Below, piece by piece: positions 1-36,661 of a stretch of DNA of 36,661 nucleotides. The DNA is taken from IMG/VR virus record IMGVR_UViG_3300039018_000128, positions 1 through 36,661 of that record; one strand, given 5' to 3'. Every line of letters starts with the position of its first letter. Position 1 is the first letter of the stretch. The position numbers and the translations under genes were made by a program. Below the pieces are notes generated by a model, which did not search any database, had not been told where the DNA came from, and saw only the letters and a program-made list of their open reading frames with translations. This DNA comes from a virus.

Positions 1-127
1 ACGGCGGCTGAAAAAGTTGCATGGGAAAAAACTAAGGTTGACTTGGCTGCTGCTGCGCCAGAATTAAAAGGTTTGTCTGACAAAGCCATTGCCAGCAAGA
101 TGATGGATCGGGAATGGGCCGATGGTG
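1..127. repeat. Left copy of 127-bp terminal identity
   Basis: Bases 1-127 are identical to 36535-36661. The coding frame of the gene at the right end continues through the repeat without a break. A 127-base overlap is what a short-read assembler with k-mer 127 leaves on a circular contig, so this most likely marks a closed circle and not a biological terminal repeat. The unique length is then about 36,534 bp. Confidence 0.95.
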
Positions 128-384
128 CCATTACCAAAGCCCGTCAGCAAGCACAGGCGTTTGATGAAATAGCCGCCCGCGCTACGACTGACCAAGCCCG
201 CCGCGCTGCTGCAATGAAGCGTGAGCAAATGCTGGATGTGCTAAACACATTGGAAGAACAATTGCGCGCGCCGCGTCCAACATCTTTAGGTGGGCAAGGG
301 CCAAAGACCCGCGCTGCAATCCGCAATAAGTTAGCCCCGCAAGACACCGGTAACGCCCAATTTAATTTTTTGAGCCCTGAATGA
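1..384 (+). CDS. C-terminal part of large ejection (internal virion) protein, continues from the right end
   Basis: The frame is open from base 1 to a TGA at 382-384 and is the same frame as the gene starting at 34435. Joined across the 127-bp overlap, the two pieces give one protein of about 827 aa. This part is alanine-, lysine- and glutamine-rich, looks helical, and ends in a polar tail. The stop overlaps the ATG of the next gene (381), so translation is probably coupled to the lysis genes. A TTG at 43 or any other internal start is an artefact of the cut. The role is discussed under the 34435 entry. Confidence 0.85.
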   Translation, partial: TAAEKVAWEKTKVDLAAAAPELKGLSDKAIASKMMDREWADGAITKARQQAQAFDEIAARATTDQARRAAAMKREQMLDVLNTLEEQLRAPRPTSLGGQGPKTRAAIRNKLAPQDTGNAQFNFLSPE

Positions 385-602
385 TGGATCAGCAAACAAT
401 CAACCTCATCTTGGGTGCGTGCATGGCCGTGGCCGGATGGTTCGCGCGCGAGTTGTGGACAGCAGTGCAAGACCTTAAAAACGACCTGTCCAAGCTGCCG
501 TTGACCTATGTGGCCCGTCTGGACTACAAGGACGATATGCGCGAGGTCAAGGAGATGCTAAGCAAGATTTTCGACCGGCTGGATAACAAAGCAGACAAAT
601 GA
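381..602 (+). CDS. Small membrane protein of the lysis cassette (holin-like)
   Basis: 73 aa. Residues about 6-25 form one hydrophobic segment (NLILGACMAVAGWF core), followed by a charged, probably coiled-coil tail (DLKNDLSKL ... REVKEMLSKIFDRLDNKADK). ATG at 381 overlaps the stop of the ejection gene; a second ATG follows at 384. The topology of one N-terminal membrane helix plus a cytoplasmic coiled coil is common in small phage holins or holin-associated proteins. Position just ahead of other membrane proteins and the endolysin supports a lysis role, but no specific family was recognised. Confidence 0.6.
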   Translation: MMDQQTINLILGACMAVAGWFARELWTAVQDLKNDLSKLPLTYVARLDYKDDMREVKEMLSKIFDRLDNKADK

Positions 603-605
603 TTA

Positions 606-914
606 ATGCGCGGCGTCATACTCTTTTTGGCGCTGGTCACGGTATCAGTCGCCCAAGACAAGCTGGTTCTGAACGCGCAGCCGCCGCCGATCAGGAAGCC
701 GCCCAAGCAGCCAAGTTGCGCGGTGCAAGAGTTGTACGCCATAGCCTGGTCAACGCACGACCCAACAGAGCGCCACAAGGCCATGCTGGCGTGGCTGGAC
801 AAGTCAGCGTGCAGCGCGGACGATTACACTGCTATTTGGAACACCCTGTCCGAGTGGGCTGGCACTGCTGATAGCCCAGCCCTGCGGGCCAAGATCATGG
901 AGAAGGCAAAATGA
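606..914 (+). CDS. Small exported protein in lysis region, proline-rich N-terminus
   Basis: 102 aa. The first 17 residues (MRGVILFLALVTVSVAQ) look like a cleavable signal peptide ending VSVA-Q. A proline-rich stretch (QPPPIRKPPKQP) follows, then a helical, tryptophan-containing domain. Position among lysis genes and the proline-rich region recall outer-membrane spanins (Rz1-like), but there is no lipobox cysteine after the signal, so this assignment is weak. The start has no clear Shine-Dalgarno and lies 3 bases past the previous stop, which suggests reinitiation. An overlapping frame from 599 has no protein-like features. Confidence 0.55.
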   Translation: MRGVILFLALVTVSVAQDKLVLNAQPPPIRKPPKQPSCAVQELYAIAWSTHDPTERHKAMLAWLDKSACSADDYTAIWNTLSEWAGTADSPALRAKIMEKAK

Positions 915-1141
915 ATGAGTCATGGTTAGCAAAAAATATCCAGCCGATCACGGTTGTGTTCTTGCTTTTCTCGTACTTTTTCTTTGCTTTGCTTTCCGTT
1001 TTTGAGATGGAGACTCGTGGCGCGTATGTTGACCTGCTGGGACAGGCCATGATTATTGTGATTACCGCCATCTTCGCTGGTAAGACCGCAGAGCGTATCG
1101 TTGACATCCGCACAAACAAAGGAGCGCCCGATGGCACTTGA
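911..1141 (+). CDS. Two-helix membrane protein, holin-like
   Basis: 76 aa with two clear membrane segments: about 12-31 (ITVVFLLFSYFFFALLSVF) and about 41-58 (LLGQAMIIVITAIFAGKTA). ATG overlaps the upstream TGA (911-914). Size and topology fit a class II holin or an antiholin paired with the 3TM holin downstream, whose gene it overlaps by 11 bases. No sequence family was recognised; function is inferred from topology and context. Confidence 0.6.
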   Translation: MNESWLAKNIQPITVVFLLFSYFFFALLSVFEMETRGAYVDLLGQAMIIVITAIFAGKTAERIVDIRTNKGAPDGT

Positions 1142-1538
1142 CCCAGTAACAGCCCTGTTTGAAGTTGGCAGCAAAGTCCTAGACCGAGTTCTGCCTGACC
1201 CCGCGCAGCAAGCTGCGGCAAAGCTGGAATTGATGAAACTCCAACAGAACGGCGAGTTGGCCCAGATTACTGGGCAGATGGAGATTAACAAAGTAGAGGC
1301 TGCAAGTTCTAGCCTATTCGTATCAGGATGGCGACCTAGCGTTGGATGGGTGTGCAGTGCAGGCTTTGCCGTTCAGTTCATCGTTGGCCCGTTGGCTGAG
1401 TGGGGTTCCGCTTTATACGGGCATCCAGTAAAGTTCCCTCAGATGGATACCGGCACAATGATGCCGTTGTTGCTTGGGATGCTTGGCCTTGGTGGTTTGA
1501 GAACAGCGGAAAAACTTGCAGATAAGGCGGCAAAATGA
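1131..1538 (+). CDS. 3TM-type holin (GTA_holin_3TM-like)
   Basis: 135 aa. It starts with an amphipathic region (MALDPVTALFEVGSKVLDRVLPD), then a charged helix, then SLFVSGWRPSVGWVCSAGFA, the conserved W-R-P-x-V/I-G-W signature of the 3TM holin family known from gene transfer agents and many phages. Further hydrophobic segments are about 85-102 and 112-128 (MMPLLLGMLGLGGLRTAEK). A good Shine-Dalgarno (GGAG at 1121) precedes ATG 1131. It would form the membrane lesion that releases the endolysin at 1756. Confidence 0.8.
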   Translation: MALDPVTALFEVGSKVLDRVLPDPAQQAAAKLELMKLQQNGELAQITGQMEINKVEAASSSLFVSGWRPSVGWVCSAGFAVQFIVGPLAEWGSALYGHPVKFPQMDTGTMMPLLLGMLGLGGLRTAEKLADKAAK

Positions 1539-1759
1539 AAGCAAAACTTACGTTCTTTGTGACCTTGATGGTCAGCTTCACTTTGTGCGTAGTCATCATC
1601 GGTATGGTGGCTGTGCTGATGGCGGGTTTGTTTGACCCCCTTGTGGACAACGCAGAAGTCTTCAAACTGATTAGCCCTGCATTTCAAACCATTGTCGGCG
1701 GCTTTATTGGCCTGCTGGCTGGTGTGAAACTATCCCACGGCGAGGAGAACCTTAAATGA
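1535..1759 (+). CDS. Small two-helix membrane protein of lysis cassette
   Basis: 74 aa. Hydrophobic segments at about 6-32 (FFVTLMVSFTLCVVIIGMVAV) and 47-66 (SPAFQTIVGGFIGLLAGVKL). ATG overlaps the holin stop (1535-1538) and its own stop overlaps the endolysin ATG (1756-1759), so the three are translationally coupled. It could be a second holin, an antiholin or a holin accessory. No family was recognised. Confidence 0.6.
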   Translation: MKAKLTFFVTLMVSFTLCVVIIGMVAVLMAGLFDPLVDNAEVFKLISPAFQTIVGGFIGLLAGVKLSHGEENLK

Positions 1760-2175
1760 CCCCGCATTTTACGCTGGCCGAATTAACTGTCACCGATCAC
1801 CGAGAATTTAAAAATGAACCTAACCCTAGTGAAATTGCAAATCTCCAGCGCTTGGCTGAGTTGCTGGAACAAGTCAAAGTTGCTATTGGCGGCAAGCCGG
1901 TCATGGTTAACAGCGCGTTTCGGAGCAAACAAGTAAATGATGCTGTGGGCTCTAAAGACACCAGCCAGCACCGGCTGGGCTGCGCTGCTGACATCCGTGT
2001 ACCTGGCGTAACGCCAGATCAAGTGGTCAAGGCAGTAATCGCAGCCAAGCTGCCGTTTGACCAACTGATCCGTGAGTTTGACCGTTGGACGCACATCAGC
2101 GTACAGAATGACCCCAAGGGCAAGCCTCGGGGCCAGGTTCTAATCATTGACAGCAAGGGTACTCGCCCGTACTAA
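1756..2175 (+). CDS. Endolysin, peptidase M15A (D-Ala-D-Ala carboxypeptidase type)
   Basis: 139 aa, the usual length for phage M15A (Peptidase_M15_3) enzymes that cut the peptide part of peptidoglycan. Zinc ligands fit His72 (SQHRLGCAADI), Asp79 and His113 (WTHISV); the conserved SAFRS motif is at about 53-57. The N-terminal FTLAELTVTDH is also typical. There is no signal peptide, so export would depend on the upstream holins. ATG overlaps the previous stop. The last 36 bases are antisense to a small minus-strand gene (2140-2310). Confidence 0.9.
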   Translation: MTPHFTLAELTVTDHREFKNEPNPSEIANLQRLAELLEQVKVAIGGKPVMVNSAFRSKQVNDAVGSKDTSQHRLGCAADIRVPGVTPDQVVKAVIAAKLPFDQLIREFDRWTHISVQNDPKGKPRGQVLIIDSKGTRPY

Positions 2176-2310
2176 CTTCATAGCGTCCTTCAGATCGCCG
2201 CGCAGTTGTTCAATGGCTTCCTGTTGGGCTTGCATTCGTAAGTACGCTTCCGAAGCGAATTTCGCTAAGGTTTCGTGGTTCCATGCGGCGAAGTTCGGTA
2301 GGTCTGGCAT
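2140..2310 (-). CDS. Small helical protein, last gene of the leftward operon
   Basis: 56 aa, starting MPDLPNFAAWNHETLAKFA and ending at a TAG at 2142-2140. The body is an amphipathic helix rich in Gln, Glu and Leu (RMQAQQEAIEQLRGDLKDAM), a likely coiled coil. Composition is much more protein-like than the overlapping tail of the HTH frame. Its start lies inside the HTH reading frame, and its 3' end overlaps the 3' end of the endolysin gene tail to tail by 36 bases. No function is known. Alternative: the HTH frame is the only real gene here, which seems less likely from composition. Confidence 0.6.
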   Translation of the reverse strand: MPDLPNFAAWNHETLAKFASEAYLRMQAQQEAIEQLRGDLKDAMKLVRASTLAVND

Positions 2311-2545
2311 TTTTTGATCTAGGTTTAGGACAATCTTCTGGCGGGATTACCGCGCACCATACGGCTTGTGGCGGCAATTGCTGTTTGGCCTCTAGCCATC
2401 TATCTATGTAAGTATCAGGCATATTTTGCAGCGCAGCATAAATCGTGTCGTGTTTCTTTTCTAACCGTTCGGCTATTTCTTTTGCTGTCAGGCCGTCTTG
2501 ATATTGGTGCAATAGCTGCCTAATTTTTGGGTGACTTGGTTTCAT
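2210..2545 (-). CDS. Helix-turn-helix protein (possible regulator)
   Basis: 111 aa. Residues about 17-40 (DGLTAKEIAERLEKKHDTIY) form a convincing HTH with GLTAKEIAERL as first helices and a recognition helix DTIYAALQNM. It continues to a W-C-A-V-I-P-P-E-D segment. The last ~35 residues (after KPRSKNA) are Arg/Asn/Pro-rich and read out of frame with the small gene at 2140-2310, so the original stop may have been lost. It could act on phage or host promoters. It is too small and lacks the second domain for a CI-type repressor. Its 5' end overlaps the previous gene by 26 bases. Confidence 0.6.
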   Translation of the reverse strand: MKPSHPKIRQLLHQYQDGLTAKEIAERLEKKHDTIYAALQNMPDTYIDRWLEAKQQLPPQAVWCAVIPPEDCPKPRSKNARPTELRRMEPRNLSEIRFGSVLTNASPTGSH

Positions 2546-2738
2546 ACGTTTTTATATAAGAAAAGTCTGGCACCGGCTGTGCATCTAAAAGGTCTCGCGC
2601 CGCAATAATTGACGCGGTGTAATCATCCACAGGCTCCTGCGCTGTCTGTGCCAACCCATTCGGCTCATGGTCTGCCCAATTAACTTCGTCTATTGTCTTG
2701 GCACTTGCCGCTGCCTTTTTGCTTTGATAGCCTGTCAT
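2520..2738 (-). CDS. Small acidic hypothetical protein
   Basis: 72 aa (MTGYQSKKAAASAKTIDEVN ...), no recognised domain, mostly polar with an acidic middle. The chosen ATG at 2738 overlaps the TGA of the upstream gene (TGATG) and has GGGGGAAG just before it; an in-frame TTG at 2750 would add four residues but lacks a site. It is one of a chain of coupled tiny genes downstream of the helicase. Confidence 0.6.
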   Translation of the reverse strand: MTGYQSKKAAASAKTIDEVNWADHEPNGLAQTAQEPVDDYTASIIAARDLLDAQPVPDFSYIKTYETKSPKN

Positions 2739-2929
2739 CACTTCCCCCAAATGACAAAAGCCAGCAGCGTTACTGCGCCGGTCACTGCAATCACGGCAAG
2801 TAATGCCTTGAAAGTTTCGGTCACATCGTCGTAGGGGTCACTCACACTACCCCAGCTTGTTTTGTTCATGTATGCATCGTTTGTTTCTTTCATACGCTGC
2901 TCCCGTGCTATCTCTTGGTTGTCTTTCAT
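2738..2929 (-). CDS. Small single-pass membrane protein
   Basis: 63 aa. A charged N-terminus (KDNQEIAREQRMKETND) is followed by one hydrophobic helix near the C-terminus, about residues 41-61 (FKALLAVIAVTGAVTLLAFV), and a short WGK end. ATG overlaps the stop of the upstream gene (ATGA at 2929-2926). A tail-anchored topology is likely. Function unknown. Confidence 0.6.
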   Translation of the reverse strand: MKDNQEIAREQRMKETNDAYMNKTSWGSVSDPYDDVTETFKALLAVIAVTGAVTLLAFVIWGK

Positions 2930-3117
2930 TTGTATTCCTCCATGCGCTTGTTCAGACGCTCTATGCGGGTTTTGTTGTAACTCACAATGCTCTGCGCGTA
3001 CTCCACCGCAGTCTCGGCCTCCAGCTTGGACAGATGCGCGTCGGCCAGTTCGGCTGCGATCACCTCTAGCGGCGTAGGTTTCTTAAACGGTTCTTTCATT
3101 AGATCAATAAATTTCAT
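2926..3117 (-). CDS. Small helical hypothetical protein
   Basis: 63 aa, MKFIDLMKEPF start, then a long charged helix with heptad-like Leu/Ala spacing (SKLEAETAVEYAQSIVSYNK, then TRIERLNKRMEEYK). ATG overlaps the upstream stop (3117-3114) and its stop overlaps the next ATG. A coiled-coil oligomer or adaptor is likely. No family was recognised. Confidence 0.6.
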   Translation of the reverse strand: MKFIDLMKEPFKKPTPLEVIAAELADAHLSKLEAETAVEYAQSIVSYNKTRIERLNKRMEEYK

Positions 3118-3305
3118 GGTAATTTAGCTTCCTTTAGTAGTTCAAGTCTCTCCCGCGCGACGCGCAGGGTGTTGTACCGCTGGTGCATACGCTCCAGCAT
3201 GGATACTCTTTTGAGCGTGTTGCGCTCGTTGTTCAGCATACCCAGCACTTCCTCTTCGGTCAGCGTGGGCAGACGGTCATTTAGACTTCGCCAAGTGTTT
3301 TTCAA
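3114..3305 (-). CDS. Small helical hypothetical protein with TTG start
   Basis: 63 aa, starting at TTG 3305 with GGAG eight bases upstream, the only start that has a ribosome site. Charged, helical sequence (LTEEEVLGMLNNERNTLKR ... RVARERLELLKEAKLP). It overlaps the preceding 52-aa gene by 29 bases and is coupled to the following one by ATGA. Function unknown. Confidence 0.6.
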   Translation of the reverse strand: MKNTWRSLNDRLPTLTEEEVLGMLNNERNTLKRVSMLERMHQRYNTLRVARERLELLKEAKLP

Positions 3306-3435
3306 TTCGTGTCTCCAATTTGATAATTAAGTGAACGCAGCGGTCGTACGCCCGATAGGTGGCGTTCAATTGGCGCGTGCGAGCCTTGAGTTCGGCCTTG
3401 GCCGCTTTGAGTTGTGCTTTCAGTTTGTCTAACAT
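3277..3435 (-). CDS. 52-aa coiled-coil protein
   Basis: Translation from ATG 3435 gives a Lys/Ala/Leu-rich helix (MLDKLKAQLKAAKAELKART), then a short Tyr/Arg/Cys segment, ending KHLAKSK at a TGA (3279-3277). The heptad spacing of leucines predicts a coiled coil. It overlaps the helicase 3' end by 7 bases and the following TTG gene by 29, matching the compression of the whole operon. Function unknown. Confidence 0.55.
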   Translation of the reverse strand: MLDKLKAQLKAAKAELKARTRQLNATYRAYDRCVHLIIKLETRIEKHLAKSK

Positions 3436-4745
3436 AGTTCTTCCATTGCAATATCAGAAATAGCGCGTTTGTCGTGCAGCGCGGCCCAGATGCGTTCGTC
3501 CACCGTCTTGTTGGTCAGCATCACGTAGCACCACACGTCATGCCGCTGGCCGCTACGATGCAAGCGCCCGATGGTTTGCTCGTACAGTTCGAGCGACCAA
3601 GGCAAGGACAGGAACACGATCCGGCAACCGCCGTACTGGAGGTTGAGCCCGTGGCCTGCTGACTTGGGGTGGACAAGCAGTAGTTCGATGGTGCCTGCGT
3701 TCCACCGCTCAATGGCCCGGTCGTCGTCAAGTGTCTGAGCATGGGGGTAACGCCGCTTGAGTTCGGCCAGTTCCTCTTGATAGTTGTAAACAATAAGCGT
3801 GTTAGCACGTTGGTTCTCCTCCAGTAACTCATGCAACCGGTCAAACTTGGCCGTGTCAAACCACACTGGCGTCTGCACTGTCACCCACTTGCCGGGTATC
3901 TCCGATGGGCTCTGGACGGTGTGGTACACAAACCCGCTGGCAAGCTGCTGCAACTTGCCGGTCACCACAGCCGCGTTGATGGCCGTAATGTCTTGCAGTT
4001 TAAAATCCTTTTTCATGGTCTCATACGGCTTGCGGTCGTTCAAGTCGCAGCGCACTTCTACCGTATGGAGCGGGGGCAGCTTGTCGCTATACTCGCCTGC
4101 GTCCAAGACGAAAGTGGCAGGCTTAATCACGGCCATCACCTTCTCAAGACTGCCTTTGCGCGGTGCCCACTCGCCAAAGTCGGGGTTGATTAGCACGAAA
4201 TACTGCTGCTGGAAAGCGCCCTTGCTGCGGCCCAGCAAACTCTGGTCAACGATCTTGCACTGGCCGAACACATCCTCCAAGCCGTTACTGGTAAACGAGC
4301 CGGTCAGCCCCCAGCGAATCTCAATGGGCTTGAGGAATTTCAGCAGGTCTTTGAAGCGCTTGCCGCTGGGATTCTTGAGCCGCGTCAGTTCGTCAAACAC
4401 CACGGCGTCAAACTTGCCCGTAGGCAGGTTCTCGTAGTTGGTCACCACCACCTGGGCGTCGGACGCAAAGGCCGCCGCCCGCTGCTTGGCCGAGCCCACG
4501 GCAACGGCCAACGTCACATCGGGTGCCCACTTGGGTTGTTCGACCGGCCAGACGCTGGCGGCGACCCGCTTGGGGGCCAGCACGAGGAAGCGGCGGGCGT
4601 GCCCGTCCTTGAGCATGGCCTGCATGGCCGTGAGCGTGATGGCTGTCTTGCCAGCACCGACAGGGGCAAGGATCATCGCCCTGTCGCGCTCAAACAGGAA
4701 GTCAGCCGCCTGCTCTTGGTAGGGTCTAAGTTTCAACATACGCAT
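3429..4745 (-). CDS. SNF2-type SF2 DNA helicase/translocase
   Basis: 438 aa. Q-motif-like LRPYQEQAADFLF at the N-terminus, Walker A APVGAGKT (Lys33), motif II FDELTRLKN near residue 115, motif III GLTGSFTSNG, then helicase C-terminal motifs including LLVHPKSAGHGLNLQ and motif VI TIGRLHRSGQ. The spacing of QTIGRLHRSGQ fits the SWI2/SNF2 branch of SF2. Phage members sit beside VRR-NUC nucleases, as here (5069), and are thought to remodel or resect DNA during replication or recombination. The N-terminus overlaps the preceding gene by 20 bases. Starts at 4748 (TTG), 4745 (ATG) and 4739 (ATG) are possible; none has a strong ribosome site. Confidence 0.9.
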   Translation of the reverse strand: MRMLKLRPYQEQAADFLFERDRAMILAPVGAGKTAITLTAMQAMLKDGHARRFLVLAPKRVAASVWPVEQPKWAPDVTLAVAVGSAKQRAAAFASDAQVVVTNYENLPTGKFDAVVFDELTRLKNPSGKRFKDLLKFLKPIEIRWGLTGSFTSNGLEDVFGQCKIVDQSLLGRSKGAFQQQYFVLINPDFGEWAPRKGSLEKVMAVIKPATFVLDAGEYSDKLPPLHTVEVRCDLNDRKPYETMKKDFKLQDITAINAAVVTGKLQQLASGFVYHTVQSPSEIPGKWVTVQTPVWFDTAKFDRLHELLEENQRANTLIVYNYQEELAELKRRYPHAQTLDDDRAIERWNAGTIELLLVHPKSAGHGLNLQYGGCRIVFLSLPWSLELYEQTIGRLHRSGQRHDVWCYVMLTNKTVDERIWAALHDKRAISDIAMEELC

Positions 4746-5088
4746 CAATAGCAGGGCCGTTCTTCCCGTTGCCTTCTAAAACAATAGGCGACACCCAGCG
4801 CCCGTCTACAAACCGCTGGCTAAGTACATACTTAGCCATTTGCGCGTCTGTAAGTCGCAAAGCTGCTTTTATTTCAGGCTCTGGCAGGTACTCAAACACC
4901 TTGCCGTTGTTCCACTCGTCTGCTAGGCTTTTGGCCTCGGCCTCAAGGGCAAACACATGGCCTGGGCGGTCAGTGAACGTAAGAACGTTTAGCCCGTTCT
5001 TGTTCTTGACGCCCCACCATCCATTGGGGCCAATGGCTTCGGCTTTGTAAGGGCCAAAGGCAAAATACTTAGCTGGCTGTCCACTCAT
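4726..5088 (-). CDS. Hypothetical protein between VRR-NUC and helicase
   Basis: 120 aa from ATG 5088, chosen because AGGAG lies 9 bases upstream; earlier in-frame codons would overlap the nuclease gene far more. It begins MSGQPAKYFAFGPYKAEAIG, with a mixed alpha/beta composition and a conserved-looking GPNGWWGVKNKNG turn; the C-terminal half is helical and ends IDAYVET. It overlaps both neighbours by about 20 bases, so it is translated as part of the same module. No family was recognised; a partner of the nuclease or helicase is possible. Confidence 0.6.
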   Translation of the reverse strand: MSGQPAKYFAFGPYKAEAIGPNGWWGVKNKNGLNVLTFTDRPGHVFALEAEAKSLADEWNNGKVFEYLPEPEIKAALRLTDAQMAKYVLSQRFVDGRWVSPIVLEGNGKNGPAIDAYVET

Positions 5089-5338
5089 CAATCTGCTCCT
5101 TCGTCCATAAACATACATACCTTTGGTTGAGCCGCGCCATGTCTGCGGCAAACAGCTTTTGCAATTCTGATAACCTACCGCCCTTGGTCTTGAGTTCCAC
5201 AAACCAAGTGCTGCCGTCAGGCAGGCAGGCTATCCTGTCCGCTACACCCTTGCGCCCTGGCGAGGTGAACTTGTAGGTCTTACCCCCAAGCCGCTCCACC
5301 GCCCAGACAAAATGATTTTCTACATCACTTTCACGCAC
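5069..5338 (-). CDS. VRR-NUC domain nuclease
   Basis: 89 aa from GTG 5338, preceded by GGGAG; a longer reading from ATG 5368 is possible but lacks a site. It matches the small stand-alone VRR-NUC fold (PD-(D/E)XK superfamily): RESDVENHFVWAVERLGG, then FTSPGRKGVADRIACLP (the Asp), STWFVELKTKGGRLS (the E-x-K pair) and a final QRYVCLWTKEQIDEW. Stand-alone phage VRR-NUC proteins are structure-specific endonucleases, probably for flaps or junctions. It overlaps the upstream stop (GTGCGTGA) and is followed by the SNF2 helicase module. Confidence 0.85.
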   Translation of the reverse strand: MRESDVENHFVWAVERLGGKTYKFTSPGRKGVADRIACLPDGSTWFVELKTKGGRLSELQKLFAADMARLNQRYVCLWTKEQIDEWTAS

Positions 5339-5777
5339 AGACACGCTCCCACCGGATGCGCGCAACATCTCCTGAACCTATATCTTGCCGGGGGCGACTT
5401 AAAGTATCCCATCCAGCGCGGGGCGCTAACGTCTGTACTGGCGTCCACCCCGCCCCACGCAAAGAAGCGCCCGATTCATCATGCTGCGTATAGGTCACGC
5501 ATTTTGCGTAACCAAGCGCTATTGCGGCGCGGACAATTGCGCCGTAAAGCATAGAATTAGCGTTGCGCGTGCCATCTGTACAAGTACGGGTAACTTCCAA
5601 CGTTGCCCCGTCGTCAAGCATTCGAGCCACTGGTCTTCCAGCCATTGCAACACCTAAAAGGCGTTCGCCGTCAAATAGCCCAACGCTAAACTTGTGCCCA
5701 ACAGGCGGCTTGTTGTGCCGGTGGTGTTCGCGGACAAATGCTTGCGCGGTCTTTAGTGATACAGGCCGAATGTTCAT
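5331..5777 (-). CDS. XF1762-family (GNAT-like) protein
   Basis: 148 aa. Opening SLKTAQAFVREHHRHNKPPVG, then a hydrophobic strand with GVAMAGRPVARMLDDGATLE, LEVTRTCTDGT, and NANSMLYGAIVRAAIALGY, the order typical of XF1762 proteins of phages and prophages, which resemble GNAT acyltransferases. A substrate is not known. It is the first gene of the leftward operon; there is no clear ribosome site before ATG 5777. The C-terminal part has an Arg/Gly-rich stretch (PRAGWDTLSRPRQD). Confidence 0.75.
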   Translation of the reverse strand: MNIRPVSLKTAQAFVREHHRHNKPPVGHKFSVGLFDGERLLGVAMAGRPVARMLDDGATLEVTRTCTDGTRNANSMLYGAIVRAAIALGYAKCVTYTQHDESGASLRGAGWTPVQTLAPRAGWDTLSRPRQDIGSGDVARIRWERVCA

Positions 5778-5787
5778 GTCAAGAAGT

Positions 5788-5817
5788 TTAGCACACTTTT
5801 ATTTTCTGTGCTATAGT
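5788..5817 (+). promoter_or_regulatory. Divergent control region: candidate promoter with 7-bp dyad
   Basis: The gap between the two divergent operons holds the inverted repeat TAGCACA (5789-5795) / TGTGCTA (5807-5813) with an 11-base spacer. It overlaps a candidate rightward sigma-70 promoter: TTAGCA (5788-5793), 18 bases, TATAGT (5812-5817) with an extended TG two bases upstream. A repressor or activator binding the dyad would cover both boxes. A leftward promoter must also lie here or just upstream, but no convincing pair of boxes was seen. Confidence 0.45.
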
Positions 5818-5847
5818 CAAGTCCCAATCAACTAAAGGACAGTCCAA

Positions 5848-6153
5848 ATGGCTAAAGACAACAGTACAGGTAAAGACAAAGAGTTCTATGAGCGAGGGAA
5901 GAAAATGTTTGACCGGATACCGCCGCTCAAGCCCCCGATTCAAGCAGACATTGATCTGCTGTACACCGCCAACAGCGCGGACATCGAAGCGTTGGAAGAC
6001 GCAAAGATCACACTGAACGTCATCAAAGACGTTGAACCCGGCACTTTTGACAAAATCATTGATGAGTCATTGGCGCTGATCGACAAAGCAATGGGTATGA
6101 GTTACAGCGATGCGATGGAAAGAGTTGCTAAACGAGCAGGGGGTAAAGTATGA
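5848..6153 (+). CDS. Small hypothetical protein, first gene of replication operon
   Basis: 101 aa, start supported by AAAGGA 9 bases upstream. Charged N-terminus (MAKDNSTGKDKEFYERGKKM), then two helices with Asp/Glu/Ile/Leu (ADIEALEDAKITLNVIKD; IIDESLALIDKAMGM). No recognised domain. The stop overlaps the ATG of the nuclease at 6150, implying coupled expression. It is probably an accessory or regulator of the replication module. Confidence 0.7.
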   Translation: MAKDNSTGKDKEFYERGKKMFDRIPPLKPPIQADIDLLYTANSADIEALEDAKITLNVIKDVEPGTFDKIIDESLALIDKAMGMSYSDAMERVAKRAGGKV

Positions 6154-7277
6154 ATCACAGTAACATCGTCGGCGGTAGCACCGCAAAGAGGGTAATCAAC
6201 TGCCCTGGCTCTGTGGCCCTAGTCGCCAAGATGCCGCCCAAGCCGTCCAGCAAGTACGCTGACGAAGGTACGCTCCTACACAACGTCATCGCAGAGATCG
6301 TGATGTCCGGCCAGAGTCCAGAGCATTACCTTGGCACCAAGTACGAAGACCAAGTGCTGACCCAAGAACTGATCGACAACAAGCTAAAGCCCGCGCTGGC
6401 CGCGCTGGACGAGATCGACCCCAAGCAGGAGATGGAAATTGAGGCCGAGACAAGCGTTAATTTCGGCGGCCTACTGCCTGGTGTGTTTGGTTCAACTGAT
6501 CTTATCGGTCGCATTGGCACTCGTGCTGTTGTGCTGGATTGGAAATTTGGCGATGGTGTCGCTGTTGAAGTCGAAGAGAATATGCAACTGATGTTCTACG
6601 CAGCAGCGGCCATGCGTACACCGCAAGCGCAGTGGGCCTTTGAGGGCGTGACAGAGATTGAGATGGTCATTGTGCAGCCGCCAGCAGTTAAGCGTTGGGT
6701 GACCACACCAGCGCGCATCGCGGAGTTTGAATTGCAGTTGGTGCAGGCCGTCAAGATGAGCGAGAAGAAGACCGCCCCGCTGCGCTCTGGCGACCACTGC
6801 CGCTGGTGCGCCGCCAAGCCGGTGTGCCCACAGATGACCGGCGCAGTCGAGCGGGCTTTGCAGACAACCATTGACAACCTTGACCCGCCGACCATTGCCA
6901 CATATCTCAAAAACGCTGATATGCTGGAGCAGTGGATCACTGATTTGCGGGCCTTGGCGCTCCAGTTGCTGGAGTCTGGGGCCAAGCTGCCTGATTACAA
7001 ACTGGTCGCCAAGCGGGCGATCCGTTCATGGACTGACGAGGACAAGGCCAAAGTCGCCCTGTTCGCGTTTGGTCTGACCGAATCTGAGGTGTTGGAGACT
7101 TCCGTGATCTCTCCGGCCAAAGCTGAGAAGGCGCTCAAAAAGCGCAAGCAGGCTTTGCCGGGTGATCTGGTGGTTGCCATCTCTTCAGGTAACACCTTGG
7201 CAAGCGCGGATGACCCGCGCCCCGAGGTGATGCTCTTGGGTAAGCAATTAACCGCTGCCCTTTCTAAACTTCAATAA
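6150..7277 (+). CDS. DUF2800 PD-(D/E)XK nuclease with Fe-S type cysteines (Cas4/RecB-like)
   Basis: 375 aa. Cys18 (NCPGS) and C217, C220, C226 (CRWCAAKPVCP) are placed as the four cluster ligands of Cas4/AddB-type nucleases. Between them lie His44 (EGTLLH), Asp117 (GSTDL), Asp130 and Lys132 (VLDWKFG) and Gln146/Tyr150 (MQLMFYA), the complete RecB-family active site. The C-terminal ~120 residues are helical and carry no known motif. DUF2800 proteins are found next to phage polA and ssDNA-binding genes and probably process DNA ends in recombination-linked replication. Coupled to the gene before by ATGA. Confidence 0.85.
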   Translation: MNHSNIVGGSTAKRVINCPGSVALVAKMPPKPSSKYADEGTLLHNVIAEIVMSGQSPEHYLGTKYEDQVLTQELIDNKLKPALAALDEIDPKQEMEIEAETSVNFGGLLPGVFGSTDLIGRIGTRAVVLDWKFGDGVAVEVEENMQLMFYAAAAMRTPQAQWAFEGVTEIEMVIVQPPAVKRWVTTPARIAEFELQLVQAVKMSEKKTAPLRSGDHCRWCAAKPVCPQMTGAVERALQTTIDNLDPPTIATYLKNADMLEQWITDLRALALQLLESGAKLPDYKLVAKRAIRSWTDEDKAKVALFAFGLTESEVLETSVISPAKAEKALKKRKQALPGDLVVAISSGNTLASADDPRPEVMLLGKQLTAALSKLQ

Positions 7278-7287
7278 AGGTACAGAA

Positions 7288-7920
7288 ATGTCCAATCTAG
7301 TAGCGTTCTCCCAAGCGGGCTTGCCCGCAGTTTCCACCCTCGCATCCTCCCTGCGGGCTATCCAATCCGATGTCGGCCCAGCCGGTACGGTCATCCTGAA
7401 AATGGACAAGACCGGCCACTGGGTGTTTGGTGCAGACCAAACCGAAATCGAAGAGGACAGCACCTGGGCGGTCAACCCTTTCAGTTTCGTCCACGGCTTT
7501 ATTGCTTGGGGCGATGGTGAAGTGTTGGGCGAGAAGATGGTGCCCGTGTCCCAGCCCCTGCCGGAGTTGGATGGTGCGCCCCCAGCAGCCAAGAAGGGCT
7601 GGGAGACTCAAGTGGGTATGAGTCTGAAATGTCTGTCTGGCGAAGACAAGGGCATGGAAGCCCGCTTTACAACCACTTCGGTGGGCGGTAAGCGCAGCGT
7701 CCAAACCTTGGCCGTGTCCTTGGCAGATCAGGTAGAGAAAGACCAATCCAAACCAGTGCCGGTCGTGCACCTCAAAAAGGAGCATTACCAGCACAAGTCG
7801 TATGGCCGGATTTTTACCCCGGTGTTTGAAGTTGTGGAGTGGCTGTCGTTGGAAGGTGAGCCCGAGCCTAAGAAGGCTGAGGAAGCTGCACCAAGTCGTC
7901 GTCGTCGCGTAGCGGCATAA
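7288..7920 (+). CDS. Hypothetical protein, possible ssDNA-binding protein
   Basis: 210 aa. No motif fixes the family. The sequence is rich in beta-strand residues and aromatic residues (GHWVFGADQ, STWAVNPFSFVHGFIAWGDG, SYGRIFTPVFEVVEWLS), as in OB-fold proteins, and ends in an acidic/basic tail (GEPEPKKAEEAAPSRRRR). Its place between the DUF2800 nuclease and DNA polymerase is where related phages keep DUF2815-type or other ssDNA-binding proteins, so that role is inferred from context only. The start has AAAGG upstream. Confidence 0.7.
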   Translation: MSNLVAFSQAGLPAVSTLASSLRAIQSDVGPAGTVILKMDKTGHWVFGADQTEIEEDSTWAVNPFSFVHGFIAWGDGEVLGEKMVPVSQPLPELDGAPPAAKKGWETQVGMSLKCLSGEDKGMEARFTTTSVGGKRSVQTLAVSLADQVEKDQSKPVPVVHLKKEHYQHKSYGRIFTPVFEVVEWLSLEGEPEPKKAEEAAPSRRRRVAA

Positions 7921-7923
7921 CGG

Positions 7924-7965
7924 CCTTTTCTGATGCCCATTGGTAACAGTGGGCATTGGAAAAGG
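7924..7965 (+). promoter_or_regulatory. 19-bp RNA hairpin covering the ribosome site of the HNH gene
   Basis: Bases 7924-7942 pair with 7947-7965 without a bulge (16 Watson-Crick and 3 G-U pairs) around the tetraloop GTAA (7943-7946), a GNRA loop. The 3' arm contains most of AAGGAG (7962-7967), the only Shine-Dalgarno for ATG 7976. No U-run follows, so it is not a standard terminator. The likely effect is to shut off translation of the endonuclease on long transcripts. Phage T4 homing endonucleases such as I-TevI are known to be controlled by this type of structure. Confidence 0.7.
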
Positions 7966-7975
7966 AGACGACGAT

Positions 7976-8359
7976 ATGGAAGTTTGGAAACTTGTGCCGG
8001 GGTACGACGGCAAATATGAAGTCAGCGACCAAGGACAAATTCGCTCATATAAGCGCCACCCTGAAGGCCGCATTTTGCGCCCAGGTCGTATGCCCAGTGG
8101 TCATTTGAGTGTGGCGCTAGGCCGTAAAAATAGCCAGTGCGTTCACAAGCTAGTGTTGTTGGCGTTTGTTGGCGCGGCTCCAGACAAGCATGAATGCTTG
8201 CACATGAACGGAAACCCCGCCGATAACCGGCTGTCTAATTTGCGGTGGGGCACGCGTAGTGAAAATATGAAAGACGCTTACGCGCATGGGGCTAGAGATC
8301 GCGAAAAGAATCGTGCAGCGTTGGATAAAGGCCGTGCTACTCGGTGGGGCCACGCATGA
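7976..8359 (+). CDS. HNH homing endonuclease with NUMOD4 domain
   Basis: 127 aa from ATG 7976 (AAGGAG upstream). Residues 1-27 are a NUMOD4 motif (EVWKLVPGYDGKYEVSDQGQ), and 56-92 an HNH_3 domain with His57 (VHKLVLLAFVG), His76 and Asn84/Asn88 (CLHMNGNPADNRLSNLRWG). Such enzymes cut a site in a relative lacking the insertion and spread by repair. It stands alone between intact neighbours, not in an intron, and its TGA overlaps the DNA polymerase ATG (8356-8359), so insertion kept or created translational coupling. The hairpin just upstream probably controls it. Confidence 0.9.
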   Translation: MEVWKLVPGYDGKYEVSDQGQIRSYKRHPEGRILRPGRMPSGHLSVALGRKNSQCVHKLVLLAFVGAAPDKHECLHMNGNPADNRLSNLRWGTRSENMKDAYAHGARDREKNRAALDKGRATRWGHA

Positions 8360-10248
8360 TTTTGTATTGCGATTTTGAAACGAGGTCACATTGCGACCTA
8401 AAAGTCGCGGGCGTTTACAACTACGCCCAGCACGGCACGACCGAGGTGCTGTGTATGTCTTACGCATTTGATGATGAAGACGTACAGACCTGGTTGCCCG
8501 ACCAGCCTTTCCCACAAGAGGTCGCAGACCACAAGGGTTTGATATACGCCCACAACGCCGCCTTTGAGCGCTTAATTTTTTGGTACGTCTTGCAGATCAA
8601 TTTTGACCTAACTCAGTTTTACTGCACCGCAGCGCAGGCCCGCGCCAATTGCGCGCCTGGCTCCCTTGAGGACGTTGGCCGCTTCGCTGGCGCGTCCATG
8701 AAGAAAGACCATCGTGGTGCCCAGCTAATCCGCAAGATGAGCGTGCCGCCTTACGAGGAATCGCCCGAGTTGACCGCCGAGATGGTGGCCTACTGTGAGC
8801 AGGACGTGCGGGCCATGCGCGCTATCAGCAAGGCCATGCGGCCACTGTCAGCCCAAGAGTTGCAAGACTACCACGTCAACGAGCGTATCAACGACCGTGG
8901 CGTGCTGGTCGATGTGCCCCTGTGCCATGCTGCGGTCAAGTACGCCAGCGCTGAGTTGGCCGAGATTCAAGAGATCGTGGCCGAAGTGACCGAGGGCGAG
9001 ATCACTAGCGTGCGCTCTCCCAAGATGCGCGATTGGGTCTATGCCCGCGTGGATGATGAGGCCCGCAAGCTGATGCAAAAAGACGGCAAGGTCAGCATTG
9101 ATAAGACCGTGCGGTTCAACTTACTCAACTGTGATGGAGTGCCACCCGATGTTCAAGAAGTCATCCAATGCGCCGACGACCTTTGGGCGTCCTCGGTTGC
9201 GAAGTTCAGCCGCCTTGCACAGTTATCAGATGAAGAAGATGGCCGAGTCCGAGGCGCTTTTGTGTTTGCAGGCGGCAGCGCTACTGGACGCGCTTCGTCT
9301 TATGGAGCCCAAGTCCATAACTTCACCCGCAAGTGCGCCCAAGCGCCTGAAGAAGTCCGCACAGCAATGGTCAGAGGCCACGCCATCGTCCCCAAATACG
9401 GCAAGCGAGTCACCGACGTCCTCAAAGGAATGCTCCGACCGGCCCTTGTACCTAGTAAGGGTAAACACTTAGTCGTTGCCGATTGGTCGGCCATCGAAGC
9501 TAGGGTAAACCCTTGGTTGTCCGGCAGGGGCGACGAGAAGCTGGCGATCTTTGCGTCTGGCGAAGACGTGTACAAGGTCAACGCCTCTGCGACGTTTGGC
9601 GTGAGTGTGAGCCAGGTCAACAAAGACCAGCGCCAAATTGGCAAGGTGCAGGAGTTAGCCTGCGGCTTTGCCGGTGGCGTCGGTGCCTTTGCAGCGATGG
9701 GCCGCGTGTACGGCGTGGCTTTGCCTGAGTCAGACGCACGGCGCATGGTTGATGCTTGGCGTAGGGCAAACCCTTGGTCTGTTCCCTACTGGCAAGACCT
9801 AGAATCAGCATACACCCGAGCGATGCGAAACAAAGGCAAAGAATTCAGCGCCGGACGGGTGACTTACTTGTTCGACGGCATGCACCTATGGTATGTGCTG
9901 CCCTCTGGACGCATCCTGTGCTACCCATACGCCCGATTGGAATCCGAAGGTGTGACTTACGCCAAAGCTGCTTGGAAACCCGCCGCTGATGCCAAGGAGT
10001 GGCCGCGCGCGCGCCTGTGGAAGGGCTTGGCCTGCGAGAACATCACCCAGGCCGTGGCTAACGACTTGCTGCGCCATTCGCTGCGCCAGCTTGATGACGT
10101 GGTGCTGCACGTCCACGATGAAATTGTGATCGAGACCGCAACGCCCGACCCCGAGGCGCTGCGCTTGGTCATGTGTACCCCGCCCGATTGGGCTAAGGGT
10201 TTACCCCTAGACGCTGAAGTCTCAATTATGGAGCGATACGGAAAATGA
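8356..10248 (+). CDS. polA-like: Family A DNA polymerase with 3'-5' exonuclease
   Basis: 630 aa. Exonuclease motif I YCDFETRS (Asp6, Glu8), exo II AHNAAFERL (about 66-72), exo III YCEQDVRA near 150. Polymerase motif A DWSAIEAR (Asp376), motif B QIGKVQELACGFAGG (about 428-442), motif C VHDE (586-589, Asp588). All catalytic acids are present, so both activities are expected. It lacks the 5'-3' nuclease domain of cellular Pol I, as is normal for phage replicases. It overlaps the HNH gene before and the primase/helicase after (ATGA-type, 10245). Main replicative polymerase of the phage. Confidence 0.95.
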   Translation: MILYCDFETRSHCDLKVAGVYNYAQHGTTEVLCMSYAFDDEDVQTWLPDQPFPQEVADHKGLIYAHNAAFERLIFWYVLQINFDLTQFYCTAAQARANCAPGSLEDVGRFAGASMKKDHRGAQLIRKMSVPPYEESPELTAEMVAYCEQDVRAMRAISKAMRPLSAQELQDYHVNERINDRGVLVDVPLCHAAVKYASAELAEIQEIVAEVTEGEITSVRSPKMRDWVYARVDDEARKLMQKDGKVSIDKTVRFNLLNCDGVPPDVQEVIQCADDLWASSVAKFSRLAQLSDEEDGRVRGAFVFAGGSATGRASSYGAQVHNFTRKCAQAPEEVRTAMVRGHAIVPKYGKRVTDVLKGMLRPALVPSKGKHLVVADWSAIEARVNPWLSGRGDEKLAIFASGEDVYKVNASATFGVSVSQVNKDQRQIGKVQELACGFAGGVGAFAAMGRVYGVALPESDARRMVDAWRRANPWSVPYWQDLESAYTRAMRNKGKEFSAGRVTYLFDGMHLWYVLPSGRILCYPYARLESEGVTYAKAAWKPAADAKEWPRARLWKGLACENITQAVANDLLRHSLRQLDDVVLHVHDEIVIETATPDPEALRLVMCTPPDWAKGLPLDAEVSIMERYGK

Positions 10249-12527
10249 ATTTCTTAACTTATCTCGAAAACATTGCCCCCGAGGGCGAGGTTATTTTGTT
10301 TGTACGGCAAAAGCCGATTTTGAAAGATGGCGAAGTGCAACACCATGCCGATGGCGCAATCAGATGCGCTTGGCCTGCGTTCCTGCCCAAGAAGTGGAAG
10401 CCCGACCAAGCGTGGTACTGCAACACCGGCTGCTTCATCATCGACCGATTCGACGAGGGCAAACCCGCAGCCAAGGCCGATGCCTGTGAGCGTGTGGCGT
10501 TCCTCGTGCTGGACGACGTGGGCACCAAGGCCAAGGTGCCGCCCATCAACCCGACTTGGATCATGGAGACCAGCCCCAATAATTTCCAGTACGGCTACAC
10601 CTTCGCGCTGGACGATCAGCCATTCAAGGGCGAGTTTAGCGCGGCCATTGTCGCCATTGCAGAAGCAGGCTACACCGACGGCGGGGCCATCAACCCCGTG
10701 CGTAACTTCAGACTGCCTGGTTCGATCAATCTCAAGCCTGGGCGTGACCGCTTTGAATCGCGTTTGGTCGAGTTTCACCCCGAACGTGAGTTTGACTTGG
10801 GGGCCATCTGCACCGCTTTGGGCGTGGTGCCCAACCCAGCCGATACCGCCACCGTGCGCCCGATCCGGCTCACCGACGACGGCGGCGATGACGTGCTGGC
10901 GTGGGCAGCAGCGCGTGGTGACTTGCTGGAAAAAGGCAACAGCAGCGGCTGGTGGGGCATCGTTTGCCCGAACAGTGCCGAGCATAGCGACGGCAACCCG
11001 ATGGGCCGCTATCACCCCGTCAACCGCGCCTACTGCTGCCTGCATGAGCATTGCGCCCATCTGGACAGCGCAGCCTACCTTGCGTGGGTGGAAGAGCAGG
11101 GTGGCCCCAAGCGTTCGCATGGCCTGCGTGATGAGTTGCTGGCCGCAGTGATGGAGAACACCTTGGCCAAGCTGACCCCGACAGTCGAGTACCCCGACGA
11201 CGCGGCGACAGTCATCGCCGAGGTGGAGCATCGCGAGTTGGGCCGTGTGGAGATGTCCGGCTGGTTCGAGCGCTTCGCGTACATACAGAACGACGATGCA
11301 TACTTTGACATGGAAGACCGGCGCGAAGTGATGCGTAAGACCTTCAACGCTCTGTTCCGGCATATCAACTGCAAGTCCCGCCACGGCAAGCACCCCAAGA
11401 TCGAGGCGTCCAATTCATTTGACGAGTACCGCCAAGACAAGGGAGCGCGCGCCTTGGTCGGTATCACCTACGCAGCAGGCGAGTCGGTGCTGGTCGCCCG
11501 TGAGGGGCTGGTCTACGGCAACCGCTGGCGCGATGCCCGCCCCGAGCCGGTGGCCGCAGACGTGTCCGCGTGGCTGCGCCATGTCGAGCGCATGGTGCCG
11601 ATTGAATTCGAGCGCGAGCATTTGCTTAACGCCTTGGCCCATAAAGTGCAGTTTCCCAGCCACAAGATCAACCATGCGATCCTGCTTGGCGGCAATCACG
11701 GGAGCGGCAAAGACACCCTGTTCGCCCCGTTCTTTTGGGCCATTGGCGGCAAGGCCAAGGCCAATTGCTCCCTGGTCAAGAATGAAGACCTTAATTCGCA
11801 GTGGGGCTATGCGCTTGAATGTGAAGTGATGGAGATAGCAGAACTGCGCCAAGCAGAGGCCAAAGACCGGCGCGCGCTAGAGAACACCCTTAAGCCCATC
11901 ATCGCAGCGCCGCCCGAGTTGCTGATGGTCAACCGCAAGGGCTTGCACCCCTACTATGCTTTGAACCGCGTGTTCGTGGTGGCGTTCTCCAATGAGCGCG
12001 TGGCGATCAGTCTGCCCAGCGAAGACCGGCGCTGGTTTGTCCTATGGTCAGAAGCAGGCAAGCTCCCCGAAGCAGAAGCGGTTAGCCTTTGGAATTGGTA
12101 CGAACACCGGGGCGGCTTTGCAGCAGTGGCCGCGTACCTACACTCGCGTGACGTGTCCGCGTGGAACCCTAACGCAGCGCCCCCGATGACAGAGGCCAAG
12201 GCCATCATGGTCGAGCATGGCATGAGCGGCGCGGAATCGTTCTTGGTCAACCTGATCAAGGCCCGCCAGCGTGCATTCTCTAGCGGCGTGGTTGGCGCGC
12301 CCTTTTACGCTATCTGCGATGAGTTGCAGCTATACGCGCCAGCAGGCATCAAGATCGTCCCCCCGGCACTTATGCACGCGCTGAAAGAAGCCGGATGGGT
12401 TGACATGGGTCGCTTGGCGTCCCGTGAGTACCAGACCAAGAAACACATCTTTTGCGCGCCTGAGTTAGCCAAAAGCAACAAGTCAGACTTGCGCAGGGCA
12501 ATAGAAAAAGCCCCCGAAGGGGCTTAG
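10245..12527 (+). CDS. Primase/SF3 helicase (prim-pol N-terminus, DUF5906-like helicase)
   Basis: 760 aa. The N-terminal ~200 residues look like an archaeo-eukaryotic primase-polymerase: FLVLDD (Asp90, Asp91) for metal binding, METSPNNFQYGYTF, and NFRLPGSINLKPG near 154-166. A zinc-binding stretch follows near 240-275 (CPNSAEH ... CCLHEHC). The C-terminal half is a superfamily 3 helicase: Walker A GGNHGSGKDT (Lys489), Walker B ECEVMEIAELRQAE, and a sensor VFVVAFSNE. The order primase, zinc motif, helicase suggests one protein primes and unwinds at the origin. The last codons lie within the terminator hairpin of the opposing operon. Confidence 0.85.
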   Translation: MNFLTYLENIAPEGEVILFVRQKPILKDGEVQHHADGAIRCAWPAFLPKKWKPDQAWYCNTGCFIIDRFDEGKPAAKADACERVAFLVLDDVGTKAKVPPINPTWIMETSPNNFQYGYTFALDDQPFKGEFSAAIVAIAEAGYTDGGAINPVRNFRLPGSINLKPGRDRFESRLVEFHPEREFDLGAICTALGVVPNPADTATVRPIRLTDDGGDDVLAWAAARGDLLEKGNSSGWWGIVCPNSAEHSDGNPMGRYHPVNRAYCCLHEHCAHLDSAAYLAWVEEQGGPKRSHGLRDELLAAVMENTLAKLTPTVEYPDDAATVIAEVEHRELGRVEMSGWFERFAYIQNDDAYFDMEDRREVMRKTFNALFRHINCKSRHGKHPKIEASNSFDEYRQDKGARALVGITYAAGESVLVAREGLVYGNRWRDARPEPVAADVSAWLRHVERMVPIEFEREHLLNALAHKVQFPSHKINHAILLGGNHGSGKDTLFAPFFWAIGGKAKANCSLVKNEDLNSQWGYALECEVMEIAELRQAEAKDRRALENTLKPIIAAPPELLMVNRKGLHPYYALNRVFVVAFSNERVAISLPSEDRRWFVLWSEAGKLPEAEAVSLWNWYEHRGGFAAVAAYLHSRDVSAWNPNAAPPMTEAKAIMVEHGMSGAESFLVNLIKARQRAFSSGVVGAPFYAICDELQLYAPAGIKIVPPALMHALKEAGWVDMGRLASREYQTKKHIFCAPELAKSNKSDLRRAIEKAPEGA
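12504..12525 (-). terminator. Rho-independent terminator of the leftward small-gene operon
   Basis: On the minus strand AAGCCCC-TTCG-GGGGCTT is followed by TTT(T)C, a perfect 7-bp stem with a UUCG loop and a U-run. It ends the operon 14209-12524 and sits inside the last codons of the primase/helicase gene on the other strand. On the plus strand no U-run follows, so it would act mainly leftward. Confidence 0.8.
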
Positions 12528-12586
12528 TCTAGATCGAACAGGATAGCCAGGATCGCGGCCGCAAGGGCCGCAGCAATTATGAGCAT
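12524..12586 (-). CDS. 20-aa hydrophobic membrane peptide (putative)
   Basis: From ATG 12586 the frame reads MLIIAAALAAAILAILFDLD and stops at TAA 12526-12524, directly in front of the terminator stem. It is almost wholly hydrophobic with an acidic C-terminus, a single short membrane helix. ATG overlaps the end of the upstream gene by 10 bases, matching the overlaps in the rest of the operon. There is no good Shine-Dalgarno, so it would depend on coupling. It is too short for coding statistics to help; it could be chance. Confidence 0.35.
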   Translation of the reverse strand: MLIIAAALAAAILAILFDLD

Positions 12587-12771
12587 TCGAGCGCGCGCAG
12601 GGCGTCCGCTCGAGTCTTTTCATTGTCATCGTCCAGCAGCGCGCGCAGCACGTCCTCTAGATGGTTTATCCGCAGGCGGCTGTCGTATAACTCCACGTTC
12701 GTCTCGTCGATCTGCGCGTGATAATAGCGGGTTGTTGCCGACAGTACGGCCAGCATATCGTTTTCAATCAT
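12577..12771 (-). CDS. Small acidic helical protein
   Basis: 64 aa from ATG 12771, with TTGGAG 8 bases upstream and an ATGA overlap with the previous stop. Two helices are likely (MLAVLSATTRYYHAQIDETN and RINHLEDVLRALLDDDNEKT), with a net acidic charge. No family was recognised. Confidence 0.65.
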   Translation of the reverse strand: MIENDMLAVLSATTRYYHAQIDETNVELYDSRLRINHLEDVLRALLDDDNEKTRADALRALECS

Positions 12772-12875
12772 AGGTACTCCAATAGGATAGCGGCCAGGGC
12801 CAGGCCAATGGTCACGGCCAGCAGCGCGCCAGCCCAAGGGCGCGCCACTGGTTCGGGTTTGTAATGTTGTCTCAT
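12768..12875 (-). CDS. 35-aa single-pass membrane protein
   Basis: From ATG 12875 the frame gives MRQHYKPEPVARP, then a continuous hydrophobic segment (WAGALLAVTIGLALAAILLE) and YL. A strong GGAGG lies 8 bases upstream, the ATG overlaps the previous stop (GCATGA) and its own stop overlaps the next ATG. The ribosome site, membrane segment and coupling make it likely to be real despite its size. Function unknown; small membrane peptides of this kind can act on host membrane proteins or on superinfection. Confidence 0.6.
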   Translation of the reverse strand: MRQHYKPEPVARPWAGALLAVTIGLALAAILLEYL

Positions 12876-13198
12876 GCTTCGACCTCCATAGAATCGACGC
12901 CCTGGGGCACGCTCACGCGGTCGCTGAGTCCCTCATAGAATCCGGCCAGGTTCGCGTCCCCATAAGGCGCAACGCCCGTCTTAAAATTGCGCCGGTTCGA
13001 ATTCAGCGTGTAGTACTGACTCACGTACTCCGCAGTGCTCATATCGGCGCCCATGGCCGGATACAGGCGCCCGATGCCGCCCTTGGGCCGCACCGGCTTG
13101 TGCTTGCCGGTGATCTTACCGGCCAAGGCTTGCACGGCCAGCACGCGATCCAGTGACGCCAGCGTGTACGTGGTGGTGTTAATTTTCAGGGTATGCAT
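12872..13198 (-). CDS. Hypothetical protein
   Basis: 108 aa from ATG 13198, preceded by TTGGAG. Begins MHTLKINTTTYTLASLDRVL and has a central basic stretch (GKITGKHKPVRPKGGIGRLY) followed by a Tyr/Asn-rich part (STAEYVSQYYTLNSNRRNF). No recognised domain or membrane segment. It overlaps the gene before by 20 bases and the 35-aa gene after by 4. It may be a small DNA-binding or host-takeover protein; there is no direct evidence for either. Confidence 0.7.
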   Translation of the reverse strand: MHTLKINTTTYTLASLDRVLAVQALAGKITGKHKPVRPKGGIGRLYPAMGADMSTAEYVSQYYTLNSNRRNFKTGVAPYGDANLAGFYEGLSDRVSVPQGVDSMEVEA

Positions 13199-13352
13199 TT
13201 TTTAGCTCCAATTTAATCGCTCGTTCAATGTTTCGTAGGTTGTACCCGTCGGCCAATTTATCGGCCAGCATGGCCGCGTCAATGGATTCGGGCGTGGGCA
13301 GTGGCGCCGGTGGCGCATATGGCCGCAGTATGGCCTCGAATAGGGGATGCAT
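13179..13352 (-). CDS. 57-aa helical hypothetical protein
   Basis: From ATG 13352 the frame reads MHPLFEAILRPYAPPAPLPT, then a helical part (SIDAAMLADKLADGYNLRNI; ERAIKLELKNAYPEN) and stops at 13179. The start is 3 bases past the stop of the 193-aa gene, and the end overlaps the next gene by 20 bases; the ribosome site of that gene lies inside this frame. A longer overlapping frame (13202-13537) is a shadow of the 193-aa gene. No function known. Confidence 0.6.
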   Translation of the reverse strand: MHPLFEAILRPYAPPAPLPTPESIDAAMLADKLADGYNLRNIERAIKLELKNAYPEN

Positions 13353-13355
13353 AAT

Positions 13356-13937
13356 TTACGCGTACGCTGTCCAGCTCGACGCGGCGTAAATAGGCGTCGA
13401 TTCGATAACCGCCACGGGCTTAATACGGTAAGCGCTTGCAAAGCTATAGATTCGCACGCTAGGTTCCCCGCCGTAATTCGTAACTTTTTTGCGCATCGCC
13501 GCACCCGTGAAATGGCCTTTGCTAGGTGTGCATTCACCCTGCATAAAAAAAGTTTCTTCAGATTGCTGGGCTATCGGGCGAATCTCTACCATCGCCCCGA
13601 GTACTTTAGTGCACTCAAAAAAATCTATGTTCGTTTGATCGTAGCCCCACGAACAGCGAAAAACATCACCTATTTTTACATCGTGCGGCGCATTTGCGCG
13701 CGCTTTCCTTAATGCTTTTTGTTCTTCAAAGTACATAAAGCCCGATAATGTCTCTTCAATTTTGACTTTTAACCGCGCTTCGTCTTTGAAACGAAAATGC
13801 CAATCGGGTTTGGTGCGCTTTCCGCCATAGGCTATTGCATACAATTTGCCGTTAAAAGTACCGCTGTAAACCTCAAAGCCATAACGTTCGTCTTTGGCTG
13901 TCAATGCGTAGTCTTTAGGGATATACCTATCGTTCAT
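13356..13937 (-). CDS. Hypothetical protein with SWGYDQTNIDFF motif
   Basis: 193 aa. The centre, about residues 88-112, contains GDVFRCSWGYDQTNIDFFEC, a segment I recall from many phage and mobile-element proteins of unknown function. The N-terminal part is basic and aromatic (KPDWHFRFKDEARLKVKIEE); the C-terminal part is beta-rich. No catalytic motif was recognised. It begins 3 bases upstream of the 57-aa gene and follows an intergenic hairpin (13979-14003), which may set its expression level. Confidence 0.75.
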   Translation of the reverse strand: MNDRYIPKDYALTAKDERYGFEVYSGTFNGKLYAIAYGGKRTKPDWHFRFKDEARLKVKIEETLSGFMYFEEQKALRKARANAPHDVKIGDVFRCSWGYDQTNIDFFECTKVLGAMVEIRPIAQQSEETFFMQGECTPSKGHFTGAAMRKKVTNYGGEPSVRIYSFASAYRIKPVAVIESTPIYAASSWTAYA

Positions 13938-13978
13938 AATTTACTCCAGTGTATTAAGGCTTGCGATAGTGCAAACCC

Positions 13979-14003
13979 GCAAGCCCTGGCGCGCAGGGCT
14001 TGC
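13979..14003 (-). promoter_or_regulatory. Intergenic 10-bp hairpin between two leftward genes
   Basis: GCAAGCCCTG (13979-13988) and CAGGGCTTGC (13994-14003) form a perfect 10-bp stem with a 5-base loop. Leftward, the stem is followed by GGGTTTGC, so it lacks a proper U-run. It lies 42 bases upstream of ATG 13937 and could be a leaky terminator, an mRNA processing site or an mRNA stability element. Confidence 0.5.
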
Positions 14004-14011
14004 AGGGTGCA

Positions 14012-14209
14012 TTACTTTGCAAAGTTAGCTACAAAATCCATATCAGGGTGTCGCACTTTGGCGGCGGCTACTGCTTCGCGGCACGTGCGATATGCGTTAG
14101 TTGACCAAGCATAAAAACGCTTTAAATGCGGCGCTGTCCTTGGCGCGCCTTTGGCGTACACATGGATTTTGCGGGTGTAGCTTGCCTTGGGTATGAATGC
14201 GAATTTCAT
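14012..14209 (-). CDS. Small basic hypothetical protein, first gene of leftward operon
   Basis: 65 aa from ATG 14209 (AAAGG upstream). Strongly basic with aromatic residues (MKFAFIPKASYTRKIHVYAK; HLKRFYAWSTNAYRTCREAV), ending PDMDFVANFAK. The charge and size fit a small nucleic-acid-binding or host-inhibiting protein, but no family was recognised. It is the promoter-proximal gene of the operon: a TTGACA promoter lies about 55-80 bases upstream. Confidence 0.65.
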   Translation of the reverse strand: MKFAFIPKASYTRKIHVYAKGAPRTAPHLKRFYAWSTNAYRTCREAVAAAKVRHPDMDFVANFAK

Positions 14210-14262
14210 TGTGTGCCTTTTTACTGTAGTTAAGTGGTAAGAGCTTTGGGCCCTTGGTTGAT

Positions 14263-14290
14263 AGTGTAAGGGAATTTGTTGCACTGTCAA
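14263..14290 (-). promoter_or_regulatory. Leftward sigma-70-type promoter
   Basis: On the minus strand TTGACA (14290-14285, a perfect -35 box), a 16-base spacer, then TACACT (14268-14263, 4 of 6 for -10). Transcription would start near 14256 and read 14209 to 12524. It is the only strong promoter-like pair seen in front of this operon. Confidence 0.55.
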
Positions 14291-14292
14291 GG

Positions 14293-14315
14293 GTGTCAAT
14301 TTACAGAATTGACAC
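14293..14315. promoter_or_regulatory. 9-bp perfect dyad next to the leftward promoter
   Basis: GTGTCAATT (14293-14301) and AATTGACAC (14307-14315) with a 5-base spacer. It lies directly upstream of the -35 box, which itself repeats the TTGACA half-site, giving three copies of the same half-site. Likely an operator for a repressor or activator of the operon at 14209-12524. Confidence 0.5.
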
Positions 14316-14329
14316 TGCGGGCTTAAATT

Positions 14330-14707
14330 GTTGGCGTTGTTGGCGGTTTGGTAGGCGCTGGGTTGGCTATGGTGTTTTTATGCGGTTCTCCAATGGGGGA
14401 GATTAGTTGTTGGCTATGTTGGCTATTGTTTTTATCTGATGTTATCTAAACTATATATTTCATAATGTGAGATATACAAACCGTATAGTGAAATATGCAA
14501 TATGGGGTAAGACTAACTGCAATCGGCGTTGGCATAGCCAACATAGCCAACAGCACATAAATGCCGCAAAAACGACTGTAAACATAACAAAAACGACACT
14601 TGTTGGCTATGTTGGCTATTGAAAATAGATAGCCAACATAACAATATGCTTAAAAAATAAGCAAAAACACCCTAAATCTTCATATTTGATGACCTACGGT
14701 AGCCAAC
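14330..14707. repeat. GTTGGCTAT 9-bp repeat cluster, candidate replication origin
   Basis: GTTGGCTAT occurs at 14362, 14409, 14418, 14602 and 14611, and inverted (ATAGCCAAC) at 14534, 14543 and 14629; variants are at 14330, 14339 and 14699. Several are tandem pairs with a 9-bp period, and 14608-14619/14629-14640 make a 12-bp inverted repeat. The pairs flank an AT-rich stretch (about 14427-14520). No convincing gene is present. Direct and inverted iterons around an AT-rich segment are typical of origins bound by an initiator; operators or partition sites are alternatives. Confidence 0.55.
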
Positions 14708-14776
14708 ACTGCACACAATCGCTGCATTTTGCACAATGCACCATGGCCGCACTGTTAACGCAAGCCTTGCGATCCG

Positions 14777-14808
14777 GTTGGCACTGCCAACACTGCCAAC
14801 GCTGCCAG
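14777..14808. repeat. Short tandem repeats CACTGCCAA
   Basis: A GTTGGC-ACT-GCCAAC palindrome (14777-14791) runs into 9-bp tandem units CACTGCCAA (14782, 14791) and CGCTGCCAG (14800). The units share the GCCAA core and the 9-bp period of the cluster to the left, so the same protein may bind. Confidence 0.5.
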
Positions 14809-14817
14809 GCACAAACC

Positions 14818-14900
14818 CTTGCCAATCTGCTAATGACTTGCTTGCCATTTTGACTAGCATTACCCTTGCCATTTTGACCAGGGGTTGCTTGCCATTTTGC
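14818..14900. repeat. CTTGCCATTTTG array with 23-24-bp period
   Basis: CTTGCCATTTTG begins at 14841, 14865 and 14888; a diverged copy (CTTGCCAATCTGC) begins at 14818. Spacings are 23, 24 and 23 bases, a little over two helical turns, so a protein could bind all copies on nearly one face. It lies about 200 bases upstream of terS. It may be a terminase small subunit recognition (pac-like) array or a second set of origin iterons. Confidence 0.5.
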
Positions 14901-14914
14901 GTAGGGTTTTTGCC

Positions 14915-14985
14915 GAGGGGGGAGGGGTAGGGCCGAGCGATTGGGCCAACGTAAACGGAGGGGCCACAAACAAAATTTTTTTTTT
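14915..14985. other. G-rich run and T10 run in the non-coding region
   Basis: GGGGGGAGGGGTAGGG lies at 14917-14932 and could form a two- or three-layer G-quadruplex with a nearby GGG. An unbroken T10 run lies at 14976-14985. Together with the repeats on both sides they fill the ~880-base gap between 14209 and 15094, in which no protein gene was found. Confidence 0.5.
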
Positions 14986-15006
14986 AATGTAAACTACACG
15001 TCACAG

Positions 15007-15081
15007 GCCAACACGCCTGGAGATTGCCAAGTATCTAGGCGCGTACAGTAAGTCCTTGCAACAGTCTCCAGCCGTGTTGGC
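15007..15081. repeat. 17-bp inverted repeat just upstream of terS
   Basis: GCCAACACGCCTGGAGA (15007-15023) is repeated inverted at 15065-15081 with one central mismatch and a 41-base interior. The right arm ends 2 bases before AGGAG, the ribosome site of terS. The arms include the GCCAAC core of the repeat cluster. It may be a packaging site, a TerS autoregulation operator or a transcript structure affecting terS translation. Confidence 0.6.
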
Positions 15082-15093
15082 ATAGGAGAACAA

Positions 15094-15525
15094 ATGTTCA
15101 AGTCACTGCCGCTCACTGTCCGACACGTCCAAGCGACTGAATCGCGCTTGCAGGCGATATACGACGCTGCCAAGCTAGGGCTCAAAGGCGACACGCTGGC
15201 GCTGGCCTCGGGGATGCGGCCTGAAGAGTACCGGCACCTATGCCAATTTGACCCACTGGCCGAGATGGCCGCAATCAAGGGCAAAGCTGACGGCGAGCGC
15301 GAGATGGCAGACATCCTGCACAAAGCTGCCCGCGAGGGCGATGCCAAGGCAGCGCTTGAGATTCTCAAACATCAGCACGGCTGGGTCGCCAAGCAGTCCA
15401 TCACGGTGGACATCGACCAGCGCATATCCATCACGCAGGCACTGCAAGAAGCAGAGATGCGTGTCGTAGATGTGGTTGCCAATGAGTTAAACACAGACAA
15501 TGCAGTCCACCAGATACAGCGCTGA
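15094..15525 (+). CDS. terS: Terminase small subunit
   Basis: 143 aa, AGGAG at 15084. The N-terminal half is an HTH-like helical domain (SRLQAIYDAAKLGLKGDTLA, then LASGMRPEEYRHL), followed by a helical oligomerisation part (KADGEREMADILHKAAREGD; AKAALEILKHQHGW), the usual layout of small terminases that bind the packaging site and feed DNA to TerL. The 3' end overlaps terL by 26 bases. The upstream repeats and inverted repeat are plausible targets. Confidence 0.8.
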   Translation: MFKSLPLTVRHVQATESRLQAIYDAAKLGLKGDTLALASGMRPEEYRHLCQFDPLAEMAAIKGKADGEREMADILHKAAREGDAKAALEILKHQHGWVAKQSITVDIDQRISITQALQEAEMRVVDVVANELNTDNAVHQIQR

Positions 15526-17023
15526 AGACGAACAGGAATTGATGGCGCGTCTGTGGACGCCGCGCATCAAGGACAACCCGCTCAACTTTGTAATGCTCAC
15601 GTTCCCGTGGGGCGTCAAGGGCACGCCGCTGGAGAACTTCAAAGGGCCGCGCAAGTGGCAGCGCGAGGTGCTGCAAGATATTGCCAAGCATATTGAAGCG
15701 AACAAAGGGCTACTAGACTACAACGTACTGCAAGCGGCCATCTCGTCTGGGCGCGGTATTGGCAAATCGGCTCTGGTCAGTTGGATCACGATCTGGATGC
15801 TGGCGACCCGTATCGGCTCGACGACCATCATCTCGGCCAACAGTGAGTCCCAACTCAGAAGTATCACCTGGGCCGAGATTACCAAGTGGCTGGCGATGGC
15901 AATCAACAGCCACTGGTTTGAGGTGAGCGCCACGCGAGTGATGCCCGCCAAGTGGCTGACCGAACTGGTCGAGCGGGACTTGAAGAAGGGCACCAGGTAC
16001 TGGGGCGTCGAAGGGCGGCTGTGGTCAGCGGAGAACCCCGACGCCTACGCGGGTGTGCATAACTACGACGGCGTGCTGGTGGTGTTTGACGAGGCGTCCG
16101 GTATCGACGACACGATCTGGGCGGTGACTGCTGGCTTCTTTACGGAGAACACGCCCAACCGTTTCTGGCTGGCTTTCTCCAACCCGCGCCGCAACACGGG
16201 GTACTTCTACGAGGCGTTCAACTCCAAGCGGGCGTTTTGGAAAACCAAGGTGGTGGACGCGCGCACGGTCGAGGGTACGGACAAACAGGTCTACGAGCGG
16301 ATCATTCAGGAGTACGGGCCAGACTCCTCACAGTCGCACGTCGAGGTCTACGGGATGTTCCCAAGCGCGGGGGATGACCAGTTCATCGGTTCGGACATAG
16401 TGGACGAGGCCATGAAACGGGAAAAGTACAAAGACTTGTCCGCGCCCATCGTCATCGGCGTCGATCCGGCGCGCTACGGCGCGGACGCGACGGTTATCGC
16501 GGTGCGCCAGGGGCGGGATATTATTAACATAACGCGGCATCGGGGCGATGACACAATGACGGTCGTGGGGTATGTGATCGACGCAATTGAAGAGTACAAA
16601 CCGACTTTGGTGGTGATCGACGAGGGCGGGTTGGGGGCTGGGATTGTGGACAGGCTCAAGGAGCAGCGGTACAAGATTAAAGGTGTGAACTTTGGAAATA
16701 AGTCCAAAAACCCGATAATGTACGGAAATATGCGCGCGCAGATGTGGGGTGAGATGCGGGAGTGGTTGAAATCTGCTAGTATCCCGACCGACAGGTTCTT
16801 GAAGACGGATTTAATTTCGCCTAAAATGAAGCCTGATTCACGTGGAACAATCTTCTTGGAGAGCAAGAAAGAAATGAAAGCACGGGGCTTAGCATCACCA
16901 GACGCAGCGGACGCTATATGCGTGACGTTTGCTTTTCCTGTGGCTCACCGAGAGTATACTGAGCCCACCCGCCGCTATAACGCTCAAGACGGCGCAATGC
17001 ACACATCATGGATGGGCTCATGA
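15500..17023 (+). CDS. terL: Terminase large subunit
   Basis: 507 aa, close to P22 gp2 (about 499). ATPase domain: SSGRGIGKSA with Walker A Lys89; Walker B VVFDEAS with Asp197 and catalytic Glu198; a coupling-type FSNPRRNTG segment near 230. RNase H-like nuclease: Asp322 (IGVDPARYGADAT), Asp374 (VVIDEGG) and Asp468/Asp471 (SPDAADA). It powers DNA entry through the portal (17987) and cuts the genome length. Overlaps terS at the 5' end and the DUF6321-like gene at the 3' end. Confidence 0.95.
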   Translation: MQSTRYSAEDEQELMARLWTPRIKDNPLNFVMLTFPWGVKGTPLENFKGPRKWQREVLQDIAKHIEANKGLLDYNVLQAAISSGRGIGKSALVSWITIWMLATRIGSTTIISANSESQLRSITWAEITKWLAMAINSHWFEVSATRVMPAKWLTELVERDLKKGTRYWGVEGRLWSAENPDAYAGVHNYDGVLVVFDEASGIDDTIWAVTAGFFTENTPNRFWLAFSNPRRNTGYFYEAFNSKRAFWKTKVVDARTVEGTDKQVYERIIQEYGPDSSQSHVEVYGMFPSAGDDQFIGSDIVDEAMKREKYKDLSAPIVIGVDPARYGADATVIAVRQGRDIINITRHRGDDTMTVVGYVIDAIEEYKPTLVVIDEGGLGAGIVDRLKEQRYKIKGVNFGNKSKNPIMYGNMRAQMWGEMREWLKSASIPTDRFLKTDLISPKMKPDSRGTIFLESKKEMKARGLASPDAADAICVTFAFPVAHREYTEPTRRYNAQDGAMHTSWMGS

Positions 17024-17271
17024 AAAAAGTATCTCTATCTGTTGGACGCGGCGAGAAACTGCCCACATCCAAAGGCGCTGGCCTGACGGCCAAAGGGCGC
17101 GAGAAGTACAATGCCGCAACCGGCTCCAATCTTAAAGCGCCAGCCCCAAATCCCAAGACCAAGGCAGATCAAGGCCGCAAGGATTCATTTTGTGCCAGAA
17201 TGGGCGCTGTAGCGGCCAACGCCAAAGACGGCGAACGCGCTAAAGCTGCCCTTAAACGATGGAAGTGCTAA
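17020..17271 (+). CDS. DUF6321-like small basic phage protein
   Basis: 83 aa from ATG 17020, which overlaps the terL stop (ATGA); an in-frame ATG at 17008 would add four residues. The sequence (SLSVGRGEKLPTSKGAGLTA, then GREKYNAATGSNLKAPAP and KDSFCARMG) is highly basic and matches the DUF6321 type common between terL and portal genes in environmental phages. Basic charge and location suggest DNA contact or a minor capsid role; function is not established. Confidence 0.75.
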   Translation: MKKVSLSVGRGEKLPTSKGAGLTAKGREKYNAATGSNLKAPAPNPKTKADQGRKDSFCARMGAVAANAKDGERAKAALKRWKC

Positions 17272-17273
17272 CT

Positions 17274-17420
17274 ATGAAGCCAGGACTGTACGCAAACATT
17301 CACGCCAAACAGGCACGCATCAAAGCTGGCTCTGGCGAAAAAATGAATAAAGTCGGCAGTAAGGCTGCGCCTTCAGCCAAGGACTTTAAAGATTCTGCCA
17401 AGACTGCGAAGAAGAAATAA
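17274..17420 (+). CDS. 48-aa basic protein
   Basis: ATG 17274 to TAA 17418-17420. Lys/Ala-rich (MKPGLYANIHAKQARIKAGS ... KVGSKAAPSAKDFKDSAKTA, KKK end). Starts 2 bases past the previous stop. Similar short Lys-rich proteins often sit between terL and portal in environmental podoviruses. A DNA-condensing or disordered virion role is possible. Confidence 0.65.
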   Translation: MKPGLYANIHAKQARIKAGSGEKMNKVGSKAAPSAKDFKDSAKTAKKK

Positions 17421-17422
17421 TT

Positions 17423-17851
17423 ATGGCAAACACCAAACCTATCGGTGTTGCATACGAAGACCAAAACATCATTGGCGCGGATATTGTTGAGGCCACTGAC
17501 ATCGTTACTACGGGCACGATTGGTTATGCGGCCAGTGCTTTCAGCACGGTAACCCAGACCAACAACAAAACCACAGCGGTCACGATCAACACGCCTTCTG
17601 GTCAAATTACCACTGCCAACGCGCAGATGGCTCCTAGCGCCAACGCGGTGTTTGTGGTTAATTGCAGCACAGTCAGCACCAGAGATGTGGTTGTAATCAG
17701 TGTGGCTTCTGGCGGCACTTTGGGTGCGTACAATGCTTTTATTGCGGCGGTTGGCGATGGCTCGTTTACGGTGGAACTTAAAAACGTAACCAACAACGCT
17801 TACTCTGAAGCAATTAAGCTGAACTACGCTATCTTCCACACGGAGTCTTAA
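17423..17851 (+). CDS. Beta-rich virion protein with shared tag and domain
   Basis: 142 aa. It opens [14 protein letters not shown], the same tag as the protein at 26378 ([14 protein letters not shown]). The rest, from about residue 32, is Thr/Val/Ser-rich beta sequence ([18 protein letters not shown] ... [13 protein letters not shown] ... NYAIFHTES) and aligns along its length with the C-terminal ~110 residues of the 27578 protein. A head decoration or fibre-like surface role is the best guess. Starts 2 bases after the preceding gene. Confidence 0.7.
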
Positions 17852-17852
17852 C

Positions 17853-17987
17853 ATGCCGCTAGTTAAATCAAAAACACCCGAAGCCTTCCGCAAGAACATC
17901 AAAGCGGAAGTTAAAGCTGGTAAGCCGGTGAAACAAGCCGTGGCAATTGCTTATAGCGTCAAGCGCAAAGCAGAAAAGAAGAAATAA
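17853..17987 (+). CDS. 44-aa basic helical protein
   Basis: ATG 17853 to TAA 17985-17987. [20 protein letters not shown], then [20 protein letters not shown] and EKKK. The [15 protein letters not shown] motif is a recurring small-protein motif that I recall from phage head gene clusters. The stop overlaps the portal ATG by one base (TAATG), implying coupled translation. Function unknown; basic charge suggests nucleic-acid contact. Confidence 0.7.
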
Positions 17988-20185
17988 TGGCTGATTACAC
18001 AGGCATGGTGGCGGTAGGTAATGTTGCCAATGGTGGCGGCAAAAAGGACGACGACTCCAACGTTCTGGCGACCGCCCGCAGCCGCTTGGATATGGCAATA
18101 TCGGCGCTGTCTGAATCCCGCGAGGACGAGATCGACGATCTGAAGTTCTACGCCGGAAGCCCAGACAACCACTGGCAGTGGCCCGCCGATGTGCTGGCAA
18201 CCCGTGGCGCGGTGCAAGGGCAGACAATCAACGCCCGCCCATGCCTCACAATCAACAAACTGCCGCAGCACGTCCGGCAAGTAACCAATGACCAACGGCA
18301 AAACCGCCCAACTGGCAAAGTTATTCCAGCCGATGACAAGGCCGACATCGCCGTCGCCGAAGTATTCAACGGCATGGTCAGGCATATTGAATACATCTCG
18401 GACGCAGATGTCGCTTACGACACCGCCTGCGAAAACCAAGTCTCTTACGGCGAAGGCTACATCCGAATCCTGACTGAGTATTGCGACGACAATACTTTTG
18501 ACCAAGACATCAAAATTGGCCGAATCCGCAACAGTTTTTCGGTGTACATGGATCCGGCAATCCAAGACCCTTGCGGCGCGGACGCCAAGTATTGTTTTGT
18601 GACCGAAGACATCCGCAAAGACGATTACCAGCGGATGTACCCCGACTCAGCGCCGATTACCACCCTGCAAACGCTGGGTGTGGGCGATCAAAACCTGTCT
18701 CAGTGGCTCAATGAGGACACGATTCGCGTCGCGGACTACTACTACGTCGATTACGATAATGCAACGCTGAATTTGTACCCTGGCAACGCCACGGCGTTTG
18801 ATGGAACGCCCGAAGACAAGCAATTGCGGGCCATGTATGGCAAGCCTAAGAAGTCTAGGCAGTCTGACCGGCCACGAATTAAATATTGCAAGATAAACGG
18901 CTACGAAATCTTGGAAGAACGCGAGTGGGCGGGCAAATACATCCCGATTGTCCGCATCGTGGGTAACGAATTTGAGGTCGATGGCCGTTTGTACGTGTCG
19001 GGCTTGGTGCGAAACGCTAAAGACGCCCAGCGGATGTACAACTATTGGGTTTCACAAGAAGCCGAAATGCTGGCCTTGGCACCAAAAGCGCCATTTATCG
19101 GCTACGGCGGCCAGTTTGAGGGTTACGAAAACCAATGGAAGACCGCCAACACGACCAACTGGCCGTATTTGGAGGTCAATCCTGACGTTACAGACGGCGC
19201 GGGCGCTACGCTGCCACTACCCCAGCGGGCGCAGCCGCCAATGGCCTCCAGCGGGCTCCTACAAGCCAAAGCGGGCGCTTCTGAGGACATCAAGGCATCC
19301 ACCGGCCAATACAACGCTTCTTTGGGCATGACTTCCAACGAACGCAGCGGCAAGGCCATCTTGGCCCGCCAGCGCGAGGGTGATGTCGGAACGTACCACT
19401 TTGGCGATAACTTGGCCCGTGGCGTGCGGTATCTGACCCGCCAATTGATTGACTTGATCCCCAAAATCTACGACACGCAGCGCATCGCCCGCATCATTGG
19501 TGAAGATGGCGAGACCAGCATGGTCAAGATTGACCCAATGCAGGCCGAGCCGGTCAAGAAGATTGTCAATCAAGAAGGCATTGTGATTGACAAGATTTAC
19601 AACCCTGGCGTGGGCAAGTACGATGTGGTAGCTACCACCGGCCCAGGCTATGCAACCAAGCGCCAAGAGGCGTTGGAAGCGATGGGCCAATTGTTGCAGG
19701 GTAACCCGCAGCTATGGCAAGTGGCCGGTGACCTGTTTGTCAAGAATATGGATTGGCCTGGTGCCCAAGAGATGGCAAAGCGTTTTGCCAAGACGATTGA
19801 TCCCAAGCTGATGAACGATGCCGATGAAAACCCAGAATTGCAAGCCGCACAGCAACAGATGCAGGCTATGGGTCAGGAAATGGAGCAGATGCACCAGATG
19901 ATTCAGAACGTGGGCAAGTCCATAGAAATGCAAGAGCAGCGCCGCAAGGATTACGAGGCTGAGATCAAAGCATATCAAGCTGAGACACAACGCATTACTG
20001 CTACACAAGCAGGCATGAACGAGCAGCAGATTCAAGATATTGCTATGGGTGTGGTAGCGGCTGCAATGGAGTCTAATGGTCAAATTGGCGGTATTCCTGA
20101 GATGCCAGAACAGCAGATGGACGTGGGCATGGAAGGTATGCCTGAGATGCCGCAGCCTATGCCACCGATGGAGCAGCCACAATGA
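17987..20185 (+). CDS. P22-type portal protein
   Basis: 732 aa, near P22 gp1 (725). The N-terminal part (DDLKFYAGSPDNHWQWP; INARPCLTINKLPQHVRQVT; NDQRQNRPTGKVIPADD) matches the P22 portal family, with the middle GKYIPIVRIVGNEFEVDGR, and a Gln/Met-rich C-terminal helix (AAQQQMQAMGQEMEQMHQMI) like the P22 barrel. A final Met/Pro/Gly-rich tail (EMPEQQMDVGMEGMPEMPQ) is likely disordered. It forms the dodecameric channel for DNA packaging and ejection and contacts terL, scaffold and the gp4-like connector. Confidence 0.9.
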   Translation: MADYTGMVAVGNVANGGGKKDDDSNVLATARSRLDMAISALSESREDEIDDLKFYAGSPDNHWQWPADVLATRGAVQGQTINARPCLTINKLPQHVRQVTNDQRQNRPTGKVIPADDKADIAVAEVFNGMVRHIEYISDADVAYDTACENQVSYGEGYIRILTEYCDDNTFDQDIKIGRIRNSFSVYMDPAIQDPCGADAKYCFVTEDIRKDDYQRMYPDSAPITTLQTLGVGDQNLSQWLNEDTIRVADYYYVDYDNATLNLYPGNATAFDGTPEDKQLRAMYGKPKKSRQSDRPRIKYCKINGYEILEEREWAGKYIPIVRIVGNEFEVDGRLYVSGLVRNAKDAQRMYNYWVSQEAEMLALAPKAPFIGYGGQFEGYENQWKTANTTNWPYLEVNPDVTDGAGATLPLPQRAQPPMASSGLLQAKAGASEDIKASTGQYNASLGMTSNERSGKAILARQREGDVGTYHFGDNLARGVRYLTRQLIDLIPKIYDTQRIARIIGEDGETSMVKIDPMQAEPVKKIVNQEGIVIDKIYNPGVGKYDVVATTGPGYATKRQEALEAMGQLLQGNPQLWQVAGDLFVKNMDWPGAQEMAKRFAKTIDPKLMNDADENPELQAAQQQMQAMGQEMEQMHQMIQNVGKSIEMQEQRRKDYEAEIKAYQAETQRITATQAGMNEQQIQDIAMGVVAAAMESNGQIGGIPEMPEQQMDVGMEGMPEMPQPMPPMEQPQ

Positions 20186-20544
20186 CCGCCGCACAACTAA
20201 TGGGGCTACTGTTCTTGGGCCGTAATGTGGCCCACAGCGTTCACTTGAACACCCGCAGCTATTCCAAGCACGTAGCCTTGCAGACGTTTTACGACAACGT
20301 AATTGATGTGGCTGACGCTTTTGCCGAAGCCTACCAAGGCCGTCACGGTTTAATTGGCCCTATTGCCATTCCAGCGGCCAAGAAAACTACAAACATCATT
20401 GAGTTCTTGCAGGCCCAGCTTGATGAAATTGAAAAAGGCCGCTACGAAGTTTGCGACAAATCTGATTCGGCAATACAGCAATTAATTGATAACATTGTTG
20501 AGCTTTATTTAACAACCCTGTACAAGCTAAAATTCTTAGCATAA
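20182..20544 (+). CDS. Ferritin/Dps-like small helical protein (DUF5856-like)
   Basis: 120 aa, ATG overlapping the portal stop. Helices carry a spacing like the Dps/ferritin di-metal signature: His18, His21, then SYSKH (His30), FYDNVIDVADAFAEAYQG with Asp38, Asp42, Asp45 and Glu49. The size and pattern resemble phage DUF5856 proteins. In Dps these residues bind iron at a subunit interface. Metal binding here is inferred from pattern. Location in the head module suggests a virion or DNA-protection role. Confidence 0.6.
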   Translation: MTAAQLMGLLFLGRNVAHSVHLNTRSYSKHVALQTFYDNVIDVADAFAEAYQGRHGLIGPIAIPAAKKTTNIIEFLQAQLDEIEKGRYEVCDKSDSAIQQLIDNIVELYLTTLYKLKFLA

Positions 20545-20553
20545 GGAAACATC

Positions 20554-20823
20554 ATGGCAAACTATATGCAACTGGCCGCAACCAAACAAGTTAAAGTTGG
20601 TGCTGGCAAACTCTACGGCATCTTTGTTTCGGCGTCCTCCAGCGGCACCTTGACAGTGTACGACTCCGGCGCGTCTAGCGACAGCGACCCTAAAATTTCA
20701 AACACGATTGCGGTATCGGCTGGCACAAACTATTTGAACTTCCCTGCTGGTTTGTTCTTTAATAAAGGGTTGTATATTGTGCTGGCTGGAACTTCCGCTG
20801 CATTTACTGTAGCCTACGAATAA
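20554..20823 (+). CDS. Small beta-rich structural protein
   Basis: 89 aa, AAGGAA upstream. A compact beta-rich sequence (GKLYGIFVSASSSGTLTVYD; ISNTIAVSAGTNYLNFPAGL; GLYIVLAGTSAAFTVAYE) of the type often annotated as a head or tail decoration protein in environmental phages. It lies directly before the tailspike. No catalytic motif. Confidence 0.65.
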   Translation: MANYMQLAATKQVKVGAGKLYGIFVSASSSGTLTVYDSGASSDSDPKISNTIAVSAGTNYLNFPAGLFFNKGLYIVLAGTSAAFTVAYE

Positions 20824-20832
20824 GGTTTTACT

Positions 20833-22395
20833 ATGGCCGTCAATCTTTCAATGCTGGCAGGGGCTGGCGCACAGTTTTTTGACAATAACGGTGTTATTCT
20901 TTCTGGCGGTCTTGTTTACACGTATACCGCAGGCACCACGACCCCACAAGTTGCGTATACGACAAGTTCAGGCAGCACTCCGCACACCAATCCTATTGTG
21001 TTGGATTCAGCGGGCCGCGTTCCGTCTGGTGGTGAAATTTGGCTTACAGACGCAGTTGCGTACAAGTTTGTTTTAAAAACATCCGTTGGGGTTACGATTG
21101 CCACCTATGACAATGTAACCGGCAATTCCAGCGGAATTTATGCTGCTTTTGCTGCATCGTCTGGCTCATCTTTGGTTGGGTATTTACCTCCTGGCACTGG
21201 CGCGGTTGCAACTACAGTGCAAGCTAAATTGCGTGAAACTGTTAATGCTAAAGATTTTGGCGCAGTTGGCGATGGTATCGCTGACGATACGGCGGCCATC
21301 AAAGCCGCCATCGCTTATTTAACAGGTTTGGGCGGCGGTACTTTATTGTTTTCTGTCGGTACTTTTAACGTTTCATCGCCAATAGCTATTACAGCCCCAA
21401 TTAATATTGTTGGCCAAGGTGATGGATATGTTGCGTGGAGTTCATTTTCAGCAACAGTAGGAACAACGTTTAAATATACTCAACTTGAAACTATTGATAA
21501 AGACTTTTTTAATTTTACAGAAATTAATAATGGCGGCGTTGGAATGCAAGATGTTAGGATAGATTGCAACAACAATATTAACAAAGGGCTAGTGTTAAAT
21601 TCAGTCACGGGCGGCATATGGCAAAATATTTATGTTACTTACCCTGTTAATGTTGGTGTTTATCTTGCTGCTAGTACAGCTACTAACTCTTGGAATACAT
21701 TTACTAACTTAAGTGTAGATTGTTTTGGAAATAAGGCTTGTATATGGCTATCTGGGTTTTTTAATGAAGGAAATGCTTGTCATAACACTTTTATAACTAC
21801 TCGTTTAAATTTTGGGTCAACTAGCGGTGGAAGTGGGCATGGTATTTATCTTGGTGGTTGTGATAACAATACTTTTGTAACAACGTATATTTACGCCAAC
21901 CCTGGCTCTGTTGGTTACGGTGTTTATGTAGACCCTACAGAACAAACTAATTTTCCTGGCAATAACCATTTTTTCCATTTACAAGCAAGTACAAAAGGTT
22001 GGTATCAACCAGCTACTACCGCCGTTTCGCCAGCAAGTATATTTGGATACGCGCAAGATAACGGGCAACCGTATCCAATAACAAATGGAACTTATTTAAA
22101 TGTTATTTCCTCAGATAGAGGAAACGTTAGAGGCTCCCCTGGGTTTTCAATTGGATATAGTGTAGGGTCAAATTTTGTAGGTGAAGTTGCAATTCCAATT
22201 GGCAGTGGTTCGTACACTGTTGGTTTTCCTTACGGTGTAGAACCAGACGCAAATTACTATGTGTATTTGACGCCTAAATTTGCAACAGCGCCTTCATATT
22301 ATGTTTTTAATTCTACTGCCTCTGGATTTTCTATACAACTTGCTGCTCCGCAAGCATATGTTGTTTATTTTAATTGGATGATTGTCAGGATATAA
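20833..22395 (+). CDS. Tailspike with pectate-lyase-type beta-helix
   Basis: 520 aa. Residues 1-96 look like a virion-anchoring head domain (MAVNLSMLAGAGAQFF, GGLVYTYTAGTTTPQVAY, PSGGEIWLTDAVAYKFVL). Residues 138-160 (NAKDFGAVGDGIADDTAAI) are the start signature of Pectate_lyase_3 beta-helices, followed by repeated Asn/Gly/Thr coils, and a C-terminal beta domain (about 450-520) that likely locks the trimer. P22 tailspike is longer (666 aa). It probably binds and may cut host surface polysaccharide; catalytic acids cannot be fixed. From about 21350 the DNA becomes clearly AT-rich relative to neighbours. Confidence 0.85.
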   Translation: MAVNLSMLAGAGAQFFDNNGVILSGGLVYTYTAGTTTPQVAYTTSSGSTPHTNPIVLDSAGRVPSGGEIWLTDAVAYKFVLKTSVGVTIATYDNVTGNSSGIYAAFAASSGSSLVGYLPPGTGAVATTVQAKLRETVNAKDFGAVGDGIADDTAAIKAAIAYLTGLGGGTLLFSVGTFNVSSPIAITAPINIVGQGDGYVAWSSFSATVGTTFKYTQLETIDKDFFNFTEINNGGVGMQDVRIDCNNNINKGLVLNSVTGGIWQNIYVTYPVNVGVYLAASTATNSWNTFTNLSVDCFGNKACIWLSGFFNEGNACHNTFITTRLNFGSTSGGSGHGIYLGGCDNNTFVTTYIYANPGSVGYGVYVDPTEQTNFPGNNHFFHLQASTKGWYQPATTAVSPASIFGYAQDNGQPYPITNGTYLNVISSDRGNVRGSPGFSIGYSVGSNFVGEVAIPIGSGSYTVGFPYGVEPDANYYVYLTPKFATAPSYYVFNSTASGFSIQLAAPQAYVVYFNWMIVRI

Positions 22396-22396
22396 A

Positions 22397-22714
22397 ATGC
22401 CAAACACATATAGCTGGAAAATAAATTCTTTAAGCTGCGATTCAGCCGAACATAGCAATGTTGTGGTGTTTGCCGAATGGATTGTTGAAGGGTCAAACGG
22501 GGTAAATATTGTTTTAACTCGCGGCATTCAACCCTTGGCTTACAACAAAGATTCAGTTTTTATTCCTTACAAAAATCTTGCGGAATTAACCGTAATTCAA
22601 TGGGTGCAAAATGCTATGGGTCAACACAGAATTAGCCAAGTTCAAAAAACATTGGATGACCTACTGACTGCCGCACCGTCTATAGCAAACCAACCTTTGC
22701 CTTGGGTAAAATAA
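22397..22714 (+). CDS. DUF7936-like small protein after the tailspike
   Basis: 105 aa from ATG 22397, one base past the tailspike stop. MPNTYSWKINSLSCDSAEHS at the start, a beta-rich body, then LTVIQWVQNAMGQHRISQVQ and a C-terminal PLPWVK. This order (T-Y-x-W start, V-Q-x-W-V, K/Q-PLPW end) fits a small phage family that I recall as DUF7936, usually near fibre genes. A fibre accessory or assembly role is inferred. Confidence 0.65.
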   Translation: MPNTYSWKINSLSCDSAEHSNVVVFAEWIVEGSNGVNIVLTRGIQPLAYNKDSVFIPYKNLAELTVIQWVQNAMGQHRISQVQKTLDDLLTAAPSIANQPLPWVK

Positions 22715-22715
22715 A

Positions 22716-23681
22716 GTGGCTAACAGCAAAATTTCCGCATTAACTTCCGCAACTACAGTTACGGGAACGGAAGTTTTGCCTATTGTTCAAAGTAGTGCAA
22801 CGGTCAAACTTGCCATTTCTGACTTAACGCCAGGGTTTGCCAATACGTTTGGGTTTAAAAATCGTTTAATGAACGGCTCTATGGAAAGTGCTTTGTACGG
22901 CACATCAGGAACCGTTGCAAATTCTACGGCGGTTCCTACATCGTCTACAGGTTACATAACGGTAGATAGATGGTTTATGTACGCTACTGGAGCCGCACTT
23001 ACGGCAACCCAACAAAAAATAATGTCTACGGGTATTCCGTATCAAACGCTCATAACTGGCGCAGCAAGCAATACTGTATTTGGAATTGGGCAACGAATTG
23101 AAGATGTAAATTCTTGCGATTTAGCAGGGAAAACTTGCAATCTTTCTGTCTATTTGCAAGGGAATGGGGTAACTACAGTTACTTGGACTGCGTACTACGC
23201 AAACACTTCTAACACATTTGGAACTATTGCAACCCCTACAAAAACATCTATTGCTACCGGCACATTTACAATAAATGGAACATTGACAAGGTACAACGCA
23301 CAAGTTAGCGTCCCCGCCGCCGCGTACACTGGAATTGAAATATTGTTTACTGTAGCGGGTATTACCGCAGGCAATAATTTTGTTATTACTGGTGTTCAAT
23401 TTGAGTTAGGTAGTAAAACAACTTCTTATGATTTTAGGTCTTTACAGCAAGAATACCCTTTAGTTATGCGATACAGAGAAAACGGAAGTTATCGTTGGCG
23501 CGGTGTTGATGGTGGCGCAACTGATGTCGTAACAAACTCATTTAAAGTTTATAAATACGCCACTCCAACTGTAAGCGTAGGAACGGCAAATATTTATCAA
23601 GACGCTTTTGCTATAGCTTTAACCGGCGTCCCGTATGATACCGGCACTGTATCTTGGTATGCTACCTCGGAGATTGCATAA
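22716..23681 (+). CDS. Fibre/adhesin-like protein with carbohydrate-binding-type domain
   Basis: 321 aa from GTG 22716 right after the previous stop. The N-terminus (SKISALTSATTVTGTEVLPI, VQSSATVKLAISDL) repeats the layout of the 27578 protein, a probable attachment tag. Then FKNRLMNGSMESALYG starts a beta-sandwich like those of phage fibre carbohydrate-binding modules, with the typical FVITGVQFELGSKTTSYDFR near 220-245. AT-rich DNA like the tailspike. Probably a second receptor-binding or decoration protein. Confidence 0.7.
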   Translation: MANSKISALTSATTVTGTEVLPIVQSSATVKLAISDLTPGFANTFGFKNRLMNGSMESALYGTSGTVANSTAVPTSSTGYITVDRWFMYATGAALTATQQKIMSTGIPYQTLITGAASNTVFGIGQRIEDVNSCDLAGKTCNLSVYLQGNGVTTVTWTAYYANTSNTFGTIATPTKTSIATGTFTINGTLTRYNAQVSVPAAAYTGIEILFTVAGITAGNNFVITGVQFELGSKTTSYDFRSLQQEYPLVMRYRENGSYRWRGVDGGATDVVTNSFKVYKYATPTVSVGTANIYQDAFAIALTGVPYDTGTVSWYATSEIA

Positions 23682-23839
23682 TGTATCAAATCGTAAACGA
23701 CCCCGCGACTAAAGAGCCAATAAATGTTGTGCTGCGATTAACTGACGGTTTTAGCATACCGTTTGATGAAAAAAATAGTGACTATCAAGCATATCTTGCA
23801 TGGCTTGCACAAGGAAATACGCCTACACCCGCCAATTAA
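23681..23839 (+). CDS. 52-aa XkdW-like tail-associated protein
   Basis: ATG overlaps the previous TAA by one base. The short protein ends with IPFDEKNSDYQAYLAWLAQG and NTPTPAN, a pattern common at the ends of phage fibre proteins and in small XkdW-type proteins. It is probably a small fibre-associated or assembly protein. Last gene of the AT-rich island. Confidence 0.65.
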   Translation: MYQIVNDPATKEPINVVLRLTDGFSIPFDEKNSDYQAYLAWLAQGNTPTPAN

Positions 23840-23909
23840 ATGATAAATTCCAGCATAATGCTGAAAACACGTACTGGTGCGTTCACCAGGGATTCTATGG
23901 AATCGAAAA

Positions 23910-24671
23910 ATGTCAGAAGAAAACCTAGCGGTAGTAGACCCCGCGCCGGAACAGGAAGCAACGGCTGCACCTGAACCTGAAGTTAAAGCGCCGGAAGCAG
24001 AAGCACCCAAGACCTTCTCGCAAGAGGAACTTGATGCAGCTATTGGAAAACGCCTCGCAAGAGAGCAACGAAAGTGGGAACGGGAACAAGCACAGAGGGT
24101 TGCGGAAACGCAGACCTTGAGGGCTCCGGCAGTACAGTCTGTCGATCAGTTTGAAACGCCAGAGGCTTACGCCGATGCGTTGGCCTATCAAAAGGCCGAA
24201 CAATTGATCGCGCAGCGCGAAGCGGCCAAGCAGCACTCGCAAGTTCTTGAGAGTTATCACGACAAGGAAGAGGAAGCCCGCGCTAAGTATGATGACTTTG
24301 AACAAGTTGCATACAACCCCAAGCTGCCAATTACGGATGTGATGGCCGATACGATTCGGTCTTCGGATGTTGGGCCTGAGTTAGCTTACTACCTCGGAAC
24401 TAACCCCAAAGACGCAGAGCGTATATCTCGCCTAGCCCCGCTTGCACAGGCAAAGGAAATTGGGAAGATTGAGGCCAAATTGGCGTCTGATCCACCAATG
24501 AAACGTACGACATCCGCGCCAGCGCCGATTTCGCCTGTCACTGCCCGATCCACTGGATCACCGGCCTATGACACTACTGATCCCAGGTCTACCAAGACCA
24601 TGACGGATTCGCAGTGGATTGAAGCCGAACGCAAACGACAGATGAAGAAGTGGGAAGCGCAAAACCGCTAA
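23910..24671 (+). CDS. Scaffolding protein
   Basis: 253 aa from ATG 23910; a GTG at 23877 would add 11 residues but is not favoured. Acidic, Pro/Ala-rich N-terminus (EQEATAAPEPEVKAPEAEAP), a long Gln/Glu/Arg helix (GKRLAREQRKWEREQAQRVA), a central FEQVAYNPKLPITDVMADTI and a basic C-terminal helix (DSQWIEAERKRQMKKWEAQN), as in P22-type scaffolds whose C-terminal helix-turn-helix binds coat. It lies directly before the coat gene. Guides procapsid assembly and then leaves. Confidence 0.85.
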   Translation: MSEENLAVVDPAPEQEATAAPEPEVKAPEAEAPKTFSQEELDAAIGKRLAREQRKWEREQAQRVAETQTLRAPAVQSVDQFETPEAYADALAYQKAEQLIAQREAAKQHSQVLESYHDKEEEARAKYDDFEQVAYNPKLPITDVMADTIRSSDVGPELAYYLGTNPKDAERISRLAPLAQAKEIGKIEAKLASDPPMKRTTSAPAPISPVTARSTGSPAYDTTDPRSTKTMTDSQWIEAERKRQMKKWEAQNR

Positions 24672-24692
24672 CTTTTTTAAGGACTTTTTTTC

Positions 24693-25904
24693 ATGTCTAA
24701 TAGTATCCTAACCATTGATATGATTACCCGGAAGGCTCTCGAAATCCTCGAGAACAACCTGGTACTCACCCGTAACGTAAACCGTCAGTACGACGACAGC
24801 TTTGCTGTCAGTGGTGCCAAGATTGGTTCTACTCTGCGTATTCGTCTGCCCGACCGCGCTTTGGTTACTGACGGTGCCGCCCTGCAAGTTCAGGACGACA
24901 ACGAACAGTTCACCACTTTGTCTGTCGCCTCGCAAAAGCATATTGGCGTGAACTTCACTTCTGCTGAATTGACCATGCAGTTGGACGACTTTGCAGAGCG
25001 TGTGTTGAAGCCTCGTATCAGCCAGTTGGCCTCCAGCATTGATGCTGATGTCGCCAATGCGTACAAAACCATCGGTAACACTGTCGGCACCCCCGGCACG
25101 ACTCCTTCTACTTCTTTGGTGCTGTTGCAAGCCCAGCAGAAGCTGAACGAGAACGCCGCTGTAATGTCGCCCCGCTATGCAACGGTTAACCCCGCTGCAA
25201 ACGCTGGCTTGGTTGAAGGTATGAAGGGCTTGTTCAATCCTACCGACACCATCAGCAAGCAGTTTAAGAACGGCATGATGGGCACTGGCGTGTTGGGCTT
25301 TGATGAAGTCAATATGTCTCAGTCGATCAAGCAGCACACTACTGGTTCGCGCAGCGCTACCGCTTCTACATTGGTTAAGACCCCCGGCGTTACTTCCGAA
25401 GGTTCATCGACCATTCTGTTGGAGCAAGGCTCTGTAACCACGACCATCAAAGCTGGTGACGTGTTCACAATCAGCGGTTGCAATGCTGTTAACCCGCAAA
25501 CCCGTGAAACCACTGGTTCGTTGTTCCAGTTTGTGGCTTTGGCTGATGCAACCGCTGTGGCTGGCACTTGGACTGTGACTGTGGCTGCCATGTACTCTGC
25601 TGCTCACGCACTGGCTACTATGGATGCTCTGCCTGCAACTGGCGGCGTTGTGACCTTCGTGGGCACCGCTTCTACTGCTTACGCACAGAACTTGGTCTAC
25701 CACAAGGACGCTATCACGTTTGCTACCGCTGACTTGTTGCTGCCCCAAGGTGTTGACATGGCTGCCCGTGCAGTTCATAACGGTATCAGCTTGCGCGTTG
25801 TTCGTCAGTACGACATCAACAACGACCGTATGCCTTGCCGTATTGACGTGCTGTATGGCTTTAGCACCATTCGTCCACAGATGGCTTGCCGCATCTGGGG
25901 TTAA
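24693..25904 (+). CDS. P22-type major capsid (coat) protein
   Basis: 403 aa (P22 coat 430). It begins with the P22 coat-like N-arm (MITRKALEILENNLVLTRNV), SQKHIGVNFTSAELTMQLDD, and a mid section with KAGDVFTISGCNAVNPQTRE, like the P22 insertion domain, ending FSTIRPQMACRIWG. HK97 fold by family. A short gap after the scaffold. No maturation protease is present, as expected for this family. Confidence 0.92.
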   Translation: MSNSILTIDMITRKALEILENNLVLTRNVNRQYDDSFAVSGAKIGSTLRIRLPDRALVTDGAALQVQDDNEQFTTLSVASQKHIGVNFTSAELTMQLDDFAERVLKPRISQLASSIDADVANAYKTIGNTVGTPGTTPSTSLVLLQAQQKLNENAAVMSPRYATVNPAANAGLVEGMKGLFNPTDTISKQFKNGMMGTGVLGFDEVNMSQSIKQHTTGSRSATASTLVKTPGVTSEGSSTILLEQGSVTTTIKAGDVFTISGCNAVNPQTRETTGSLFQFVALADATAVAGTWTVTVAAMYSAAHALATMDALPATGGVVTFVGTASTAYAQNLVYHKDAITFATADLLLPQGVDMAARAVHNGISLRVVRQYDINNDRMPCRIDVLYGFSTIRPQMACRIWG

Positions 25905-25930
25905 TCAGTAATTTTTTAAGGAAATTTATC

Positions 25931-26338
25931 ATGGCTTTACCTAATGGCGCAGGCGGTTACCAAGTTGGTGCAGGCAACCGTCAAGAAACTATCATGGGCG
26001 CAATGGCCGCCCCTCAGACAGCTACGGCTACTGCGACCCTAACGGCAGCGCAAATTGTCAATCAGATGCTGGTGGCTAATCCCTCCACATCTGCTGCAAC
26101 ATACACGCTGCCTTTGGGCACTGCAATTGATGCGGCTGTTCCTAACGCTACTGTTGGCAGCACGTTTGACTTGTCAATCGTAAACATTGGCACTAGTTCC
26201 GGCGCGGTGACATTGGCTGTTAACACTGGTGTAACCGACGGCGGCAACGCTTTGGTTGCTATCGCTGTAACAACTAGCCAATTGTTCCGCTTCCGTAAAA
26301 CTGGTGACGGCACTTACGTTGTGTATCGTTTAGGCTAA
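25931..26338 (+). CDS. Small beta-rich protein, probable head decoration
   Basis: 135 aa from ATG 25931 (AAGGA upstream). MALPNGAGGYQVGAGNRQET, then alternating hydrophobic beta sequence (STFDLSIVNIGTSSGAVTLA; TTSQLFRFRKTGDGTYVVYR). No catalytic motif. Located right after the coat gene and followed by a UUCG terminator-like hairpin, so it is likely a capsid-surface protein made in high amount with the coat. Confidence 0.65.
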   Translation: MALPNGAGGYQVGAGNRQETIMGAMAAPQTATATATLTAAQIVNQMLVANPSTSAATYTLPLGTAIDAAVPNATVGSTFDLSIVNIGTSSGAVTLAVNTGVTDGGNALVAIAVTTSQLFRFRKTGDGTYVVYRLG

Positions 26339-26342
26339 ACCG

Positions 26343-26366
26343 AATGGGGCTTCGGCCCCGTTCTTT
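26343..26366 (+). terminator. UUCG hairpin after the coat/decoration pair
   Basis: AATGGGGC-TTCG-GCCCCGTT followed by CTTT. A GC-rich stem with a very stable tetraloop but only a short U-run. It probably gives partial termination so that coat and decoration messages exceed those downstream. Confidence 0.65.
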
Positions 26367-26377
26367 AAGGAATCAAT

Positions 26378-26635
26378 ATGCCAAATACCAAATCAATTGG
26401 TGTCGCTTATGAAGACCAGCAGCTTGACGGCGCGGTGATGGGTAAGTCAGGTGGTACTGCCGGATTTTTCGGCGCTACCCCTACCAACCAACTTGCGGCG
26501 CTCACTTCGTTGGACTTCTCGACCCTCACCACTGCAAGCGTCGGCGCTTTAACCACCGCTCAGATTTCTGCCCTGCAAACTAATGTCAACGGCATTATTA
26601 CGGGTCTGAAATCTTTGGGGATCATGGCTTCGTAA
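26378..26635 (+). CDS. Small head-fibre-like protein with shared N-terminal tag
   Basis: 85 aa. The tag [14 protein letters not shown] matches the 17423 protein. The C-terminal part is a Thr/Ala/Leu repeat helix (TSLDFSTLTTASVGALTTAQ). Similar tag-bearing proteins are annotated as head fibre proteins. A terminator follows the gene. The tag may direct it to the same capsid or connector site as the 17423 protein. Confidence 0.65.
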   Translation: MPNTKSIGVAYEDQQLDGAVMGKSGGTAGFFGATPTNQLAALTSLDFSTLTTASVGALTTAQISALQTNVNGIITGLKSLGIMAS

Positions 26636-26644
26636 ACTAAAGGG

Positions 26645-26667
26645 AAGGGGGCCACAAGCCCCCTTTT
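26645..26667 (+). terminator. Rho-independent terminator
   Basis: AAGGGGGC-CACAA-GCCCCCTT followed by TT, an 8-bp GC-rich stem with a T-run, just after the gene at 26378. Likely separates the coat group from the connector group, at least partly. Confidence 0.75.
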
Positions 26668-26671
26668 CAGT

Positions 26672-26857
26672 ATGAACATTTACCTATCCCACCCTGTTCA
26701 TGGCCGCAAAGTAGCGACTATGGAACTTGAAGCAGCCTACGATGAAACAAACGGCTGGACACGATATACTCTGGATACGCCCGAAGTCACTGAGGCGGCT
26801 CCTGTTAACGCACTGGAAGTAAAGCGCCGTCGTAGAACCGAAACTGAAGGAGCCTAG
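26672..26857 (+). CDS. Small hypothetical protein before the gp4-like gene
   Basis: 61 aa, MNIYLSHPVHGRKVATMELE start, then a polar middle (TNGWTRYTLDTPEVTEAAPV) and a basic end (KRRRRTETEGA). The start lies only 4 bases after the terminator stem, with no clear ribosome site. Short proteins with a lysine/arginine tail are often found just before the connector gene in such phages. Function unknown. Confidence 0.6.
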   Translation: MNIYLSHPVHGRKVATMELEAAYDETNGWTRYTLDTPEVTEAAPVNALEVKRRRRTETEGA

Positions 26858-26859
26858 TC

Positions 26860-27576
26860 ATGGCCGTTTACACCGCTGGCGATCAGATTAACCGAGCCCT
26901 TCGGTTGCTTGGCGTGCTGGCCGAAGGCGAAACTACTTCTGCTTCAGTGTCGCAAGACAGCTTGACGGCGCTCAACCAGATGATCGATAGTTGGAACACT
27001 GAACGACTGTCGGTGTTTAGCACCCAAGATCAAATGTTTACGTGGCCCGCTGGTCAGATTAACCGCACTCTTGGCCCAACAGGCAACTTTGTTGGCAACC
27101 GTCCTATTCTGTTGGATGACGCGACCTACTACCGCGACCCAGGCACCAACGTCAGCTTTGGCATTAAATTTATTAACCAACAGCAGTACGACGGTATTGC
27201 TGTCAAGACGGTTACGTCCACTTATCCGCAAGTTATTTTTGTCAACATGACATATCCTAATATTGATATGTTCATCTACCCCAAGCCCACACGGGACTTG
27301 GAATGGCACTTTATCAGCGTTCAAGAGTTGACCCAGCCTGCTAACTTGGCGACCAACATTCTGTTCCCGCCTGGTTACTTGCGTGCCTTTACGTACAACT
27401 TGGCCTGCGAAATCGCGCCTGAGTTTGGCGTGGAGCCCAGCCCCCAAGTGCAGCGCATTGCTATGACCAGCAAGCGCAATCTAAAGCGCATCAACAACCC
27501 TGATGACGTAATGTCTATGCCTTACGCCATTGTCGCCACCCGCCAACGCTTTAACATTTACGCAGGAAACTACTAA
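26860..27576 (+). CDS. P22 gp4-like head-to-tail connector
   Basis: 238 aa (P22 gp4 about 166). MAVYTAGDQINRALRLLGVL, then SVSQDSLTALNQMIDSWNTE, is the typical opening of the P22 tail accessory factor gp4 family. The body includes aromatic strands (PNIDMFIYPKPTRDLEWHF) and an extra C-terminal part (PGYLRAFTYNLACEIAPEFG; AMTSKRNLKRINN). gp4 binds the portal and is the first tail adaptor; some family members have peptidoglycan hydrolase activity, which cannot be judged here. Starts 2 bases after the previous stop. Confidence 0.85.
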   Translation: MAVYTAGDQINRALRLLGVLAEGETTSASVSQDSLTALNQMIDSWNTERLSVFSTQDQMFTWPAGQINRTLGPTGNFVGNRPILLDDATYYRDPGTNVSFGIKFINQQQYDGIAVKTVTSTYPQVIFVNMTYPNIDMFIYPKPTRDLEWHFISVQELTQPANLATNILFPPGYLRAFTYNLACEIAPEFGVEPSPQVQRIAMTSKRNLKRINNPDDVMSMPYAIVATRQRFNIYAGNY

Positions 27577-27577
27577 C

Positions 27578-28372
27578 ATGGCAACTATCGCAATTTCATC
27601 TCTCCCCGTCGCAACTGCTGCTGCCGTTGGCGATGTCTTGCCAATTGTGCAAGGCGGCACAACAAAACAACTTACTAACGCGCTGCTATTTACCAGCCCC
27701 ACATTGGTAACGCCCGCTTTAGGAACCGTTGCTAGTGGCAATATTAGCGCTTGTACTAGCAATGGTATGGTAATGGTAGCGCCTGCGCTTGGCACGCCTG
27801 CAAGTGGCACTTTATCCAACTGTACAGGGTTGCCTATCGCCACTGGAGTAAGTGGATTAGGCTCTAGCGTGGCGGCATTTTTAGCGACCCCAAGCAGCGC
27901 CAATCTTAGAACAGCTTTGACTGATGAAACAGGTACAGGCTCTGCCGTATTTGCGACATCACCTACGTTAGTAACGCCGGTAATTGGCGCGGCCACAGGT
28001 ACAAGTTTGACAGCTTCAGGTGTAATTGCGTCAACTGGCACGGCTGGTGTGGGTTATGCCACAGGCGCAGGCGGTGCGGTCACTCAGATCACCAGCCGAA
28101 CCACCGGCGTGACGATGGACAAAACAACGGGTGCAATTACCCTTTTCAGCGCGGCAGGCTCGGCAACAGCGGCAACTTTTACTGTGACCAACAGCACTGT
28201 GGCGGCAACCGATGTCATTATCTTGAACCAAAAGTCAGGCACAGACCTATATGACCTAATGGTCACTGCAGTGGCGGCTGGAAGTTTTAACATCACATTC
28301 CGTACCACTGGTGGCACGACCACAGAAACTCCAGTATTTAACTTTGCAGTTATCAAAGGTGTAGCTGCCTAA
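27578..28372 (+). CDS. Beta-rich virion protein sharing two modules with other genes
   Basis: 264 aa. N-terminus MATIAISSLPVATAAAVGDV with VLPIVQGGTTKQLTNALL matches that of the 22716 protein. The middle is Gly/Thr/Ser-rich (PTLVTPALGTVASGN), typical of extended fibre stalks. The C-terminal ~110 residues (GYATGAGGAVTQITSRTT ... VAATDVIILNQKSGTD ... FNFAVIKGVAA) are homologous to the 17423 protein. Located between the gp4-like and gp10-like genes, it may be a surface fibre or decoration at the neck. Confidence 0.7.
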   Translation: MATIAISSLPVATAAAVGDVLPIVQGGTTKQLTNALLFTSPTLVTPALGTVASGNISACTSNGMVMVAPALGTPASGTLSNCTGLPIATGVSGLGSSVAAFLATPSSANLRTALTDETGTGSAVFATSPTLVTPVIGAATGTSLTASGVIASTGTAGVGYATGAGGAVTQITSRTTGVTMDKTTGAITLFSAAGSATAATFTVTNSTVAATDVIILNQKSGTDLYDLMVTAVAAGSFNITFRTTGGTTTETPVFNFAVIKGVAA

Positions 28373-30018
28373 TGAAAACACCGATTCTTGGATCAGCGTA
28401 TGTTGCCCGCAGTATCAACGCTGCGGACAACCGCATGGTCAACCTGTTCCCAGAAGCCATCCCCGAAGGTGGCAAAGAGCCAGGCTTTCTTAACCGCGCT
28501 CCTGGTCTTGAGTTTCTACAGTCCGTGGGCGATGGCCCAATTCGGGCGTTGTGGGCACACCAGACCAATGGCAGCGACTTTTATGTTGTTTCGGGCAATG
28601 AAGTTTACAACCTGACTAGCTTAACGGCTACACCAAAATTGCTAGGCACGGTGTCTGGCACAGGGCCAGTGTCCATTGCGGACAATGGCACACAAATTTT
28701 CTTTGCTTGTAACCCCGATGGGTTTATCTACAACGAAGTAACGGGCGCATTTGGAAAAATTACCGACCCTGATTTTACTGGCGCAGTCACGGTTTCTTAC
28801 TTGGATGGGTACTTTGTCTACAACGAGCCTAATAGCCAAAAGATTTGGTTAACCCAACTGCTGGACGGCACTTCAATTGACCCATTAGACTTTGCCAGCG
28901 CTGAAGGTTCGCCCGACGGTGTGGTGGGCGTTATTTCTGACCACCGCGAGTTGTGGGTCTTTGGCACCGATTCAGTAGAGGTCTGGTACGACTCTGGCGC
29001 TGCCGATTTTCCTTTGCAACGCATCCAAGGCGCGTTTAACGAGATTGGGTGTGTGTCTGCGTTCTCAATCGCCAAACTGGACAACGGCCTGTTCTGGTTG
29101 GGTACTGACGCCCGTGGGCAAGGCATTGTTTACCGCGCCAACGGTTACACGGGTGTTAGGGTTTCTACCCATGCCATTGAGTACGCCATAGCCCAATACG
29201 GCAACATTGCGGACGCCATTGCGTACACATACCAGCAAGAGGGCCATGCTTTTTATGTTCTGACGTTCCCGTCAGGCAACGCCACTTGGGTCTACGATGT
29301 GTCCACCCAAGTCTGGCATGAGCGAGCTGGGTTTGACAATGGCGACTTTATGCGGCACCGCAGCAATTGCCAGTGCAACTTTGGCGGCAACATTCTTGTT
29401 GGTGACTTTGAAAACGGCAACATCTATCGGTTTGACTTAGATGTGTATGCGGACAACGGCGGCATTCAAAAGTGGCTGCGCTCATGGCGGGCGCTGCCAA
29501 CCGGCCAGAACAATTTAAAGCGCACGGCGCATCACAGCTTGCAACTAGACTGTGAAACAGGCGTGGGATTAAATTTGTACCCTGGGTACGACGGCGGTGA
29601 AAATATTGACACTGAATCAGGTTTAGACATTGTGGCTGAGTATGTGCAAACATATTTGGCAACCCAATCAGGGGTTACGTTAACTACCGAAGCTGGGGAT
29701 GGCTTTGAGCCTTTGGGCCAATACGAACTATCAGATACCGATATTAGCGGATACAACTTAGTGACCACGGCTTACCTTGCCTCACCCGGCTACGATCCAC
29801 AAGTGATGCTGCGCTGGTCTGATGACGGCGGTCACACTTGGAGCAATGAACACTGGTCGCCAATTGGCAAAATTGGTGCGTATGGTCACCGAACTTTTTG
29901 GCGTCGGCTGGGCATGACTTTGAAGCTGCGCGATAGGGTGTACGAACTTTCAGGCACTGACCCTAACAAGATTGCCATCATGGGCGCGGAATTGATACTT
30001 AGCCCAACCAACGCTTAA
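28372..30018 (+). CDS. P22 gp10-like packaged DNA stabilisation protein
   Basis: 548 aa (P22 gp10 about 472). The start (MKTPILGSAYVARSINAADN, RMVNLFPEAIPEGGKEPGFL, NRAPGLEFLQSVG) is the hallmark of the phage_stabilise family. A seven-blade-like beta structure follows, with YVVSGNEVYNL, HRELWVFGTDSVEVWYDS and CVSAFSIAKLDNGLFWLG. It binds below gp4 and closes the tail so packaged DNA is held. The stop of the preceding gene overlaps the ATG (TAATG). Confidence 0.92.
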   Translation: MKTPILGSAYVARSINAADNRMVNLFPEAIPEGGKEPGFLNRAPGLEFLQSVGDGPIRALWAHQTNGSDFYVVSGNEVYNLTSLTATPKLLGTVSGTGPVSIADNGTQIFFACNPDGFIYNEVTGAFGKITDPDFTGAVTVSYLDGYFVYNEPNSQKIWLTQLLDGTSIDPLDFASAEGSPDGVVGVISDHRELWVFGTDSVEVWYDSGAADFPLQRIQGAFNEIGCVSAFSIAKLDNGLFWLGTDARGQGIVYRANGYTGVRVSTHAIEYAIAQYGNIADAIAYTYQQEGHAFYVLTFPSGNATWVYDVSTQVWHERAGFDNGDFMRHRSNCQCNFGGNILVGDFENGNIYRFDLDVYADNGGIQKWLRSWRALPTGQNNLKRTAHHSLQLDCETGVGLNLYPGYDGGENIDTESGLDIVAEYVQTYLATQSGVTLTTEAGDGFEPLGQYELSDTDISGYNLVTTAYLASPGYDPQVMLRWSDDGGHTWSNEHWSPIGKIGAYGHRTFWRRLGMTLKLRDRVYELSGTDPNKIAIMGAELILSPTNA

Positions 30019-30019
30019 T

Positions 30020-31822
30020 ATGGCGCTAGGCAATCAAACCAACATTACACCCCCACGGGTGCCGATTATTGACGAGCGCACAAATGCAGTCTCGCGGGAA
30101 TGGTATCGTTGGTTTTATAGCGTATTTACTACTCTTGGCTCGGGCACCGGAATCATCCCCGTCGATGCTGGCGGCACTGGCCTAGGAACAACTCCAACCA
30201 ACGGTCAACTGTTGATTGGCAATGGCACAGGCTATAGTCTTAACACGTTGGGCACTGGCGTAGGTATTTCGGTTGTTAATGGTTCTGGCACAATTACCGT
30301 AACCAATACCGGCGTGTTATCCTTTTCAGGCGGCACTACTGGCCTAACACCCGCAGCGGCCACCGCAGGCGTTGTAACGCTTGCAGGGACATTAATTGCC
30401 GCAAATGGCGGTACAGGCTACGCGGCGTATGCTGTTGGTGATTTACTGTATGCCGATACAACAACTACTTTAGCCAAACTGCCCGATGTCGCCGCTGGCA
30501 ACGCGCTTATCTCAGGCGGTGTGGCTACAGCGCCAGCTTGGGGCAAGATTGGTTTGACAACTCATGTTAGCGGCGTATTACCAATTGCCAACGGCGGCAC
30601 AAATAGCACCTCCACGCCAACGGCAGGCGCTGTTCCCTACGGCACAGGCACAGCTTACGCATTCACCGCCGCTGGCACATCCGGCCAAGTGTTGACCAGT
30701 GCGGGCGCGGGCGTGCCTACTTGGGCCACACCAACAACGGGCACAGTCACTTCGGTAGGGCTGGCAATGCCAGTGCAGTTCACGGTAACTAATTCGCCGG
30801 TTACAAGTTCGGGAACGCTCACTGCTGCTTTTACCACTCAAGCCGTCAACAGCATCTTTGCTGGGCCAAGTAGTGGGGCGGCTGCTGTACCTACTTTTCG
30901 AGCGCTGACGACGGCAGACCTTCCTGCTTTGCCTTATGGCACAGGCACCGTTACTTCGGTGGGGCTGTCGTTGCCGTCTATCATAGCGGTCACCAATTCG
31001 CCGGTCACTACTAGCGGCACGCTGACAGGGACGCTGACCACTCAAGCTGTAAATGCTATATTTGCTGGGCCTTCATCCGGCGCGGCTGCTACGCCTACCT
31101 TTAGGGCGCTGACTACGGCTGACATCCCTGCGCTGTCTTATGTAACTTCGGTGGCTTTGGCGCTTCCGTCTATCATGTCGGTGTCAGGCTCGCCGGTCAC
31201 TAGCAGTGGTACGCTTACTGGTACGCTTACCACTCAGGCTGCAAATGCTATCTTTGCAGGCCCATCTAGTGGGGCTTCGGCTACACCTACCTTTAGGGCG
31301 TTGACCACCGCCGATATTCCGGCTTTACCCTATGGCACTGGCACGGTCACAAGCGTGTCTGTTGTCTCGGCCAATGGTCTTGCCGGTACGGTGGCAACGG
31401 CCACCACCACGCCAGCCATTACGCTCAGTACCTCAATCACTGGCATCCTAAAAGGTAACGGCACGGCCATATCGGCTGCGGTGGCAAACACGGACTATGT
31501 GCCATTGTCTACGGTCATAACCAAGACGGCTGACTACACCATTACCGGCACGGACACCTGGATCATCAACAACAAGACCGGCTCGGCCTTAACACTGACG
31601 TTTCCTGCGGCCTCAAGCTGGACGGGCCGGTACATTACGGTCAAGAATATGCAAGCCCAGGCGGTCAACTCGGCGTCCAGCAACATCGTGCCAATTGACA
31701 GCACCAGCGCCGGTACGGCGATATTGCTGGGTGTAGTAGGAAATTGGGCAACAATGGTGTCAGACGGCACCAATTGGATTATTATGCAGGCTGCGTCAAA
31801 CAACAACCTGTTGCTGGAGTAA
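30020..31822 (+). CDS. Repeat-containing tail fibre/needle-like protein
   Basis: 600 aa. N-terminal PRVPIIDERTNAVSREWYRW is the virion-anchor segment seen in many phage tail proteins. Then Gly/Thr-rich stalk repeats and three ~66-aa repeats (about residues 241-440) with GTVTSVGLAMP, NSPVTSSGTLT, IFAGPSSGAAA, PTFRALTTAD. The C-terminal part (TITGTDTWIINNKTGSALTL ... GVVGNWATMVSDGTNWIIMQ) is a beta-helix/knob end. It occupies the place of the gp26 needle in P22 but is not similar in sequence, so needle or side fibre is open. Confidence 0.75.
   Translation: MALGNQTNITPPRVPIIDERTNAVSREWYRWFYSVFTTLGSGTGIIPVDAGGTGLGTTPTNGQLLIGNGTGYSLNTLGTGVGISVVNGSGTITVTNTGVLSFSGGTTGLTPAAATAGVVTLAGTLIAANGGTGYAAYAVGDLLYADTTTTLAKLPDVAAGNALISGGVATAPAWGKIGLTTHVSGVLPIANGGTNSTSTPTAGAVPYGTGTAYAFTAAGTSGQVLTSAGAGVPTWATPTTGTVTSVGLAMPVQFTVTNSPVTSSGTLTAAFTTQAVNSIFAGPSSGAAAVPTFRALTTADLPALPYGTGTVTSVGLSLPSIIAVTNSPVTTSGTLTGTLTTQAVNAIFAGPSSGAAATPTFRALTTADIPALSYVTSVALALPSIMSVSGSPVTSSGTLTGTLTTQAANAIFAGPSSGASATPTFRALTTADIPALPYGTGTVTSVSVVSANGLAGTVATATTTPAITLSTSITGILKGNGTAISAAVANTDYVPLSTVITKTADYTITGTDTWIINNKTGSALTLTFPAASSWTGRYITVKNMQAQAVNSASSNIVPIDSTSAGTAILLGVVGNWATMVSDGTNWIIMQAASNNNLLLE
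30740..31339 (+). repeat. Three tandem 66-68-aa coding repeats
   Basis: Units at 30740-30943 (68 codons), 30944-31141 (66) and 31142-31339 (66); a partial fourth begins at 31340 (GTVTSVSVV). Each encodes TSV ... SPVTxSGTLT ... IFAGPSSGA ... PTFRALTTAD.PAL. Differences between units at the DNA level suggest an old duplication. In-frame changes in copy number would alter fibre length. Confidence 0.85.
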
Positions 31823-31826
31823 TTGA

Positions 31827-32171
31827 ATGATTCACCACCACTTTAGTTCAGGTGTGTACGCTAAAGAAGCGTTTATTCCTGCGGGTCAAATTTTGGTGCA
31901 ACACGCGCACAAGCATGACCATCTATCTATTTTGGCTACAGGATCGGTGGAACTTATTGTAAACGGCGTTAAATCCATTGTTAACGCCCCCGCTTGTCTG
32001 ACTATAACGGCAGGGCAACATCACGGCGTAAAATCAATTACAGACGTTGTTTGGTATTGCATACACGCCTCTGACTGCACTGATGAGAACGCGATTGATG
32101 AATTGTTAATTGTGCCTGGGGATATTGATCAGGCGCGTAATATTGCTCAGTGTTTGAGCGAAGGAGTTTGA
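31827..32171 (+). CDS. Cupin-fold protein
   Basis: 114 aa. Cupin motif 1 is visible as G20-x5-H26-x-H28-x3-H32-x6-G39, with His in place of the usual Glu. Motif 2 is TAGQHH (61-66), matching P-x-G-x2-H with Thr for Pro. These give three or four metal-binding His residues at the expected spacing. The length suits a single cupin barrel. Substrate unknown. It lies between the repeat fibre and the ejection genes, so it may be a virion part or modify sugar or host factors. Confidence 0.75.
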   Translation: MIHHHFSSGVYAKEAFIPAGQILVQHAHKHDHLSILATGSVELIVNGVKSIVNAPACLTITAGQHHGVKSITDVVWYCIHASDCTDENAIDELLIVPGDIDQARNIAQCLSEGV

Positions 32172-32172
32172 T

Positions 32173-32856
32173 ATGCCTTGGATGATCCCAGCCGCAATTT
32201 TTGGAAGTTCGTTGCTTGGCGCAAGTGCCGCCAGCAAAGCCGCTGACACTCAAGCAGGCGCTGCTGACCGCGCTGCCGAGTTGCAGTACAAAATGTACCA
32301 AGAAAATGTACAGCGGCAACAACCTTTTTTAGAAGCTGGAGTAGGGGCGCTTAACAAGCTGACCGCTGCGGCTGATTACAAGCCGTTTGGGATGGATCAA
32401 TATAAAGCAGACCCAGGCTACGCATTCCGTTTGAGTGAAGGCCAAAAAGCACTTGATCGTCAAGCCGCTGCAAGAGGCGGTCTGATATCTGGCGCGGCTT
32501 TGAAGGCTGCAACTCGCTACGGCCAAGATATGGGCTCACAAGAGTACATGAATGCATTTAATCGTTACCAAACTGAACGTGCAGCCACATTAAATCCCTT
32601 GCAATCGTTAGCTGGTGTGGGCATGACTAGCGCCAATACTTTAGGCGAGGCCGGTCGGTCATACGGCGCAGGCGCTGGTGAAGCATATATGGGGGGTGCC
32701 AATGCCCGTGCGTCAGGATACGTAGGCGGCGCAAATGCGTTTACCAGCGGTTTAGGATCGTACTTAAACTATAGCCAAGGACAAGATTATTTAAATAGAT
32801 TGCGGCCCCCTACACCTTACGGCCCCCCGCAAACAGTTACTGGCTATCAAGGTTAA
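32173..32856 (+). CDS. DNA transfer (ejection) protein, P22 gp7-like
   Basis: 227 aa. N-terminal hydrophobic PWMIPAAIFGSSLLGASAAS, then helical QAGAADRAAELQYKMYQENV, and conserved GYAFRLSEGQKALDRQAAAR with GGLISGAALKAATRYGQDMG, a pattern shared by proteins annotated as phage DNA transfer proteins. A Gly/Ala-rich tail follows. P22 gp7 has the same position in the ejection group (gp7, gp20, gp16) and enters the host envelope with the DNA. First of three ejection-type genes. Confidence 0.8.
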   Translation: MPWMIPAAIFGSSLLGASAASKAADTQAGAADRAAELQYKMYQENVQRQQPFLEAGVGALNKLTAAADYKPFGMDQYKADPGYAFRLSEGQKALDRQAAARGGLISGAALKAATRYGQDMGSQEYMNAFNRYQTERAATLNPLQSLAGVGMTSANTLGEAGRSYGAGAGEAYMGGANARASGYVGGANAFTSGLGSYLNYSQGQDYLNRLRPPTPYGPPQTVTGYQG

Positions 32857-32865
32857 GGAGCAATC

Positions 32866-34434
32866 ATGCCACTAGATACACGAATTGCTCTTGGGGTTCA
32901 GCCGCTTCAGCTTGCTGATCCATTGGCACGGGAAGGCCAAGTACAAAACATTTTGGCCTCGCAAGCCCAGCAACGCGCTGCCGGTATGCAACAACAAAGC
33001 GCGCAAATGCAAATAGATCAGGCGCAACGTCAACTTCGACAAGATGAAGATTACGTTACCAAAATGGCAGACGCCATAGGAAAAAACGGTGGCCCACCTA
33101 ACATGGAGCAAGCCGCACGTTTAATGGCGACAAACAGAAACCCTGACGTTTCGCGACAAGGTGTGTCAATGTTGCAATCTTTGCAACGCTTGGACGCGGC
33201 AAAGAAAGCTGGCATTTATGGCACGCCTGCGCCTGTCATACCGAACGTTGGCCCTGCGCCCGGCGCAATGGGCTCGGGCACATTTGGTATGGATCAAAAC
33301 GTGCCCATGTTTAACCAGCGTAATGTCCCACCTCTTAACTTAACTGCACCAGCGCCAGCGGTGAACCAACTGACGCCGCCTGCGGCTGCGCCTGTCAATC
33401 AGCTTGCGGCAGCGCCACAAGCAGACGCTGCAAAAACCTTGCAAGCTGAATACATGAAATTGTCTCAGTTTACGGATGTGCCTGGCGTTAAAGAACGAAT
33501 GGATTTGATTAAAGAGCAATTGAAAGAACTAAGCACGCCTCGCGTTGTTGGTAGGAATTTGGTAGCAGGCAGCAAAGTTCTTTTTACGGCGCCACAAGAT
33601 GTGACGCCATCGCCTTTGGCTAGATTACAAAGTGAATTCGCTGCGTTGTTACCGGGCGATCCGCGCATCCCACAATACGTGGCGGCGATTAACAAAGAAA
33701 TTACCCGCGCGCCCGGTACAAACATTACTATGGTTTCGGAAAGAGCCGAGCAAGGTGCGCGGGGCAAGATGCTGGTTGACCAGTATGGTGATATCTCAAA
33801 GGCTGCTGGTTTGGCGGCTAGAACACTGCCATCTATTGAAGCAAATTTAAGCGCATTAAACAAAGGTTTTGACACTGGCTTTGGTAAAGAAACGGTCGCT
33901 GCCGGAGCCAGTGTGTTGGCTGCGCTGGGCGTTAAAGACGCAGAAAAGTTTGCAACAGATAGCCAAATGTTTCAATCTAATGCCATCAACGCCGTGTTGC
34001 AAAAGCAGCTTGAGCAAAAAGGCCCACAGACCGAATCTGACGCAAAACGTATTGAACAAATTGGCGCTCAATTGGGTAAAACCAAAGATGCCAATGAGTT
34101 TATTTTGGCAACCGCTAAAGAACAACTTAAACGCGATATTGATCAGCGAAACTTTTATGACCGCTGGTATAAAACAAACAAAACTTACGACGGCGCTGAA
34201 GATAGTTGGTTTACTGGCGAAGGCGGCAAGTCGCTGTTTGACCGCCCAGCGCTTAAAAAATACGCTGCCGCACCCCCGCCATCCGGCGCAAACTTAATTC
34301 CTGGCTCAACACCGGCGGCTGCGGTTGCACCGCAAGGCGCAATTGACGCGCTTAAAGCAGGAAAAGGCACCGATGCACAATTCGACGCAATCTTTGGGGC
34401 GGGTGCTGCAAAACGCGCAAAAGGAGGCAAATAA
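32866..34434 (+). CDS. Probable ejection/internal virion protein
   Basis: 522 aa, AAGGAG upstream. Helical, Gln/Ala-rich N-terminus (LASQAQQRAAGMQQQSAQMQ), a Pro/Ala linker (TAPAPAVNQLTPPAAAPVNQ), then a conserved helical domain near 315-430 (ARTLPSIEANLSALNKGFDT; GFGKETVAAGASVLAALGVK; DQRNFYDRWYKTNKTY). Such composition and order fit internal virion proteins released into the cell. A glycosyl hydrolase or protease motif was not seen. Stop lies directly before the next ATG (34435). Confidence 0.7.
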   Translation: MPLDTRIALGVQPLQLADPLAREGQVQNILASQAQQRAAGMQQQSAQMQIDQAQRQLRQDEDYVTKMADAIGKNGGPPNMEQAARLMATNRNPDVSRQGVSMLQSLQRLDAAKKAGIYGTPAPVIPNVGPAPGAMGSGTFGMDQNVPMFNQRNVPPLNLTAPAPAVNQLTPPAAAPVNQLAAAPQADAAKTLQAEYMKLSQFTDVPGVKERMDLIKEQLKELSTPRVVGRNLVAGSKVLFTAPQDVTPSPLARLQSEFAALLPGDPRIPQYVAAINKEITRAPGTNITMVSERAEQGARGKMLVDQYGDISKAAGLAARTLPSIEANLSALNKGFDTGFGKETVAAGASVLAALGVKDAEKFATDSQMFQSNAINAVLQKQLEQKGPQTESDAKRIEQIGAQLGKTKDANEFILATAKEQLKRDIDQRNFYDRWYKTNKTYDGAEDSWFTGEGGKSLFDRPALKKYAAAPPPSGANLIPGSTPAAAVAPQGAIDALKAGKGTDAQFDAIFGAGAAKRAKGGK

Positions 34435-36661
34435 ATGGCCGCTAATCCGTTTGCTGAATTTGCTACGCCGCAAGAAAACCCGTTTGCTCAATTTGCCGTT
34501 GCGCCGCAGCCTACGGAAATGCCTGCCCCGCGCCAGCCTACTAGCGCGTTAGCGCAGTTTGGCCGCTCTGCTGCATCCTTGGCTGACGTGACTTTGGGCG
34601 GCATCATACCTGGCGCGGCGCAGTATTTAATGCCGCCTATGCTGCGCGCGGCTGGGCGTAGTCCAGAGCAAGCTACGGCGTCAACGCAAGCGCTTGTAGG
34701 CGCGGTGGACAGGCCGTTTGGTAAAGCCTTTGGTGTGTCTGAAACGCCTGAATATCAACAAGAGGCTGGCCGTCAGGTAATGGATTTTATCGGCCAGAAT
34801 TTCCAAAAAGGCGCTAAATTTATTTCTGACAAAACAGGCTTGCCTGTTGGTGACGTTGAAAACATGATGGCATCGCTGACCATAGCTGCGCCAAAGATAG
34901 CGCCGCCAGTTGTTCGTACAGTTAGAGAAGTTACCGCGCCCGTTGTACAACAAGTTAAAACAGGCGCTCAACTGCCGTTTGAGCCAATGCTCCAAGCCAA
35001 ACGTGAGCGTTTGTCAGCAGAGTCCTACGCCAAAGGCCCACAGCTAGACGCGGCTGCGGAAGCCCAGCGGTTAAAACTTGCGCTTAACCCAACGGATATT
35101 GAAAACTCAATTTCGGCTAGAGCTTATTCGGCGGCGGCTGGCCCTCGCGGCCCAGAAGCATTGGCAGCAGCCAATCGCCCTCGCGTCAATGAGATTGCAA
35201 AAAATGAATTGGGCCTTGACCCATCTGCATCGCTGACTAGCCCTGCGCCTTTTAAACAGGCTCGCGCCAACTTAGCTGGGCCGTATGATGACGTAAGCAA
35301 ACTGCCGACGTTGACGGCAGATGAAGCAACCATTGCAAACCTAAACGGTATTCGTAAAAACGAAAAAATAATTGGTGGAGAAGGCGTTGCCAAGAAAGTA
35401 GACAAACTAGTAGATGATGCCATAGCCAAAACACAAGCTGGCTTGAATGGTTCTGAACTACTTAGCAACGTGCGGACGTTGCGCGCGGATGCCAAAAAGA
35501 TTTACAACAATCAAAGCGCTACGCCAAAACAATTGGCTATTGCTGATGCTAATTTAGCTATAGCCAACCAACTAGAGTCAATGATTGACTCTAATATTTC
35601 TAACCCCAAACTGTTGGGTGAGTGGCGTGACGCCCGCCAAAAGATGGCGCGCACTTATGCTTACGAGAGCGCAACCAATTTCAACACCGGCATGGTTGAC
35701 GTGTCCAAGTTGGCGCGGCTTACATCTAAAGACAACGCGCTTACGGGCGATATTGCATCGCTTGGCAAAATTGCGGGTAATTTTCCTGAAGTATTTACTA
35801 CCGAGCCAACATCTAAATTTTTTAGCGCGCCTCGCCTTACTAGGTCTGGTGTCCCTGGCGGCGCGGGTGCGTTAATCGGCTCACAATTTGGATTAACGGG
35901 TTCTATTCTTGGTGGCCTAGCTGGCGGCGCAATAGGTGAGTTTGGTGGTGCAATGGCGGCCAACCGTTTGGCATCACCCGCATACCAAGCAGGCTTAAAG
36001 CTACAAGACTTTCGTATTCCAGTTAATCAAATGGCAGTCGCTGCTGCGCCCATACCGCAAAACCGTGCAGTTGTCCCATTTGACCCCCGCAATGCGCTGG
36101 TGCAGCCTACTGATATTGTGGGGTATGCCCCTGATGGTTCGCCTATTACCGCCGAGCAGGCGTTCAGCCGTCCTAACTTTGTACCTGGCCGTCCTGAAGG
36201 GCAAGTAAACGTCAGCACGCAATTTGCGCCTAACCAACTGCCTGCGCCCAGCGCTGAAAGCACTTTGGGCACCGTCGCCGCCGAACGCGCGCGCGCGGCG
36301 CAGATGTCACGCACGTTAGGCCAGCAGACAGAAGTACAACAAGCAGCGGCTGAAGCGGCTGCACGTAGGCCAACCGGCGGCGGTAGTGTGCTGGAATTTG
36401 ACCCAATCACGGGCACATACAAAGTCGGCGGCGCAGGCGTTAAAGGTGCTACGCCCGAGGTCTTTATGTCCGACACGGGTCGCAACCTTAATACGGCATC
36501 GCAAAAGGTAGCGGCTGGGCAAAACTTTGCGTTGACGGCGGCTGAAAAAGTTGCATGGGAAAAAACTAAGGTTGACTTGGCTGCTGCTGCGCCAGAATTA
36601 AAAGGTTTGTCTGACAAAGCCATTGCCAGCAAGATGATGGATCGGGAATGGGCCGATGGTG
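34435..36661 (+). CDS. Large ejection (internal virion) protein, continues at 1-384
   Basis: Joined to 1-384 it has about 827 aa. The N-terminus contains two NPF-A-x-F repeats (NPFAEFATPQENPFAQF), then a Pro-rich linker, helical domains, a Gly/Ala-rich hydrophobic stretch near 475-505 (GGAGALIGSQFGLTGSILGG, then LAGGAIGEFGGAM) that could insert in a membrane, and a long Gln/Ala-rich end. Two ejection-type genes precede it and the lysis genes follow. By position and size it corresponds to P22 gp20 or gp16, which build the DNA path through the envelope; sequence similarity to these was not recognised. Confidence 0.75.
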   Translation, partial: MAANPFAEFATPQENPFAQFAVAPQPTEMPAPRQPTSALAQFGRSAASLADVTLGGIIPGAAQYLMPPMLRAAGRSPEQATASTQALVGAVDRPFGKAFGVSETPEYQQEAGRQVMDFIGQNFQKGAKFISDKTGLPVGDVENMMASLTIAAPKIAPPVVRTVREVTAPVVQQVKTGAQLPFEPMLQAKRERLSAESYAKGPQLDAAAEAQRLKLALNPTDIENSISARAYSAAAGPRGPEALAAANRPRVNEIAKNELGLDPSASLTSPAPFKQARANLAGPYDDVSKLPTLTADEATIANLNGIRKNEKIIGGEGVAKKVDKLVDDAIAKTQAGLNGSELLSNVRTLRADAKKIYNNQSATPKQLAIADANLAIANQLESMIDSNISNPKLLGEWRDARQKMARTYAYESATNFNTGMVDVSKLARLTSKDNALTGDIASLGKIAGNFPEVFTTEPTSKFFSAPRLTRSGVPGGAGALIGSQFGLTGSILGGLAGGAIGEFGGAMAANRLASPAYQAGLKLQDFRIPVNQMAVAAAPIPQNRAVVPFDPRNALVQPTDIVGYAPDGSPITAEQAFSRPNFVPGRPEGQVNVSTQFAPNQLPAPSAESTLGTVAAERARAAQMSRTLGQQTEVQQAAAEAAARRPTGGGSVLEFDPITGTYKVGGAGVKGATPEVFMSDTGRNLNTASQKVAAGQNFALTAAEKVAWEKTKVDLAAAAPELKGLSDKAIASKMMDREWADG
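36535..36661. repeat. Right copy of 127-bp terminal identity
   Basis: Identical to bases 1-127 (offset 36,534). See the left copy: a likely circular-contig overlap and not a terminal repeat of the virion DNA. Confidence 0.95.

Follow-up and report, generated by a model that had tools for sequence, protein, structure and literature searches.

The DNA analysed here (the window, taken as a whole) is a single virus record of 36,661 bases, and it raises the question of what role is played by a gene-free interval in which one short word, GTTGGC/GCCAAC, recurs at high density. An earlier note had read 14321-15081, with 18 copies of this word, as an origin-like iteron region. The interval is indeed noncoding, but its true extent is about 14213 to 15093.

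Layout of the repeat array

An exact count of the 761 bp returned the same 18 copies, at 14330-15081. The 0.4 copies previously expected by chance, with equal base use, is about half of the real value: the frequency in the remaining genome predicts 0.85 (Poisson, 3.6e-18). In 1000 dinucleotide-shuffled versions of the region the mean was 0.9 and the maximum 6 copies, and the whole window holds 58, compared with a shuffle mean of 35 and maximum of 50. A similar density of the motif elsewhere in the genome would have refuted the origin reading; the genome count revealed none, and no other 6-mer exceeds 11 copies in any other 761-bp interval of the genome (top: CGGCCA near 12.7 kb). The features of the region are as follows.

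14330, 14339, 14362, 14409, 14418, 14528 (+): exact copies of GTTGGC/GCCAAC
14537, 14546 (-); 14602, 14611 (+); 14632, 14702 (-): exact copies
14777 (+); 14786, 14795, 14945, 15007 (-); 15076 (+): exact copies
14330..14426 (+): left iteron array, 5 GTTGGC units including the tandem TGTTGGCTATGTTGGCTA; same position in relatives
14427..14520: AT-rich stretch between the arrays, 71% AT, overlapping the genome's second AT-richest 90 bp
14528..14707: right iteron arrays, units at 14528+, 14537-, 14546-, 14602+, 14611+, 14632-, 14702-
14777..14800: outer iteron cluster GTTGGCACTGCCAACACTGCCAAC, partly conserved in relatives
14914..14993: conserved noncoding block beside terS, G-rich, GGGCC..GGGGCC, then a T tract
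15007..15081 (+): imperfect hairpin of 75 nt immediately 5' of terS, holding two of the 18 copies

About 15 of the copies (14330-14800) form the array proper, and for these the description as one iteron region holds; it does not hold for the copies at 14945, in the conserved terS-proximal block, and at 15007 and 15076, in the arms of the hairpin. The 9-bp unit TGTTGGCTA has 8 exact copies in the genome, all at 14408-14708. As the earlier note had described, the units stand in tandem pairs in both orientations, and the step is exactly 9 bp whether a pair is direct or inverted. The 19-bp tandem pair of the left array recurs, inverted, across the AT-rich stretch, the right arrays holding exact copies of it at 14534-14552 (inverted) and 14601-14619 (direct). 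The AT-rich stretch, which does have arrays on either side, is the likely melting site; its sequence is not conserved, several alleles being found among relatives. GC skew, also suggested earlier as a check, shows no change at the array region and hence lends no support to an origin there, and no Rfam family matches in the array region.

The runner-up word CGGCCA reaches up to 11 copies in 761 bp at 12600-13300, downstream of the primase gene, as it also does in many close relatives.

Covariation of the repeat word with the primase-helicase wing

The genes that matter for the interpretation of the array are these.

8344..10248 (+): family A DNA polymerase (PolA), proposed primer extender
10245..12527 (+): primase-SF3 helicase, 760 aa, proposed initiator
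its parts: weak RepB_primase-like N part; C/H-rich cluster at residues 241-270; C-terminal winged helix at 660-755
its helicase part: DUF5906/SF3, Walker A at residues 482-491
12408..12440 (+): wing codons, residues 722-732, including the covarying A725 and Q730
15094..15525 (+): terS, probably the small terminase subunit, assigned by its place before terL, with no family match

In the primase-helicase, DUF5906 scores above the cut-off and RepB_primase only below it, and the helicase part matches the NrS-1 primase-polymerase (PDB 6k9e/6k9c) with an E-value of 3e-10. A comparison with plasmid relatives gave weak matches only, mostly to the helicase part. The array is 1.8-2.3 kb away from this gene, with small leftward ORFs intervening; it is located between these ORFs and terS, which is the first gene past it. 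P22-like portal, coat and terminase genes are present in the window, and a DUF2800 nuclease is encoded by the phage. Adjoining the portal gene, 20182-20544 matches PHROG 858, annotated as a starvation-inducible transcriptional regulator.

Scans with an array 15-mer and with the primase yielded about 100 loci with terS. In the single 15-mer scan of viral contigs, lone matches were near chance, and all multi-copy clusters with identifiable neighbouring genes belonged to this phage group. Nearly all of the roughly 100 loci carry a 9-bp-unit array in the noncoding stretch just 5' of terS. The word varies from phage to phage (TGTTGGC, TGTCGGC, TGTGGGC/T, TGTAGGC/T, TGTGGAC) and is often homogeneous inside one phage; the 63-65% group has TTGTCCACA arrays. 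MW202483, a distant named relative, shows TGTTGGTAG-type units around an AT-rich stretch. BIP-1 was dismissed as a relative, having neither a primase homologue nor a matching array. Two of the contigs, L274 and L278 (93% and 64% primase identity), fall in one Rhodoferax bin, which weakly suggests Comamonadaceae as hosts. Second arrays also occur: some of the 70-73% group have one with AGTTAGTG, and in L181, L170 and L215 of that group AAGTTAGTG / CACTAACTT units stand upstream of terS beside the TGTGGAC array. MW202483 has a second array of TGTTTACATAAACA units near its gene for a lone DnaA domain.

Across about 150 related phages, a change of repeat word goes along with changes in a few residues of the primase-helicase, which lie at the tip of its predicted DNA-binding domain. 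Over all loci, A or G at residue 725 goes with TGTTGG, S with TGTCGG, H with TGTGGG, Y with TGTAGG, and K725 together with D730 with TGTGGA, although the last pair accompanies TGTGGG in 6 of 47 phages. Among 1031 variable columns in five proteins (primase, polymerase, two terminase subunits and SNF2 helicase), residue 725 ranks first and residue 730 third. When the tree is computed without the C-terminal domain, on residues 1-650 alone, residue 725 is again the best column, 9 of its 13 changes falling on branches where the word changes (runner-up, 7 of 22). In a larger set of 96 phages the best column is residue 730, for which 9 of 16 changes coincide with the word, against 6 of 13 for residue 725 (P 0.004 in a length-weighted simulation).

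Sister phages illustrate the same association, since their primase bodies are 90-94% identical and yet their words differ. L081 (TGTTGGC) and L190 (TGTGGAC) share 94.4% identity in the primase body, over the part present in L081, and L361/L356 and L110/L190 are similar pairs. Within these pairs identity is 98-100% over residues 641-720, a stretch that takes in the helices with which the C-terminal domain begins, and the C-terminal differences lie mainly from residue 721 on, at 725, 728, 730 and 740-755. We cannot exclude that the gene end and the array might have been exchanged together, which would still couple both. A first comparison, restricted to close relatives, had placed the lowest p-values in the C-terminal part of the primase, with none in terS or terL. 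In that comparison of T against G/A words, residues 672 and 743-746 had come up as possible determinants; they were discarded and their signal was not used, because the window and other phages are exceptions. The small ORFs that some phages have and others lack between primase and terS were likewise rejected as a cause of the word, as none fits.

The association is looser around the window itself. Phages whose protein is 88-98% identical to that of the window carry T, G and A words with an identical wing; in this group, then, there is no strict reading of base 4. L134, for instance, is identical to the window over residues 656-760 and yet lacks TGTTGGC. The uniformity of the arrays in this group may stem from repeat turnover.

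As word and wing residues covary, the repeats are largely predictable from the protein. The residue-to-word rule was fixed before 209 new loci were inspected; removal of near-duplicates left 120 loci, of which the rule covered 52, 36 of them with a scorable array. The rule was correct in 35 of these 36 (TGTGGA 28/28, TGTGGG 3/3, TGTTGG 4/5), and the sole wrong prediction concerns a member of the group 88-98% identical to the window protein. In the other 16 loci the available DNA shows no TGTNGR array, and several of them hold other repeats, such as TGGACAA with K725/D730 in L445 and L457. Most of the 28 correct predictions for K725/D730 come from related clades; six of the phages (L430, L444, L449, L450, L456 and L458) came from a search with a distant query, and for four of these six no phage of the earlier set exceeds 75% identity. 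The 28 are therefore neither independent events nor a single one.

AlphaFold predicts the C-terminal 121 residues with a mean pLDDT of 84.7 (about 85-95 in the domain). The order of elements, helix, strand, helix, helix, two strands, helix, is that of a winged helix in which residues 725-732 make up the wing between the two strands. The helicase part was not confidently predicted in the full-length model. Comparison of the C-terminal model with solved structures returned generic winged helices with Z of 4-6, including the tail of the NrS-1 polymerase; the P4 origin-binding domain is absent among the structure matches listed (Foldseek/VIA). RFX1 is known for a wing that reads DNA. In a related kind of viral primase-helicase, the tail has been noted to look like both RFX1 and the P4 origin-binding domain (PMC10516667), and by analogy we infer that the wing probably reads bases in an RFX1-like manner.

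A proposed origin and its alternatives

We consider it likely that 14330-14800 is an iteron replication origin and that the primase-SF3 helicase of the phage itself binds it with the C-terminal winged helix. The earlier proposal of an iteron origin is strengthened by the finding that the position of the array is conserved and its sequence is not, and that the word covaries with the wing of the protein encoded from 10245. The covariation makes a contact between the C-terminal domain and the units likely, direct binding itself being an inference; that the region acts as an origin is likewise inferred, on the grounds of its layout and by comparison with SaPI/PICI and P4 (PMC6092414, PMC7581432, PMC4234260). 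In the proposed mechanism, the primase-helicase would bind the 9-bp units as iterons and assemble on both sides of 14427-14520. Melting of this stretch and priming are also inferred: the protein would open the AT-rich DNA, load as a ring helicase and prime for the phage PolA.

The place of the array could also suggest packaging, that is, a pac site for the TerS encoded just downstream. In P22-like headful phages the pac site is near terS; in relatives the array lies directly 5' of terS, with a well conserved block between the two. TerS is nonetheless 89-99% identical between phages of different words, its best column ranks only fifth, below primase 725 and 730, despite adjoining the array, and no terS column is associated with the word in the close group (best p 0.1). 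The conserved block moreover resembles a terminase site more than the variable array does, and a pac function of the array seems to us unlikely. An array between divergent transcription units would also suit a phage regulator of transcription, acting on the leftward genes to one side and on the late operon to the other, and a promoter-like site lies at 14290-14263 on the minus strand. Such sites are not above chance, however, no ORF family between primase and terS tracks the word, and the covarying protein is the primase-helicase; we find a regulatory array improbable.

That host DnaA binds the array appears very unlikely for the window, where TAGCCAACA is no DnaA box, TTATNCACA occurs once, at 16054, outside the region and at chance level, and the word tracks a residue of a phage protein; no DnaA domain was found in the window or in 38 relatives. 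The points in favour come from elsewhere in the group: the TGTGGAC type corresponds to TTGTCCACA, which we take to be like the DnaA box of high-GC bacteria and which forms the arrays of the 63-65% group, and MW202483 encodes in the same segment, between primase and terS, a lone DnaA C-terminal domain (L201 31423-31719; PF08299, 64 bits). As a general reader of the word this domain was rejected, being found in MW202483 only. The units might instead be template recognition sites of the primase part, like 5'-TTTGGTTA-3' of NrS-1 PrimPol, and not double-strand sites of the C-terminal domain. To this we give hardly any credence: GTTGGCTA and TTTGGTTA agree at 6/8 bases and NrSPol is related in the helicase part (PMC8718748), but it is the C-terminal domain, and not the primase part, that carries the covarying residues, and exact TTTGGTTA has 2 copies, at chance level and outside the region.

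Building on an origin bound by the primase-helicase, we tentatively suggest a natural recognition code in which wing residues 725, 728 and 730 specify the word. The pair would switch repeatedly between close relatives with the rest of the protein little changed, perhaps blocking use of the initiator by co-infecting relatives or satellites. We regard this as a serious possibility that falls short of a conclusion.

Known systems and the flanking noncoding DNA

The closest layout is that of the PICI origins, in which two iteron sets flank an AT-rich region (PMC6092414), and of SaPI Rep, which recognises iterons by its C-terminal domain (PMC7581432). The window has both the combination of a primase and a D5/SF3-type helicase in one replication module, as in SaPI/PICI Pri-Rep, and the two iteron sets around an AT-rich stretch. 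For C-terminal recognition, it offers strong covariation and no binding data. In SaPI/PICI the origin is immediately 3' of the initiator gene, whereas the array in the window lies about 2 kb away, beside terS; these elements are helper-dependent satellites, whereas the window represents a complete P22-like podovirus with portal, coat and terminase genes, in which the word changes between close relatives together with the wing residues. The PICI-type origin layout would thus extend to complete phages, giving an origin and a candidate initiator to freshwater P22-like podoviruses, a large group of which few have been cultured. Sister phages differing in wing and word provide a ready test of a joint change in initiator and origin specificity.

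P4 alpha joins primase and SF3 helicase in one protein, as here, and binds the repeats of its origin with a C-terminal winged helix (PMC4234260), a fold that is only predicted for the window protein. Its primase is of the bacterial (Toprim) type (PMC4234260), P4 has a second replication site, crr, and no sequence relation to it was found here. Stem-loops have been suggested as the assembly sites of initiators that combine an archaeo-eukaryotic primase with an SF3 helicase and a winged helix (PMC4234260); the array data argue against this, at least for this phage group. NrS-1 shares the primase-SF3-tail layout and a homologous SF3 helicase region but has only two copies of its 8-nt site (PMC7102993) and no other polymerase, unlike the window with its iteron array and separate PolA. 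In SCCmec Cch2, a D5-type helicase with an A-family polymerase partner, the isolated C-terminal domain binds short direct repeats (PMC7581432); it differs in having three iterons, a separate priming polymerase and repeats that adjoin the helicase gene. In geminiviruses, according to references cited in PMC12548392, iterons differ between close relatives and match Rep, and specificity residues have been proposed by comparison; Rep is, however, an unrelated rolling-circle initiator of plant viruses.

Between the array and terS, the 14914-14993 block is the best conserved noncoding block of the region (80-90% in relatives). It is not an iteron, although it contains one GTTGGC, and we consider it a candidate terminase site or late promoter. 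The hairpin at 15007-15081 has an RNA fold z of -4.2 and no Rfam match; it takes a different form in L131 and is missing from most relatives shown. Between the array and the conserved block, 14815-14904 holds two 43-bp direct repeats, 77% identical and of the CTTGCCATTTTGACTAG type, and similar repeats are present in close relatives.
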